Source of the DNA: Sphingomonas sp. R647
GTDB lineage: Bacteria > Pseudomonadota > Alphaproteobacteria > Sphingomonadales > Sphingomonadaceae
NCBI RefSeq assembly: GCF_020177055.1
Contig: NZ_JAIQXT010000003.1
Span: 186,001 to 250,000, forward strand
DNA: 64,000 nucleotides
Direction: 5' to 3'
Shown here: piece after piece, positions 1 through 64,000 of the stretch
Layout: each line of letters starts with the position of its first letter
How positions within the stretch are numbered: the stretch's first letter is position 1
Notes under the pieces: model-generated
Told to the model about the DNA's origin: nothing
The model's database searches: none
What the model saw: only the letters and a program-made list of their open reading frames with translations
Translations under genes and position numbers: made by a program

Positions 1-902
1 GGGAAGACGTAGGGACTGTGCCCGGTCAGCGGCCTGACCTTGTCGAGCAACTCAAGGACCTGACTTGAGAGAGGGACTTGATGGGGCCAGCGCATCTTCA
101 TCTTGTCGGCGGGGATGGACCAGACGGCGCGTTCGAAATCGAACTCAGCCCACTCGGCCTTCCGCAGTTCGCCCGGACGGACGAAAACGTGCGGGGTCAT
201 CCGAAGCGCGAACTTCGTGATGCCGTAGCCTGAGAAATCCTCAATGTCGCGAAGGAGTTCTCCCACCTGCTTCGGGGAGGTGATTGCAGCGTAGTGCTTG
301 GTCTTGGGAACGACGATCGCTCCACGGAGATCTGCCGCCACGTCGCGTTGCGCGCGTCCGGTGGCAATTCCGTAGCGCAGAACCCGGCTGATAACGCTGC
401 GCATTCGGCGCGCGCTTTCGTACCTGCCGGTGGCTTCAAGCTTGCGCAGAACCGCGAGCACCTCAAGCGCTTCGATCTGATTGACCGGGCGATCGCCGAT
501 CAGCGGGTAAGCTTTGCCGAGCAGCCATTGCACCTTGTCTAGGGTGACTCCCGCACGTCCTTCGCGAGTGATCTTCGTGATCCATTCCTCGGCGACGGCT
601 TTGAACGACGTGCTGGCGTCGAACTGGGCACGAATCTTCCTGAGCTTCTTTTCCGCGCCCGGGTCCCGGCCCTCGGCCACCAGCTTTCGGGCTGCGTCGC
701 GTTTCTCGCGTACTTCAGCCAGGCCGACTTCTGGCCAGACGCCAAGCGCCAGCGTCTTCTGCTTGCCGAGGAACCGGTAACGAAGGCGCCAGTATTTGGC
801 GCCGTTGGGCATCACCAGGAGGAAGAGAGAACGCTCATCCGAGAGCTTGTAGGCCTTAGCTTGAGGCTGGGCATTCTTGATGCTGAGAACGGTAAGCGCC
901 AT
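1..902 (-). CDS. P4-type tyrosine recombinase (integrase), C-terminus off window
   Basis: Site-specific integrase of the phage P4/prophage type, expected to insert the neighbouring island. The frame is open from ATG at 902 to the window edge, giving about 300 residues of a roughly 400-residue family. Residues 1-85 match the arm-type DNA-binding domain (MALTVLSIKNAQPQ, then YWRLRYRFLGKQKTLALG). Residues 95-190 fit the core-binding domain, and the catalytic domain opens near residue 240 with RPGEL, the box I arginine. The HxxR box and the tyrosine nucleophile lie outside the window. The gene points out of the metal island, as usual when an integrase sits at an island end. Family assignment is firm; the attachment site is not identified. 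Confidence 0.9.
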   Translation of the reverse strand, partial: MALTVLSIKNAQPQAKAYKLSDERSLFLLVMPNGAKYWRLRYRFLGKQKTLALGVWPEVGLAEVREKRDAARKLVAEGRDPGAEKKLRKIRAQFDASTSFKAVAEEWITKITREGRAGVTLDKVQWLLGKAYPLIGDRPVNQIEALEVLAVLRKLEATGRYESARRMRSVISRVLRYGIATGRAQRDVAADLRGAIVVPKTKHYAAITSPKQVGELLRDIEDFSGYGITKFALRMTPHVFVRPGELRKAEWAEFDFERAVWSIPADKMKMRWPHQVPLSSQVLELLDKVRPLTGHSPYVF

Positions 903-1376
903 GGGGTATCTCCATCCGAAAACCGGGTGGAAAACGAGCCCAGATGTACCACCAAATGGGGGCATCTGTGGGCAAATCCACCCGAACAGCGTCGGACAAA
1001 GTAGCAGGAAAAGCGCTTATTTTTCAGTCCGTTGCTGGACGTCTGGGGACGTCCTTGGACCGGAAAATGGTGCCAGAAGAACACTCCCATCGGCACTCAA
1101 GTAGCTGATTTCCTACGCGAATTGGCAGTGGGAAATCACCAGCACCATCAATAGCACCATCATATCTTCTGGAAAAGGCTGGATTTCCACGGATCAAGCA
1201 TATGTGACGTCGCAAAGAAGTGCCGGTTAGTGCGGCCCTTGGTCATCAAGAATAGCCTGCCCGCGCCCCAGCGACCCCCATCGACCGAAACCAGAATGTC
1301 TCCCTGCAGCAAATCACGCGTAGTTGATCATGCACCGCCTGATCGTTCACGAACGCGATACGACCAAAGAAGAACA
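903..1376. other. Intergenic region next to the integrase; possible att region
   Basis: No gene is supported here. There is a perfect 7-bp inverted repeat (GGACGTC, loop TGGG, GACGTCC) at 1037-1054 and a direct repeat of AGCACCATCA at about 1140-1161. P4-type integrases usually lie within a few hundred bases of their attachment site, so this stretch is the natural place for it. I cannot name a core without the other island end. Confidence 0.4.
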
Positions 1377-1769
1377 TCAGGTCGGTCGTTCAAGCGAGTC
1401 TATGATCGGGCAGTCGGGGCGGTCGTCACCGCAGCATCGGGCCGCCAGATCAAGCAGCGCGCGCCGCATTTTTTCGAGCGCCTCCGCCTTGCGGTGTAGT
1501 TCCTCGGCGCGTGCGGTCGCCAGCGACTTAACGTCGGCCGACGACCGCGCGCCGTCGTGCCACAAATCAAGCAGCGTTCGGATCTCTTCGATGGGGAAGC
1601 CAAGGTCACGGGCGTTGGCGATGAAGCGCAACCGATGCATGTCGGCGTCGGAATAATCGCGGTAGCCGCTGTCCCGGCGCGGCGGTGCCGGGACGAGGCC
1701 GATCTTCTCGTAGTGCCGGATCATCCGCTGCGAGACACCGCTCGCCTCCGACGCGGGTCCGATTTTCAT
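1377..1769 (-). CDS. cueR: CueR/HmrR-like Cu(I)-responsive MerR-family regulator
   Basis: 130-residue copper-sensing transcription activator. An N-terminal winged HTH ([21 protein letters not shown]) is followed by a dimerisation helix and a C-terminal loop [12 protein letters not shown]. The first Cys of that loop and the later one are spaced C-x7-C, like the Cu(I)-binding pair of CueR (CPGDDSADCPII). This fits monovalent rather than divalent sensing. Its ATG overlaps the copA stop (ATGA, 1766-1769), so it is the second gene of an operon with the P-type ATPase and probably autoregulates through the promoter at 4139-4169. Symbol by family resemblance. Confidence 0.88.
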
Positions 1770-4117
1770 AGTTTCACCCGGTTCAATCGCAGGGCATTGA
1801 GGACGACGGTGAACGAAGACAGCGCCATCGCCGCGCCCGCGAACATCGGCGACATCAGGATGCCGAACGGGGGATAGAGCACGCCCGCCGCAATCGGTAC
1901 GCCGAGTCCGTTGAAGAGGAACGAGAAGAATAAATTCTGGCGGATGTTGCGCATCGTCGCATCGGCCAGTCTGCGTGCTCGGACGATTGCGGTCAAATCT
2001 CCACGGGTCAGCGTCATCCCCGCACTCTCGATCGCCACATCGGTGCCCGTTCCCATCGCCAGCCCCACGTCCGCCGCCGCCAGTGCGGGCGCGTCGTTGA
2101 TGCCGTCGCCGGCCATCGCGACCTTCGCCCCAGCCGCCTTCAGTTCGCCAACGATACGCGCCTTGTCCTCTGGCCTGAGATCGGCGCGAACATCGTCAAG
2201 GCCGCCGACTGCGTGCGCGACCGCGTCGGCAGTGGCCTGGTTGTCGCCCGTAAGCATGATGACTTTCAGACCCTCGGCGCGCAACGCGGCGATCGCCTCG
2301 CGGGCATTTGCGCGGACCGGATCGGCGACCGCGAGTAGTCCTGCCGGCGACCCGTCGATGGCGATGAACATGACCCCGGCTCCAGTCTTCCGGTGCGGGT
2401 CGGCAGCGGCCTCCAGCGCGAACGGATCGGCGCCGACACGGGTCATCTGCGTAGCGTTGCCAATCGCGATGATGCGGCCATCGATCACTCCGCTGACACC
2501 CAGACCGGTCTGGGATTCGAAGTTCTCTACCTTTCCAACAATGACGCCGCGTTCCGTCGCGGCCGTGACGATGGCGTGTGCGAGCGGATGCTCGGATTGT
2601 GCCTCGACCGCAGCGGCCAGGCCAAGCAAATCGTCCTGGTCGAACCCCGGCAGGGCTTGGGTGGCAACGAGCCTCGGCTTGCCTTCGGTGATCGTGCCCG
2701 TCTTGTCGATCACGAGCGTATCGACCTTTTCCAGCGCCTGAAGTGCTTCTGCGTTCTTGACGAGGACGCCAGCATGTGCGCCGCGACCCGTGCCGACCAT
2801 GATCGACATTGGAGTGGCGAGGCCAAGCGCACACGGACAGGCGATGATCAGGACCGCGATGGCATTGAGCAGTGCATGGCCGAAGCGTGGCTCCGGTCCA
2901 ACGAAATTCCATACGATGAAAGCCGCGATCGCGATTGCGACCACCAGCGGCACGAACCAGCCCGAAATGCGGTCGGCAACCGCCTGGATCGGGGCGCGGC
3001 TGCGCTGTGCCTCGGCAACCATCCGCACGATCCGTGCAAGCATCGTGTCCGCCCCCACCGCTCGGGCTTCCATGACAAGGCTGCCAGTGCCATTAACGGT
3101 TCCGCCGGTCAGCGCATCGCCCGCCGACTTCCCGACTGCTAGAGACTCACCGGTGAGCATCGATTCATCGACCGACGAACGCCCTTCGATAACTATGCCG
3201 TCAACCGGGATTGCATCGCCCGGCCGGATGCGCAGCTTGTCGCCCGCCGCCACGTCACCGAGTGACACTTCTTCCTCCGACCCGTCCTCACGGACACGGC
3301 GCGCGGTCTTGGGCGCGAGATCCATCAGCGCGCGGATCGCGCGCCCGGTCGCCGCGCGGGCGCGCAGTTCCAGCACTTGCCCGAGCAACACCAGCGTCAC
3401 CACGACGCCCGCCGCCTCGTAATAGACCGGCACCATGCCGCCGTGCATACGGAACGTGGGCGGGAACAAGCCAGGCGCGAAAGTCGCGACCAGACTGTAG
3501 AGGAAAGCGGCACCGACGCCGATTGCGATCAGCGTGAACATGTTGAGGTGCCACGTCCGGATCGACATCCAGCCACGCTCGAAGAAAGGCTTGCCCGCCC
3601 ACAACACGATCGGCGCAGAAAGCGCGAGTTGAACCCAGGGCGACGCGGCGGGGCTGACGATCTCGATGCCCAGCATCTCGGCGACCATCGACACGATCAG
3701 CAGTGGCACTGCGAGCGCGGCGGATACCCAAAAACGGCGGGTGAAATCGACCAGCTCCGGGTTAGGCGCATCGTCGAGCGAAGGCTCCTCCGGTTCGAGC
3801 GCCATGCCGCAGATCGGGCACGTGCCCGGCCCCTCCTGACGGATTTCCGGGTGCATCGGACAAGTCCAGATCGCGCCCGGCATTGCCTTGGGTTCCGGAC
3901 GCGGGGCATCGCTCAGATATTTGTCAGGATCGGCAACAAATTTGGTTCGACAGCCAGCACTGCAAAAATGGTAATCTTCGCCGTCATGCGCGGCATGATG
4001 CGCAGTTGTCGCAGGATCGACGGTCATGCCGCATACGGGATCCCTGACCGCGGACGTCGAGGGCTGGGTCGCGCAACAGCTGTGTTCGTCATGAGCCTTG
4101 TGGTCGGCATTGGTCAT
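1766..4117 (-). CDS. copA: Cu(I)-exporting P1B-type ATPase CopA
   Basis: Inner-membrane ATPase that exports Cu+ to the periplasm, 783 residues from the chosen start. The N-terminus has a His/Cys-rich leader, a YHS-type domain ([10 protein letters not shown], about residues 25-70) and a heavy-metal-binding zinc-ribbon-like domain ([19 protein letters not shown]). Eight membrane segments follow, with TGES in the actuator, the [10 protein letters not shown] metal motif and the [11 protein letters not shown] phosphorylation motif. CPC is the P1B-1 (Cu/Ag) signature. The frame also has an ATG at 4132, but GGAGGA sits eight bases before the ATG at 4117 and the upstream ATG would lie at the transcription start, so 4117 is preferred. 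Translationally coupled to cueR. Confidence 0.93.
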
Positions 4118-4138
4118 CGAGTCGTCCTCCATGACCCG

Positions 4139-4169
4139 GCAATAATGTCTGACATCATGTCAGGGTCAA
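4139..4169 (-). promoter_or_regulatory. MerR/CueR-type promoter of copA-cueR
   Basis: On the minus strand TTGACC (4164-4169) and TATTGC (4139-4144) are separated by 19 bp, the overlong spacer typical of MerR-family promoters. The spacer contains the near-perfect palindrome CTGACATGATGTCAG, the expected dimer operator. It lies directly upstream of the copA start, and the encoded CueR-like protein is the likely regulator. Confidence 0.75.
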
Positions 4170-4174
4170 GCCGC

Positions 4175-4579
4175 TTATTTTCGAGCCGCCAGCCAGGTGT
4201 CGATTTCAGTGATCTCCGCGCGTTGATCTCGGATGATCTTCTCCGCCAACGCCCGCGCCTCTGGATCGTCACCGTGGCGCAGTTCGGTTTCGGCCATGGC
4301 GATCGCCGCCTGATGATGCCCCTTCATCTGCTGCATGAAATCCGTGTCGGCCTCGCCAGTGTACTTTGGCATGTTGGCCATCATGTCGTTCATCGACTTC
4401 TTGTACCCTTGGGTCGCCGGCGGGTCGCCGGGGCTGGCGGCCGACATGTCCATCGGCCTCGCTCCGTTGGCGGCCGACGTGGCGGCCATATCGTGCGCGC
4501 TATTCTGCTGCGCATTGTCGGAACAGCCTGCCACGGTCAGCGACCCGGCGAGCAGTAGCGGGATTGCAAGGTTCTTCAT
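4175..4579 (-). CDS. DUF305 lipoprotein
   Basis: 134-residue exported protein with a lipobox (LTVAGC, Cys about 19), so anchored in the periplasm. After a Met/His/Ala-rich linker, a DUF305 four-helix domain covers about residues 60-132, including MKGHHQAAIAMAE. DUF305 proteins are ferritin-like and common in copper islands, where Met and His residues are thought to bind Cu; the exact role is unknown. It has its own ribosome site (GGAGAAAG). The copA promoter lies in the gap after it, so copA can be transcribed independently. A second DUF305 protein lies at 11584-12021. Confidence 0.82.
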   Translation of the reverse strand: MKNLAIPLLLAGSLTVAGCSDNAQQNSAHDMAATSAANGARPMDMSAASPGDPPATQGYKKSMNDMMANMPKYTGEADTDFMQQMKGHHQAAIAMAETELRHGDDPEARALAEKIIRDQRAEITEIDTWLAARK

Positions 4580-4629
4580 GGCTTTCTCCTAGGATTCACC
4601 ACAACGCCCGGACGGACAATCCGTGCCAA

Positions 4630-5517
4630 TCACCCGACCGGTGACAGAGTTCCCAGGACCGCCACGACAGCGAGGATGAGCACCGCCGCCGCCGTCTCGA
4701 CCAGGATCGCCAGCCGCAATCGGTGCTGCGCGATGGCCTGCCTATCGCCGCCCAATGCCGTCTCCAGGGTTGGCACGAGCCGCCAGCGGTTGAACCCGGC
4801 CAGACCGAGCATGACGCCAAACAGGATGAGCTTCAGCACAAGTAGCTGTCCGTATGATGTTCCAAATGTCGTGGAGAGACCTTCGATCCCGACAATCGCG
4901 AGAAGGTTGATCGCTCCGCTGACGACGATCGCGGCGACGATGATCCCACCGATGCCGGAGAAGCGTGCCAGTGCGGCGATCGCAGTTGTTGCCCCGCCGG
5001 GCGTCGCAAAGTCGAGCAGCAGGAGCCGCGCGAACATCGCCAGCGCTGCAATCCACAGCGCGCCCGCAACCAGATGAACGATGTCGCTGCTGCGGTGCGC
5101 CCAGCCCAGCGCCGCTTCGGATGCGCCGGCATGACCGGTCCAGGCTAGCGAACCCAGCGCAACGAGCGCCAGCGCGGCCGCAACCGGCCTGCTCGCCCGC
5201 CCGGCGAGCTGGAACGCCGCCAGCAACCCGAGCGCGGCGGCGCGCACGATATGAGAGATGCCCATCGGCGTTTCAAACGCCATGAACGTGAGCATTTCCC
5301 GATCCAGTATGGCCAGGTCGTAGCCAGTCATGGCCAGGGACGTCGCAGCAAGCTGGGCGATCGTGATGACCACGCCTAGTATGGCCAGCCAGCCTATTAC
5401 ACGTCCGCCAATCCCCGGCGCATGTCGACCGAGACCGCCACCCATGGCAAGGCCCGCCAAAAGCATGAGATCGGCATAGGCGGCGAAACGCAGGCCGATC
5501 GCCACCCAGTCGCTCAT
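4630..5517 (-). CDS. copD: Copper resistance inner-membrane protein CopD
   Basis: 295-residue polytopic membrane protein with about eight hydrophobic helices. It carries conserved features of the CopD/PcoD family, such as the FETPMGISHIVRA and HLVAGALWIAAL regions whose His residues may bind copper. CopD works with CopC in moving copper across the inner membrane in bacterial copper-handling systems. It starts two bases after the copC stop, so the two genes form a tight copCD operon. Length is normal for the family. Confidence 0.88.
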   Translation of the reverse strand: MSDWVAIGLRFAAYADLMLLAGLAMGGGLGRHAPGIGGRVIGWLAILGVVITIAQLAATSLAMTGYDLAILDREMLTFMAFETPMGISHIVRAAALGLLAAFQLAGRASRPVAAALALVALGSLAWTGHAGASEAALGWAHRSSDIVHLVAGALWIAALAMFARLLLLDFATPGGATTAIAALARFSGIGGIIVAAIVVSGAINLLAIVGIEGLSTTFGTSYGQLLVLKLILFGVMLGLAGFNRWRLVPTLETALGGDRQAIAQHRLRLAILVETAAAVLILAVVAVLGTLSPVG

Positions 5518-5519
5518 GA

Positions 5520-5906
5520 TCAGCGGACGCTAAAGCTGTGCTGGCCGGTGATGCGATGCGTGTCCGCGCCAATCACGACCCAGTCAGCGCGGTAGCTGCC
5601 CGCGGGCAGCGGTTTGGCCGAGGTGAGGATGATCGACTTGCCATCGGCGGAAACGGCGCTGGTGACGCCCGCCATCTTCATGTCGGGATGGTTCGCCATT
5701 CCTGGCATCCCGGTCATGATCAGCGTGGCAGTGGAAAGCTTGGGCGTCAGGCGCTCGCTGAAGGTCAGCGTGATCGTCGTCGTGCGCGCGACCGTTGCGT
5801 TCGCGGCGGGCGTCGCCGTGACCAGCTTGGGATGTGCGAACGCGGTTGCCGGGATCAGCACCATGGCGAGGGCGGCGATGACGGCGGCGAATGGATTGAA
5901 CTTCAT
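5520..5906 (-). CDS. copC: Periplasmic copper-binding protein CopC
   Basis: 128-residue secreted protein: signal peptide of about 24 residues ending TAFA, then mature HPKLVTATPAAN. The N-terminal His of the mature protein is the hallmark Cu(II) ligand of CopC. The rest is the cupredoxin-like beta-barrel, with LTFSERLTPKL, a Met-rich stretch (MTGMPGMANHPDMKM) that could bind Cu(I), and ADTHRITGQHSFSV with C-terminal His ligands. First gene of copCD and divergent from the CnrY-like gene. Confidence 0.9.
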   Translation of the reverse strand: MKFNPFAAVIAALAMVLIPATAFAHPKLVTATPAANATVARTTTITLTFSERLTPKLSTATLIMTGMPGMANHPDMKMAGVTSAVSADGKSIILTSAKPLPAGSYRADWVVIGADTHRITGQHSFSVR

Positions 5907-5941
5907 CTCGAACTCCTGTGATATGCCCCCAATACGCAGTA

Positions 5942-5964
5942 CCGGTTTTTACCCCTCAAACCGG
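5942..5964. repeat. Inverted repeat in the copC/cnrY divergent region
   Basis: Perfect 7-bp arms CCGGTTT (5942-5948) and AAACCGG (5958-5964) with a 9-base spacer, lying between the divergent copC and cnrY-like genes. The position fits an operator or overlapping divergent promoters. No known site consensus was recognised. Confidence 0.4.
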
Positions 5965-6023
5965 CGTAGTTGAGGGATCGTGCATTCTCATACGTATGGG
6001 AAGCAGCGGATTACGAGGCAGTC

Positions 6024-6302
6024 ATGCAAACCAATATCGACGATGCCCTTCAGCGGCTGGCGACAGGAACGCCGCATCGGGGACTGGCGGGTCTGGAAGA
6101 CCGAGTCCTGAATGCGATCGCGCAACAGCCGGTTGCGGGCTTCGGTGCCGGCACCACGTTGGGGGCGATGGGCCTCGCACTGGCGCTCGGCGTTTTCAGC
6201 AACGTCGTTCCATCGACCGATGCGCAGGCCGCGCCGGTGCTGTCGCCTTTGGGCGCGTCCAGTCCGCTCGCCCCATCGACACTGCTGGGCGCGACCCGAT
6301 GA
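6024..6302 (+). CDS. cnrY: CnrY-like membrane-bound anti-sigma factor
   Basis: 92-residue protein: a short cytoplasmic part (residues 1-40, LAGLEDRVLNAIAQQ), one membrane helix (about 45-62, LGAMGLALALGVF) and a small periplasmic tail. CnrY of Cupriavidus is a roughly 95-residue one-helix anti-sigma factor that holds CnrH, with the same gene order. The call rests mainly on size, topology and the two unmistakable partners downstream. ATG 6024 is chosen because GAGG precedes it; the frame is also open from a TTG at 5970. Its stop overlaps the start of the CnrX-like gene (ATGA). Confidence 0.68.
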   Translation: MQTNIDDALQRLATGTPHRGLAGLEDRVLNAIAQQPVAGFGAGTTLGAMGLALALGVFSNVVPSTDAQAAPVLSPLGASSPLAPSTLLGATR

Positions 6303-6736
6303 ACACACGGCGCACCGGGATCATCGTGATACTGGTTTTCCTCGCCGCATTGCTCGGGGTGGTCGCCGGACGATATCTTGTCGAACCGGCGGCACAGCCC
6401 GGGGCGGAGCTCCATGCGGTTCTTCACGACCAACTGAGTCTGGACGCGGCGCAGGAACGACAGCTGCATGTACTTGAGGAAGCGTTTGCCGTGCGCCGTC
6501 GCGCGCTCGAACTGGAAATGAAGGCCGAGAACGCCCGGCTTGCCGAAGCGATCGCCGCCGAGCACGGCAACGGCCCGCGCGTCGCCGCCGCGGTCGATGC
6601 TTCGCACCGCACGATGGGGGAGCTTCAGAAGGAAACGCTGGCGCATATCTTCGCGATGCGGGCTCTGCTCAAACCCGATCAGGCGGCGAAGTTTGACGCC
6701 GCAGTGACCAAGGCACTGACCGAAGACGCACGGTGA
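6299..6736 (+). CDS. cnrX: CnrX-like periplasmic metal sensor
   Basis: 145-residue sensor with an N-terminal membrane anchor (residues 7-24) and a helical periplasmic domain. The Ni/Co ligands known in CnrX (H42, H46, E63, H119, M123) all have counterparts at a constant offset of three: H39, H43 (HAVLH), E60, H116 and M120 (HIFAM). In CnrX, metal binding changes the interaction with CnrY and frees CnrH. Start overlaps the cnrY stop and the end overlaps the sigma gene (GTGA). Metal identity cannot be read from sequence alone; the complete Met-containing site favours Ni/Co, yet the flanking genes are for copper. Confidence 0.83.
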   Translation: MNTRRTGIIVILVFLAALLGVVAGRYLVEPAAQPGAELHAVLHDQLSLDAAQERQLHVLEEAFAVRRRALELEMKAENARLAEAIAAEHGNGPRVAAAVDASHRTMGELQKETLAHIFAMRALLKPDQAAKFDAAVTKALTEDAR

Positions 6737-7293
6737 CCGACGCACTTGCCGACCGCACGGACGGCGAGCTGGTCGCCCTGTGCCTTGGTGGAAGTCAGCT
6801 GGCGTTCGCTGAAATCGTGCGCCGTCACAAGGATCCACTGCATCGGCTCGTCGCGCGCATCGTCGGTGACGACGACGAAGCGCTCGACATCGTGCAGGAA
6901 GCCTTCGTCGCCGCGCATCGCGCGCTGCGGCGTTACGACATGGCGCGGTCGATGCGCCCCTGGTTGTCGCGCATCGCGATCAACAAGGCGCGCGACTTGC
7001 GCCGCCGCCGGGCGATACGCCGCCTGATCTCGGTCGTGCTTCCGCTCGACCATGCCGCCGACACCGCCGACGCAACGCCGTCGATCGAAACCGCGACCGC
7101 CGATCGCCAGGAGTTGCGGCAGGTCACAGCTGCCATCGCCGAACTGCCGGCCAATCTGCGCGAGACACTGGTGCTCCGCACGATTGAGGGGTTGAGCCAG
7201 GCCGAGACCGCCGAAACGCTGAGGATCAGCGAAAAGGCGGTCGAGACGCGCCTGTATCGCGCACGTCAGCGACTCACTGCGTCGCTGTCATAG
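6733..7293 (+). CDS. cnrH: CnrH-like ECF sigma factor
   Basis: 186-residue ECF sigma factor with GTG start. Region 2 spans about residues 20-85 (LAFAEIVRRHKDPLHRLVARIVGD, then DDEALDIVQEAFVAAHRAL) and region 4 about 120-180 (LPANLRETLVLRTIEGLSQAETA, then the HTH ISEKAVETRLYRARQRL). Third gene of the translationally coupled cnrYXH-like set. It should activate its own operon and some metal-resistance genes nearby once released from CnrY; I could not pick out its promoter motif. Sigma identity is certain; the Cnr subgroup rests on context. Confidence 0.87.
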   Translation: MTDALADRTDGELVALCLGGSQLAFAEIVRRHKDPLHRLVARIVGDDDEALDIVQEAFVAAHRALRRYDMARSMRPWLSRIAINKARDLRRRRAIRRLISVVLPLDHAADTADATPSIETATADRQELRQVTAAIAELPANLRETLVLRTIEGLSQAETAETLRISEKAVETRLYRARQRLTASLS

Positions 7294-7357
7294 AGCGTCG
7301 CCGGAGAAATCTTGCAGATCGCGCAAGGGATGCGCGCCCGGGCGTCGTATTATCCGC

Positions 7358-8521
7358 ATGGGGGCGGTGGACCAAACAGGCGGGGGCGGCGATCCGTCGG
7401 CGCGCGACGGCGGTGTAGAGACGCGGGCAAGCGGGGCTTTCGTCGTCATGGACGCCCTGCGGTGCGTGCTGGCGGTGACGGTGGCGTTCGCCCATGCTTG
7501 GTATCTCCTGATCGCCGATTATTCGGGACAGGCCACGACGATTGCGTCGGCAGGTTATTTTCTGGCCGGTTTCGCCCATGCCAGCGTCATCCTGTTCTTC
7601 GTCCTCAGCGGTTACTGGATCGCAAAGAGCGTCGACCGGCGGATGACCGCAGGCTGGGCTTGGACGGGCTATGGGATCGACCGGCTCGCGCGGTTGCTGG
7701 TCGTTGTGCTGCCTGCGTTTGCGATCGGCGGCATCCTGGACGCAATTGGCCTCTATGGCCTTGAGTCCTCGACCCACACCGGCGCGACCGACACCTATGT
7801 GCTGAACAACAACCTTGCGGAGCGGCTGGGATGGCAGACCCTCCTCGGCAACATCCTGTTTCTTCAAAGCATTGCCGTAGCTCCGTTCGGCACCAACGGT
7901 CCTTTGTGGAGCCTGGCGTATGAATTCTGGTTCTATATCTGGTTTCCGGCACTGTGGGTCAGCTGGCGCAGGCGACGCCCGTCACTGCTGCTCGCCACCC
8001 TGTTCCTCGCCTGGATCGTGCCGAATATGCTGGTTGGCTTTGCCTGCTGGCTTTGCGGGGCGGCATTGTTCTGGGTGACCCACCGTTCCGGGAGGCAGAG
8101 CTTGCAGCCACTACGCCGCTTGTGGCTAATCGGTGCAGGTATCCCGTTCCTCGGAACCCTAATCTATTCGCGACTCCTCGGGCTTGACGGGACCGAGCTG
8201 CCGCTGGCGTTTACGTTCGCAGTGCTGCTTTACACATTGTTGCGCATCGATCTGTCCGCGCCCCGCTGGCTGAGGCCGTTCGCCCGCTATGGCGCGCAGG
8301 CGAGCTTCTCGCTGTATGTCCTGCATTTCCCGATCATCGCCTTCGCCGCTGCGTTGTTGCTCGACGACAAGCGTTTGCCCGCGACCGGAGCGAACATCGC
8401 GCTTGTCGTCGCGGTGCTTGCGGCGACGATTTTGATCTCCGCCCTGTTCGCACGGCACACCGAACGGCACACGGCCCGGGTTCGCGCGTTCTTCTCCGAC
8501 GCACGGCCCGCCCGGATTTGA
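7358..8521 (+). CDS. Acyltransferase 3 family membrane protein
   Basis: 387-residue integral membrane O-acyltransferase of the OafA/acyltransferase-3 family, which moves acyl groups onto extracytoplasmic sugars. About ten hydrophobic helices are seen. The N-terminal part has the R-x10-H pattern (LRCVLAVTVAFAH) and SVILFFVLSGYWI; later come NGPLWSLAYEFWFYIWFP and SFSLYVLHFPII, both typical. It sits 64 bases after the sigma gene and ends in a terminator, so it may be the last gene of the cnr-like operon. The substrate is unknown; a link to envelope remodelling under metal stress is only a guess. Confidence 0.85.
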   Translation: MGAVDQTGGGGDPSARDGGVETRASGAFVVMDALRCVLAVTVAFAHAWYLLIADYSGQATTIASAGYFLAGFAHASVILFFVLSGYWIAKSVDRRMTAGWAWTGYGIDRLARLLVVVLPAFAIGGILDAIGLYGLESSTHTGATDTYVLNNNLAERLGWQTLLGNILFLQSIAVAPFGTNGPLWSLAYEFWFYIWFPALWVSWRRRRPSLLLATLFLAWIVPNMLVGFACWLCGAALFWVTHRSGRQSLQPLRRLWLIGAGIPFLGTLIYSRLLGLDGTELPLAFTFAVLLYTLLRIDLSAPRWLRPFARYGAQASFSLYVLHFPIIAFAAALLLDDKRLPATGANIALVVAVLAATILISALFARHTERHTARVRAFFSDARPARI

Positions 8522-8542
8522 TGCGCGTGGCAATCCGGGCGG
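8508..8542 (+). terminator. Likely intrinsic terminator after the acyltransferase gene
   Basis: Perfect 11-bp arms CCGCCCGGATT (8508-8518) and AATCCGGGCGG (8532-8542) with a 13-base loop, overlapping the stop codon and followed by TCTTTC. It would separate the sigma operon from the multicopper oxidase operon. Confidence 0.65.
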
Positions 8543-8617
8543 TCTTTCGCCGATCGCGATGAGGGCCGGGCCGATATTCTGCGTAAAGCGGGTAACGTCA
8601 TCGGAGCCATACATCAC

Positions 8618-10435
8618 ATGTCGCTGCTGCTAAGCCGTCGTAATCTGCTGCGCGGAGCCACCCTTGGGGGCGGCTCGCTCGCTTTCGCCCCGTGGTTTCC
8701 GGCGTGGGCACAGCCGGTGTCGGCTGGTATCGTCCAGGCGCTGCCGAGTGTCTCCGGCGAGGATATCCGACTGCGCATTGCGCACCAGATGATGACGATC
8801 GACGGACGCGAAAGCCACGCGATCGGCATCAACGGCACGATCCCAGGCCCGCTGATCCGGCTGCGCGAGGGTCAGAATGTCCGGCTGCACGTGGAGAACG
8901 CGCTCGACGAGGACAGCTCGATCCACTGGCACGGGCTGATCCTACCATTTCACATGGACGGCGTACCGGGCGTCAGCTTTCCGGGCATCAAGCCGCGCTC
9001 GACCTTCACCTATGAGTTTCCGGTCAAACAGGCCGGCACCTATTGGTATCACAGCCATTCGGGATTGCAGGAGCAGCTTGGCCATTACGGGCCGATCGTG
9101 ATCGATCCGGCAGGCACGGACCCCATTGCCTCCGACCGCGAACATGTCGTCGTGCTGTCCGACCATAGCGAGATGCACCCGCACATCATCTTCAAGAAGC
9201 TCAAACAGCAGGGCGGCTATTTCAATCAGCAGAAACAGACGCTGGCCGATCTGCTGCGCGGCGAAGGCCAATCGGCCAAGGATCGCCTCGATTGGGGCAA
9301 GATGCGCATGGACCCCACCGACGTCTCCGACGTGACCGGTTCGACCTATAGCTATCTGGTCAACGGCCACGGCCCGCGTGACAACTGGACCGCATTGTTC
9401 ACGCCCGGAGAGCGGGTGCGGCTGCGCATCGTCAACGCATCGGCAATGACCACCTTTAACGTCCGTATTCCGGGGTTGAAGCTGACGATCGTCCAGGCCG
9501 ACGGGTTGAATGTACGCCCGGTGCAGGTGGACGAGTTCCAGATCGCCGTCGCTGAAACCTATGACGTGATCGTCGAGCCGTCCGACGATCGCGCCTATAC
9601 GCTGGTTGGCGAAAGCGTCGATCGCTCGGGCATGGCACGCGCCACACTCGCCCCGCGCGCGGGAATGGCGGCGGAGGTGCCGCCTTTACGCAAACGGCCG
9701 ATCGCCACCATGAAGGATATGGGCATGGGCGGCATGGATCACGGTGCGATGGCGGGCGCAGCCGCCACGCCGGGTGCCGGGGATTGCCCGCCCGAACATG
9801 CCGCGATGGGCCATTGCACGCCTGCGGCAAGCGGCGCGGCAGACGCCGGGGCTGGCGGCGGCATGGCCGGGATGGAACATTCGATGCGTGATTTCGCCGT
9901 CGCGCCCGGGGTCAAGAAAACGCCGACAGTCCAGACGATCTCACCGATGCCGATGGACCGCACCGGCGAGCCCGGCCAGGGGCTGGCGGATGTCGGGCAC
10001 AAGGTGCTGGTCTATCGTGATCTGATCGCGGTGGAGCGCAACCCCGATGTGCGTGCCCCGGACCGGGCGATGCGCATCCACCTCACCGGAAATATGGAAC
10101 GTTACATGTGGGCGTTCGACGGGGAGAAATTGAACGAGGTCAAGGATCCGATCCCGTTCCTGCAGGACGAGCGGGTGCGCGTCACCCTGGTCAACGACAC
10201 GATGATGGGCCACCCGATCCATCTCCACGGCCATTTCTTCGAGCTGGTGACGGGGCATGGCGAATATGCGCCGCGCAAACATACGGTGCAGGTGCAGCCG
10301 GGCGGCACCGTGACCTTCGACGTCACCACCGACGCGGTCGGCGACTGGGCGTTCCACTGCCACATGCTCTATCACATGCATGCGGGAATGATGCAGGTCG
10401 TGACCGTCCGACCGCGCGGGGGAGAGGGGGCATGA
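8618..10435 (+). CDS. copA: Periplasmic multicopper oxidase, CopA/PcoA family
   Basis: 605-residue copper resistance oxidase, exported folded by the Tat route (LLSRRNLLRGA at the N-terminus), that oxidises Cu(I) in the periplasm. All type 1/2/3 copper motifs are visible: HWHGL, YHSHSGLQEQLGHYG, HPIHLHGHFFE and HCHMLYHMHAGMM. Between domains 2 and 3, about residues 365-430, is a Met/His/Cys-rich insert (MGMGGMDHGAM, CPPEHAAMGHCTP, GGMAGMEHSM) typical of PcoA-type enzymes. The Cys-containing motif is repeated exactly in the next gene product. Translationally coupled to copB (ATGA). Confidence 0.93.
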   Translation: MSLLLSRRNLLRGATLGGGSLAFAPWFPAWAQPVSAGIVQALPSVSGEDIRLRIAHQMMTIDGRESHAIGINGTIPGPLIRLREGQNVRLHVENALDEDSSIHWHGLILPFHMDGVPGVSFPGIKPRSTFTYEFPVKQAGTYWYHSHSGLQEQLGHYGPIVIDPAGTDPIASDREHVVVLSDHSEMHPHIIFKKLKQQGGYFNQQKQTLADLLRGEGQSAKDRLDWGKMRMDPTDVSDVTGSTYSYLVNGHGPRDNWTALFTPGERVRLRIVNASAMTTFNVRIPGLKLTIVQADGLNVRPVQVDEFQIAVAETYDVIVEPSDDRAYTLVGESVDRSGMARATLAPRAGMAAEVPPLRKRPIATMKDMGMGGMDHGAMAGAAATPGAGDCPPEHAAMGHCTPAASGAADAGAGGGMAGMEHSMRDFAVAPGVKKTPTVQTISPMPMDRTGEPGQGLADVGHKVLVYRDLIAVERNPDVRAPDRAMRIHLTGNMERYMWAFDGEKLNEVKDPIPFLQDERVRVTLVNDTMMGHPIHLHGHFFELVTGHGEYAPRKHTVQVQPGGTVTFDVTTDAVGDWAFHCHMLYHMHAGMMQVVTVRPRGGEGA

Positions 10436-11547
10436 AGATGTTGTCGCTCGCCACCGCCGCCGCCGCAATCGCACTGGCCGCCCCCGTCGCCGCGCAGACG
10501 ATGGATCACTCGAAAATGCCCGGCATGAAGATGCCGGCGAAAACCGCGCCCAAGCCAAAGCCGGTAGCGAAGCCGCGTCCGACGTCGACACCGGCAGCAA
10601 AGCCAGCTGCAATAGCGGCACCCGCGAAACCGGCGCAGGCGGCACCGGCCACCGACCCGGCCTGCCCACCTGAACATGCGGCAATGGGGCATTGCACACC
10701 CGCGGGTGCAGCCCCCGCTGCGCCCGAGAAAGCCGGGGGCGATAGCTCGGCAATGCCTGATATGGCCGCCGATGCACCGAGCACCGGCAGCGGCGGGACC
10801 GCGCTGCCCGCCGGAAACGCTCCGGCACCCGCCGCGCCCGAGCCGAACTATGCCGACCGTGTCTGGGGGCGCGAGGCGATGACCGGCGCGCGCAAGGCAC
10901 TGCGCAGCGAGCATGGCGGCGGCACGTTCAGCCAAATCATGCTGGACATCGCCGAGCTGCAAATCCGCAAGGGGCGCGAGGGCTATCGGTGGGAAGGGGA
11001 AGGCTGGTTCGGCGGCGACATCGATCGGCTGATCGTCAAGACCGAGGGCGAAGGCAGCTTTGGTGAGGCGGTCGAAAGCGCCGAGGCGCAGGCGCTCTAC
11101 AGCCGCGCCATCGGCCCATATTTTAACCTGCAGGCCGGCGTCCGTCACGATTTCGAGCCCAAGGCGCGTAGTTATGCAGCGTTCGGCATTGAGGGGCTCG
11201 CCCCCTATTGGTTTGAAGTCGAGGCTCATGCGTTCGTATCGACCAAGGGCGATGTGCTGGGACGGCTCGCGGCCAGTTATGATCAGCGGATCACCCAGCG
11301 GATTATCCTGCAACCGCGCGTCGAGTTCAATCTGGCGGCGCAGGATGTAATCGAGAGCGGAATCGGCGCGGGGCTTTCCGATGCCGAGTTCGACCTTCGT
11401 CTGCGCTATGAGATCGTACGCGAATTCGCGCCTTATATCGGCATCTCGCATTCATCGAAATTCGGCCGCACCGCGCGCTTCGCCCGCGCTGACGGCGAAG
11501 ACCCTTCGGCAACCACCTTCGTCGTCGGGATCAGGGCCTGGTTCTGA
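10432..11547 (+). CDS. copB: Copper resistance outer-membrane protein CopB/PcoB
   Basis: 371-residue exported protein with a signal peptide (about residues 1-20, cleavage after VAAQ). A long low-complexity Pro/Ala/Lys-rich region (20-140) holds MDHSKMPGMKM and CPPEHAAMGHCTP. A C-terminal beta-barrel domain (about 145-371) ends in WF, as expected for outer-membrane insertion. CopB/PcoB is thought to bind or pass copper at the outer membrane together with the oxidase. Start overlaps the oxidase stop. Confidence 0.9.
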   Translation: MKMLSLATAAAAIALAAPVAAQTMDHSKMPGMKMPAKTAPKPKPVAKPRPTSTPAAKPAAIAAPAKPAQAAPATDPACPPEHAAMGHCTPAGAAPAAPEKAGGDSSAMPDMAADAPSTGSGGTALPAGNAPAPAAPEPNYADRVWGREAMTGARKALRSEHGGGTFSQIMLDIAELQIRKGREGYRWEGEGWFGGDIDRLIVKTEGEGSFGEAVESAEAQALYSRAIGPYFNLQAGVRHDFEPKARSYAAFGIEGLAPYWFEVEAHAFVSTKGDVLGRLAASYDQRITQRIILQPRVEFNLAAQDVIESGIGAGLSDAEFDLRLRYEIVREFAPYIGISHSSKFGRTARFARADGEDPSATTFVVGIRAWF

Positions 11548-11583
11548 GGTCGGAGACCGACGAAAATGGCAAAGGAGAATGCA

Positions 11584-12021
11584 ATGACCCCCTATCGCAG
11601 CCTCGCACTGCAAACCGCCATCAGCGGGGTCATCATGTATCTGGTGATGTTCGTGATGATCGACCAGCTGTCGAGCTTCTACAACAACCTCAACATGCTC
11701 TACATGACGCTGATGATGGTCGCACCGATGGTTGTGCTGATGATCGTGGCGATGCGGGACATGTTTCCGTCCAAGCGCCTCAATGTGTTGCTGCTTGCCG
11801 GATCAGCCGTCGCGTTCTTCGGCAGCTTCGCGTTGCTCCGAACTCAGACTACGATCGACGACACCGCATTCATCCGATCCATGATCCCGCACCATTCAGG
11901 TGCGATCCTGATGTGTGAGCAGGCATCGCTCAGCGATCGCGAACTGGTATCGTTGTGCCGACAGATCATCAAATCACAGCGCGAGGAGATCGCGCAGATG
12001 AAAAGCATGCTGGAAAATTAG
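11584..12021 (+). CDS. Membrane-anchored DUF305 protein
   Basis: 145-residue protein with three hydrophobic helices (about residues 8-28, 38-58 and 66-85) followed by a short DUF305 segment: FIRSMIPHHSGAILMCEQASL and a final helix QIIKSQREEIAQMK. The start is set at 11584 because AAAGGAGA lies just upstream; an in-frame ATG at 11566 lacks a site. It follows copB by 36 bases and precedes the DUF411 gene by 9, so it belongs to the copAB operon. DUF305 His/Met residues suggest copper binding; function unknown. Confidence 0.8.
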   Translation: MTPYRSLALQTAISGVIMYLVMFVMIDQLSSFYNNLNMLYMTLMMVAPMVVLMIVAMRDMFPSKRLNVLLLAGSAVAFFGSFALLRTQTTIDDTAFIRSMIPHHSGAILMCEQASLSDRELVSLCRQIIKSQREEIAQMKSMLEN

Positions 12022-12030
12022 GAAGCAACG

Positions 12031-12468
12031 ATGATGATTTTGAAGCCGCTGTCCACGACGGTTCTGCTGTTGGTGGCCACTTCGGCGTTCGCCGCCGACG
12101 TCGTAGTGCATCGTGATCCGGGTTGCGGTTGTTGCACAAAATGGGCGGCGATCGCGCAACGCGAAATCAAGCGACCAGTGCGGATGATCGACAATCCCCA
12201 GCGTGCCGCTCTCGCACAAAAGGCGGGGGTGCCTGCGGCGTTGTCCTCCTGTCATACCGCGATCATCGACGGCATGGCGTTCGAGGGGCATGTCCCCATC
12301 GCCGACATGAAGCGCGCGCTCGCGACGCGACCGAAGGGTGTGAAAGGCCTTGCGGTGGCCGGAATGCCGATCGGCTCGCCCGGCATGGAAGTACCGGGCG
12401 CGAAGGCCCAGCCCTACAGCGTCATTGCCTTTGGATTGGGCGGGCAGAAAGTCTTCGCACGTCATTGA
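12031..12468 (+). CDS. DUF411 periplasmic metal-binding protein (CopG-like)
   Basis: 145-residue secreted protein: signal peptide to about residue 21 (AFAAD), then the DUF411 domain. The domain starts VVVHRDPGCGCCTKW, whose CGCC cluster and later SSCHTAIIDG supply likely copper ligands. It ends with GMPIGSPGMEVPG, as is normal in this family. DUF411 (CopG-type) proteins are periplasmic and found in copper islands, where they are proposed to handle Cu(I). Last gene of the plus-strand copper operon, followed by a hairpin shared with the convergent small gene. Confidence 0.85.
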   Translation: MMILKPLSTTVLLLVATSAFAADVVVHRDPGCGCCTKWAAIAQREIKRPVRMIDNPQRAALAQKAGVPAALSSCHTAIIDGMAFEGHVPIADMKRALATRPKGVKGLAVAGMPIGSPGMEVPGAKAQPYSVIAFGLGGQKVFARH

Positions 12469-12472
12469 GGAA

Positions 12473-12500
12473 GGGAGAGAGGCGCGGACGCCTCCCTCCC
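12473..12500. terminator. Bidirectional hairpin between convergent genes
   Basis: Arms GGGAGAGAGGCG (12473-12484) and CGCCTCCCTCCC (12489-12500) pair with one mismatch over a CGGA loop. It lies between the DUF411 gene and the convergent Cys-rich gene. There is no clear T-tract on either side, so its strength as a terminator is uncertain. Confidence 0.5.
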
Positions 12501-12506
12501 CATTCG

Positions 12507-12686
12507 TTACTTGCCCTGCGTGCTGGGCGTTTCCTTTTTCATGTCGTCGCAGCAGCCCGGCTTGTCGCCCTCTTTCTTGCAGCAACAGGTCTTCATGTCC
12601 TTGCAGCAATCCATGCCCTCGGCAGCATGGGCAACAGGCGAGGCCAAGAGCGCCAAGGTGGCACCGAGTAGTTTGAGATTCTTCAT
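12507..12686 (-). CDS. Small secreted Cys-rich protein (59 aa), putative metal binder
   Basis: 59-residue protein. A signal peptide (MKNLKLLGATLALLASPVAHA) is followed by a 38-residue mature part with seven Cys in the groups CC, CCC and CC, plus several Met and Lys. Cys groups of this kind would bind Cu(I) or another soft metal in the periplasm, like a small metallothionein. It converges on the copper operon and lies at the downstream end of the minus-strand Ni/Co cluster. Start ATG at 12686, stop TAA at 12507. I do not recognise a named family. Confidence 0.72.
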   Translation of the reverse strand: MKNLKLLGATLALLASPVAHAAEGMDCCKDMKTCCCKKEGDKPGCCDDMKKETPSTQGK

Positions 12687-12712
12687 CGATAGTCTCCGTG
12701 ATTTGATCAGAT

Positions 12713-13066
12713 TCAGTAGAGTGCAGGTCGATCACGGGTGCGAGGCGGCGGCGGTGCGGGGCCTTCGTTGACGCTGCGGAGCGTTTCGGCGCTCGACGGA
12801 TCGTAAACGGTGCTTAGCGCCAGCCTGATCGCCAGCGGAGCGACGGGCGCGGTATTCGCCAGCAAACAGGGAGCCGCGCACGCAAGCGAAGCCGATTTTT
12901 GCACCGGTGGCTTGCGCGGCATCTCCGGGCAGGCAGCCATGTCCGTCACGTGCGGCGATGCAACGATCTCACAGACGGGCGGCGACTTGAGGACAAGCAG
13001 ACAGGCCAGCACAAGCAGGCCTATCATGCTGGCGATCGATCGGCGGTTCACGCGGCCCGTGTCCAT
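12713..13066 (-). CDS. Hypothetical single-span exported protein
   Basis: 117 residues: a short basic N-terminus, one hydrophobic segment (about 12-27, signal peptide or anchor) and a Pro/Ala-rich tail with Cys at 32, 46, 63 and 67 (CEIV, AACPEMP, LACAAPC). No family recognised. The Cys content and position between the Cys-rich peptide and the MFS exporter suggest a metal-related exported protein, which is inference. It resembles the CzcI-like proteins of this window in general layout but lacks their His-rich stretch. Confidence 0.5.
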   Translation of the reverse strand: MDTGRVNRRSIASMIGLLVLACLLVLKSPPVCEIVASPHVTDMAACPEMPRKPPVQKSASLACAAPCLLANTAPVAPLAIRLALSTVYDPSSAETLRSVNEGPAPPPPRTRDRPALY

Positions 13067-13135
13067 CGTTTTTCATTACCCCTGAAGCGGTGCGCCTGCC
13101 AGCGATATGAGCAGATCACGCCGATCCTTGATAAG

Positions 13136-14485
13136 TCACAATCCCTTCTTTTCCCGGCGCGGCCAGTGACGGTGGAGATCGTCGATCTGAAAGGCGTGCC
13201 CAGCCCGTCCATCTGGATGTGCCTCGATCAGATGCGGGTGACCGGGCGGCAGGTCGTCATGACGATGCTCGACCACTTCCGGATCGCGGGATGGCCAGAT
13301 CAGGAATGCAATGATGGTTCCGATCGCGGCCAGAATCGCGGTCGCCGTGAACGCCGTGCCAAATCCTGCGAGCGCGCCGACTTGTCCGGCGAGCGGGTAG
13401 GCGATCAACCAGCAGATATGGCTGAGCGCGAACTGTGCCGCGAACAATGCGGTGCGATCATCGGAACCCGCTGAACGTCGTAACAGCCGTCCGCCGGGTG
13501 TGATGCTGGCGGCATAAACCATACCGAGCAGCAGCCACCCGCCCAGCAACGCATACCAGAAGCCTGATCGCCCGTGCAGCTGCCATCCCAGCGCCAGCGC
13601 GCCGAGCAGCAGGGTCATCGCTGCGGCGGAAGCCAGCATCACCGTACGATCCACAACCCGATCGAGCAGTCTGGGTAACAGCAATGCGGCGATCATCGAG
13701 CCGCCGCCGAATGCGGCCAGGGTCATCGCGACCTCGCTCTGCCCAAGGCCCAGCCCCGCGCGGATCAGAACCGGCGTGTTGACGATCACCATGGCGCTGG
13801 CGGCGGCAGCGGCAAGGGTTACGGCGAGCAAGCCGCGCAACCGCGGTGTCGCGAGATAGATGCGGGTGCCCAGCGTCGTGTTGGTCCAGATGCCACCTTG
13901 TCGCTGCTTCGCCGATGACGCGGGCAGCGCGGTCGCCAGCACCAGCAATGCCGATGCCGCAAAGCCGACCGCCGTCCCGGCGAACAACCAGTGGAAGTTG
14001 AAGACCGTGAGCAGCGCCGCCGCCAGGATCGGGCTGGTCAGGCTCTCCATGTCATAGGCCAGCCGCGAGAGCGACAACGCCCGGGTATAATCCTTCTCGT
14101 CCGGCAATATGTCGGGAATAGTCGCCTGAAACGTCGGCGTGAACCCGGCGGAGGCCGATTGCAGGATGAAGATCAGCACATAGACCTGCCAAACCTGGTC
14201 CACGAATGGCAGAACCAGCGCGACGCCGATGCGAATGACATCCATCGCGATCAAGAACGCGCGGCGTGGCAGACGGGCGGCATAGGCACCAACGACAGGC
14301 GCGACGCCGATATAGGCGATCATCTTGATTGCCATCGCCGTGCCCAGCACCGCTCCGCCGTTGCTACCGGCGATCTCATAGGCGAGCAGGCCCAGCGCGA
14401 CGGTCGTCAGACCCGTGCCGACCAGCGCGATGACCTGCGCCAGGAACAGGTTGCGGTAGGTGGTATTGCTTAGAACGGCGAGCAT
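13136..14485 (-). CDS. MFS exporter with His-rich C-terminal tail (NreB-like)
   Basis: 449-residue major facilitator protein with about twelve membrane helices (residues 1-405) and a cytoplasmic tail of about 45 residues rich in His (EHRHDDLPPGHPHLIEAH, later DLHRHWPRR). The MFS nickel exporter NreB has the same layout of an MFS carrier with a C-terminal His-rich region, so nickel (or Co/Cu) export from cytoplasm to periplasm is the likely role. It follows the anchor/HupE genes in the same direction. Metal choice is inferred, not shown. Confidence 0.75.
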   Translation of the reverse strand: MLAVLSNTTYRNLFLAQVIALVGTGLTTVALGLLAYEIAGSNGGAVLGTAMAIKMIAYIGVAPVVGAYAARLPRRAFLIAMDVIRIGVALVLPFVDQVWQVYVLIFILQSASAGFTPTFQATIPDILPDEKDYTRALSLSRLAYDMESLTSPILAAALLTVFNFHWLFAGTAVGFAASALLVLATALPASSAKQRQGGIWTNTTLGTRIYLATPRLRGLLAVTLAAAAASAMVIVNTPVLIRAGLGLGQSEVAMTLAAFGGGSMIAALLLPRLLDRVVDRTVMLASAAAMTLLLGALALGWQLHGRSGFWYALLGGWLLLGMVYAASITPGGRLLRRSAGSDDRTALFAAQFALSHICWLIAYPLAGQVGALAGFGTAFTATAILAAIGTIIAFLIWPSRDPEVVEHRHDDLPPGHPHLIEAHPDGRAGHAFQIDDLHRHWPRREKKGL

Positions 14486-14531
14486 TTCATGTCCCCATTG
14501 TCGTCCGCTTCACACGTCAGAGACGCTCGCG

Positions 14532-15161
14532 TCAAACCACCCGTTTGATCGCAGCGTAATTCCCGCTGGTCTTCAGCGTGACCGTCACCGGCGCGCCTGA
14601 GCGGTTCCGCCAGAACCAGCCATGTCCCCCGTCGAATGCAGCAACCAGCGTGCCGCGCTCGCCGGTCGACTCCTTGCCTTTGCCATAACCGTGGTAGAAG
14701 CCGCGAGGCGCGCCGATCTTGTCGCCATGCGTGTCATAGTTGACGTGTCCGCCCGTCACCGACCAGTCGAATGCGATAGCGGCCCCGGCGTCCGCAGTGA
14801 CCTTGATCTCAGCCGCTTCGCCGGGTGCAAGCGTCAGCTTCATTTCGTCGGTGCGCGCGGCTGCCGCCTTTGTCGCATCGGCCTTTGCCGCTGGTGACGT
14901 CGCCACCGGCATTGCCGACGGAGTCGGTGCCGCCGCCTGCGCTTCTTCCTCGGCAGCTTCCGCCGCGAGCTGCTGTTTGATCTCGCCCATTTCGGTCAGG
15001 CCGAGCACCCGCCCGATGCCCGTGGGATCGATGGCATATTCGGATGGCAGCACGATAGTCACGAGCAACGCGCCCGCAACCCCCGCCGCAATCGCGGTCG
15101 AGCGAACGAGCTGACGCGACGTGGGCAGTTCGTCGGCGTTTGGCATCTGGGAATTATACAT
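14532..15161 (-). CDS. Membrane-anchored periplasmic beta-domain protein
   Basis: 209 residues: a cytoplasmic N-terminus, one membrane helix (about 22-40), a Glu/Ala-rich predicted coiled coil (55-75), an Ala/Pro linker, and a C-terminal domain (about 105-209) with beta pattern and conserved-looking FDWSVTGGHVNYDTHG and GGHGWFWRNRSG. Proteins of this type are commonly annotated as transmembrane anchor proteins and are found beside HupE/UreJ permeases, as here (13-base gap). Role unknown; a periplasmic metal-handling partner of the HupE protein is plausible. Confidence 0.65.
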   Translation of the reverse strand: MYNSQMPNADELPTSRQLVRSTAIAAGVAGALLVTIVLPSEYAIDPTGIGRVLGLTEMGEIKQQLAAEAAEEEAQAAAPTPSAMPVATSPAAKADATKAAAARTDEMKLTLAPGEAAEIKVTADAGAAIAFDWSVTGGHVNYDTHGDKIGAPRGFYHGYGKGKESTGERGTLVAAFDGGHGWFWRNRSGAPVTVTLKTSGNYAAIKRVV

Positions 15162-15174
15162 GGGATTTCTCCGG

Positions 15175-15899
15175 TCAGGCGGCGACGAGGCCGGTCAGTT
15201 GGTAGCCCACCAGCACGAAGCCAGCGGTCATCAGGATTACGTTGGCGACATAAGCATGGCGCTGGAAGCTGCGGGTGCGACGCCAGAAACCCATCGCGAT
15301 CAGGATCGCGCCGAGCGCGAGCAACTGGCCGATTTCGACACCGATGTTGAACGCAATCAGATTGGGCAGCAGGCCGTTCGGCGACATCTCGAACTCAAGG
15401 ATTTTGGTCGCCAGTCCAAAGCCATGGAAGAAGCCGAAGATCAGAGTTGCCGCTTTGGTATTTGGCTGAACGCCGAACCATCGCCGGAACGCCCCCATAT
15501 TATCGAGCGCCTTGTAGACGACGGACAGACCAATGATCGCGTCGATGAGATAGGCGTTGGCGCTGATCCCGGTCAGCACGCCGAACAGCATCGTGGTGGA
15601 ATGGCCGACCGCGAACAGCGTGACGTAGATGCCGATGTCCTTCATCCGATACAGGAAGAAGATGACCCCGAACAGGAACAGCAGATGGTCGTATCCGGTG
15701 ACCATATGCTTGGCCCCCAGATACAGGAAAGGCATGAACAGCACCCCGCTGCTTTCCTGAATATAGCCCTTGTCGCCTTCCTCGACGCCATGCGCGAACG
15801 CATCGACGGCGGCGAGCAGCAGGACCAGCAGGGCGCTCAGCAACAGGAGCGCGGTTCGTTTATCAGACATCCATCGCTGGATTGTGTTCGCAGGCATCA

Positions 15900-15903
<4 letters not shown>
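15175..15903 (-). CDS. HupE/UreJ family permease
   Basis: 242-residue membrane protein of the HupE/UreJ-2 family: N-terminal signal-like helix ending DAFAHG, then about six helices with GYDHLLFLFG, VGHSTTMLFG, FGFFHGFGLA and FNIGVEIGQL, the family's conserved His/Asp/Glu positions. HupE and UreJ are linked to Ni (or Co) transport for hydrogenase and urease, but no such enzyme is nearby, so a metal-resistance role is likely here. The coding start can be any of three tandem ATGs (15903, 15900, 15897); AAAGGA favours 15897. Overlaps the lipoprotein stop. Confidence 0.83.
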
Positions 15904-20768
<4,865 letters not shown>

Positions 20769-20769
<1 letters not shown>

Positions 20770-22007
20770 CAGAAATCCCCCTTGGCGAGTTCGGTGAAGC
20801 GGCCGGTCAGTCGGTCGAGTTCGACCCTGGCCTCATGGTGACGGCGCACGGCATCGACCATCCGGGCGCGGGCATTGGCGAGCGTCGTTTGCGCCGCCGA
20901 CACATCGACATAGCTGAAGAATCCGCGATTATAGCCGACGCGGACCTCCATCAGAGTGAGGTCGGCGTTCGGAATGACCTGATCGCGGATCGCCTCCGCC
21001 TCATGCGCGGTTTCCTCGACCTTCTCGACGGCCAGCGCGATCGTCCGTTCGCGGGTGAAGCGCTCAACCGCCAGATCGGCCTCGACCCGCCGTCGGTCGG
21101 CCTGGGCTTCGGCTAATCGTGCGTCTGATATGCGACGTCCTCCCAGCGGCAATGAGACGCCAGCGACCAGTGCGACATCACCGGTGCCAATGAAGCGCGG
21201 TCCCGCAGAGATTGTGGGATCGCGCTTGGCATTCGCGACCTGAAGGTTGATCGCTGCATCAGCACGCGCGCCGCGCGCCACAAAAACGGCAAGGTCCGCC
21301 GGGGCTGCCCCCGCCGCGCCGACGGGCTCGTGCTTGAACGACAGAAAGTCGCTGGTCGGGACCGATAGACCAGCCGATGCACCGCCCCACATTGCCGCCA
21401 GTCGCTTCAGCGCGGCGTCGCGGGCGTGAATCGCAAGTTCCACATCGACGCTGGCTTCGGACACACTGGTGGTCGCGCGCATTCCGGCGAACAGCGGGTC
21501 TTTGGCTGAAGCGACGCGGCGCTTCACTTCGGCCTCGACCATCCGGGCCATCGTCAGCCGCTGCCTGGCGATACCGATCTGCGCCTCGGTCGCCTGTACC
21601 TCGACATAAAGACGCTGGACCTGTGCAATGACGTCTAGCCGAACGACGATCGCCTCAGCGCGCGTCACGTCCATATCGCGATCGACGACGGCAACGCGCG
21701 CTTCGCGCTTGCCGCCGCGTTCGATGCGCTGGCTGTAGGTGGCAGTGACCTGAAACTGATCATAGAGGTCGCCGCTCGGAATGCCGAAGTTTTCAGTCGT
21801 GACTTCGATCGTCGGTTGCGGACCCAGTCCGGCGGCGGTGCGCGCGGCGGTCTGCGCCTCGATCCGGGCGGCGGTGGAGGCGGTTTGCGGTGCGGCGGCA
21901 AGCGTGCGCCGGATTGCGTCGTCGAGCGTCAGCGGCTGTGCCTGAGCCAGCGCTGCCGATGGCAGACAGACAGCCACGACAAGCGCGGCCCTGAACGGGG
22001 AATGCAT
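20769..22007 (-). CDS. TolC-family outer-membrane channel (CzcC-like), system 1
   Basis: 412-residue outer-membrane efflux protein with a signal peptide (to about residue 23, ALAQAQ) and two outer-membrane-efflux repeats of long helices (about 25-210 and 215-405). TLDDAIRRTLAAAP at the mature N-terminus is typical. First structural gene of the CBA pump, preceded by AGGAGA. Follows the CzcI-like gene by 63 bases. Confidence 0.87.
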
Positions 22008-22070
22008 CTGAAATCTCCTGATCCTATCGGTCAGCGGCGCGCGCGAACGCAGGCCGCGGGACGGCTAGGG

Positions 22071-22454
22071 TCAGGCTGACGGTGGTTCGGGGAGTGGTTC
22101 CAGCGTTGTCGAGCGCAGACGGGCGTCATCGAGGGGCTGCCGCCGGACTTTGTCGCTGGCGCTCGCAAGCAGGCTTATTGAGCTGCCCGGGACACCATCA
22201 GCGGCGACGTGAGTATGATAGCCCGATCCCTGCGTTGCCTTGTCCAGATCGTTCGACCGGTCGGGGGCTGCATCAGTCTGAGCAGATTGCGCGTCAACGG
22301 CCGCAGGATCGTCATTGTGATGATCGTGGTGGTCGGCATCGACCGCACGAACATGCTCATGCGTCGAACCGTCAAGATGAGGCACGGCCGCGCCCATCGG
22401 CCCGTGCGAAAGCGCCAGGACGAGAATGAGCAAGGCTGACAGGATGCGCCCCAT
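22071..22454 (-). CDS. CzcI-like His-rich small exported protein, system 1
   Basis: 127 residues from ATG 22454: a signal peptide (MGRILSALLILVLALSHG) and a mature part with a His/Asp-rich segment DADHHDHHNDD and a Pro-rich C-terminus. The open frame reaches to 22574, but that extension has no export features. Small His-containing secreted proteins (CzcI) precede czcC in Cupriavidus and modulate the operon. The same slot in the second operon here is filled by a similar protein (49628-49969). Homology to CzcI is by position and composition, so the symbol is withheld. Confidence 0.62.
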   Translation of the reverse strand: MGRILSALLILVLALSHGPMGAAVPHLDGSTHEHVRAVDADHHDHHNDDPAAVDAQSAQTDAAPDRSNDLDKATQGSGYHTHVAADGVPGSSISLLASASDKVRRQPLDDARLRSTTLEPLPEPPSA

Positions 22455-22918
22455 ATACCGGCCCGTAGCATCCTGGGCGAAGCGGGGCAATCGGCGACTA
22501 GTGCCAAAAATCTCGACGGAGTCTTCGAATGTGGTTCGCGGGTTCGCGAGCAGCAACCCAAGCCATCCAAGCAAAGGTGATAAGATCTACCAAGGCGGGC
22601 ATTTGGCGCGCATTCAACCGACCCTGCCGGAGTTGCTTCTTCGAGTCAGGCTGTTAGTCTGCTCGGGTGCCGCGAGGGCGGCGCCGAGGCTTGAGAACCT
22701 CGCTTGGGAAGAATGACCCGCCATCGACGCGGCCGGGTGGCCGACGCGCATGTCCAAGCCGCTTGCGGCCAAAGGCGTCGGCGCACGACTCAAGCGTGCT
22801 TCTCAACACCCGGCTTCCGCCGGCGTCGCCTCGAAACGGGCGAGTCGGCGATGGATATTGGACTGATCAGATTTTTTCGGGCGAGTGGTCCGCCATACCC
22901 TCGGGATCGGGTATCGCG
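22455..22918. other. Intergenic region between czcI-like and sigma genes
   Basis: 464 bases between divergent genes. It must hold the czc operon promoter and the sigma promoter, but no long-spacer MerR box or clear ECF box was recognised. Short open frames here lack codon bias or homology. Base composition changes little, so no junction is obvious. Confidence 0.4.
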
Positions 22919-23506
22919 ATGCGCCTGATCCCCGATGTTTTGAACGCATTGACCTCGCCTCGCCTGGCCGAGGGCGATCCATTGCCGCCCGATAATCGGG
23001 TCGCGGCCGGATCGGTCCTGGCGCTGAACGACTTGTACCAGACTCAGGCGCCGCGGCTGCATCGCTACTTCGCGCGCCGGACGGATCGGCAGGATGTGGG
23101 AGATCTGGTGCAGGAGAGCTTCGCCCGGCTCGTCGATGCGTCGGCGACGAAGGACCGGACGATCGAGCAACCCGAAGCCTATCTCAACCGTATCGCGACG
23201 AACCTGCTTCGCAGTCGCGCGAGGACCGCCTTGCAGCGATCGCTCGCCCAGCACGTCCCTGCGGATGAGGAATCGCTCGCCGGGCCAGACATGATCGCGG
23301 CGCTGGAGGCGCGTGATCTACTCAACCGGCTCCAAGGCGCCCTGATGCGGCTTAATCCGAAGACCCGCGAGATATTCCTGGCCCACCGCGTCGATGGCGT
23401 CAGCTATAGCGATATCGCCAAGCGGATGGGATTGAGCGTAAAAGGCGTCGAATGGCACATGACGAAGGCAATCGCGCGTCTCGACCACGTGCTGAGGTCG
23501 CGTTGA
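22919..23506 (+). CDS. FecI-like ECF sigma factor
   Basis: 195-residue sigma factor from ATG 22919 (the longer frame to 22667 is non-coding in character). Region 2 contains RYFARRTDRQDVGDLVQESF and region 4 LNPKTREIFLAHRVDGVSYSDIA with HTH LSVKGVEWHMTKAIARL. FecI-type factors serve siderophore and TonB-receptor genes together with a FecR anti-sigma/sensor. The expected fecR follows with a TTGA overlap but is broken after 46 codons, so this factor has lost its normal control here. No TonB receptor is in the window. Confidence 0.85.
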   Translation: MRLIPDVLNALTSPRLAEGDPLPPDNRVAAGSVLALNDLYQTQAPRLHRYFARRTDRQDVGDLVQESFARLVDASATKDRTIEQPEAYLNRIATNLLRSRARTALQRSLAQHVPADEESLAGPDMIAALEARDLLNRLQGALMRLNPKTREIFLAHRVDGVSYSDIAKRMGLSVKGVEWHMTKAIARLDHVLRSR

Positions 23507-23640
23507 CATCCGAGGCCGGGGAGGCACCCAGCCCGGACGATACCATCCGGGCGACCGCTGTCACCTGGCTGGCGCGTCTGCGCGCGCCTGACAGCGCGGA
23601 CCATCATGAGGATTTCGAGGCCTGGTACGCCGCCGATCCA
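23503..23640 (+). pseudogene. fecR fragment (5' 46 codons only)
   Basis: Starting at the TTG overlapping the sigma stop, the frame gives 46 residues with the FecR N-terminal cytoplasmic pattern (AVTWLARLRAPDSADHHEDF then EAWYAADP). Homology ends abruptly at 23640, where the recombinase reading frame starts in another phase. The periplasmic FecR domain and its membrane helix are missing, and the rest of fecR is not found elsewhere in the window. Confidence 0.72.
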
Positions 23641-25025
23641 ACACGCTGCGCGCGATCGAGGCAGACCGGCCCGATCGGATCGCGCCCGACCTGCATGAGC
23701 GGCTGCGCTACACGCTGGCCACTTCGGCGGGCCGCTCGACCCCGCGCGATGCCTATAGCCCCTTCGTCGCCCGCGCGCTGCGCGACGCCGCGAGGGCCGA
23801 TATCGAAGCGATGCTTCGCCGCCTCGGCGCCGACGACCGCACTGATGAGGGCGACCCTGTCGTCGCCAGGGCGCGCGCCGATGTCGAAGCGATCATCGCG
23901 CGGCAGGGCTTTATCGTCGCAGACCAGCCCGCGCTGAAGCGCCTCTATTTCATGCGCATGCGGCGCGGATTGCCGATCAGCACGCTCATCGACGACCTGC
24001 ATGGCCGCCATCATCTGCTCGCGCGCGATCTGCCGGCGCTGCTCGTGCTGCTCACGCTCGATACCGGCCTCGAGCCGGAGTGCCTGAAGACGCTGACCGT
24101 GGATTGTCTCACCAACCCGCATGCCGGCACGGTGGAGCTACGCTATCTGAAGCGCCGCGCCCGCGGTGCCGAGCACAAGAGCATGCGGGTCCGCGATGGT
24201 GGTAGCGGCACACCCGGCGGCCTCATGCGTCGCCTGATCGACGTCACCGCCGTCGCACGCGAGCATCTGACCGACGATTGCCTCTGGCTCTATCACAACG
24301 TTGGCGGCCTTCGCGCCGGCATCGTCGATCCCAAGTTCCAACTCGCCGCCTGGGCTCGTCGCCATGGTATCGCCGGCGATGATGGGAAGCCGCTCCATCT
24401 GCTGCTTTCCCGGCTGCGCAAGACCCACAAGGCGCTATGGTACACCAAGACCGAGGGGCATATGGCCCGCTTCGCGGTCGGTCACACCCGCGAGGTCGCG
24501 GCGCGCCACTATGCCGATCTGCCGTCGCTCCGGCCGTTGCACGAGGCGGCCGTCGCCGATGCCTTCCGCGCAGCGGTCGCTGCGGCGATGCCGACCGTGC
24601 TTCCACCCACCGCCGAGCAGGCGCTGCGCGAAGCGCCCGAACAGGTCGCGTCGCTGATGTCGGCTGATACGGTGGGTCCGGTGCTCGACGGCGAACAGGA
24701 TGTCTGGCTCGCCGCCTGCGCGGGCTTCCATAGCAGTCCTTTCGCCGAGCCCGGTTCGCCCTGCGCGCAGCCCTTCTGGGGCTGCCTCGATTGTCCCAAC
24801 GCCGTCATCACCGCGCGCAAGCTCCCCGCGATCCTCGCCTTTCTCGCGTTCGTCGAAGAGCAGCGATGCAGCCTGCCGGCGAGCGACTGGGCCGCCAAGT
24901 TCGGCCGCGTCCACACCCGGATCACGGTCCAGGTCCTGCCGGTCTTCTCCGATGCCGTTATCGCCGAAGCGCGCCGGCAGATGGGGAGCGAACGGCTCTA
25001 TCTGCCGCCGGAGGCACGCGCATGA
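23640..25025 (+). pseudogene. Tyrosine recombinase, 5'-truncated, first of tandem pair
   Basis: About 460 residues of an atypical tyrosine recombinase. The first usable ATG is at 23811, but protein-like sequence in the same frame extends back to 23640 (LRAIEADRPDRIAPDLHERL), where it meets the fecR fragment, so the 5' end has been lost. The catalytic part shows LLTLDTGLEPECLKTL (Glu where box I normally has Arg), RLRKTHKALWY and the tyrosine region VAARHYADL. A Cys-containing C-terminal segment (FWGCLDCPNAVITARK) also occurs in the next gene product (RCPNACITARH). Overlaps the next start (ATGA). A 404-residue product from 23811 may still be made. Confidence 0.7.
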
Positions 25026-27184
25026 CCACGCCCGTCCATGCCCTCGTGCCCGCGTTCGACGATCGCCCTGTGCTGGCGAGCGCGCCGCTCAAGGCGGGCC
25101 ATGCCCGCGAGGAGCTGTCGCACGTCGGCGACCCGACCTGGGATCTCGGTCCCGCCGTCTTCCGCGAGAACGCTCGGCGCTGCCACGTCACCGTGCATTT
25201 CGACGTGCTCGAACATGCCGATGTGCAGGCGGCAATGCGCGCCTATCTCTACGCCCGCCTCAACGTCGGTCTTCCCGGCTACCACCCGAAGCTGCCGCCC
25301 GCCAGCATCCGACAGGCATTCAACCGGGCTCGCCGGTTCTTCGCCTTCGCGCGCGAGCGGCTTGGGCGGCTCGACCTGGGCCGCATCGATCAGGCGCTGA
25401 TCGACGCTTATGCGCGCCACCTGCGGGATGATTCAGCGCGGCGCCCCGTCATCGTCGGCCAGCTCTTGCAGGTGGTCACCGATCTCTACCATCTCCGGGA
25501 TCACCTGCCTGGAGGCGGTCTCGGGTTCGAGCCGTGGGCCGGGCAAGCGGCTGCGCGCGTCGCCGGATATCGGCATGTGCGCGAGAACCGCACCCCACGC
25601 ATGCCGGAGGAGATTGTCACGCCGCTGCTCGCCTGGTCGCTGCGCTATGTCACGACCTTCGCGACCGATATTCTGGCGGCTCGGGTCGCGCTCGATCGGC
25701 TCGAGGCAGTCCGCGCTCGGCTGCTCGCCGCCGAACGCGGACTGCCTGATGCAGAGCGCCGCCTGCGGCAGCGCGCGCGCCTCGAGCGCTATCTCGCGCG
25801 CCGAGCCCGGCAAGGACGCGGCGTGCCCATCTGGACGACGGCACACAACGGCGCCACGCGCATCGATCCCCTCACCGGGGATGCAACCCCGCCGATCAAC
25901 GCCCATCTCCTCCATTTGCATGCCGGCATCGATGCCGTCGCCGAGCCGGCCATGCATCTCATGCTCACTACCGGCGCACCGGATGTCATTCGCGAAGCGG
26001 TTGCATCGCTTGGTACCGAGGTCGGCGGCATGGACACGCCGATCTCGATCGCTCCCGAGAGCGGTCGGCCATGGCGTGCCCGCTTCGACGTGAAGACCCT
26101 AGCGATCGAGGAGCGGATGCTGCAGGCCGCCGCCTATATCGTATGCGCCTATCTGACCGGCATGCGCGACTGCGAGGTCCAGGCGATGCGGCGCGGCTGC
26201 CTCTCGATCGCGCGCAGCGAAGACGGCCTGATCGAGCGGCAACGCGTCCGATCGACCCTCTACAAGCGCCGATCGAGCGCCGGTGAGTCGGCGAGCTGGG
26301 TGACGATCGAACCGGTGGCCGAGGCGATCACGGTGCTCGAACGGCTGTCGGAACACGCGGCACGGAAGACTGGAAGCGACACGCTCTGGCCGGTGCTTCG
26401 TCCCCGCGCTGTCACCAAGACGCATCTGTCGAGCGAGGTGGTCCGCCAGCTCAACGCCTTCCGCGACCACCTCAACACCGTCTTCGGCAGCCCCGATGCG
26501 CCGGTCATCCCACCCGGCCCCGATGGCAAGCCGTGGCGCATCACGACGCGGCAGTTCCGGCGCACCATCGCGTGGCACATCGCCAACCGTCCGTTCGGCA
26601 CCATCACCGGCATGATCCAGTACAAGCATGCCTCGGTCGCCGCTTTCGAGGGCTATGCCGGGACCAGTGGATCGGGGTTTCGCGCAGAGGTCGAGGCGCA
26701 GCGCCGGCTCGGTCAGATTGACGATCTGCTGGACTATTTCGACCGGCGGCAGGGCGGCGCATCACTCGGCGGACCGGCGGGACCACGCATCGCGCGGACC
26801 CTCGACGATGCCGCCGTTAAGCTCGGGCCACTGCCCGCCATGATCGCCGATCGGGCCCGCCTGCGCGTCATGCTCGCCAGCGTCGCGCGCACCTTCCACG
26901 TCGGTCTGCTCGCGGATTGCTTCTTCGATCCCGCGACCGCGCTCTGCCTCAAGCGCGTGACGACCCCCGATCCCAGGCAGCCGCTCACCGCTCTGTGCGA
27001 GCCGACCCGCTGCCCCAACGCCTGTATCACCGCCCGCCACAGGCCGGCGTGGGAGCGCGCGGCCGATGATGCCAGGGCGCATTTACGCGAACGGCGCATG
27101 TCCGATCTCCAGCGCCGCGCGCTTGAGGGCGAGCTTGACCGCCTGACCGCGGTGATTGCCGGGATCGACCCTCCCGCGCCGTAG
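25022..27184 (+). CDS. Large tyrosine recombinase, second of tandem pair
   Basis: 720-residue site-specific recombinase. The N-terminal half looks like a core-binding domain; the catalytic domain lies at about 370-560 with box I YLTGMRDCEVQAM (Arg present), box II TTRQFRRTIAWHI, a following YKHASVAAFEGYAGTS that supplies His and the Tyr nucleophile, and a Cys-rich end (RCPNACITARH). Large recombinases encoded in overlapping tandem occur in Tn554-like and genomic-island integration modules. Start ATG 25022 overlaps the previous stop. It is likely the active partner of the pair. Confidence 0.82.
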   Translation: MTTPVHALVPAFDDRPVLASAPLKAGHAREELSHVGDPTWDLGPAVFRENARRCHVTVHFDVLEHADVQAAMRAYLYARLNVGLPGYHPKLPPASIRQAFNRARRFFAFARERLGRLDLGRIDQALIDAYARHLRDDSARRPVIVGQLLQVVTDLYHLRDHLPGGGLGFEPWAGQAAARVAGYRHVRENRTPRMPEEIVTPLLAWSLRYVTTFATDILAARVALDRLEAVRARLLAAERGLPDAERRLRQRARLERYLARRARQGRGVPIWTTAHNGATRIDPLTGDATPPINAHLLHLHAGIDAVAEPAMHLMLTTGAPDVIREAVASLGTEVGGMDTPISIAPESGRPWRARFDVKTLAIEERMLQAAAYIVCAYLTGMRDCEVQAMRRGCLSIARSEDGLIERQRVRSTLYKRRSSAGESASWVTIEPVAEAITVLERLSEHAARKTGSDTLWPVLRPRAVTKTHLSSEVVRQLNAFRDHLNTVFGSPDAPVIPPGPDGKPWRITTRQFRRTIAWHIANRPFGTITGMIQYKHASVAAFEGYAGTSGSGFRAEVEAQRRLGQIDDLLDYFDRRQGGASLGGPAGPRIARTLDDAAVKLGPLPAMIADRARLRVMLASVARTFHVGLLADCFFDPATALCLKRVTTPDPRQPLTALCEPTRCPNACITARHRPAWERAADDARAHLRERRMSDLQRRALEGELDRLTAVIAGIDPPAP

Positions 27185-27312
27185 ACCACCCCGGCTGTTG
27201 GCGGAGTCCTGCGCCGGTCGGCGCACCCGCGCAACGGCTTCGCCGTCCTCCGCTTCGCTGCGGCCCTGACGGGTGCGCGAGCCCCCTGTGCCCGGCGCGA
27301 ACGGGCCTCCGC

Positions 27313-27333
27313 CGCCGGGGATGGTCCCCGGCG
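27313..27333. repeat. Perfect hairpin upstream of ardC
   Basis: Arms CGCCGGGGA (27313-27321) and TCCCCGGCG (27325-27333) with loop TGG, ending 19 bases before the ardC start. It lies just before the ribosome-binding region, so it could act in termination or in translation control of ardC. Other hairpins of similar size occur between the transfer genes. Confidence 0.5.
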
Positions 27334-27352
27334 CGAGAACGGAGAACAGATC

Positions 27353-28216
27353 ATGTCAGCCTCACCACGCTCAGACGTCTATGCGCGCGTCACCGACGCG
27401 ATCGTCGCCGCGATCGAAGCCGGCACCGGCACCTGGCGCATGCCGTGGCATCATTCTGGCGCCGACGTCACCCGCCCGACCAACGTCGCCAGCGGCAAGC
27501 CCTATCGCGGCATAAATACGGTCTCGCTCTGGGCGGCCGCCTATGGCAGCGGCTATGCGAGCGGGGTCTGGGGCACCTATCGCCAGTGGCAGGCGCTCGG
27601 CGCGCAGGTCCGCAAGGGCGAGCACGCCAGCCTCGGCGTCCTCTGGAAGGAGTTTCGCGCGAAGGGCGATGACGCCGGCGACGATGACGACCACCGACGG
27701 CTTTTCGCCAAGGCATTCAGCCTGTTCAACGCCGATCAGGTCGATGGCTATGCGCCCGAACCGGGGCCGGTCCTGCCCGAGAGCGAACGCCTCGCCGCCG
27801 CCGAAGCCTTCATCGCCGCGCTCGGCATCGATACCGTCTACGGCTCGGCCAGTGCCTATTATCACATCGCCGAAGACCGCATCCACTTGCCGGATTTCAG
27901 CGCCTTCCACGACGCCCACGGCTTCTATGCCACCCACATTCACGAAGCGGCTCATGCCAGTGGCGCAGTCCATCGGCTCGACCGGGATTTCAGCGCCAAG
28001 TGGACCAGGCACGCGCTCGCGATGGAGGAAGCAACCGCCGAGCTGACCGCATCGTTCCTGCTTGCCGATCTCGGGATCGCGCACGAACCGCGACCCGATC
28101 ATGCGGCCTACATCGCCTCCTGGCTGCAACTGCTCAAGGACGAGCCTCGGGCGATCTTCACCGCGGCGAGCAAGGCGCAGGCGGCAGCCGACTGGATGCA
28201 CGCCCGACAGCCGTAA
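27353..28216 (+). CDS. ardC: ArdC-family antirestriction protein
   Basis: 287-residue protein with the ArdC layout: an N-terminal ssDNA-binding domain (about 5-125, VYARVTDAIVAAIEAGTGTW and RPTNVASGKPYRGIN) and a C-terminal zincin-like metalloprotease domain with HEAAHASG (Zn ligands) and a downstream Glu in MEEATAELTASF. Such proteins protect incoming conjugative DNA from host restriction. Ribosome site GGAGAA precedes the ATG. It sits between the recombinases and the mer operon, in convergent orientation with merR (3-base gap). A remnant of a different ardC lies at 31786-32139. Confidence 0.9.
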   Translation: MSASPRSDVYARVTDAIVAAIEAGTGTWRMPWHHSGADVTRPTNVASGKPYRGINTVSLWAAAYGSGYASGVWGTYRQWQALGAQVRKGEHASLGVLWKEFRAKGDDAGDDDDHRRLFAKAFSLFNADQVDGYAPEPGPVLPESERLAAAEAFIAALGIDTVYGSASAYYHIAEDRIHLPDFSAFHDAHGFYATHIHEAAHASGAVHRLDRDFSAKWTRHALAMEEATAELTASFLLADLGIAHEPRPDHAAYIASWLQLLKDEPRAIFTAASKAQAAADWMHARQP

Positions 28217-28219
28217 TGC

Positions 28220-28636
28220 TCACGCGACCCGCACTTCGGCGCCAAGTGTGTCGAGCAGCGGACAGCCCGGATCCCGACCGGCATCGCAGGCGCGCACCGA
28301 GTCGGCCAGAACCCGTTCCATCCGCTTGAGGTCCGCGATCCGCGCGCGTACGTCCGCCAGGTGCGACGCCGCGAGCTCGCGCACCTCGGCGCAGGAGGCC
28401 TGACCGCCAACCGCGAGTCCGAGCAAGGCGCGTACCTCGTCCAGGGTAAAGCCCAGCTCCCTCGCGCGGCGCACGAAGCCCAGGCGAGCCACGTCCTCCC
28501 GGCCATAGCTGCGGTAGCGGCCCCGCCGCGGCGGAGCGGGCAGCAGCCCGATCCGCTCGTAATAGCGGATCGTCTCGATGTTGCATCCGGTGCGGCGTGA
28601 GAGTTCGCCGATCTGGATCGCGCCCGTTGCGGCCAT
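28220..28636 (-). CDS. merR: MerR mercury-responsive regulator
   Basis: 138 residues from ATG 28636 (a TTG two codons upstream is less likely). N-terminal HTH (IQIGELSRRTGCNIETIRYYE), dimer helix, and Cys at 82, 117 and 125, closely matching the three Hg(II) ligands of MerR (82, 117, 126); the end is GCPLLDTL. It represses and, with Hg(II), activates the divergent merT operon through the palindrome at 28656-28672. Confidence 0.9.
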   Translation of the reverse strand: MAATGAIQIGELSRRTGCNIETIRYYERIGLLPAPPRRGRYRSYGREDVARLGFVRRARELGFTLDEVRALLGLAVGGQASCAEVRELAASHLADVRARIADLKRMERVLADSVRACDAGRDPGCPLLDTLGAEVRVA

Positions 28637-28650
28637 CCCCAAAATACCTC

Positions 28651-28681
28651 TTGAGTCTGTAGTCGCTACAGATGTTAGGAC
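28651..28681 (+). promoter_or_regulatory. mer operator-promoter
   Basis: TTGAGT (28651-28656) and TAGGAC (28676-28681) are 19 bp apart, the MerR-type spacing. Inside lies the perfect dyad TCTGTAG-TCG-CTACAGA (28656-28672). It is placed between divergent merR and merT, as in known mer operons. Confidence 0.8.
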
Positions 28682-28710
28682 AGCTCAATGCCCGCCACAA
28701 GGAGTCGCCC

Positions 28711-29070
28711 GTGACCCAGACGCCAAGCCCGCCTAAGGGGATCGGCACCGCCACGCTCACGCTGGCGGGGATCGCTGCGGCGTTCGGCGTCGCCGCCTGC
28801 TGTGCGCTGCCGATCCTCTTCGCATCCGCCGGGATCGGCGCAGCTTGGCTCGGCGGCGTGGCCATTGTCGCCGCGCCGTATCGCACGCCGCTTCTCCTCA
28901 TTGGCGCATTGTGCCTGCTTGCCGGCGCGGCGCTGCTGTTGCGCCAGCAAGTTACGGCGGCGCGCTGTGGGCCGGGCGGCATATGCACGCCGCGCTGGAT
29001 GCGTGTTCTCACGCTCATCGGATTGCTGTTCGGTGCGGCCCTGCTCTGGGCAGGCTATCGCTATGTCTGA
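28711..29070 (+). CDS. merT: MerT mercuric ion transporter
   Basis: 119-residue inner-membrane protein with three hydrophobic helices. The first carries the vicinal Cys pair (VAACCALP) that takes Hg(II) into the cell; a second Cys pair region is CGPGGICTP on the cytoplasmic loop. GTG 28711 is chosen because AAGGAG lies 5 bases upstream; an ATG at 28672 falls within the promoter. No merP gene follows, so MerT must work without the usual periplasmic carrier. The next gene overlaps its stop. Confidence 0.87.
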   Translation: MTQTPSPPKGIGTATLTLAGIAAAFGVAACCALPILFASAGIGAAWLGGVAIVAAPYRTPLLLIGALCLLAGAALLLRQQVTAARCGPGGICTPRWMRVLTLIGLLFGAALLWAGYRYV

Positions 29071-29287
29071 TGCCACCCCCGAGCTGCGCTCGACGCTGAC
29101 CTGTCCCCACTGCGGTCATCGGGCGACGGAGACCATGCCGACCAATGCCTGCCAGTATTTCTACGACTGCCGGGGTTGCGGCGCGGTCCTCAAGCCCAAG
29201 CCGGGCGATTGCTGCGTCTATTGCTCCTACGGCGACGTGCCCTGTCCGCCGATCCAGGAGAGCGGCGGCAAGGCGTGCTGCGGCTGA
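29063..29287 (+). CDS. GDCCVxC-motif zinc-ribbon-like small protein of mer operon
   Basis: 74 residues with 11 Cys: CPHCGH, CRGCGAVLKP, GDCCVYCSYGDVPCPPIQ and a final KACCG. The GDCCVxCSYG pattern defines a small family found in mer operons with merB. Two CxxC pairs suggest a zinc-ribbon fold, and the GDCC part may pass Hg(II) between proteins. Function not established. Overlaps merT by 8 bases and lies 12 bases before merB. Confidence 0.8.
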   Translation: MSDATPELRSTLTCPHCGHRATETMPTNACQYFYDCRGCGAVLKPKPGDCCVYCSYGDVPCPPIQESGGKACCG

Positions 29288-29299
29288 GGAGGGCGGGCG

Positions 29300-30079
29300 A
29301 TGGCGCGCGTATCATCCGCTGAAGCCGCCTTTGGATCGACGGTTACATTTCCCGGCGGTGCCGTTGTCCCGGACTGGAGCGCAGTCACAACACCCAGCGC
29401 CCGCGCAGCCCTGACGGCACTGTTCGCGGCGTTCATCGGTTCGAAGTGGCGCGGGATGGACGGCGTCGAGGAGCGGGTCCGGCGCGCCGTGCTTCAAGCC
29501 TATGCTGCCGATGGTCGCTCGCCGGTGCCGGCACAGATCGCCGCCGCATCGGGACTCCCCTCCGGCGAGGTCGGCTCGGCCCTGCAGCGGCTCGCCGGGC
29601 GCGATCTCGTGGTCCTCGACGGCGCGGGCCGGGTGACCGGCGCCTATCCGTTCACCGACGGCCCCAGCGAACATCAAGTCGAAGTCAGCGGAGTGACCAT
29701 GAGCGCCATGTGCGCCATCGACGCGTTGGGGATCGGCGCCATGCTGGAGCGGGACTGCATGATCCGCTCGGCCTGCCGCCAGTGCCGGCGCACGCTCGCC
29801 ATCCATACCCCCAGCCGCGGCCGCGAGCTGGAAGAGGTTGAGCCGGGCGCGATCGTCGTCTGGTCCGGCCGTCGCTATGCCAGTGGCTGCGCGGCATCGT
29901 CGCTCTGCACCTTGCAGGCCTTCTTCTGCGATGACGATCATCTGGCGGCCTGGTGCGCGAGCGGTCCGGTCGGAGCCGATGACGGCATTCGTCTGTGCCT
30001 GGCCGAAGCGCTCGAGGTTGGGCGCGCGATTTTTGCGCCGATGCGGATGGAGATGCGACCATGGCTTCCTACGACCTGA
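29300..30079 (+). CDS. merB: Organomercurial lyase MerB
   Basis: 259-residue enzyme that cleaves the C-Hg bond of organomercurials, releasing Hg(II). The catalytic set is present: Cys138 and Asp141 in MCAIDALG match C96/D99 of MerB, and Cys203 in SLCTLQAFF matches C159. The N-terminus (about 1-60) and HTH-like region (65-110) are longer than in the short plasmid enzymes. Its end overlaps the reductase start by 19 bases, so the two are coupled. Confidence 0.9.
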   Translation: MARVSSAEAAFGSTVTFPGGAVVPDWSAVTTPSARAALTALFAAFIGSKWRGMDGVEERVRRAVLQAYAADGRSPVPAQIAAASGLPSGEVGSALQRLAGRDLVVLDGAGRVTGAYPFTDGPSEHQVEVSGVTMSAMCAIDALGIGAMLERDCMIRSACRQCRRTLAIHTPSRGRELEEVEPGAIVVWSGRRYASGCAASSLCTLQAFFCDDDHLAAWCASGPVGADDGIRLCLAEALEVGRAIFAPMRMEMRPWLPTT

Positions 30080-31410
30080 TCGTCATCGGCAGTGGCACGG
30101 CAGCGCAGGTCGCGGTCGGCCGGGTCCGTGCCGCTGGATGGTCCGTCGCCGTCATCGATCACCGTCCGTTCGGCGGCACCTGTGCGCTGCGTGGCTGCGA
30201 TCCCAAGAGGATGCTGGTCAGCGGCGAGGAAGCGATCGACGCGGCAAGGCGCATGGCCAGACATGGCGTCGACGGCACGCTGGCGATCGACTGGCCCGAC
30301 CTGATGGCGTTCAAGCGGACCTTCACCGATCCGATCCCCGCCAAGCAGGCGCACCGCTACGCCGAGCTCGGTGTCGACGCATTACACGGTGTTGCTCGCT
30401 TTGCCGGCCCAGACACGATCGTGGTGGAAGGCCGGACATTGCGGGCCCGCCATATCCTGATCGCCAGCGGCGCGCGTCCAGTCCCGCTCGGCATTCCGGG
30501 CGAAGATCTGGTGAGCACAAGCGATGCGTTCCTGGAGCTTCAGGCCCTGCCGCGCCGGATCGTGCTGATCGGCGGCGGCTATGTCGCTGCGGAGTTCTCG
30601 CATCTGGCGGCCCGAGCGGGCGCAGAGGTCACCATCCTACAGCGGGCCGAGCGGCTCCTGCCGCACTTCGATCCCGACCTGGTGGGCTGGCTGACGCCCC
30701 GGTTCGAGGCGCTCGGCATCCGCGTCGAGACCGGTGCCACCGTTACCCGGGTCGAGCGCAGCGGGAGCGGTCTGCTGGTCCACGCCGAGCGCCAGGGCGA
30801 GCCTGATCTCAGCGTCGCCGCCGATCTCGTCGTTCATGCCGCCGGGCGCGGTCCTGACCTCAAGGCGCTCGACCTGTCCGCCGGCGAGGTGGCCGTGCAG
30901 GACGGGCGCCTGCAGCTCGACGCGCATCTGCGGAGCATTTCCAACCCGCGGGTCTATGCCGCCGGCGACGCTGCCGGAGTCGGGCCGCGGCTGACGCCGG
31001 TGTCCAGCCACGATGCCAAGGTAGTTGCCGCCAACCTCCTGGATGGCCCGACGCACCAGCCGGACTATCGCGGCGTGCCGAGCGTGGCCTTCACTCTGCC
31101 GCCGATCGCCGCCGTCGGACTGTCAGAGGAGGCGGCGCGCCGCGGCGGCGTCGCGCTCCGGGTCAACGCAGCCTCGACGCCAGACTGGTTCACCGCCCGC
31201 CGCCTCGCCGAGCCGGTCTACGGCCATAAGCTGCTGATCGACGAGGACACGGACCTCATCCTCGGCGCGCATCTCGTGGGGCCGAACGCCGACGAGGTAA
31301 TCAACGTTTTCGGTCTGGCAATCCGCCACGGCCTCACCGCGGCCGATCTTCGCTCCACCATGTTCGCCTATCCGACCGGCGCCTCCGACGTCGGCTACAT
31401 GCTGACTTAA
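30061..31410 (+). CDS. merA: MerA-like FAD-dependent disulfide reductase
   Basis: 449-residue flavoprotein with N-terminal FAD site (IVIGSGTAA), redox pair Cys41/Cys46 in GGTCALRGCDPKR, NAD(P)H site (VLIGGGYVAAEFSHLA), second FAD motif (RVYAAGDAAG) and a dimerisation domain. It should reduce Hg(II) to Hg(0), given its place after merB. Odd points: no N-terminal NmerA domain, and the protein ends ASDVGYMLT without the terminal Cys-Cys pair that delivers Hg(II) in classical MerA. It may be a divergent MerA or a related reductase recruited to the operon. Confidence 0.72.
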   Translation: MASYDLIVIGSGTAAQVAVGRVRAAGWSVAVIDHRPFGGTCALRGCDPKRMLVSGEEAIDAARRMARHGVDGTLAIDWPDLMAFKRTFTDPIPAKQAHRYAELGVDALHGVARFAGPDTIVVEGRTLRARHILIASGARPVPLGIPGEDLVSTSDAFLELQALPRRIVLIGGGYVAAEFSHLAARAGAEVTILQRAERLLPHFDPDLVGWLTPRFEALGIRVETGATVTRVERSGSGLLVHAERQGEPDLSVAADLVVHAAGRGPDLKALDLSAGEVAVQDGRLQLDAHLRSISNPRVYAAGDAAGVGPRLTPVSSHDAKVVAANLLDGPTHQPDYRGVPSVAFTLPPIAAVGLSEEAARRGGVALRVNAASTPDWFTARRLAEPVYGHKLLIDEDTDLILGAHLVGPNADEVINVFGLAIRHGLTAADLRSTMFAYPTGASDVGYMLT

Positions 31411-31785
31411 CGCACGAGCGCCACTGCCATGGCGGCCGATCCCTCGCGCGATCGGCCGCTTCGCGATGCATGTCGATGCGGGCTGTCGCCCGCCATTAAG
31501 CGGACGCCGCTTGCGCGGCGGCTCCGATTTTTTGGCCTCTCCCTCGATGCGGGAGTGGTCGGCGCTCCCTGCTAGGCCCGCCGCGGCGCGCTGCAAGCCT
31601 CGGCTTCGCCGGGCTGCTCCATTTCATTTCGCCCCTGCGGGTGCAGCCCGCCGCTTCAGCAGGCCTCTCCGGTCGCTCTCGCCGCCCACCCCCGCCTCGG
31701 GGGAGGCCATGGGGCTTTTGGGCAGTGCTGGAGGCAACCGATGGTTTTCACCTTCCAACCGCCATTTTGGGCTGGACTGTCAGGA
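31411..31785. other. Non-coding junction region between mer module and transfer backbone
   Basis: 375 bases with no supported gene. It contains low-complexity GC-rich sequence and a run of C/G near 31690-31710. ArdC-like coding sequence starts abruptly near 31786, so the right boundary of the inserted recombinase/mer module probably lies here. Confidence 0.5.
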
Positions 31786-32139
31786 TATGTCGCGGAAATG
31801 GGTTCGGCTTTCCTCTGCGCGGCGCTCGGCATCGTGCCGACCGTCCGCCACGCCGACTATCTGGCATCGTGGCTTGAGGTGCTGCGCGAGGATAACCGCG
31901 CGATCTTCCGCGCCGCCAGCGCCGCAAGCAAGGCTGCCGACTGGCTGCTGGCACGGCACGCCGCCGCCCAGGCCGAGGCTGTCCAAGGCGACACTTCCCA
32001 TGATGACTCTGGCGAACGGAGGGCGACGAGGCCCAAGGTTCCGGCGATGCGCAGCATCGTTGGAATGGCGGAGGAGGGGGCGAAGCCTCGCAAGGCTCCG
32101 GCGGCGCGAAGCGTCGCGGGACAGGGGGCGGAGGGATGA
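31786..32139 (+). pseudogene. ardC remnant (3' end only)
   Basis: The frame from 31786 gives YVAEMGSAFLCAALGI and then DYLASWLEVLREDNRAIF and AASAASKAADWLLARH, matching the C-terminal helices of ArdC (compare SWLQLLKDEPRAIFTAASKA in the complete copy). The DNA-binding domain and the HExxH part are missing. An ATG at 31741 could start a 132-residue fusion. Sequence divergence from the intact copy shows that it is a different lineage and not a recent duplication. Its stop overlaps the DUF2958 start. Confidence 0.78.
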
Positions 32140-32552
32140 TCCTGCTCACCCCCGAACTTCGCGCCACGCTGCGCGTGAACGCCGAACGCTCCGCCGCGTG
32201 CGATCATGATCCCGCGCCGGTCGTCAAATTCTTCAATCCGCTCGGTGCGGCGACATGGCTGGCAACCGAACTTTACGACGATGGCGACACGCTGTTCGGA
32301 CTGGCCGACCTTGGGTTCGGCTGTCCCGAACTCGGGCATTTCAGCCTGTCCGAACTGGCGGGCATTGGTTTGCCCTTCGGCCTCGGCATCGAGCGCGATA
32401 TCGACTTTTCGACCACCGTCAGCCTGTCGGTGTGGGCCGACGTTGCGCGCCGAGCCGGTTCGATCAGCCAAGCCCAATCCATCATCTGGCGCATCGAGTC
32501 CGCGCCGGTCCCCGAGCTTCCGACCGACCCCGAACACGGGAGAGGTGGATGA
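32136..32552 (+). CDS. DUF2958 protein
   Basis: 138-residue protein that matches DUF2958 throughout: LLTPELRATLRVN, then PVVKFFNPLGAATWLATEL and FGLADLGFGCPELGHFSLSEL. DUF2958 genes accompany ardC and parB-like genes on alphaproteobacterial conjugative elements; molecular role unknown. Overlaps the ardC remnant stop by 4 bases, which indicates an original ardC-DUF2958 operon. Confidence 0.87.
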   Translation: MILLTPELRATLRVNAERSAACDHDPAPVVKFFNPLGAATWLATELYDDGDTLFGLADLGFGCPELGHFSLSELAGIGLPFGLGIERDIDFSTTVSLSVWADVARRAGSISQAQSIIWRIESAPVPELPTDPEHGRGG

Positions 32553-32636
32553 CGCGCGGCGCGTAACGCCGCTTTGCAAGCCGATCCGCCAACCCCGGAA
32601 AGAGCGACGGACCGGCACTCACAAGGAGTGACGACA

Positions 32637-34490
32637 ATGAAACTCGATTTTATCCCGCTCGACAAGCTGGTCGTGAGCAAGGCCAATATGCGCTACGGCA
32701 AAAAGGCCCCGGACGTGTCCGATATCTTGCCGACCGTGCGCAGCCGTGGCGTCATCCAGCCGGTCATCGTCCGCCCGAACTGCGCGCCCGATGGCTTTGA
32801 AATCGTCGCCGGTAGCCGCCGCTTCCATGCCGCCAAGATCGTCGCCGAGGAACGGCGCGCGACAGGCGACGCCGATCCCGATGCGGCATTGCTTCCCTGT
32901 GCGATCCTCGACGAGGGCGACGATGCCGCCGCCATCGAGGCGTCGATGATCGAGAATATGGCGCGGCTCGACCCCGATGAGGTGACGCAGTGGGAGAATT
33001 TCACCCGCCTCGTCCGCGAGGGCCGCACGGTCGAGGACATCGCCGCAACCTTCGGATTGCCCGACCTCACCGTCAAGCGCGTGCTGGCGCTCGGCAACCT
33101 GCTCCCGGCGATCCGCGATCTCTATCGCAAACAACGGATCGACGCGGGGACCGTGCGCCACCTGACGATGGCGTCCAAGAGCCAGCAAAAATCATGGCTG
33201 GCGCTTGCCGACGATGAGAATGCCTATCTGCCGACCGGCCACCAGTTAAAGGCTTGGCTGTTCGGCGGGCAGTCGATCCCGGTCAAACATGCGCTGTTCG
33301 ACATCGAGGCGAGCGGCCTTGCAACGATCGCCGACCTGTTCGGCGAGGACCGTTATGCCGCCGATCCGGAAGCTTTCTGGACTGCGCAGAATGCCGCAAT
33401 CGAGGCACGCCGCGCCGCCTATATCGAGGCGGGCTGGGCCGACGCGATCATCGTCCCGCCGTCCGATCATTTCTCGACATGGGAATATGAGAAGGCGGGC
33501 AAGCGCAAGGGCGGGCGCGTCTATTTCGACGTGCGCGCGAGTGGCGAAGTGATCGTCCACGAAGGCTATGTCTCCGGCAAGGAAGCCCGCCGCATCGCCA
33601 AGGCCGAGGGATCGCAGAACGGGACCGGTCAGAAACCGGCGCGGCCCGAGGTCACATCGACGATGCAGACCTATATCGACCTGCATCGTCACGCCGCCGT
33701 CCGCGCTGCGTTGACCGGCCAACCGGCAATCGCGCTGCGCTTGATGGTCGCCCATGCCATCGGCGGCTCTCACCTTTGGACGGTGAAGGTCGAGCCGCAG
33801 TCCACCCGCAACGACGAGGTGCGCGACAGCCTCGACAACAGCAAGGCCGAGGCGGATTTCGACGAACGCCGCCGCGCAGTACTGGCGGTTCTCGGTTTCT
33901 CGCCCGAGGAACCGACCGTGACCGGGGGCAGCATCGAAGCGGACGGCGACGACTATGGCGTCGTCGGCATCTTCCACCGGCTGCTCGACCTTCCCGATGC
34001 GGTCGTCATGGAGGTGCTCGCCATCGTCATCGGCGAAACGCTGGCTGCGGGCAGCGCCGCTGTCGAGGCGGTGGGCATCGAGATCGGCGTCGATATGGCC
34101 CGCTATTGGCAGCCCGACGATGCCTTTTTCGCGGTTGTTCGCGACCGGGAAGTGCTCACCCGGATCGTCGCCGAGGTGGCGGGCGAAACCGTCGCCAGCG
34201 CCAACCGGCAGGAGAAGACCAGGACCCTGAAACGGATTGTGCGCGACCATCTTGACGGCACCAATGGGCGCGACCGGCGCGAAAACTGGGTGCCGCGCTG
34301 GATGGCGTTCCCGCCCACCGCCTATACGGCGCGCGGCGGCGTCGGCACGGTCGCGGCCCATGCCAAGGCGCAAGCCGCCCGCGCGGTCGAGCGGCCCCGC
34401 CCGGGCGACGAGGAGCCTGATCCGGGCGCACCGGGCGCGGTGATGGCCGTGCCGGACTCCGACGACGAGGCCGACCGCCTCGCCGCATGA
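32637..34490 (+). CDS. ParB/RepB-like nuclease-domain protein of conjugative element
   Basis: 617 residues. The N-terminal ParB domain (about 5-105) shows DILPTVRSRGVIQPVIVRP, GSRRFHAAKIVAEE and ASMIENMARLDPDEV, followed by a KorB-type HTH (VEDIAATFGLPDLTVKRVL). The long C-terminal part (200-617) is particular to the ICE/plasmid accessory group and rich in acidic residues. Such proteins are common on mobile elements and not necessarily true partition proteins; no parA is adjacent. ATG 32637 is preceded by AAGGAG, which decides the start over the frame to 32574. Confidence 0.87.
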   Translation: MKLDFIPLDKLVVSKANMRYGKKAPDVSDILPTVRSRGVIQPVIVRPNCAPDGFEIVAGSRRFHAAKIVAEERRATGDADPDAALLPCAILDEGDDAAAIEASMIENMARLDPDEVTQWENFTRLVREGRTVEDIAATFGLPDLTVKRVLALGNLLPAIRDLYRKQRIDAGTVRHLTMASKSQQKSWLALADDENAYLPTGHQLKAWLFGGQSIPVKHALFDIEASGLATIADLFGEDRYAADPEAFWTAQNAAIEARRAAYIEAGWADAIIVPPSDHFSTWEYEKAGKRKGGRVYFDVRASGEVIVHEGYVSGKEARRIAKAEGSQNGTGQKPARPEVTSTMQTYIDLHRHAAVRAALTGQPAIALRLMVAHAIGGSHLWTVKVEPQSTRNDEVRDSLDNSKAEADFDERRRAVLAVLGFSPEEPTVTGGSIEADGDDYGVVGIFHRLLDLPDAVVMEVLAIVIGETLAAGSAAVEAVGIEIGVDMARYWQPDDAFFAVVRDREVLTRIVAEVAGETVASANRQEKTRTLKRIVRDHLDGTNGRDRRENWVPRWMAFPPTAYTARGGVGTVAAHAKAQAARAVERPRPGDEEPDPGAPGAVMAVPDSDDEADRLAA

Positions 34491-34496
34491 TTGCTC

Positions 34497-34523
34497 GCGG
34501 GCGGCGGCAAACCCGCCGCCCGC
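34497..34523 (+). terminator. GC-rich hairpin after parB-like gene
   Basis: Arms GCGGGCGGCGG (34497-34507) and CCGCCGCCCGC (34513-34523), perfect over 11 bp with a 5-base loop, just after the stop codon and followed by a pyrimidine-rich stretch. A likely transcription stop without a strict T-tract. Confidence 0.55.
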
Positions 34524-34576
34524 ATCCTTCCATTTCTGAAAAAATTCGGCCGCGCGCCCGCGCCAGCAATCGGGTC

Positions 34577-34620
34577 GGTCATACCCCCGGTATGACCTGA
34601 ACAGCGCGGGGCGCTGTTCA
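34577..34620. repeat. Two abutting perfect hairpins upstream of hypothetical gene
   Basis: Hairpin 1: GGTCATACC (34577-34585), loop CCC, GGTATGACC (34589-34597). Hairpin 2: TGAACAGCGC (34598-34607), loop GGG, GCGCTGTTCA (34611-34620). They touch without a spacer and end 40 bases before the ATG at 34661. Possible operator pair, leader structure or recombination site. Confidence 0.7.
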
Positions 34621-34660
34621 CCCGTTGCTCGGGCGCGGGCGCGCGGCAAAGGAGATCATC

Positions 34661-35104
34661 ATGGCCGACCGTGTATCCGCGAGCATCACCATCGGCGGCA
34701 CCTTGCCGCGATCCTTGTTGCCCGATTTTCTCGCGCTCATTCGGGAGCAGGAACTGTCCACCGAATGGGACGGCGAACCCTTCGCCCCCACGATGTTCCG
34801 CGAGGGCATGTCCCTTGAACTCATGGCGCATGAAGTGCCCTGGGGCCGGTTCGAGCGCCTCGAAAGCTGGTGCGTCGAACATGGCCTGCCCTTCGCGCGT
34901 TGGTCGGGCGGCTATTGCGGCCAATGGGGTGCCGAGCGCGCCGTGTTCACCGGCACGGGCGAGGTGCAATGCTATGCCGCCGACGAGGACGACTATCTCC
35001 TGATCGGTCGCTGCACCGTCGAACGGCTCGGCAGCTACGCAGCGATCCTCGACCACTTCGCGGCGGGCGATTTCGCCGTGCCGCCGTTGCGGCTGATGCC
35101 GTGA
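34661..35104 (+). CDS. Hypothetical protein of the transfer region
   Basis: 147 residues, soluble, acidic (pattern VSASITIGGTLPRSLLPDFL, EWDGEPFAP, ARWSGGYCGQWGAER). No family recognised. The ATG at 34661 has GGAG seven bases upstream. It sits between the parB-like and nuclease genes of the conjugative backbone and is preceded by two perfect hairpins. Codon use matches its neighbours, so it is a real gene; function unknown. Confidence 0.72.
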   Translation: MADRVSASITIGGTLPRSLLPDFLALIREQELSTEWDGEPFAPTMFREGMSLELMAHEVPWGRFERLESWCVEHGLPFARWSGGYCGQWGAERAVFTGTGEVQCYAADEDDYLLIGRCTVERLGSYAAILDHFAAGDFAVPPLRLMP

Positions 35105-35161
35105 ATATCGGCCGCGCCCCGGCCTGCTGGCGCGGGCCGGGGCGCGGCTGGTTCCTTGTTT

Positions 35162-35572
35162 TCATCGCCGCGCGCGCGCGCACCAGTCGGGCATCCGCTG
35201 CCAGCGCGGCCACCAGCGTGCGATGCCGCTCGCCACCAGTTCGGACCCGACATCGCGACCGGCCAGCGTCACTTGGGCGACCGTGCGGTTGTAGCTGCGC
35301 CCGCCCCGCATGACGGTGACAGTCCGGCCATCGAGCAGCGTTCGGACACGCGCGGTCGCGGCCCGGCCAAGTACGATCTCCGCTCTACATCTGGCCTGTC
35401 CCGCTTGCGTCTCCGGGGCGTCGATTCCGGCAATGCGGATGCGTTCGCCGTTCTCCAGCCGGAAGGTATCGCCGTCGATCACAAGGCCGACACGCCCCTG
35501 ATCAGGCGGCGCGGCGGCGATCAGCAACAACGCCGCGCAGGCGGCCAGAGGGCGGAGGACGATCATCGACAT
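35162..35572 (-). CDS. Secreted thermonuclease-family nuclease
   Basis: 136 residues from ATG 35572: signal peptide (to about residue 21) and a staphylococcal-nuclease-like OB fold. GLVIDGDTFRL and GERIRIAGIDAPE contain the conserved Asp and Arg, and later residues GRAATARVRTLLDGR complete the core. The full open frame is longer, but the upstream part lacks export or domain features. Small SNase-like proteins are regular passengers of this transfer cluster. It is the only minus-strand gene in it. Confidence 0.83.
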   Translation of the reverse strand: MSMIVLRPLAACAALLLIAAAPPDQGRVGLVIDGDTFRLENGERIRIAGIDAPETQAGQARCRAEIVLGRAATARVRTLLDGRTVTVMRGGRSYNRTVAQVTLAGRDVGSELVASGIARWWPRWQRMPDWCARARR

Positions 35573-36055
35573 GGTGCTGGCCTTTATCGCCTTTGACGCC
35601 GCACACGAAGCCCCGGCCTGTCGACATCGGCCACGCCGACGGCAATGCCGGCAGCCTCGCCGTGCGTGCCCCGGACGGTCGATCCGGTGATGCGGCGGTA
35701 CGTCCGCGCTGTCCTCGACTGATCCATCGCGTAGGTGAACCGGCGGCATTATCGTCGTCGCCACCGCCATCTCCCGCACCGTTTTCGGCTCCTCGGGCGC
35801 ATGACCTGGTACGGCCGCAGTCCCGCGAAACCATCGCCGTGCGGCTTATTTCCCCGCCCGCGCCCACCCCACGCGGCACGCCGCGTGGGGGCCCCGAGCT
35901 TGCGGGCTCCTCGCGCTCGCTGCGCTTCAAATAAGCCTTCGGCTCCGGTCCTCCGCTTCGCTCCGGCCTGCCGGTTCGCGGACCTGCTTTGACCGTCCCT
36001 TCGGTCCGCCCATCGCCCGGAAACGGTTCGGGGCGACTTTCTAAGGAGACGAGCA
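35573..36055. other. Non-coding stretch before DUF736 gene
   Basis: 483 bases with overlapping open frames on both strands but no recognisable protein. It contains the hairpin at 35867-35890 and a CTTCGGCTCCGG/CTTCGCTCCGG repeat-rich segment near 35937-35965. The DUF736 gene has its own ribosome site (AAGGAG). Nothing else seen. Confidence 0.5.
35867..35890. repeat. Perfect 11-bp hairpin
   Basis: CCCCACGCGGC (35867-35877), two-base loop AC, GCCGCGTGGGG (35880-35890). The tight loop would make a very stable cruciform or RNA stem. It lies in the gap before the DUF736 gene; role unknown. Confidence 0.6.
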
Positions 36056-36376
36056 ATGCCAGCCATCGGTTATGTCACCCGCGACGGAAACGGCTTCAAG
36101 GGCCAGCTCAAGACGCTCTCGATCCGCACCGATATCGAGATCATTCCCAACACCCGCAAGTCCGGCGACACCCAGCCCGACTACCGGGTGTCGGCAGCCG
36201 GCGTCGAGGTCGGGGCCGGGTGGGTCCGGCGCGGCGAGATGAGCGGCAAGGACTATGTGTCGCTGTCGCTCGCCGCCCCCGAATTCGGTCCGCGCCGGCT
36301 CTACGCCAATCTCGGCCGCGCCGCCGGCCAGGACGACGATGACGCTTTCGCAATCATCTGGAATCCCGCCGACTGA
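36056..36376 (+). CDS. DUF736 protein
   Basis: 106 residues fully matching DUF736: MPAIGYVTRDGNGFKGQLKT at the N-terminus, then YRVSAAGVEVGAGWVRRGE and KDYVSLSLAAPEFGPRRLYANLG. DUF736 proteins are small single-domain proteins found almost only on alphaproteobacterial mobile elements; the function is not known. AAGGAG lies upstream. A hairpin follows the gene. Confidence 0.9.
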   Translation: MPAIGYVTRDGNGFKGQLKTLSIRTDIEIIPNTRKSGDTQPDYRVSAAGVEVGAGWVRRGEMSGKDYVSLSLAAPEFGPRRLYANLGRAAGQDDDDAFAIIWNPAD

Positions 36377-36383
36377 GCGAACC

Positions 36384-36410
36384 GCCCCGCGTCCCGAAAG
36401 GACGCGGGGC
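36384..36410 (+). terminator. Hairpin after DUF736 gene
   Basis: GCCCCGCGTCC (36384-36394), loop CGAAA, GGACGCGGGGC (36400-36410), perfect over 11 bp and seven bases after the DUF736 stop. A second small dyad, CACCGGC/GCCGGTG, follows near 36416-36437. Probable terminator, or attenuator for the HTH gene. Confidence 0.55.
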
Positions 36411-36555
36411 ATCGCCACCGGCTCTAAACGCCGGTGCCAATTTGGGGGGTCGGAATCGCAGAGGTCGATTTGCGACCCTGCCGAAGACGACCGGATCGAT
36501 CCAATCCGCGCTCATCAGCCGACGCCGGGTGCGTGGGCGCAGATGGAGCTTCATC

Positions 36556-36777
36556 ATGGATACCGCCGAACGGGCGCAGGCCGCGCGCGAAACCTGTCCC
36601 TTCCTCACCGCCAAGCAGGCGGCTTTTCATCTCGGCCTCGCATACTCGACGCTCAAGCGCCTGCGCCAGACCGGCAAAGGGCCGAAATGCCGCCTGCATG
36701 GCCGAACCTGGCGCTATCACATCGACGATATCGAGACCTGGTCGGCAGCCCGCGCGCGCGGGGGCGACCGTGGTTGA
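36556..36777 (+). CDS. AlpA-like small HTH protein
   Basis: 73 residues with one helix-turn-helix (FLTAKQAAFHLGLAYSTLKRLR, about 18-40) and a wing GPKCRLHGRTWRYHIDDIETW, the pattern of excisionase/AlpA-like MerR-superfamily proteins. GGAG precedes the ATG. It may regulate transfer or excision. It overlaps the TraF start by 8 bases, which links it to the transfer operon. Confidence 0.83.
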   Translation: MDTAERAQAARETCPFLTAKQAAFHLGLAYSTLKRLRQTGKGPKCRLHGRTWRYHIDDIETWSAARARGGDRG

Positions 36778-37366
36778 GCGCCGGATTCGCGACCGCCCGC
36801 TCCCGCTTCTCGCCTGGCTTGAGGTCCGCCGCGCGGAACGTCAGCGCATCCGCGCGCGCCGCCTGCGGCTTGGGCGGCACGCGGCGCTGCTCGGTATCGG
36901 TATCGCCTGCCTCGGCGTCACGATCGCCGTCCCGCCGCTGCCCCGGCTGGTGTGGAACGCGAGCGCGAGCGCACCTATCGGCCTCTATGCCGTGTCGCCC
37001 GGTGCATCGCTCGAACGCGGCGACATGGCGATTGCCTGGCCGCCAATCCAAGCACGGCAACTCGCAGCGCGCCGCCACTATCTGCCGAGCAATGTACCAC
37101 TGGTGAAGCGCGTTTCCGGCATTGCCGGAGACACAATCTGCGCGGTGGATAGCGTCGTGACGGTGAATGGCAGGCCGGTTGCGCAGCGCCGTGCCGCCGA
37201 TGCAGCGGGCCGTCAGCTACCTGCGTGGCGGGGGTGCATCCGGCTTGGACCTGGCACGCACTTCCTGCTCCTGACCGAGACCCCGGACTCGTTCGACGGG
37301 CGCTATTTCGGACCGACGCTGACGCAGGATGTCATTGGCAAGGCGACCCCGTTGTGGCTGCGCTGA
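36770..37366 (+). CDS. traF: Conjugative transfer signal peptidase TraF (S26 family)
   Basis: 198 residues with GTG start. One membrane anchor (about 40-60), then the S26 serine-lysine dyad: Ser in NASASAPIGLYAV and Lys in NVPLVKRVSGIAGD, with later SFDGRYFGP. TraF matures the pilin in IncP-type transfer systems. It overlaps the HTH gene and the transglycosylase start. Well-conserved family length. Confidence 0.87.
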   Translation: MVERRIRDRPLPLLAWLEVRRAERQRIRARRLRLGRHAALLGIGIACLGVTIAVPPLPRLVWNASASAPIGLYAVSPGASLERGDMAIAWPPIQARQLAARRHYLPSNVPLVKRVSGIAGDTICAVDSVVTVNGRPVAQRRAADAAGRQLPAWRGCIRLGPGTHFLLLTETPDSFDGRYFGPTLTQDVIGKATPLWLR

Positions 37367-37986
37367 GGACGTTCGCGCTCGGCCTTGCGTTGCTCGCCGC
37401 GCCCCCCGCCGCCGCCGCAAATCCGTCGGGGACCGATCCGGTATCCCGCTGGCACGCCGAGATCGCCGAGGCGTCCGCCCGGTTCGGTGTGCCGGTCGCC
37501 TGGATCGAGCGGGTGATGCGCGCCGAAAGCGGGGGCCGGACCATGCTTGGCGGGCGACCGATCACCTCCCACGCTGGCGCGATGGGGCTCATGCAGTTGA
37601 TGCCGAGGACATGGCTGGCGATGCGAGCCGCGCACGGCCTGGGGCGCGATCCCCATGATCCACGCGACAATATTCTCGCAGGGACGGCTTATCTGCGCGC
37701 GATGTATGACCGGTTCGGCTATCCCGGGTTGTTCGGTGCCTATAACGCCGGTCCCGGTCGCTACGCCGTCCATCTCGCCACGGGCCGTGCGCTGCCGACC
37801 GAGACGCGCGCCTATCTTAAACAGGTGTCGGGCGGGCCTTTGGTGCCATCCCCATCGCCCGCGCCGCAGCCGCCATCGACCTTGTTTGTCGTGCTTCGGC
37901 CCAGCAATCAGTCGGCTGATCCATCGCGATCGCGCACGCCGGACGCGCCGCCAGATACGCTGTTTGCGATCCGCGCACCCCGTTGA
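37354..37986 (+). CDS. Lytic transglycosylase (SLT domain)
   Basis: 210 residues from the in-frame GTG 37354, which gives a signal peptide (RTFALGLALLAAPPAAAA). The SLT domain covers about 25-145: catalytic Glu in MRAESGG, then GAMGLMQLMPRTW, NILAGTAYLRAMYDR and GAYNAGPGRY. It opens peptidoglycan for the transfer apparatus. The Pro/Ser-rich tail shows no motif. Overlaps the end of traF. Confidence 0.87.
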   Translation: MAALRTFALGLALLAAPPAAAANPSGTDPVSRWHAEIAEASARFGVPVAWIERVMRAESGGRTMLGGRPITSHAGAMGLMQLMPRTWLAMRAAHGLGRDPHDPRDNILAGTAYLRAMYDRFGYPGLFGAYNAGPGRYAVHLATGRALPTETRAYLKQVSGGPLVPSPSPAPQPPSTLFVVLRPSNQSADPSRSRTPDAPPDTLFAIRAPR

Positions 37987-38306
37987 GTCTGCATGTGTTG
38001 CTGCGTCGAAGGGTGCCGACTGTAAGGGCATCGCGCGACCTTGGATGTTGGAGGGGCTCGTCTCGGCAAGGCCCAGCATGACGGGCGGCGAAGCGGCTGT
38101 GCAAGGCCGGCGGCCCCTCCAATTTTGCCGCGAACCAGAGGCTGCTGCGCAGCCGCGTTGTTTGTTTTCAGCGCAACAAAATCGGTTCCTCCGCCGCCGC
38201 TGCGCGGCGCTTCCGGCTTCGCCTCCAGCGGCCCTGACAGCCGCCTCGCCACCCGTCTTCGGATGTCTGTCCTCGATGATGGGGACTTCAAGCGAAGGAG
38301 GCGATC
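37987..38306. other. Gap between transglycosylase and hypothetical gene
   Basis: 320 bases; no gene supported. It has the GGAGGGGC...GCCCCTCC pair (about 38050 and 38111) that could form a long stem, and a GCCGCCGCTGCGCGGCG dyad near 38193. GAAGGAGG lies just before the following ATG. Otherwise nothing seen. Confidence 0.45.
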
Positions 38307-38666
38307 ATGACCATGTTTCAACCGATTGGTGCGGCGTCGGACCGCGTAGTGGCGACGCTGGTGGCAGGGCTCGAAATCGAGTTTGGGCGGGGCGCAGGCG
38401 AGGCGCTTGCGACACGGTTTCTAGAGGCTGAGGAGAGCGATTTCCTGTGGGATGCGCGCATGTCGGAGCGGTGGCTCGGTGCGTATGAGAACATCGACGA
38501 CGAGAATTTCGAGCTCGATCGGGTGGCGATCACGGGACGGTTGGATGGCCGCTGGTTCGTCGCGGTGAGCATCGTCGATGGCGATGGGAGCGCGCAAGGA
38601 TTGATGGGTCGCCGCGATTTCAGGAGCGAACGCCAGGCACGCGAAGCGTTCGCAGCGACGCATTGA
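38307..38666 (+). CDS. Conserved hypothetical protein of the transfer region
   Basis: 119 residues, acidic and soluble. N-terminal half helical (VVATLVAGLEIEFGRGAGEA), C-terminal half probably beta (VAITGRLDGRWFVAVSIVDG). No named family recognised. A strong GGAGG ribosome site and a classic terminator (38683-38727) mark it as a monocistronic gene. Function unknown. Confidence 0.7.
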   Translation: MTMFQPIGAASDRVVATLVAGLEIEFGRGAGEALATRFLEAEESDFLWDARMSERWLGAYENIDDENFELDRVAITGRLDGRWFVAVSIVDGDGSAQGLMGRRDFRSERQAREAFAATH

Positions 38667-38682
38667 TCGCAGCATCGGAAAC

Positions 38683-38727
38683 GCCGGGACACAGTGCCGA
38701 CAGGCATCGTGTCCCGGCTCTTTTTTT
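38683..38727 (+). terminator. Strong intrinsic terminator
   Basis: Stem GCCGGGACAC (38683-38692) with GTGTCCCGGC (38709-38718), an inner stem TGCC/GGCA with loop GACA, then TCTTTTTTT (38719-38727). It lies 16 bases after the hypothetical gene's stop. This is the clearest rho-independent terminator in the window. Confidence 0.9.
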
Positions 38728-39009
38728 GCCTCGGCTCAGGCCAGATGGGCAGGCAGCAGGTCAGCGGAAATTGGCGACAGGAGCGGTTCCGATGGGAGGG
38801 TGGCGTAAGGCAAGATAAAGCTATGGCACTGGTGTTCCATAAGCCTTTGTCTGCACAGCGTTTTTTGGAGCCGCCACCGGCACTGCCCTCTCGGCACCAG
38901 TGCCGTTCGGCCCGGACATGGCGGTATTGCGCCACATTCGGCGGCACCGGTTTTCAGGGGAACCGCACGGGGTCATGCTTGCCGCTCCGCACCCCTTGGA
39001 ATCATCACA
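38728..39009 (+). other. Candidate oriT region upstream of relaxase
   Basis: Gene-free stretch directly before the relaxase. It contains the perfect dyad CGGCACTG (38878-38885)/CAGTGCCG (38898-38905), a TTTTTT run and a CCGGTTTTCAGGGG segment. Origins of transfer usually lie beside the relaxase and carry such dyads near the nick. No nick consensus was recognised, so this is positional inference. Confidence 0.4.
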
Positions 39010-41022
39010 ATGGCCGACGACGACAGCTTTGAACCGCGCCTCGGGCGCCAGCGTCAGCAGGGTGCCAAACGCGCCCGACGCTATCTCGGCCGCGTCCTTG
39101 CCGCCGCCAACCTTGCGCGCGGCGGCGCGGTGGCTTCCGGTCTCGCGCGTGGGGCGTTCTCAGGCGTCCGGATCGGACGCGGTGCGGGTGTCGGACGCCT
39201 GCTCGCCAGCCGCGGCAATCATGCCGCCGCGAACGGCCGCCGGGTGATCGTCAAGGCAAGCATCGTCAAGCTCGCCGGCAAGGGCGCATCGACCGCTGCC
39301 GCGCATCTGCGTTACCTCCAGCGCGACGGCACAACGCGCGAGGGCGAACGGGGCGCGCTTTACGGGCGCGATGCCGGCGCTGTCGACGGCAAGGCGTTCG
39401 GCGGACGGGGGGCTAGCGATCGCCACCAGTTCCGCTTCATCGTCTCACCTGAGGACGGCGATCAATATGACGATCTGAAACCGCTCACCCGGCGGCTGAT
39501 GGCGCGCATGGAAGAGGATCTTGGAACGAAGCTCGACTGGGTCGCGGTGGACCATTTCAACACCGGTCACCCGCACACCCATATCGTCGTGCGTGGGAAG
39601 GACGATCGTGGTGCCGACCTCGTCATCGCCCGCGACTACATGACGACCGGCATCCGCGAGCGTGCCGCCGAGCTGGTCGACCTCGACCTTGGCCCGCGCA
39701 CCTACCGCGAAATCGCGCAGACGCTGCGCGTAGAAGTCGAGCAGGAGCGCCTGACCTCGATCGACCGGGCCTTGCTCAAGGGGATGGACGCCGCGCGGAT
39801 AGTAGCGACCAACGGTCGCGATGCCGCCGACCAGACGCTGCGCGCCGCCCGACTTGCAAAACTGTCGCGCCTGGGCCTGGCCGAGCCGCTCGGCGCGGGA
39901 CGCTTCCGGCTTGTGCACGACCTTGCCGATACGCTGTGGGCGTTGGGTGAGCGCGGCGACATCATCCGCACGATGCAGCGCGACTTTTCCCGTGCCGCAA
40001 CCGTGCGGGCGTCGGCAGATCAGGCGATCTACGATCCCGCCGCGTCCGGTGCCCGCCCGCTGGTCGGCCGCGTGCTGGCACGCGGACTCGCCGACGAACA
40101 TGCCGATCGCCATTATCTGATCGTCGATGGGGTCGATGGGCGCAGCCACTATGTAGCGATCGGCAAGCCCGCCCTGAGCTTCGTCGATAGTGGTACAGAA
40201 ACCGATGCCAGCTTGCCGTGCGGTGCGATCGTGCGGGTCGATCCGGTTAGCCCGATCGTCCGCGAGGTGGACCGGACCGTCGCTGCGGTCGCCGCAGCGA
40301 ATGGCGGACGCTATGATGTGGATGCCCATCTTCGCTACGATCCGGCCGCGACCCAGGCCTTTGCCGAAACCCATGTCCGGCGTCTGGAGGCGATGCGACG
40401 GACGTCGGGCATCGTCGAGCGCGAACCGTCGGGCCGCTGGATCATCGCGCCGGACCATCTGGCGCGTGTCGCGGCCCATGAAACGGCGAGGCTACGGGAC
40501 CGTCCGGTCGCGATCACCTTGCTGTCGGCGCAGCCGCTTGACCGGCTGGTCGATGCCGAGGCCGCGACCTGGATCGATCGCGAGCTGATCTCGGCAGCGC
40601 CCGAGGCGGTTCGAGATGCCGGGTTCGGACGTGAGGTACGCGAGGCTCAGACGCGGCGTCGGCAGTGGCTGGTTGCGCAGGGTTTTGCGGAGGAAACGGG
40701 CGGCGATACGCCGTTCCCGAGGACCATCGTTGCGACGCTTCAGCGGCGCGAGTTGCTGCGGATCGCGGGCCAGCTCTCCGACGAACTCAAGGTGCCGTTC
40801 CGCGAAGCTGCCGAAGGCGACCGTGTCGAGGGCCGTTATCGCCGCCCAGTCGACCTTGTCAGCGGGCGCTTCGCGCTCATCGAACGGTCGCGGGATTTTA
40901 CGTTGGTGCCGTGGCGCCCGGTGCTGGAGCGGCAGGTCGGCAAATCGGTTTCAGGGTTGATACGCGGCGACGGCATCAGCTGGTCCATCGGGCGCAGTCG
41001 AAGTGGGCCGGGGATTTCATGA
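39010..41022 (+). CDS. Relaxase (VirD2-like/DUF3363, MOB-type)
   Basis: 670-residue DNA strand transferase that would nick oriT and pilot the strand. The N-terminal domain (about 75-215) contains VIVKASIVKLAGKG, HLRYLQRDGT, HQFRFIVSPEDG and the metal-binding histidines in FNTGHPHTHIVVRGKD. The C-terminal DUF3363 region spans about 330-640. Length fits VirD2-like relaxases of alphaproteobacterial ICEs. TraG and trbB, normally close by, are found only after a 20-kb cargo block. Confidence 0.9.
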   Translation: MADDDSFEPRLGRQRQQGAKRARRYLGRVLAAANLARGGAVASGLARGAFSGVRIGRGAGVGRLLASRGNHAAANGRRVIVKASIVKLAGKGASTAAAHLRYLQRDGTTREGERGALYGRDAGAVDGKAFGGRGASDRHQFRFIVSPEDGDQYDDLKPLTRRLMARMEEDLGTKLDWVAVDHFNTGHPHTHIVVRGKDDRGADLVIARDYMTTGIRERAAELVDLDLGPRTYREIAQTLRVEVEQERLTSIDRALLKGMDAARIVATNGRDAADQTLRAARLAKLSRLGLAEPLGAGRFRLVHDLADTLWALGERGDIIRTMQRDFSRAATVRASADQAIYDPAASGARPLVGRVLARGLADEHADRHYLIVDGVDGRSHYVAIGKPALSFVDSGTETDASLPCGAIVRVDPVSPIVREVDRTVAAVAAANGGRYDVDAHLRYDPAATQAFAETHVRRLEAMRRTSGIVEREPSGRWIIAPDHLARVAAHETARLRDRPVAITLLSAQPLDRLVDAEAATWIDRELISAAPEAVRDAGFGREVREAQTRRRQWLVAQGFAEETGGDTPFPRTIVATLQRRELLRIAGQLSDELKVPFREAAEGDRVEGRYRRPVDLVSGRFALIERSRDFTLVPWRPVLERQVGKSVSGLIRGDGISWSIGRSRSGPGIS

Positions 41023-41226
41023 CCTGGCTGCTCTTGTGACCGTCGAGTTCGACGGACGAAGTCTGCAACCGACCGCAGTCGGTCAAAATCAACCGTACCC
41101 GGCGATCATGGTGACGTCCGCCCTTGAGAAACAGGCCGATAGGGCGACCCAAACAGACATTCGGCAACGCGCTCGCCTTGTCGTAGCTCAAACAGCTTGC
41201 GGCGACCTCCGAAAGCACTCCTTCGG

Positions 41227-41652
41227 TCAGCGCGACGGTCGGTCCGGAACGTGCGGCCAGTCCTCATGATATCTAACCGAAATCCGTTCCACATCTTGAT
41301 AGTGGGTCTCGGCCATGTAGGCACTGAATGATCGACTACCCCGGCCTCGGCGCGAAGATGGTCCAGGCCGGGTTGCAATCGTCTGCGGGTCGCGCCGATC
41401 GGAAAACATGGCAGTTACGTCGATATGGCCACGGCCAGCCCTGTACACTCCGCGGCTCGGTCGAACGGTGCCGACCACCCTTATGCCGCTTCCGACCTGA
41501 TAGGCATGTAGCCAGTAAATCCTAATCGGGTCGCCGGGCATGTTGACCGCCAAAGGCTGCAACGGGATCGGCTGCAAGGTGGCGCACCCTGAAAGCACAA
41601 TTGAGATCGCCAGCGCTGCAAGCGACAGAAGCGGTCGCGGACCACCACCCAT
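41227..41652 (-). CDS. Small lipoprotein of uncharacterised family, paralogue 2
   Basis: 141 residues from ATG 41652 (AGGAGAAG upstream). Lipobox IVLSGC, then the same domain as the protein at 15900-16334: IRIYWLHAYQVGSGIRVVG, GVYRAGRGHIDVTA, IATRPGP, SRSFSAY and VRYHED. More than half the mature residues agree by eye. Last gene of the second czc cluster, one base after the Myb-like gene. Unknown function; see the paralogue for the proposed role. Confidence 0.77.
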   Translation of the reverse strand: MGGGPRPLLSLAALAISIVLSGCATLQPIPLQPLAVNMPGDPIRIYWLHAYQVGSGIRVVGTVRPSRGVYRAGRGHIDVTAMFSDRRDPQTIATRPGPSSRRGRGSRSFSAYMAETHYQDVERISVRYHEDWPHVPDRPSR

Positions 41653-41653
41653 C

Positions 41654-41893
41654 CTACTTCTCCTGATTATTGTTGCGGCGGACGCCCATTCGCCAAGGGC
41701 GCAGCGGGGAGGGCAGTACAAGGCGTAGCTGCGCCGCCCGTCCGCGGATGGCATCAACCGTCCGGTGTAACCTTCGTGCGATCTCGCCCGGAGGGTGTCG
41801 CGCCTCGATCATCTGTATTAGCGCGGCATCGTCGGCCTCGGTCCATGGGCGCGGCTTGCGGCGCGCGGAGGTGTCGGTCGGATCGCTGCTCAT
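41654..41893 (-). CDS. Small Myb/SANT-like DNA-binding protein
   Basis: 79 residues. The central part, PRPWTEADDAALIQMIEARH followed by PPGEIARRLHRTVDAIRGRA, has the W-E-D-D-x-L-I pattern and recognition helix of SANT/Myb-like domains, like GcrA-type bacterial regulators. Overlaps the ATPase stop (ATGA, 41890-41893) and precedes the lipoprotein gene by one base, so it is part of the czc operon and could regulate it. No other domain. Confidence 0.66.
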   Translation of the reverse strand: MSSDPTDTSARRKPRPWTEADDAALIQMIEARHPPGEIARRLHRTVDAIRGRAAQLRLVLPSPLRPWRMGVRRNNNQEK

Positions 41894-43872
41894 TGGCGAT
41901 ACGCCAACAGACGAAGGGCATTGAATACGACCAGCAGTGTCGATCCCTCGTGGATCATCACCGCCGGTCCGATGCCCAGGCCCAGGATCGTAGCGGGCAC
42001 GAGAAACCCGACGATGCCGAGGCTGACCACCAAATTCTGCCGGATGATGCCGCGCGTTTTGCGGCTTAGACCAACCGCGAAGGGCAGATGGGCGAGGTCA
42101 TCCGCCATCAGCGCGACATCGGCGGTTTCCAGCGCCACGTCCGAACCGGCGGCGCCCATCGCGATGCCGACCGTCGCATTGGCCATCGCCGGCGCGTCGT
42201 TTACGCCATCGCCCACCATCGCGACCTTCGCTTCGCCACGCAGCTTGCGGATCGCCTCGACCTTGTCTTCGGGCAGCAAATCGCCCCATGCCTCGTCGAG
42301 GCCGACGTCGCGCGCAATTGCCTCGGCAACCTTCTGGTTGTCGCCCGAGATCATGATCATCCGCGTGATGCCGAGCGCATGAAGACGCGCGATCGTGTCT
42401 TTCGCAGCCGCGCGCGGCGTGTCCATCAGCCCGATGGCGCCGAGATCGCGTTCGCCGCGACGCACTACCATCGTCGTTCGCCCGCCGTCTCGCAGCCGGG
42501 CGATGGCATCGCGCATGGCATCCGAAAGCGGCGCAATGCCGTCAGCGCCGAACATCTCCGCCTTACCGATCAGCACCGGCTCGCCATCGATCTTCGCGGT
42601 GATCCCGCGTCCGGTCAGGCTGGCGAGATCGGTCGCGGCGGGAAGCTTGATCTCGCCGAGCCGTTTCTCGCCGTCCTTGGCGATCGCACGCGCGAGCGGA
42701 TGGTCGCTGAGCCGCTCGACCGCCACCGCGACCGCGAGCAGATCGCGCTCATCCACACCGTCCGCCGGGATGATGTCGGTGATCCGCGGACGCCCCTCGG
42801 TCAGCGTGCCGGTCTTGTCAAAGGCGATGGCCTTGAGCGATCCCAGATCCTCGAGCGGACCACCGCCCTTTACCAGCACGCCGCCTCGGGCAGCGCGAGC
42901 GACACCGGATAGCACCGCGCTTGGCGTGGCGATTGCCAGCGCGCAGGGGCTTGCCGCCACCAGCACTGCCATTGCGCGATAGAAGCTGTCGCGGAACGGC
43001 TCGTCGATCACGACCCAGGCGAACAGCAGCACGACCGTGAGAAGTAGCACCGACGGCACGAACACGCGCTCGAACCGATCGGTGAAACGCTGCGTCGGCG
43101 ACTGGCGCGTTTCGGCCTCGCTGACCAGTTCGACGACGCGCGCCAGCGTCGTCTCACTCGACTTGCGCGTGACCTCGACCTCGATCAGACCGCTGCCGTT
43201 GATCGTGCCGGCGAACACTCGATAGGGCGCTTCGATCGTGTCCGGTCTGGTGCGCGCCGCGGCTTCGTCGGGCACCGGCCGCTTGTCGACCGGCATGCTC
43301 TCACCCGTCACCGGCGCCTGATCGATGCTGGTCGTCCCTTTGACGATGAAACCATCCGCTGGCAGCCGCTCGTCGGGTTTGACAACCACCGTGTCGCCAA
43401 CCACGAGTTGCTCGACCGGCAACTCGACCAGCTCGCCATCACGGCGCACCAAAGCTGTCTGCGGCGCCAACTCAGCCAACGCCTCGATCGCCCGTTTGGC
43501 GCGCCCCATGGCGTAGTTTTCGAGCGAATGCCCAAGGCTGAACAGGAACAGCAGCAGCGCGCCTTCGGCCCACGCGCCAAGCGCCGCCGCACCCACTGCG
43601 GCGACCAGCATCAGCGTGTCGATCTCGAACCGCTTGTGCCGCAGGTTGTCGATCGCTTCGCGCAACGTGAAGAAGCCACCGAACAGATACGCGGCGACGT
43701 AGCAGGCTAGCGGTATCCAGCCGGGCGGATTGGTCAGCTTCTCGAGCGCAAAGCCGATCGCGAGCAGCGCGCCGCACAGCAGCGCGCAGATCAGTTCGGT
43801 ATTTGCGCCAAAAATCCTACCGTGCGCATGATCGTGCCGGCCATTTGGCTCGGGTGGGGCTTGATCGGTCAT
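41890..43872 (-). CDS. czcP: P1B-4-type metal-exporting ATPase (CzcP/CoaT-like)
   Basis: 660-residue inner-membrane ATPase. The metal motif is SPCALAIATP instead of CPC, and the last helix has HEGSTLLVVFNALR; SPC plus HEG(G/S)T is the P1B-4 signature (Co, Zn, Cd or Fe export). TGES and DKTGTLTEGRP are intact. There is no N-terminal metal domain, only a short His stretch (RHDHAHG). It overlaps the RND gene stop (4 bases), so cytoplasmic export and envelope export are co-produced. In Cupriavidus CzcP assists the CzcCBA pump. Symbol by analogy. Confidence 0.88.
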   Translation of the reverse strand: MTDQAPPEPNGRHDHAHGRIFGANTELICALLCGALLAIGFALEKLTNPPGWIPLACYVAAYLFGGFFTLREAIDNLRHKRFEIDTLMLVAAVGAAALGAWAEGALLLFLFSLGHSLENYAMGRAKRAIEALAELAPQTALVRRDGELVELPVEQLVVGDTVVVKPDERLPADGFIVKGTTSIDQAPVTGESMPVDKRPVPDEAAARTRPDTIEAPYRVFAGTINGSGLIEVEVTRKSSETTLARVVELVSEAETRQSPTQRFTDRFERVFVPSVLLLTVVLLFAWVVIDEPFRDSFYRAMAVLVAASPCALAIATPSAVLSGVARAARGGVLVKGGGPLEDLGSLKAIAFDKTGTLTEGRPRITDIIPADGVDERDLLAVAVAVERLSDHPLARAIAKDGEKRLGEIKLPAATDLASLTGRGITAKIDGEPVLIGKAEMFGADGIAPLSDAMRDAIARLRDGGRTTMVVRRGERDLGAIGLMDTPRAAAKDTIARLHALGITRMIMISGDNQKVAEAIARDVGLDEAWGDLLPEDKVEAIRKLRGEAKVAMVGDGVNDAPAMANATVGIAMGAAGSDVALETADVALMADDLAHLPFAVGLSRKTRGIIRQNLVVSLGIVGFLVPATILGLGIGPAVMIHEGSTLLVVFNALRLLAYRQ

Positions 43873-46800
43873 GCGATGGCCTCCGTTGGACGGACGTCAT
43901 CCCGTTCGACCTCGGCCACGTCGGTCTCACGCCGGCCGTAACGGGCGTAGAGCGTGGGCAGGACGAACAGGGTCAGAAGCGTCGCCGAGATCAGGCCGCC
44001 GATGACGACTGTCGCGAGCGGCTTCTGCACTTCGGCACCCGACCCGGTCGCGATCGCCATCGGCACGAAGCCGAGCGAGGCCACCAGTGCGGTCATCACC
44101 ACCGGCCGCAGCCGGGCGAGCGCGCCCTGCCAGGCCGCATCTGCCCTCGCGACGCCGCGCGCCATCAGATCCTGAATCGAGTTGACCATGACAAGGCCGT
44201 TGAGCACCGCGATGCCGGACAAGGCGATGAACCCGACCGCTGCCGAGATCGAGAATGGCATCCCGCGCAGGAACAGCGCGAGCACCCCGCCGACCAGCGC
44301 GAGCGGCACGCCGGTGAAGACGATCGCTGCGTCGCGCACGCTGCCCAATGCCCCGTAGAGCAGCAGGATGATCAGCGCGAAGCAGGCCGGCACGACCAGC
44401 ATCAGCCGCTGGCTGGCCGATTGCAGATTCTCGAATTGGCCACCCCATTCGAGATACTCGCCGGCCGGCAGACGTACCTCCCGGGCCATCGCCACGCGGG
44501 CGTCTTCGACCACGCCCGCGACATCGCGGCCCCGGACATTGGCCTGAACGACGACACGGCGCTTGCCATTTTCGCGGCTGATCTGATTGGGACCGGCCGT
44601 CACCGCGATGTCGGCGATGCTTTCGAGCGGGACGAATGCGCCATCCGGCGTGGGCACGGGAACCTGCCCCAGCGTCTGTAGATCGGCGCGCGCGGCGTCG
44701 GTCAGCCGGATCGTCACCGCGAAACGCCGATCGCCCTCGAAGATCATCCCGGCGTCGCGCCCGCCGATCGCGGCGGCAAGCGTGTCCTGCATGACCTGCG
44801 CAGTGATCCCCAGCCGCGCCATCGCATCGCGGTTGGGCCGGACGTCGAGCATGGGCAGACCTTCGGTCTGTTCGACCCGCACATCGGTCGCGCCCTCAAC
44901 ATTACGCAAAATGCCCGCGATCTGGTTGGCCGTTGCGTTCATCGTGTCGGTGTCGTCGCCGAACACCTTGACCGCGATGTCGCCGCGCACGCCCGCGATC
45001 AACTCGTTGAAGCGCATCTGGATCGGCTGGCTGATCTCGAATGCGTTGCCCGGGAGGCTTTCCAGTGCCTTCTCGATCTTCGCAACCAGTTCCGCCTTTG
45101 GCAGCTTCGGATCGGCCCACTCGTTGCGGTCCTTCATGATGATGAAGGTGTCGGAGATGTTCGGCGGCATCGGATCCGACGCGAGTTCGGCGGTGCCTGT
45201 CTTGGAAAAGACGAACTTGACCTCGGGAATCGCCGAGATGGCCTTTTCAACGCGGAACTGCATCGTCTGGCTCTGCTCGACCGACGTGCCCGGCACGCGG
45301 AGCATCTGCGCGGTCGCATCCCCTTCGTCCAGCTGCGGCAGAAACTCCTGGCCCAGCGTCATGAACGCACCGATCGCCAGCACGAAAGCACCGACGGCGG
45401 CGGCAATCGTCGTGCGTGGCCGTTTCATTGCCTTGCCAAGGCCCGGCTCGTAGCGCCGTTTGAGCCAGGTCATGATCCGGCCCTCCTTCTCCTCGACCGG
45501 CTTTGACAGCCAGATCGCCAGCATCGCTGGCACGAAGGTAAGCGAGAGGATGAACGCGCAGGCCAGCGCCAGGATTACGGTCAGCGCCATCGGCGTGAAC
45601 GTCTTGCCCTCGACCCCGGTGAGCGTGAGCAGCGGAACATAGACGAGGATGATGATCGCCTGGCCATAGACCGAGGGGCGGATCATTTCGCGCGTGGCGC
45701 TCGCCACCGCGTGCAGTCGTTCGCCCTTGTCGAGGGTGCGGCCAAGGTGATGCTGGCGTTCGGCGATCCGTCGCAGCGCATTCTCGACGATGATGACGGC
45801 ACCATCGACGATCAGGCCAAAGTCGAGTGCGCCGAGACTCATCAAATTTGCCGATACACCGCCGCGCAGCATGCCAAAGCTGGTCATCAACATGGTGATC
45901 GGTATGACCAGCGCCGCGATGAGCGCGGCCCGGAAATTGCCGAGCAGCAGAAACAGCACGACCACGACGAGCAGTGCGCCTTCCGACAGATTCTTGGCGA
46001 CGGTCTTGATCGTCGAATTGACCAGCCCCGTGCGGTCGAGCACCGGCTGGATGATGATATCGGTCGGCAGCGAAGCGTTGACCTCGTCGAGCCGGTCGGC
46101 GACCGCCGAGGCGACATTGCGGCTGTTCTCGCCGATGCGCATGACGGCTGTGCCGACGACGACTTCCCGACCGTTTTCGGACGCCGATCCCATCCGCGTT
46201 GCCTGACCGAGCTTTACCGTCGCGACCTGATTGAGCAGGATCGGCACGCCTTCGCGCGTCGCGATCACGGTGCGGGCAAGCTGGTCGGCATTGGCGATGC
46301 GCGCGTCGGAACGAACCGCGAGACCTTCACCGTTGCGATCGACGACACCTGCGCCGACCGCGCTGTTGTTCGCCTCAAGCGCTTCGGCAAGGTCGCTAAG
46401 GCTGAGTTTGAGCGCGGTCAGCCGCTGTACGTCCGGCACGACCTGATACTGCTTCACATAGCCGCCGATCGAGTCCACGCCCGCCAGGCCGGGGACCGAC
46501 TTGAGCAACGGCGCGACGATCCAGTCCTGCGCAGTGCGCAGATAGGTCGCCTTGTCAGCGTCGCTGACCAGCCGGTCACCTTCCGGCGTGATGTAGCTGC
46601 CGTCCGGCTGGATGCCCGGCTCGCCGGCCTTGTGCTTGTCCTCGGGCCGATGAGCCATGTGGACGGTCCACATATAGACTTCGCCAAGGCCGGTCGCGAT
46701 CGGCCCCATTTCCGGTGCGACGCCCTCCGGCAGGTTTTCCTCGGCGGAGCGCAGCCGTTCAGCAACTTGCTGGCGCGCGAAATAGATATCAGTGGCGTCG

Positions 46801-47093
46801 GTGAACACCGCAGTCACCTGCGCAAAGCCGTTGCGGCTTAGCGATCGGGTGTATTCTAGACCGGGAATGCCCGCGAGCGCGGTCTCGATCGGGAATGCGA
46901 CTTGCTTCTCGACCAGTTCGGGCGAAAGCGCCGAGGCGCGGACGTTAATCTGCACCTGGTTGTTGGTGATGTCGGGAACGGCATCGATCGGCAGCCTCGA
47001 CAAGGAGACCGCGCCGATAACCGCGGCGATGAGGGTCAAGAGCAGCACGAACCAGCGCCGCTCGACCGCGAAATTGACAATGCGTTCGATCAC
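43869..47093 (-). CDS. czcA: CzcA-type heavy-metal efflux RND pump, system 2
   Basis: 1074-residue HME-RND proton antiporter starting MIERIVNFAVERRWF. The helix-4 motif [15 protein letters not shown] matches divalent Co/Zn/Cd pumps. The first periplasmic domain has an insert near residues 150-185 (MAHRPEDKHKAGEP), as in CzcA. It is clearly distinct from system 1 in sequence. Central gene of czcICBA-czcP. Substrate Zn/Cd/Co by family and by the P1B-4 and CDF neighbours. Confidence 0.9.
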   Translation of the reverse strand: MIERIVNFAVERRWFVLLLTLIAAVIGAVSLSRLPIDAVPDITNNQVQINVRASALSPELVEKQVAFPIETALAGIPGLEYTRSLSRNGFAQVTAVFTDATDIYFARQQVAERLRSAEENLPEGVAPEMGPIATGLGEVYMWTVHMAHRPEDKHKAGEPGIQPDGSYITPEGDRLVSDADKATYLRTAQDWIVAPLLKSVPGLAGVDSIGGYVKQYQVVPDVQRLTALKLSLSDLAEALEANNSAVGAGVVDRNGEGLAVRSDARIANADQLARTVIATREGVPILLNQVATVKLGQATRMGSASENGREVVVGTAVMRIGENSRNVASAVADRLDEVNASLPTDIIIQPVLDRTGLVNSTIKTVAKNLSEGALLVVVVLFLLLGNFRAALIAALVIPITMLMTSFGMLRGGVSANLMSLGALDFGLIVDGAVIIVENALRRIAERQHHLGRTLDKGERLHAVASATREMIRPSVYGQAIIILVYVPLLTLTGVEGKTFTPMALTVILALACAFILSLTFVPAMLAIWLSKPVEEKEGRIMTWLKRRYEPGLGKAMKRPRTTIAAAVGAFVLAIGAFMTLGQEFLPQLDEGDATAQMLRVPGTSVEQSQTMQFRVEKAISAIPEVKFVFSKTGTAELASDPMPPNISDTFIIMKDRNEWADPKLPKAELVAKIEKALESLPGNAFEISQPIQMRFNELIAGVRGDIAVKVFGDDTDTMNATANQIAGILRNVEGATDVRVEQTEGLPMLDVRPNRDAMARLGITAQVMQDTLAAAIGGRDAGMIFEGDRRFAVTIRLTDAARADLQTLGQVPVPTPDGAFVPLESIADIAVTAGPNQISRENGKRRVVVQANVRGRDVAGVVEDARVAMAREVRLPAGEYLEWGGQFENLQSASQRLMLVVPACFALIILLLYGALGSVRDAAIVFTGVPLALVGGVLALFLRGMPFSISAAVGFIALSGIAVLNGLVMVNSIQDLMARGVARADAAWQGALARLRPVVMTALVASLGFVPMAIATGSGAEVQKPLATVVIGGLISATLLTLFVLPTLYARYGRRETDVAEVERDDVRPTEAIA

Positions 47094-47096
47094 GGA

Positions 47097-48293
47097 TCAA
47101 TGCCCTCCGTGCTCGGCTTCGCCCTTGGCGAGCTCTGCCTTGAGCGTGAAGCTGCCATTACCGGCGACTTCCTCGCGGCCGGTGAGGCCGGACGTGACTG
47201 TGACCGTGCCGGCGCCGCGAGCGCCCAGCGTGACCGCCTGCGCGCGAAATCCGGTAGCGGTGCGGACGAACACGGTGTTGCGGTTTTCGACCGTCTGGAC
47301 TGCGGCAGTCGGCACGCTGACCGCGCCGCCCCCTTCGCCCGGCAAATTCAATATGGCGGACACCGGTTCGCCGACACGCCACTGGCCGGCACGATTGTCG
47401 ATCAGCGCGATGGCGGCGACCAGGCGCGTCGTTTCGTCGAGCACTGGCGAGACGAAGCTGAGCACTGCAGCCGAGCGGCGGCCACCCGCGCTGACCTCGA
47501 CCGGCGTGCCAACCCGCACGCGCGCGGCATCGGCCGGTGAAAGCGAAATCGTTACTGCGACGAGCGACAGATTGGAGACGCGAAACAGCTCGGCATCTGC
47601 CGCAACGGTCTGGCCGAGCACAACCGGTCGTGCGGTGATGCGCCCGCCAAGCGGCGCGACGACACCGATGCGGTTGAGTGGGCCACCGCCGACGCCAGCC
47701 GCAGAGACCTGCTGTTGGGCAAGGCGTAGTGCGATACTGGCCTCAGTCGCCGCGGTGCGAGCTGCGATGAGATCGCGTTCGGGCGAGACACGAAGCTTGA
47801 ACAGCCGGTCTTCGCGCCGCAGGTTGGATTGGGCGAGCGCCGAACGTGCTCGCGCCGCTTCGACCTCGGCCCTGAGCGACGCGGCTTCACGGCTTTCGAT
47901 CACGGCGACCACCTGGCCGCGCGCGACGGCGTCGCCCAGATTGCGGTTGAGTGCGACGACGCGACCGCCGATCGCTGCGGAGACCACTTGTGTCCCCTGC
48001 GGATCGCCCTCGATCGTCGCGGGGAGCGTCAGCGCGCCGCCGCCGGAGGACAAGACCCGGACAACCTCGATGCCCGCAGCCTTAATCTGTTGCGCGGTCA
48101 GCGTGATGACGCCTTCTTCGCCTTCGCCTTCTCCGTGGGCGGCTTCATTGTCGCCATGATCATCCTTAGCCTCTGCACCGGCTCCCACGGCCGCGCTGTT
48201 GTTGGCGGCATCTTCGTTACCTGAGCAACCTGCCAGCAGCATCGCCAGGACGAGCGGTGCCGCAGCCCCGCTTACGAGCTTCTTCATCGTCAA
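47097..48293 (-). CDS. czcB: CzcB-type periplasmic adaptor, system 2
   Basis: 398-residue membrane-fusion protein with a lipoprotein-type signal (LAMLLAGCSG). A His/Asp/Glu-rich mature N-terminus (KDDHGDNEAAHGEGEGEE) probably binds metal. The hairpin/lipoyl region is IGGRVVALNRNLGDAVARGQ, and the tail is AKGEAEHGGH. It joins CzcA to CzcC. Overlaps czcC by 4 bases. Confidence 0.88.
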   Translation of the reverse strand: MTMKKLVSGAAAPLVLAMLLAGCSGNEDAANNSAAVGAGAEAKDDHGDNEAAHGEGEGEEGVITLTAQQIKAAGIEVVRVLSSGGGALTLPATIEGDPQGTQVVSAAIGGRVVALNRNLGDAVARGQVVAVIESREAASLRAEVEAARARSALAQSNLRREDRLFKLRVSPERDLIAARTAATEASIALRLAQQQVSAAGVGGGPLNRIGVVAPLGGRITARPVVLGQTVAADAELFRVSNLSLVAVTISLSPADAARVRVGTPVEVSAGGRRSAAVLSFVSPVLDETTRLVAAIALIDNRAGQWRVGEPVSAILNLPGEGGGAVSVPTAAVQTVENRNTVFVRTATGFRAQAVTLGARGAGTVTVTSGLTGREEVAGNGSFTLKAELAKGEAEHGGH

Positions 48294-49567
48294 TTCCCCG
48301 TTTGCACCGGCGTGAGAGCCGGTGTTGTCAGCCGGGCGAGACGCGCCTCGGCATCATGATATTGTGCGCGCGCATCGACCGCGGCGGTGCGGGCATCGAG
48401 CAGTGCCTGTTCGGCTTCTAGCAAGACCAGCTGGTCGAACTTGCCCTCGCCATAGCCAATGCGTGCGATGCGGGCGGCTTCCTGTGCGGCACCGAGTGCC
48501 GGTCCAGACGCCCGCACGCTTGCCGCCGCCCGATCGCGGTCGGCGCGCGCCGCGGTGATCGCACGTTCAGCCTCGAAGCGGGCCACTCGCCGCTTGGCGT
48601 CACTCTGGTTGCGCAGCGCCGTAGCCTGACCCACGGCAGCCCGGCCGTTGTTGAACACCGGCAGCGGCACCGAGACGCCCAAGACCATCGCCATGTCGCC
48701 GCTGGCCTGAAGACGGCGCGTACCCGCGCTTACCGTCAGGTCGGGAATGCGCTGACTGCGCGCGAGGCGAAGTTGTGCATCGGCGGTGGCGACGTCGGCA
48801 CCTGCGGCTGCGAGCGCCAACGTACCATCCGCATTCGCCGGTGTCGCAGGACCCGCCCGAACGTTGTCGATACGATCGAACCACGGCTGGTCCAGGGCAC
48901 CGGGCCGGCTGGCGCCGACGAACTGGGCGAGCGCTAATCGGTTCGCCTCGACGCTGCGCTGTGCACGCTCCAGCTCTGCTTCCGCGTTTGCCGCCAGCAG
49001 GGCAGCGCGCTGCTGATCGATGGGTGAGTTCGCCCCGGCTTCGACCCGGTCGCGCGCGATACGCAAATTTTCGCGCGTGACCCCAAGCTGGTCCTGCGCG
49101 ATCGTCAGCCTTCGTTCAGCGGCGACCGCCTCGATATACGCTTGTGTGACTTGTAGCCTGAGGTCGGCTCGCGTGATCACTGCGTCGATCTTGGCGCGCG
49201 CCGTCTGCGCGTCGGCTACTGCGATGCGTGCTGGGCGTTTACCGCCGAGTTCAAGCGGAAGCGCGAACGCAATCGTTGTCTCGGCTTCGTTGATGCCCTT
49301 GTACGGGCCGGTGCCGATTACATTCTCGACATCGGCGCTGAGCGTCGGGTTCGGTCGCAACGCAGCGACTACACGACCCGCTTCGGCGGCTTCGATGCCG
49401 AGCGCCGCCACTTCGTTGGCCGGCGCGATCGCGCCCGCCTGAGCCAACGCTTCGTCAAGCGTTAGCGTCTCGCCAGCTGAGACCGGCGCGGACGATGTCG
49501 AACTTTGCGCCTGCGCAATCCCTGCGCACGACGCCGCGGCGAGAAGCGCCGCGTAGATGGACTTCAT
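48290..49567 (-). CDS. czcC: CzcC-type outer-membrane channel, system 2
   Basis: 425-residue TolC-family protein with a signal peptide (to about residue 20, IAQAQ) and two helical efflux repeats (LTLDEALAQAGAIAPANEVA at the mature N-terminus). First structural gene of the second CBA pump. Usual length. Confidence 0.88.
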   Translation of the reverse strand: MKSIYAALLAAASCAGIAQAQSSTSSAPVSAGETLTLDEALAQAGAIAPANEVAALGIEAAEAGRVVAALRPNPTLSADVENVIGTGPYKGINEAETTIAFALPLELGGKRPARIAVADAQTARAKIDAVITRADLRLQVTQAYIEAVAAERRLTIAQDQLGVTRENLRIARDRVEAGANSPIDQQRAALLAANAEAELERAQRSVEANRLALAQFVGASRPGALDQPWFDRIDNVRAGPATPANADGTLALAAAGADVATADAQLRLARSQRIPDLTVSAGTRRLQASGDMAMVLGVSVPLPVFNNGRAAVGQATALRNQSDAKRRVARFEAERAITAARADRDRAAASVRASGPALGAAQEAARIARIGYGEGKFDQLVLLEAEQALLDARTAAVDARAQYHDAEARLARLTTPALTPVQTGN

Positions 49568-49627
49568 GATGGAACACTCCTGACAGCCACAAACAGCCGC
49601 CGGGCATCGGCCCGCGGCGGAGGGGCG

Positions 49628-49969
49628 TCAGGCTTGCGGAGGTCTCAACGCGGCGTCGGGCGCGGCCGCGACCAGCACACTCGCCGGGCCGCGATCACGA
49701 ATATTCTCATGTGAGGTTAGCGTCGCTGTCACGGCGGCATCGTCAAGCGACGCGAAATGGTGGCCGTGGCAGCCGCCGTGCTGATGCGCGATGTTCTGGT
49801 CGCTCTTGCCGGTCTCCGGCGCGTTCTGATCGGCGTGATCCACATCCACGCCCGGCAGCGAGGGAGCCATCTCGACGCAGATCGACCGCTCCACGGCATG
49901 CGCGACCGGCGCAGTGCCGATCGACAGCAGCGCAAACGCACAAAGCATCAAGGTGAACAGACGGATCAT
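49628..49969 (-). CDS. CzcI-like His-rich small exported protein, system 2
   Basis: 113 residues: signal peptide to about residue 25 (APVAHA), then CVEMAPSLPGVDVDHADQN, a His cluster HQHGGCHGHH and an Ala/Pro-rich end. It holds the same position before czcC as the protein at 22071-22454 and as CzcI in Cupriavidus. Candidate periplasmic modulator of the czc operon. Confidence 0.65.
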   Translation of the reverse strand: MIRLFTLMLCAFALLSIGTAPVAHAVERSICVEMAPSLPGVDVDHADQNAPETGKSDQNIAHQHGGCHGHHFASLDDAAVTATLTSHENIRDRGPASVLVAAAPDAALRPPQA

Positions 49970-50031
49970 CGCGATGCCGCGTTATCCTTTCGTGGCCGGG
50001 TTGTCATCTGCAAAGTGCGCGCCAACGAAGT

Positions 50032-50050
50032 TGATATAGCGTATCATATC
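50032..50050. repeat. AT-rich dyad upstream of czcI-like gene
   Basis: GATAT (50033-50037) pairs with ATATC (50046-50050), and TGATA (50032-50036) with TATCA (50042-50046), within an unusually AT-rich patch about 65 bases upstream of the czcI-like start. Possible operator for the czc operon; no regulator family assigned. Confidence 0.35.
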
Positions 50051-50168
50051 GCCGACGAAAGTGAATCGAACTGTCGGCATTTCGAGTTAACGCTTGAGAC
50101 CATAAATATCCTGGCCAAAGGTCTGAACTCATTCCGTATAGACGCCCGATGTATTTCATCTTCATCTT

Positions 50169-50816
50169 TCATTTGACTTGCAGACGGAAGATGCCCTGCT
50201 GCCCGGACGCGGAAATCTCACGCTTAGCCTGACGGATAATCTGAACACCGCCGGTGATCCCTAGGCCGGCCATGATCGCCGCCACGATCAGATCAGGCCA
50301 GGCCGTCCCGGTGCCGAACACCCCGACAGCAGCCATGACCACGGCGACGTTGCCGATCGCATCGTTGCGCGAGCAGATCCACACGGACCGCATGTTCGCG
50401 TCGCCCGCGCGGTAGCGGTAGAGCAGCAACGCAACGCCGGCATTGGCGATCAGCGCCACGACGCCAACAACACCCATCACTTCGGCCTCCGGCGTCTGTC
50501 CGTCCCACACAGCCCACAATGTCGCGCCGAGCACATAGGTACCAAGCAGAAGGAGCGTCACACCCTTGAACAGGGCGGCACGCGCACGCCAGCCGAGCGC
50601 CATACCGGCAACGCCGAGGCTGATCGCATAGTTGGCCGCGTCGCCCAGGAAATCGAGCGCATCGGCCTGAAGCGCTTTCGATCCGCCCGAGACACCGGCG
50701 ATCATCTCGGCCACGAACATCGTCGCGTTGACCACCAGCGCGATCCACAGAGCGCGGCGCCATTTGGGGTCATTGTTCGCGTCGGACTTGTCCGAAGCAC
50801 AGCTATTGCAGGCCAT
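50169..50816 (-). CDS. CDF-family cation exporter
   Basis: 215 residues from ATG 50816 (GAGGTGG upstream; a GTG two codons earlier is also open). Six membrane helices, with the family motif region SKALQADALDFLGDAANY and the second metal-site helix CSRNDAIGNVAVVMAA. An N-terminal Cys pair (MACNSCASDKSD) is present. CDF proteins export Zn/Cd/Co by proton antiport. It lacks the usual long cytoplasmic domain. Divergent from and probably controlled by the CadR-like gene. Confidence 0.85.
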   Translation of the reverse strand: MACNSCASDKSDANNDPKWRRALWIALVVNATMFVAEMIAGVSGGSKALQADALDFLGDAANYAISLGVAGMALGWRARAALFKGVTLLLLGTYVLGATLWAVWDGQTPEAEVMGVVGVVALIANAGVALLLYRYRAGDANMRSVWICSRNDAIGNVAVVMAAVGVFGTGTAWPDLIVAAIMAGLGITGGVQIIRQAKREISASGQQGIFRLQVK

Positions 50817-50845
50817 TGCCACCTCGCACGACTCGATGTGACAGG

Positions 50846-50877
50846 CTATATGGACCCTGTAGTAACTCGAGGGTCAA
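50846..50877 (-). promoter_or_regulatory. CadR/ZntR-type promoter of the CDF gene
   Basis: On the minus strand TTGACC (50872-50877) and ATATAG (50846-50851) are 20 bp apart. The dyad ACCCT...AGGGT inside (ACCCTCGAGTTACTACAGGGT is one base over 20; key arms ACCCT and AGGGT) matches the CadR/PbrR operator layout. It lies between the divergent CDF and regulator genes. Confidence 0.8.
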
Positions 50878-50882
50878 TGGGC

Positions 50883-51272
50883 ATGAAAATCGGCGAGCTC
50901 GCACGAGCGACCAGCACCAAGATCGAAACGATCCGCTTTTACGAGAAGATCGGTTTGCTTCCCGCGCCCGCTCGGACTGCAGCGAATTATCGCGCCTACA
51001 ATCAAACCCAACTGGCCCGTCTGTCCTTCGTGCGCCGCGCCCGCGACCTTGGCTTTACGCTCGATCAGATACGCGGTTTGCTCGCCTTGTCAGATGATCG
51101 GGACCAGTCTTGCAGTGCAGTCGATACCGTGGCTCGTCAGCACGTGTCCGAAATCGACCGCAAGATCACCGATTTGCGGGCGCTCCGCCGCGAACTGCAA
51201 GAGATGCTCGATCAATGCAGCCAGGAGACGGTCTCAACATGCCGGATCATTGAGTCTTTGGCGCCACGCTGA
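50883..51272 (+). CDS. cadR: CadR/ZntR-like divalent-metal MerR-family regulator
   Basis: 129 residues from ATG 50883. HTH MKIGELARATSTKIETIRFY, dimer helix, and Cys at 77, 112 and 120 (DQSCSAV, QCSQETVSTC), matching the divalent-metal ligands of CadR/PbrR (77, 112, 119). It lacks the His-rich tail of some CadR proteins. It should sense Cd/Pb/Zn and activate the divergent CDF gene. Symbol by resemblance. Confidence 0.83.
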   Translation: MKIGELARATSTKIETIRFYEKIGLLPAPARTAANYRAYNQTQLARLSFVRRARDLGFTLDQIRGLLALSDDRDQSCSAVDTVARQHVSEIDRKITDLRALRRELQEMLDQCSQETVSTCRIIESLAPR

Positions 51273-51483
51273 CTTGGCGTCTCGTTGAGCGAAGTGGCAA
51301 ACGACCGATTCGGTCGCTCCAAGCGCTCGCGGAGATACCCGACCCTGGGCGTTAGCTTGTAGAAGCTGACTCCGAAAAGCGACCGTTCCCAGAACGTCCG
51401 CGCAAGGTTATTGCCGTAAATAATTGATCGCACAGCGCAGTATGAGTCAGTGCTAAGACTGCTAACCTCCGGGGGATGGACCG

Positions 51484-53421
51484 ATGAAGCTCGCGCATTT
51501 GCGCATCTGTAACTTCAGGTGCTTTGGAAATGTCGCTACTGAGATCGGGTTGGACGACACCACGTTCATCCTCGGACCTAACGGCACCGGCAAAACTGCG
51601 ATCCTGCAGGCGCTGGCAAGAATGTTCAGTCTCGATCCTGCGCTGCGCAAGATCAGGCATTCGGATTTTCACATTGCAACCGATGAAGCACCCGATGCCG
51701 CGCCGGAAGAGCGCAGGCTCTGGATCGAAGCCGATTTCGACTTTCCCGAACTCGAACTGGACGACGAAGGCGCCATGCCCGCCGTGCCGGGCAATTTCGC
51801 GCACATGCTGATGGTGGACGATGATGAGGCTGTGCGCGTCCGTTTCCGTCTGGCTGCGACGCTCGATCAGGATGGCGATATTGAGGAAACCTTCACCTAT
51901 GTGACCAAAACCGACGATGCAGGGGTGCCGACCGAGGAAAGCCGCGCATCCAAGCAAGATCGCAATGCCATTCAGGTGCACTATCTGCCCGCTCGGCGCG
52001 ATCCTTCCGATCATATCTCCTACTCGTCCAATGCGCTGTTGGGCCGGGCATTGCGGGCGGCGGACTGGAGCGGTGAACGTGCGGCAATCGGCGATCTCAC
52101 CGCGCAGATCACCGCAGCGCTGACGGGCAACGCCGCCATCGAAAGCATTGGCGAATCCCTGACCACGATCTGGAGCCAACTGCACAAGGGCCAGTTCTTC
52201 GCCGACCCCGGGGTTTCCTTCGAGCAGAGCGAGATCGATACGCTGCTTCGCCATTTGAGCCTGACGTTCACGCCCGGACACGGTGAACCTCTCGTTGATT
52301 TTTCGCGGTTGAGCGACGGTCAGCAGTCGCTGCTCTACATCTCGCTGGTACTCGCCATGCGCGAGATCAGCGACAAGGTGCTAGCAGGCGAGCTGTGCGC
52401 GTTCGATATCGATAAGCTGCGGCCCGCAATCTTCACTCTGATTGCGGTCGAAGAGCCGGAGAACAGCCTGTCGCCACATTATCTGGGACGCATCGTGCGT
52501 GCCGTTTCCGAATTCGCCAAAGGTCAGAATACCCAAGCGCTCGTGGCAACGCACGCGCCGTCGCTTCTGCGGCGGGTTGCGCCCGAGACCATTCGTTATC
52601 TGCGGCTCGACGGCAACCGCCGCACGGTCGTTACGCGTGTCGTGCTTCCTCAAAATGCGGACGCCGCCAAATATGTGCGCGAAGGCGTACAAGCCTTTCC
52701 GGAGCTGTATTTCTCGCGGTTCGTGATCCTGGGTGAAGGCGACAGCGAGGAGGTCGTTCTGCCGCGGCTGCTCGGCGCGCGCGGGATTCTTACCGATGAC
52801 GCGTCGATTTCGATCGTTCCCTTGGGCGGTCGGCACGTCAATCATTTCTGGCGGTTGCTGCACGCGCTCGGCATTCCGCACGCGACACTGCTCGACCTTG
52901 ACCTTGCTCGCTATCAAGGGGGCTGGGGCCGGATCAAATATGCCGCGAAGCAACGCCTCAAATACGGCGATATCGAAAACGCCGGCATCGACGACGACGA
53001 TATCGCGGGCATTCCGGCCTGGGACAGCGATCTGGGATTGCTGGACGATGACGATGACTGGATCGAGTATTTCGCAGATCGGGGAATCTTCTTCTCTTCT
53101 CCGCTTGATCTCGACTTCATGATGATCGAAGCGTTTGGGGAAGTGTACAAGATTGACGACGACGAGCGCGAGGAACCGGACGAAAGCACGCTCAAGGCGG
53201 TTCTTGGCAAGAAGCACGACACAGTTGATGGCCAGTACTCCGACGAGCAGCTGGAGCTGTTCGATGCCTATCACCGCAGGTTCAAGATCGGCAGCAAGCC
53301 GGCTTGGCACATCCGGGCGATGGCGGCGCTCGATGATGCGGAACTAGCGGCCGACATGCCAGCAGTTATGACAGCGCTGATCGACTATGTTGAAACCGCA
53401 CTGGAAGGCCTGCCAGAATGA
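51484..53421 (+). CDS. gajA: Gabija GajA-like OLD-family ATPase-TOPRIM nuclease
   Basis: 645 residues. N-terminal ABC-type ATPase: Walker A GPNGTGKT (31-38), signature LSDGQQSLLY (about 274), Walker B IAVEEPENSL (about 318), H-loop VATHAPS. C-terminal TOPRIM nuclease: VILGEGDSEEVVLP (about 413, catalytic Glu) and LLDLDLAR (about 471, Asp pair). This is the layout of GajA, which nicks or cuts phage DNA and forms a complex with GajB. Overlaps the helicase start (ATGA). A long acidic insert (GIDDDDIAG, DDDDDWIEYF) lies between the Asp pair and the C-terminus. Class 2 OLD proteins share this layout; the tight helicase pairing supports Gabija. Confidence 0.85.
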   Translation: MKLAHLRICNFRCFGNVATEIGLDDTTFILGPNGTGKTAILQALARMFSLDPALRKIRHSDFHIATDEAPDAAPEERRLWIEADFDFPELELDDEGAMPAVPGNFAHMLMVDDDEAVRVRFRLAATLDQDGDIEETFTYVTKTDDAGVPTEESRASKQDRNAIQVHYLPARRDPSDHISYSSNALLGRALRAADWSGERAAIGDLTAQITAALTGNAAIESIGESLTTIWSQLHKGQFFADPGVSFEQSEIDTLLRHLSLTFTPGHGEPLVDFSRLSDGQQSLLYISLVLAMREISDKVLAGELCAFDIDKLRPAIFTLIAVEEPENSLSPHYLGRIVRAVSEFAKGQNTQALVATHAPSLLRRVAPETIRYLRLDGNRRTVVTRVVLPQNADAAKYVREGVQAFPELYFSRFVILGEGDSEEVVLPRLLGARGILTDDASISIVPLGGRHVNHFWRLLHALGIPHATLLDLDLARYQGGWGRIKYAAKQRLKYGDIENAGIDDDDIAGIPAWDSDLGLLDDDDDWIEYFADRGIFFSSPLDLDFMMIEAFGEVYKIDDDEREEPDESTLKAVLGKKHDTVDGQYSDEQLELFDAYHRRFKIGSKPAWHIRAMAALDDAELAADMPAVMTALIDYVETALEGLPE

Positions 53422-55076
53422 TCTCGGCCGAGCGATGGTCTCCTGCCGACGGCTTGACGCTCGAGCCGAATGCGATGGCTGCCGCTACGGAGATCGCACG
53501 CAATCTGGCGCTGACCGCAGGTCCGGGTGCCGGCAAGACCGAAATGCTCGCGCAACGTGCGGACTTCCTGCTTCGGACCGGCACTTGCCGCTATCCGCGG
53601 CGGATCCTCGCCATCTCCTTCAAGACCGATGCCAGCCAGAACTTAAAGGCGCGCGTCCGCAAACGCTGTGGACCCGAACTGGCGGCGCGCTTCGACAGCC
53701 ACACCTTTCATGCATTTGCGAAGCGGATCATCGATCGCTTTCGCCCCGTGCTCACCGGACGGGATGCCCTGGGCCCGGACTATTCGATCGGTACACGTCG
53801 GGTGCAGCGCCAGTCCATCACCTTCGCCGACATGGTGCCGCTCGCCCATACGATCATCGAAGCCAGCCTCATTGCACGCAACGCAGTGCGTCAGACCTAC
53901 ACCCATATCTTTCTCGATGAATTTCAAGACTGCACGGCCGAGCAATATCGCCTGATTCTCGCTTGCTTCGGGGGCACCTCGGCGATTCTGACAGCGGTGG
54001 GCGATACCAAGCAAAGCATCATGGGCTGGGCCGGCGCGCTTGAGGGTATCTTCCAGACCTTTGCCGATGAGTTCGATGCGCTACCGCGCAACCTCTACCA
54101 GAATTTCCGATCCGCACCGCGGCTACGCCGCATGCAGAATGCGATGGTCAAAGTGATGGATCCGCCCGCCGCGCTCGACGATGCGGATATCCTCGGCGAA
54201 GAGGGCGAGATCGCTGTTCTTCGTTTCGACGATGATGGCGAAGAAGCTGCCAGCCTGACGGGGCAAATCCGCGACCTGATCGACAATGGCGTCCGACCCT
54301 CTGAAATCGCGATTCTCGTCAGCAAGCAGCAGAACCTCTATTGCCAGCGCCTTACGGTCGCATTCGAGGCCGCCGAAATCCCGTTTCGTGAGGAAGACAA
54401 GGAACAGGATCTGGCGTCGGAGCCGGTCGCCTGCCTGCTCATCGACTTTCTCCTAGTCGCCAGCGGTTCGCGGCAGCCCGCCGCCTATCGCCGATTACTG
54501 GATATCGTGGTGTTCAACCATGGCTATGACGAGGAGCGCGAATATCAACTGCGCTCACGCTGGGATCGCTTCGTTACAGAAACTAGGCGGCAGATCGCGT
54601 CGGGTGAGATCAATCTAGGCCATATCAACGACCTGCAAGCCGTTGCCACGGCGCTGGTAGGCGTAGTCGGGCGCGACAATCTCATCGCGCTTTCGCCTGA
54701 CTACGCGCATGGTGGCCGCCTCGACCAACTTATAGAACAGGCACTCGAACGCGCGCATCTGTTGCTGCAAGGCGACGCGGAGCCGGCGACGGCCTTGGCG
54801 TCCTTCTCTGGCGACAGCGCGGTTCGCATCATGTCGGTGCATAAGAGTAAGGGTCTGGAGTTTGATACAGTCGTCATTCTCGGGGTCGAGAAAGAGACTT
54901 TCTGGGGTGAATCATCGGCGGAGCGCGCTGCCTATTTTGTCGGGATTTCCCGCGCTAAACAAAGGCTTTGGCTAACCACGTGTCACTGTCGCCAGCGCCC
55001 GGATGGCGCTAAACGCTGGGATGTCGAGCGTCGGGAGCACGACGAATTTCTTGGCTACGCACTTGATGGCGATTGA
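53418..55076 (+). CDS. gajB: Gabija GajB-like UvrD/REP-type helicase
   Basis: 552 residues. Superfamily 1 helicase: Walker A AGPGAGKTE (about 34-42), motif II FLDEFQD (about 163), VGDTKQSIMGWAG (motif III), NLYQNFRS (motif IV) and VHKSKGLEFDTVVI (about 472), ending in GISRAKQRLWL (motif VI). In Gabija this subunit senses DNA ends or strand-separated DNA and activates GajA. Four-base overlap with gajA and no other gene in the operon. Confidence 0.85.
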   Translation: MISAERWSPADGLTLEPNAMAAATEIARNLALTAGPGAGKTEMLAQRADFLLRTGTCRYPRRILAISFKTDASQNLKARVRKRCGPELAARFDSHTFHAFAKRIIDRFRPVLTGRDALGPDYSIGTRRVQRQSITFADMVPLAHTIIEASLIARNAVRQTYTHIFLDEFQDCTAEQYRLILACFGGTSAILTAVGDTKQSIMGWAGALEGIFQTFADEFDALPRNLYQNFRSAPRLRRMQNAMVKVMDPPAALDDADILGEEGEIAVLRFDDDGEEAASLTGQIRDLIDNGVRPSEIAILVSKQQNLYCQRLTVAFEAAEIPFREEDKEQDLASEPVACLLIDFLLVASGSRQPAAYRRLLDIVVFNHGYDEEREYQLRSRWDRFVTETRRQIASGEINLGHINDLQAVATALVGVVGRDNLIALSPDYAHGGRLDQLIEQALERAHLLLQGDAEPATALASFSGDSAVRIMSVHKSKGLEFDTVVILGVEKETFWGESSAERAAYFVGISRAKQRLWLTTCHCRQRPDGAKRWDVERREHDEFLGYALDGD

Positions 55077-55225
55077 GCCGAACTTATGCAGCGATCAGCA
55101 AAACTCGACATCGGCGTGGTTGTGTCAAGCTCGGTGAGCTCTTGGAGTTCTCGCAGGTACCTGACGAGAATCCGCGGTGCCAGTTTTCAAACCAGTCGGG
55201 CAGCCGTGCTGGCGCGTATGTACGA

Positions 55226-55873
55226 TCAACCAAAAGGATCAAGCGCGTGCGAAAGCAAAGCGTGACGCACTTCGATGTTCTTCGTTCCGGCGCGGCTATG
55301 GGTCGTACTGAACCGGTTGATTCGATGCACCGGGACCATAGGAACCGGACCACCTAGAATATTTAGCGCAGCGTGAGACGCGATCGCATTTGCCAATCGC
55401 TCCATTGAGAAACCGAGATCGCCGTCCAACACATAACCGAGCATGCAACCGACCTCCAACCCTTCGGCATATTGCTCGGTGATGAAGCGCATCATTCCGT
55501 CGGTGACGTAAGGGCCGGCCAGTGATTGTCTGCCACCGCTGTAGATCACATTTAGGCGTTTGCATTCGTAGGCGAGGTAGCGCGTGCGATCCCAGTCGAG
55601 AATGACAGCGAGGTCGATCTGACCTTTGCTGTATTGGGCGCCTGTTGGATGGGTGCCGGTCGGTTCGAACTGAAATTCTATCCAGTGACAAAGCCGACGA
55701 ACCACAGGATCCTTGCCCAGCAAAGAGACGAGATTGATTGTGATCGTGTCTTCGTCGGGTTGTCCGGGCAGAAGATCGAGGAGCGTGGGCCATACCGCCG
55801 CAATACGGTCGAGAATGCGATCATCGAGCGAGGCAAAACGCGCTGCCCATTTCTCAGTGTCGCCCAGCAGCAT
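55226..55873 (-). CDS. PD-(D/E)XK nuclease-like protein of methylase operon
   Basis: 215 residues. The core region KGQIDLAVILDWDRTRYLAY then ECKRLN gives Asp87 and Glu103-x-Lys105, the D...ExK active-site pattern, with an acidic residue in an upstream helix (Glu41, DEDTITINLVSLL). This fits a restriction-type nuclease. A C-terminal helical part (about 120-170) may contact DNA or the methylase. Starts one base before the methylase stop, so it is made with it. No named family recognised. Confidence 0.68.
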   Translation of the reverse strand: MLLGDTEKWAARFASLDDRILDRIAAVWPTLLDLLPGQPDEDTITINLVSLLGKDPVVRRLCHWIEFQFEPTGTHPTGAQYSKGQIDLAVILDWDRTRYLAYECKRLNVIYSGGRQSLAGPYVTDGMMRFITEQYAEGLEVGCMLGYVLDGDLGFSMERLANAIASHAALNILGGPVPMVPVHRINRFSTTHSRAGTKNIEVRHALLSHALDPFG

Positions 55874-58800
55874 CAGGCGCCGGCAGTCCGTCTTTGGATG
55901 GTGATCGCGTCCTGAAGATCCATCGCGATCGAATCCGCGTCGGCAAGTGCGGCAGCCCGAAGCCAGAACCGCATTTGCATCGGCTTGATCAGATAGAGAC
56001 TGTCGCCGACGAAGACCCGGAGATCGGGGATCAACTGGAAATTACCGTCCAGCGGCTGATTGATGTGCTCCGACAGATAATCCAGCACATCGTTCAGAGA
56101 AGCGCTGTCATCCTCGGAATAGCTGCTCTCATGCTCGAGCGTGATCCGCAATATTGCGAGATCGACGCTCCTGGCGACCAACTTCGTGCCTACCGATCCG
56201 CCATCAAGGAGCCATCCCCGCAGACTCTCGGCCAAGGTTTCGGCATATGCCCGCCGCTGATCTTCGAGCGGCGGCTTCCAAAGACCCGGACTTGCACCTT
56301 CGTGCGGCTGGATCGCGGGAATGATTGTTTCGACCGCATCGTCGATCAGAACGATCTCGTCGTCCGAAAGGCAGAAATAATCATATGTTAAGCGGTCGAT
56401 CGCGCCGAGATACGCATCGTCTCCGCCACCGAGCGTGAAAGGTTGGCGCGAGGCATCCATCGCCGCGTCGATCACCGCGACCAGCGCGTCCGAGGCGCGG
56501 GCCGCTCGATCGGGATCCGGCAGCTCCGCGAGTTGCGGGAAGGGCAGGCGTCGCAGTTCGGCCTGCTTCACTTCCGGCCGGTCCGATCCGAACGATGCCG
56601 TGCCATGGAATGCGTACCAGACGGAAAGTCGGCTGTTCAGGATAGCCGTGAGCAATTTTGCCCGCCGCTCCTCGCCGGACGGAACGATGATCGCCTGCAG
56701 AATGTCTTGGAACGTCAACGGACTTTGACAATAGGCGGCGCGCAACCTGGTTTGGGAGGTTTCGACCCCGCGCGGGACAAGGATGCGAACCCCAGCAAAG
56801 CCCGGCTCGAAACCCCTTCTGCGCACAAGGTTGCTGATAGCAGGGTGCAGGCCATCATCGGCTTGTGCCAGTCTGCGAAAAGCACCGATCGGGAGGTCGG
56901 GGTATGTGCCGACATACTGGCTAACCTGAGGCTTGACCGGTTTGCTCCCCGTTTCGTCCTCCTCGGCGCCGGCGTAGCCCGCAGTTTCATCATCTTCATC
57001 GTCATCGGTCGTGAATGGCTGGTAGCCTTGCCCAATGACCCAGTGCCCAGTCGGGTCCTGCCGCCGCCGGCTGAACGACCCAAAGTCAGCGACAAGGTCG
57101 CCGATTTTTGACAGCCGGGCGAGATAGCCGAACAGTTTGGCGTCCGGTTCCCGCATCCAGAGGCGTTGCTTGAATGCTAACGGGTTATCTAGAACGGCCT
57201 CCACGGACATCGCCATCTTGTCGGCGCTGCTGAGCGTGATCACCCGTTTGATCCGCAGGTTCAGATCGGCTTTCGGCGCCCAATAATCAAACGTGTAGGG
57301 AAAATGGTCCACTGAGCCGGCACCATAAATGACAAGTGCTGCGGGACGATGGGCATGTTCGAAGAGCTGGAAGCGCAGGTCGGCGAAGTTGATGATCCGC
57401 CGGATGCGGCACGCGCGCATAAATTGGTTTCGCGCGGCCACCGTCTTTGCCGAATGGTTATGCAGGAAGCCCATCGACGGAAGAAGAAAAGCGACGACGC
57501 CGCCTGCGGCGAGATGCCGACCGGCCTTCCAGGTGAAGGCCCAGGCGTCCTCCTTGCCGGGCATCGGGAGCGCTGCCGCCTTACTCCACCGAACCGACGA
57601 CCGGTCGGGTCCTCGCCGGCTCGTCCAAGGCGGATTGCCGATGATGAGATCGAAGCCCTCCTCGGCTTCGGGCACCGCGAAAAAGTCCCGACAGATGAGG
57701 CTGTGGCCCCACAGCTCCGGCAAGACCTTCCCTCGGCTGATCAGCCGTCGGATGTCGCGGGGCGATACTTCCTCGAGCAATGCGACGTAGAGAGAGAACA
57801 CCGCCACGCGCACCGCGCTGCCATTGATATCCCAGCCATGGACACGGCGCAGTATCCCGAGGAGCTGGTCCCAGGCGATCTCGCCATCGTTCGAACGGCT
57901 TCGCCAGTGTTCGCACAGCCGCTGGAAGGACCGGACCAGAAAAACACCCGACCCGCATGCCGGATCGAGAAAGCGGCCTTTGTCGCGCACTGCTGGGCTT
58001 AGCATGTCCCAGACCTGCGATACGACGGTATCGGCCAGGAACATGGGGGTATAAAAGGCGCCGGTCGCCCGACGCTCCGCTTCTTTTTCCCCTAGAAAGC
58101 GATCATAAACCGCACTGACGAGTTCGACGGGGATGTATCGGAAATCATAGCCCCAGAACCTATGCTGCCCGTGCGCCATCTCTTCGCGACCCAGGCGGAA
58201 CGAGGCGAGGATATCAAGATGGCTGCCCCTGATCTCCGGCGCTTGTACCTGCGGCTCGAACGAGCAGGGCGCGACAAAAATATCGCCGTTGAAGTCGGCC
58301 TTGAGCGTCGCGAACAGAGCCTGAAGAAGCGACACGTCCCGCTGTCCTAGCATTTCAAGGAAGCTATTCGCGGCTCCTGAGGATACCGTGCGGAAATATT
58401 CGGTCGAAATGATGTCGCGGTCTTCGAGATAAGCGATGAACATCGCCTGGATCAGAAGCGCCTGAGCGGGGTCGGGATCGAGACCCTCCTTGCGAAGCAG
58501 CGTGTGCGAGACCTTGAGATTGTCGAGCAGAACCTGGTCGATGCGTTCCTTCGGCTTGAAGTATTCCGCGTGCTCGGACCACAACCGACCCGATTCGGCG
58601 CCATCGACAATATTTCGAAACCGCAGGGCATCGGCCGTCAGCGTCAACGTGTCGACCAAGCAACGATTCTCGAACGCCTCGTCGGCATCTTTCAGCGGCG
58701 TTCGGGCGAGCGAGAACGCCCGCATGACCTCACCACTGATGACTAGGAGCAGACTGATCAGCCCTTGGTTCCACAATGCACCATGGAGATCGACGATCGC

Positions 58801-59025
58801 CTTGCGGTCGTAATTGTCGGTGACCAGAATAGCGATCGTTGGCACCGTCTGGACGCAAAACACCGCCGACACCTGAAGGTCATCCAGCGCCACCCGGATC
58901 GCCGAGGCGTGCGGCGCATCAACAACAGACGCTGACACGTCGTAGAGTTCCGGCGCCTGCCGGTTGGCGAGGCCAAGCCGCTCCTTCCATTCCGGGCTAA
59001 GCGCGAGGGTCATCGGGTCGCTCAT
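55873..59025 (-). CDS. Large N6-adenine DNA methyltransferase (Eco57I-like)
   Basis: 1050 residues from ATG 59025, which overlaps the HTH stop; the frame upstream only covers the HTH gene. N-terminal region (1-310) of unknown role, with LHGALWNQGLISLLLVISGE. The methylase core starts at RRATGAFYTP (about 322), SAM motif I FLDPACGSGVFL (about 347) and catalytic motif IV IIGNPPWTS (about 462). A target-recognition-like region follows (700-850). It could be a type IIG enzyme or the methylase partner of the nuclease encoded next. No ATPase or helicase of types I, III or BREX is linked. Confidence 0.82.
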   Translation of the reverse strand: MSDPMTLALSPEWKERLGLANRQAPELYDVSASVVDAPHASAIRVALDDLQVSAVFCVQTVPTIAILVTDNYDRKAIVDLHGALWNQGLISLLLVISGEVMRAFSLARTPLKDADEAFENRCLVDTLTLTADALRFRNIVDGAESGRLWSEHAEYFKPKERIDQVLLDNLKVSHTLLRKEGLDPDPAQALLIQAMFIAYLEDRDIISTEYFRTVSSGAANSFLEMLGQRDVSLLQALFATLKADFNGDIFVAPCSFEPQVQAPEIRGSHLDILASFRLGREEMAHGQHRFWGYDFRYIPVELVSAVYDRFLGEKEAERRATGAFYTPMFLADTVVSQVWDMLSPAVRDKGRFLDPACGSGVFLVRSFQRLCEHWRSRSNDGEIAWDQLLGILRRVHGWDINGSAVRVAVFSLYVALLEEVSPRDIRRLISRGKVLPELWGHSLICRDFFAVPEAEEGFDLIIGNPPWTSRRGPDRSSVRWSKAAALPMPGKEDAWAFTWKAGRHLAAGGVVAFLLPSMGFLHNHSAKTVAARNQFMRACRIRRIINFADLRFQLFEHAHRPAALVIYGAGSVDHFPYTFDYWAPKADLNLRIKRVITLSSADKMAMSVEAVLDNPLAFKQRLWMREPDAKLFGYLARLSKIGDLVADFGSFSRRRQDPTGHWVIGQGYQPFTTDDDEDDETAGYAGAEEDETGSKPVKPQVSQYVGTYPDLPIGAFRRLAQADDGLHPAISNLVRRRGFEPGFAGVRILVPRGVETSQTRLRAAYCQSPLTFQDILQAIIVPSGEERRAKLLTAILNSRLSVWYAFHGTASFGSDRPEVKQAELRRLPFPQLAELPDPDRAARASDALVAVIDAAMDASRQPFTLGGGDDAYLGAIDRLTYDYFCLSDDEIVLIDDAVETIIPAIQPHEGASPGLWKPPLEDQRRAYAETLAESLRGWLLDGGSVGTKLVARSVDLAILRITLEHESSYSEDDSASLNDVLDYLSEHINQPLDGNFQLIPDLRVFVGDSLYLIKPMQMRFWLRAAALADADSIAMDLQDAITIQRRTAGA

Positions 59026-59486
59026 CCGGTGGCTGCAGCGCGCGTCAGTACAAGTGGCGGGAACATCAATTGACTTTGATCGCTCTCGCCCTGCTCGCGA
59101 AGCAGGGCACCACGCAGCTCCGCGAGCAGCGGATCGAGCGGACAGAAGATCGTCAGCTCGCCAGCTTTCCACGGCGATGGATCCCGGACAATGCGGCATT
59201 TGCGTTGCAGCAGGTCGATTGCGAAGACACCGCCTTCCATGACGCTCCAAGGGGACGCATCGCAGATAGTGATGATGTCCGGGACAATATCCTTCAGCGC
59301 GCTTACTCGAATGCCAGCCGTTTCGGTCAGTCGCCGGATGATGCTCGCCGCGACCAGATCACCAATTGTGAAGCATGGCGCTCGTCCAGTGCGCCCAGCA
59401 TAGGACGGCAACGCGCGTTTCCAGTGCCGATAGGTTTCTAGCGAGAGGCCGACGGTGTCACGCAATTGGCCAATCGTATAATGCAT
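59022..59486 (-). CDS. MerR-like HTH protein leading methylase-nuclease operon
   Basis: 154 residues from ATG 59486 (open to 59522). N-terminal HTH YTIGQLRDTVGLSLETYRHW, then TIGDLVAASIIRRLTETAGI, resembling MerR-type or phage-regulator wHTH. The C-terminal half has no metal-binding Cys cluster and ends in LMFPPLVLTR. Four-base overlap with the methylase. A controller of the operon, comparable to C proteins of restriction systems, or a DNA-recognition subunit. Confidence 0.68.
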   Translation of the reverse strand: MHYTIGQLRDTVGLSLETYRHWKRALPSYAGRTGRAPCFTIGDLVAASIIRRLTETAGIRVSALKDIVPDIITICDASPWSVMEGGVFAIDLLQRKCRIVRDPSPWKAGELTIFCPLDPLLAELRGALLREQGESDQSQLMFPPLVLTRAAATG

Positions 59487-59697
59487 GGGGCTCACAACGG
59501 CCTGAGGTGGGGCCAGCCCCATGTAATTGGTGCGCTAGGCGCCGTCAACCATGTTCTCTCTGTGTTCCCGGCAAGCTAGTTGCAGCGCGAATTGGCGGAA
59601 GTGCAAAGGCAAATGTGCATAACTCGTGGCTTTCCTCCATGCTCCGATCGGCCCGCTCCGTAAGCCGTTGGGCTTTGGAAGAGGCAATGGACGAATT

Positions 59698-60657
59698 ATG
59701 TTGCTGCCAAGGCGGTTCGCCGCGAGAATCGTGACCGTGAGGCACGGCGTGGATCATCTGCCCTTGGTCCAGCAAGGCGAGCTGGACCGAGTGAAGCAAT
59801 TGCTGATGGGCGAGTTCGCCCAAGCGACGGCGCGCGCAACTCAGCCCTGGAAGAGAAACGGGAGCATCCTCAAGGTCGTGTTGTTCGGCAGTTATGCCCG
59901 AGAGGATTGGGTCGATGAACCCCAGAATGGCTACCAGTCCGACTATGACCTGCTGATCATCGTCAGTCATCCTGATCTCACTGACATTGCCGACTACTGG
60001 TATGTCGCCGAGGATAAGATACTGCGCGACGCCGAAATCGCCCGGCCAGTGAACATCATCGTCCACACGCTGGATGAGGTGAACCAAGCGCTGAGCCGGG
60101 GCGAGTATTTTTGGGTCGATATCGTCCGCGACGGCATCGTCCTATACGAACGGCCTGGCAGTGCGTTTGCCACACCGCAACCGCTAACGATGGCTGATGC
60201 GTATGAGATGGCGAGCAAGTACCTTTCCGAATGGCTGCCCAGCACAGATAGAGCGTTGACGACGGCACACGAGCAGGCGCTTAAGGGCGCTGACGATCTC
60301 GGATGGCGCAAGGAGGCCGTGTTCTCGCTGCATCAGGCGACGGAGCGCGCCTATATCTGCTTCCTGCTTGTCCGAACCCTGTACTTCCCCCGCTCGCACA
60401 ACATCAAATTCCTGCGGTCGCTGGCCGAGGACAGCGAGACACGGCTGATCGACGCATGGCCGCGCGCCACCCGGATTGACCGCCGGCGCTTCGAATTGCT
60501 CAAGCGCGCCTATGTCGAGGCTCGCTACTCGGCGAGCTTCGAGATCACCAATGACGACCTCAATGTCTTGTCCCAATCGGTCCGCACCCTTCGCGATATC
60601 GTCGAAATGGTCTCGCGCGAACGTATCGAAACGCTCCGGATAGACGCCGGTCTCTAA
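59698..60657 (+). CDS. Fused minimal nucleotidyltransferase-HEPN protein
   Basis: 319 residues from ATG 59698 (other possible starts: 59626, or in-frame GTG codons near 59713-59731). Residues 55-160 form a pol-beta-type nucleotidyltransferase: VVLFGSYAREDW with GS, and SDYDLLIIV with the Asp pair. Residues about 175-300 form a HEPN helical domain (EAVFSLHQATERAYICFLL, RSHNIKFL, LLKRAYVEARYS). Separate MNT/HEPN pairs are toxin-antitoxin systems in which MNT modifies HEPN; here both lie in one chain. HEPN RNase motif R-x(4-6)-H is not clear. Between the methylase operon and traG. Confidence 0.77.
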   Translation: MLLPRRFAARIVTVRHGVDHLPLVQQGELDRVKQLLMGEFAQATARATQPWKRNGSILKVVLFGSYAREDWVDEPQNGYQSDYDLLIIVSHPDLTDIADYWYVAEDKILRDAEIARPVNIIVHTLDEVNQALSRGEYFWVDIVRDGIVLYERPGSAFATPQPLTMADAYEMASKYLSEWLPSTDRALTTAHEQALKGADDLGWRKEAVFSLHQATERAYICFLLVRTLYFPRSHNIKFLRSLAEDSETRLIDAWPRATRIDRRRFELLKRAYVEARYSASFEITNDDLNVLSQSVRTLRDIVEMVSRERIETLRIDAGL

Positions 60658-60818
60658 CTGCCGAGCGATAGCTGCCGGATAGCTTCCGGCTCCGGCATCT
60701 GACCGAAACGCACCAAGACAAGCCCATCTGCGCCCATCAGCTCCGTTCCGTTTTGGGCGTCCGTGACCGAGTCTGAATCCGCCCGAGCCGATCCTGTCCG
60801 GCGGGCGGGAGCCTCGAC

Positions 60819-62843
60819 GTGACACCGACCAAATTGCTCATCGGCCAGATCCTTGTCGTCTTCGCGATCGTCATCGCGGGCGTGTGGGCCGCGACGCAGT
60901 GGGCGGCGGCGATGCTCGCTTATCAGTCCGAACTGGGGCGGCCGTGGTTCCAACTCGGGTCCGTGCCAATTTACCGTCCCTGGGCGTTATTCGGCTGGTG
61001 GTATCATTATGATGCCTATGCCCCGATCGTCTTCGACAAGGCGGGCATGCTTGCCGGCACCAGCGGCTTTATCGGCTGCGCGGCGGCGATTTTTGGATCG
61101 ATATGGCGCGCGCGCCAATCGAGCAATGTCACCACCTATGGCTCGGCGCGCTGGGCCAGCCGCCGCGAGATCGAACGCGCTGGGCTGCATTGCGACGCGG
61201 GAGTCATGCTCGGCACGCTCGGTGGCCGCTATCTGCGCCATGACGGCCCGGAGCATATCATGGCGTTTGCGCCCACGCGATCGGGTAAGGGTGTTGGCCT
61301 CGTCGTCCCCACCTTGCTGTCCTGGACCGGTTCGACCGTCGTCCACGACATCAAGGGTGAGAATTGGACGCTGACCGCTGGCTGGCGCGCACGCTTCTCG
61401 CACTGCCTGCTGTTCAACCCCACCGATGTCGCGTCGGCGCATTACAATCCGCTGCTCGAAGTTCGGCGCGGTATCGACGAAGTGCGCGACGTCCAGAACA
61501 TCGCAGATATCCTGGTTGATCCCGAGGGTGCGCTGGAACGCCGCAACCATTGGGAAAAGACGAGCCATTCGCTGCTGGTCGGTGCGATCCTCCATATCCT
61601 CTATGCCGAGCAGGAGAAGACGCTCGCGCGTGTCGCGACCTTCCTGTCCGACCCGCAGCGCAGCTTCGTGGCCACGCTGCGTCGGATGATGACCACCAAT
61701 CATCTTGGCGACGATCAAAGCCCCAGGGTCCATCCTGTAATTGCGTCCGCCGCACGCGAACTGCTCAACAAAAGCGAGAACGAGCGTTCTGGCGTGCTCT
61801 CGACCGCCATGTCCTTCCTTGGCCTTTATCGTGATCCGACCGTCGCGGAGGTCACGTCCCGCTGCGACTGGCGGATCGCCGACCTAATCGAGGCCGAACG
61901 CCCCTTGTCGCTCTATCTCGTCATTCCGCCGTCGGACATCAGCCGCACCAAGCCGCTGATCCGTCTTGTGCTCAACCAGATCGGCCGTCGGCTCACCGAG
62001 CGGCTCGACCAGCCCGGCACATCCGCGCGTCGGCACCAGCTCCTGATGATGCTCGACGAGTTCCCGGCATTGGGCCGTCTCGATTTCTTCGAGACCAGTC
62101 TCGCATTCATGGCCGGCTATGGCATTCGCGCTTTCCTGATCGCGCAGAGCCTCAACCAGATCGAGAAGGCATATGGCGATCACAACGCCATCCTCGACAA
62201 TTGCCATGTCCGGGTTGCATTCGCGACTAACGACGAACGCACCGCCAAACGCATTTCCGACGCGCTCGGCACCGCGACCGAGCAGCGCGCCATGCGCAAC
62301 TATGCAGGCCATCGCCTCGCGCCGTGGCTCGCGCACGTCATGGTCAGCCGCCAGGAAACCGCCCGGCAGCTGCTGACCCCCGGCGAGGTCATGCAGCTAT
62401 CGCCCGACGAGGAACTCGTGCTCGTGTCCGGGCTCGCGCCGATCCGGGCGCGTAAACTGCGCTACTTCCGCGACCGCAACTTTGTCGCGCGCGTGACACC
62501 CGCGCCGGTGCTGGCATCGGGTGAATATTCCGATCGCCCTAAGCCGCGCGGCAATGACTGGTCCGATCAGGTGCGCGGCATCGATGCCCGGCTGCACCAG
62601 GCAGAGGATGCTGCGGGCGGCGAGGACGAAAGCGGCATGCAGCAGCAGCGTCATCCCGGCCTTCCCGAACAGGTCTCTAAGGCAACCGACGCCGCCGAAA
62701 CACGCGATCCCCAGATCGTGCCCGACGACGACGATGTCGCCGCCGACAAGCGCGCCATGGACCAGGCGCAAGGGCAGAACGCCGTCGTCCGGAGCCATGC
62801 GATCAACGAGGGCGCGAAGCGCGACCTCATACCGGATTTCTGA
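60819..62843 (+). CDS. traG: Conjugative coupling protein TraG/VirD4
   Basis: 674 residues with GTG start. Two N-terminal membrane helices (about 6-28 and 75-95), then the ATPase: Walker A PTRSGKGVGLVVP (about 150) and Walker B LLMMLDEFPALGRL (about 408). It carries the relaxosome to the mating pore. The acidic C-terminal tail (560-674) is variable in the family. It heads the traG-RHH-trbB operon. Confidence 0.92.
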   Translation: MTPTKLLIGQILVVFAIVIAGVWAATQWAAAMLAYQSELGRPWFQLGSVPIYRPWALFGWWYHYDAYAPIVFDKAGMLAGTSGFIGCAAAIFGSIWRARQSSNVTTYGSARWASRREIERAGLHCDAGVMLGTLGGRYLRHDGPEHIMAFAPTRSGKGVGLVVPTLLSWTGSTVVHDIKGENWTLTAGWRARFSHCLLFNPTDVASAHYNPLLEVRRGIDEVRDVQNIADILVDPEGALERRNHWEKTSHSLLVGAILHILYAEQEKTLARVATFLSDPQRSFVATLRRMMTTNHLGDDQSPRVHPVIASAARELLNKSENERSGVLSTAMSFLGLYRDPTVAEVTSRCDWRIADLIEAERPLSLYLVIPPSDISRTKPLIRLVLNQIGRRLTERLDQPGTSARRHQLLMMLDEFPALGRLDFFETSLAFMAGYGIRAFLIAQSLNQIEKAYGDHNAILDNCHVRVAFATNDERTAKRISDALGTATEQRAMRNYAGHRLAPWLAHVMVSRQETARQLLTPGEVMQLSPDEELVLVSGLAPIRARKLRYFRDRNFVARVTPAPVLASGEYSDRPKPRGNDWSDQVRGIDARLHQAEDAAGGEDESGMQQQRHPGLPEQVSKATDAAETRDPQIVPDDDDVAADKRAMDQAQGQNAVVRSHAINEGAKRDLIPDF

Positions 62844-62850
62844 GGCTGCG

Positions 62851-63255
62851 ATGAAGATCCGTCAGAACCTTTATATCGACCGCGAACTCAGCGACGCGCT
62901 GGAAGTGCTCGCCGCCGGACCGCGCGGCAACAAGAGCCATCTCGTCAACGATGCACTGAAGGACTGGCTCGCGCGCCGGGGGACCAAGGAGGTCGATGAC
63001 CTCCTCAAGGTTCGCCTCGACCGGCTGTCGCGCGAACTGGCCGGCGCGCGGCGCGACATCGACGTGCTGCTGGAAAGCCTGTCGCTGTTCGTCCGCTACC
63101 AGTTGATGGTGACGGCACCTTTGCCTGAAGCCGACGCCGCGGCCCGCGCCACCGGCCGCGACCGCTTCGATGCGTTCGTCTCACAGGTTGGCCGCCAGAT
63201 TGCGGGCGGCACCCGCACGCTCGTGCCTGCCGAATCCGACGGAGCATCATCGTGA
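62851..63255 (+). CDS. Ribbon-helix-helix (CopG-like) protein of transfer operon
   Basis: 134 residues. N-terminal ribbon-helix-helix: IRQNLYIDRELSDALEVLA and GNKSHLVNDALKDWLA. A helical middle (LDRLSRELAGARRDIDVLLE) is followed by a Pro/Ala-rich end. Proteins of this type lie between traG and trbB in many alphaproteobacterial elements and probably bind DNA to control transfer. Starts seven bases after traG; its stop overlaps the trbB start. Confidence 0.83.
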   Translation: MKIRQNLYIDRELSDALEVLAAGPRGNKSHLVNDALKDWLARRGTKEVDDLLKVRLDRLSRELAGARRDIDVLLESLSLFVRYQLMVTAPLPEADAAARATGRDRFDAFVSQVGRQIAGGTRTLVPAESDGASS

Positions 63256-64000
63256 TGTCCGCCCAGCCTGAAAGCGTCTCCGCAGAACGCCGCCGCGCGA
63301 TGCTGCGCACCGCAATGGGATCGGCGATTGCCGCCGCGCTCGCCGACCCGCGCGTCATCGAGATCATGGTCAATCCCGACGGTGCGCTGGGCATCGACAT
63401 TCTGGGCGAAGGCCGCGTCGATACCGGCGTGAAGCTCGATCCCGCCCAGGTCGAGCGGATCATCCGGCTGGTGGCATCGCATGTCCGGTCCGAAGTCCAT
63501 GGCGAGAGGCCCATCGTGTCGGCTGAGCTGCCGCCGCTTGGCTCCGGGGCCGGGGAGCGGTTCGAAGGAATTCTGCCGCCAGTTTCGACTGCCCCCTGCT
63601 TTTCGATCCGGAAACCTGCGGCCCGCATCTACACGCTGATGGACTATGTGACCGACGGCATCATGTCGGCGGAGGCCGCGCGCCTCTTGTCGCTTTCCGT
63701 CGTCGATCGCCGCAACATCCTCGTCGCCGGTGGAACCAGTTCGGGCAAGACCACGCTCGCCAACGCGCTGCTCGCCGAGATGGCGCATTTGGACGAACGG
63801 GTGATCCTGATTGAGGACACCCGCGAGCTGCAATCGCCCGCGCGGGACACGGTCGCGCTCAGAACCCGGGCTGGCACCGTGACTATGGGCGATCTCGTGC
63901 GCTCGACGCTGCGCCTTCGACCTGACCGCATCATCGTCGGCGAGGTACGTGGGTCCGAAGCGCTGGACATGCTCAAGGCTTGGAACACCGGTCACCCCGG
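63255..64000 (+). CDS. trbB: Conjugative transfer ATPase TrbB, C-terminus off window
   Basis: Open from ATG 63255 to the window end, 248 residues seen. PulE/VirB11-type ATPase: N-terminal domain (1-110), Walker A GGTSSGKTTL (about 158), the Asp box LIEDTRELQ, and Walker B LRPDRIIVGEVRGSEAL. It powers assembly of the type IV secretion pore. Overlaps the RHH stop by one base. The rest of the trb operon should follow outside. Confidence 0.92.
   Translation, partial: MSAQPESVSAERRRAMLRTAMGSAIAAALADPRVIEIMVNPDGALGIDILGEGRVDTGVKLDPAQVERIIRLVASHVRSEVHGERPIVSAELPPLGSGAGERFEGILPPVSTAPCFSIRKPAARIYTLMDYVTDGIMSAEAARLLSLSVVDRRNILVAGGTSSGKTTLANALLAEMAHLDERVILIEDTRELQSPARDTVALRTRAGTVTMGDLVRSTLRLRPDRIIVGEVRGSEALDMLKAWNTGHP

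Follow-up and report, generated by a model that had tools for sequence, protein, structure and literature searches.

Three genes, here called Y, X and H, lie in that order and with short overlaps between two oppositely directed sets of copper genes in the window, the 64,000-nucleotide stretch of Sphingomonas sp. R647 that was analysed. The features of the region are the following.

1766..4132, minus strand: gene of a copper-type P-type ATPase, adjoining the cluster (TIGR01511, 562.8 bits)
4630..5517, minus strand: copD (NF033808, 219.3 bits; cut-off 195)
5520..5906, minus strand: copC (NF033814, 110.9 bits; cut-off 95)
5932..5959, minus strand: predicted copCD promoter (H-dependent), pointing away from the Y site, TTGAGGGGT-N14-CGTAT
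5970..5997, plus strand: predicted H-dependent promoter of YXH, TTGAGGGAT-N14-CGTAT
6024..6302, plus strand: Y, small one-span membrane protein of 92 aa, predicted CnrY-type anti-sigma factor
6299..6736, plus strand: X, CnrX-type periplasmic sensor with H39, H43, E60, H116 and M120, and in addition H103 and M106
6733..7293, plus strand: H, sigma factor of the ECF type, with CnrH as its nearest solved relative (4cxf, E 3.4e-27)
7325..7349, plus strand: weaker candidate (AAGGG) upstream of the acyltransferase gene, with 3 mismatches to the strict motif, a grade of match expected about 5 times in the window
7358..8521, plus strand: Acyltransferase_3 family gene between H and copA (PF01757)
8561..8585, plus strand: predicted copAB promoter (H-dependent), 32 bases upstream of the copA start
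8618..10435, plus strand: copA, multicopper oxidase (TIGR01480, 825 bits)
10108..11547, plus strand: copB, open frame as listed, the true start probably lying further in (PF05275, 290.5 bits, residues 274-479)

The YXH operon and its neighbours

The likeness to the CnrYXH/NccYXH relays of Cupriavidus (cnrYXHCBAT, pMOL28) extends over the whole operon. The Y-X-H order and the small overlaps are those of cnrYXH, as the preliminary description had claimed. CnrH is the top match of H among 22 solved sequences with E up to 0.001; region 4 of H stops at residue 181 of 186, five residues before the end, and the protein has a single Cys. X has the CnrX fold and falls in the CnrX sequence family, and the alignment bears out the earlier statement that it keeps every CnrX ligand, H39, H43, E60, H116 and M120 standing for H42, H46, E63, H119 and M123. 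In the model of X, a membrane anchor is formed by helix 3-27, and helix 93-122 bears H103, M106, H116 and M120. Y has a hydrophobic span from about residue 44. It has no match in Pfam, NCBIfam or the PDB, and phmmer of Y is likewise empty; against CnrY-type proteins there is a weak end-to-end profile match (probability 86.6, 13% identity, 88 columns). Its length and single span fit CnrY, but the search rule itself demanded such a span. The predicted periplasmic tail of Y keeps the pattern L-A-P-S-x-L-L at residues 82-88 (P84 in 71 of 72, L88 in 68 of 72), the CnrY counterpart being S-P-F-x-L-L. This stretch is possibly a contact with X.

X has a match to the LTXXQ family as well (22.8 bits, under the cut-off), and ZraP- and CpxP-like folds appear further down its structure match list. 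Both observations speak for X responding more broadly, to envelope stress or to several metals, as a sensor of the ZraP/CpxP kind, with the copper genes as one of many outputs. We regard this as very improbable. A related helical hairpin fold is indeed shared with ZraP, CpxP and Spy, but X differs from them in its modelled membrane anchor, its CnrX ligands and its place in a sigma/anti-sigma operon.

Profile matches of the window genes confirm that the immediate neighbours of YXH are copCD and copAB, with the Ni/Co-type genes at a distance, as had been described. The latter occupy 13136-22007 on the minus strand and comprise an MFS gene (NreB-like), HupE/UreJ, and genes for an RND pump, an adaptor and the outer membrane; the pump is about 49% identical to CnrA, and the RND genes lie 6-15 kb from YXH. 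The position next to YXH that a cnrCBA-type Ni/Co efflux pump under its control would take is thus held by copCD and copAB. Given these neighbours and the lack of a predicted site at the RND genes, YXH would work in the manner of CnrYXH but is not a Ni/Co determinant. The same Ni/Co-type set, followed by copAB, occurs without YXH in Novosphingobium pLA4. The histidine kinase and response regulator families have no match among the genes scanned at 1.4-22 kb of the window.

Several other genes adjoin the cluster. A MerR-family gene lies behind the copper ATPase gene (1377-1769, minus strand), and the annotated neighbours in other replicons name a comparable MerR gene cueR. Past the Ni/Co-type genes, a second sigma-70-family gene is followed by a DUF4880 gene, which we take to be of the FecR type (22667-23937, plus strand), forming a separate regulatory pair. 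The acyltransferase gene has a match near YXH in 4 of 80 related loci (the best 80 of 454).

Conservation of the copper setting

CnrX-like genes at 207 places were classed by their neighbours: copper-linked with copA, B, C or D within 5 kb, nickel-linked with cnrCBA homologues of at least 40% identity within 5 kb, and otherwise neither. This gives 179 copper-linked places, 14 beside cnrCBA and 14 beside neither. The set is redundant, with the window present twice over together with L003, and pSLPG present twice (L102, L227); clustering at 90% identity leaves 123 representatives (105 copper-linked, 6 nickel-linked and 12 neither). The 14 places belonging to neither class hold 13 sensors with His/Met at positions 103 and 106 and a remote one with Gln/Val (L310). 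For nine of those 13, a copper ATPase or cop genes lie within 7.5 kb. Four H/M-type sensors among the 207 (L234, L236, L281 and L287) have no copper gene in the inspected stretch.

The arrangement itself is also kept. Among 82 loci, consisting of the best 80 of 454 confirmed related loci and the two of the window's own genome, 75 have an oppositely oriented copC in the 2.5 kb preceding X, and copA and copB lie downstream of H in most of the best 80. Annotated examples are pSLPG (Sphingobium sp. SYK-6), pSES220 (S. yanoikuyae SHJ) and pHMP9 (Sphingomonas sp. HMP9). The two plasmid lists each cover 60 of 79 records; the protein search covers 120 of 1542 matches, 27 of which were aligned. The window's genome carries its second YXH-cop copy on contig C1 (L097, G000:C1:103000-118000, at 4553-11872), where MerR and glutaredoxin-like genes stand between H and copA. 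When whole genomes were drawn, a match to X was found in 80 of 199 from the window's family; the CnrX stretch was matched in 91 of 199 genomes from a second family in the same class, in 9 of 299 from a Cupriavidus-like family and in 17 of 398 from the phylum. We rejected a chance origin of the copper setting in this island, since the linkage is kept in related loci of sphingomonads and of the second family of the same class.

Predicted promoters

Two divergent copies of the motif GAGGG-N16-CGTA occupy the copC-Y interval, and a further one precedes copA. The Y site has TTGAGGG boxes and CGTAT; the two copC-Y sites stand head-to-head, and shuffles give none. We predict that the sites before Y, copCD and copAB are H-dependent promoters, H being the protein that would read this motif. 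The motif was read from the two window sites themselves and was therefore tested in further genomes. In a set of 57 different copC-Y intervals, including the window's, the plus site is present in 45, the minus site in 48 and both in 38. With a looser motif (A/G-AGGG, 14-19 bases, CGTA), sites in the copper-linked representatives precede Y in 93 of 105, divergent copC in 48 of 50 and copA in 82 of 85, the Y and copC regions being two strands of one stretch; single-letter shuffles give about 3.1, 0.9 and 2.3, respectively. The spacer is 16 bases in 217 of these 225 sites.

The strict motif has 12 matches in the window's own 4.15-Mb genome. The two YXH-cop copies account for seven of these: each copy has one match upstream of copC, one upstream of Y and one upstream of copA, and the seventh precedes a small gene adjoining the second copD. 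A reversed control gave 20 matches against the 12, so the motif is not rare genome-wide and only its clustering counts as evidence. Likewise, a genus-wide scan found matches in 51 of 61 genomes, single matches being about as common in the reversed control.

The looser motif has six matches in the window. Four have the 16-base spacer and all of these lie at 5.9-8.6 kb; the remaining two have other spacers and lie at 29.3 and 41.9 kb. There is none at the window's Ni/Co-type genes (12-22 kb), and the copper ATPase gene has no predicted H site in front of it. On pHMP9 there are five sites: copC, Y, copA, the copper ATPase gene and a DUF305 gene are each preceded by one. Its NreB-like and TolC genes, neighbours of the gene of a metal-sensing repressor, have none. 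The copAB operons of pSES189, pYGP1 and pLA4, which do not adjoin YXH, have no site before copA. This distribution bears on the possibility that X is still a sensor of Ni/Co, or of Ni, Co and Cu alike, working through the intact CnrX site, with the copper genes serving as a general periplasmic metal defence. Such a reading, which we consider unlikely, is disfavoured by the lack of predicted sites at the Ni/Co-type genes of both the window and pHMP9.

The same boxes stand before Y and before the first effector gene in CnrYXH. On pMOL28, AAGGG/GAGGG and CGTA boxes 17 bases apart precede cnrY and cnrC, and there is one further motif match inside cnrB. The six nickel-linked representatives have a site before Y in three and before cnrC in four, with a spacer of 17 in 6 of 7 sites. 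The boxes are thus kept while the effectors differ, cnrCBA(T) there and copCD with copAB here, and copA occupies the place of cnrC. Further differences from CnrYXH are the spacer of 16 bases rather than 17 and the divergent second promoter towards copC, which is found here and not there.

Sensor residues and the metal sensed

The CnrX ligands are present in nearly all of the 179 copper-linked sensors (H39 in 177, H43, E60 and H116 in 179, M120 in 177), which is a point in favour of a continued Ni/Co input. We rejected the simple argument that five matching ligands make a Ni/Co sensor, because the copper-linked and nickel-linked groups both keep them. What stands against a Ni/Co input at this level is that the copper-linked sensors show constant differences from CnrX at set positions. 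All 179 of them have His at position 103 and 178 have Met at position 106, whereas the two are Glu/Ala in all 14 nickel-linked sensors, as in CnrX; at 90% redundancy the count is 105 against 6. Six more positions separate the groups. Position 132 (Y135 of CnrX) is Phe in 114 of 116 H103-type representatives and Tyr in 8 of 8 CnrX/NccX types; a Y135F form of CnrX has been crystallised, according to the title of 4wwb. H89, a third marker in a first alignment of 28 sequences, was dropped because it varies in the set of 207.

A tree from an alignment with columns 89, 103 and 106 removed unites the nickel-linked sensors in a single branch on a long stem (support 100), 48 of the 79 inner branches of this tree being unresolved. 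The link of H103/M106 to copper thus goes back to one event and is a correlation rather than proof. The difference could mark ancestry, or a contact with Y, rather than the choice of metal.

Nickel does act on such genes in a relative. For Sphingobium sp. ba1 exposed to 10 mM Ni, PMC5557971 reports by RNA-seq a rise of copA, copB and copC together with a CnrCBA-, NreB- and HupE-like cluster, and the latter gene set, as given there, resembles the window's 13-22 kb. An effect of Ni through X is possible; another route is offered by a CopS-type two-component system, which the same study lists as also raised. S. yanoikuyae HAMBI_1842 has a set of ALDH, AdhP, CopA, CopB, MFS and DUF411 genes of the same make-up as in ba1. 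This counterpart of the Ni-induced copAB operon has no motif site at its head, before ALDH, which again argues against a Ni/Co input; one site does stand before DUF411, the last gene, which argues for it. The HAMBI_1842 plasmid (NZ_CP139980.1; L348, L349) carries two YXH copies, with sites before copC and before the gene of a four-helix copper-binding protein. The sites at the DUF411 and four-helix genes possibly belong to a wider copper regulon. Several other motif matches on this plasmid stand at genes without an evident copper role, and these fit the broader envelope-stress sensor considered above.

The preliminary description had posed a choice between a sensor that couples Ni/Co signals to copper genes and the same ligand set re-tuned to Cu. 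The conserved copper linkage, and predicted sites at copper and not at Ni/Co-type genes, favour the latter. The phrase "same ligand set" holds for the five CnrX ligands, but H103 and M106 additionally mark the copper-linked sensors. Judging from sequence comparison, we think it likely that YXH is a CnrYXH-type relay in a copper-resistance cluster and senses periplasmic copper; it is probably wired to the copper genes, with X re-tuned to copper. X is the likely copper sensor because of the predicted promoters at copper genes and of two conserved residues that nickel sensors lack. We infer copper as the physiological inducer from the regulon and from these two added soft-metal residues, and H103 and M106 would shift the preference of X towards copper, either as additional ligands or as alternative ones. 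The old CnrX site alone might serve copper too, since the title of 3epv names a CnrX crystal with copper and a passage of PMC7689651 gives M123 as required for signalling.

The mechanism would follow that of cnr, in which metal on CnrX loosens the hold of CnrY on CnrH, as outlined in passages of PMC7689651 and PMC9045368. By homology, Y would hold H and X would control Y. Metal binding by X would loosen the hold of the predicted membrane anti-sigma factor on H, and the freed H would recruit RNA polymerase to its predicted targets, which from the motif are YXH itself, copCD and copAB.

Two-component systems of the CopRS/PcoRS type are known to control copABCD. These likewise carry a periplasmic copper signal to cop genes, but here an ECF sigma relay takes their place. 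We tentatively extend the reading, at somewhat under an even chance, to a CnrX fold turned copper sensor by the addition of a His/Met site (H103, M106) next to a Ni/Co site that stayed intact. The copper-tuned relay would then be a standard copABCD switch, both in sphingomonads and in the second family of their class, at a place where one would expect a two-component system. Passages of PMC10141476, which also name CopRS/PcoRS-type control, describe CorE of Myxococcus xanthus as an ECF sigma factor controlling a multicopper oxidase gene. CorE senses copper by its own Cys-rich C-terminal extension (PMC10141476), whereas H lacks such an extension and sensing is predicted to reside in X. The parts are known; the CnrYXH relay on copABCD, with its promoter pair and its H103/M106 mark, is a combination not found among the listed titles and abstract starts of the open-licence literature.

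A likely regulator of copABCD in sphingomonads is thereby named, where database names such as "nickel and cobalt resistance protein CnrR" and "periplasmic heavy metal sensor" point to another metal or to none. The discrimination of Ni/Co from Zn/Cu by CnrX is known from a small group of proteins, and here a large related group has the same ligands and similar promoter boxes with a different regulon. In genome G351, four H/M-type sensors, of which two adjoin cop genes, coexist with a single sensor of the CnrX type whose neighbours are cnrA- and cnrB-like genes. With this large group and a genome holding both types, the choice of metal by a periplasmic sensor can be tested with natural pairs.
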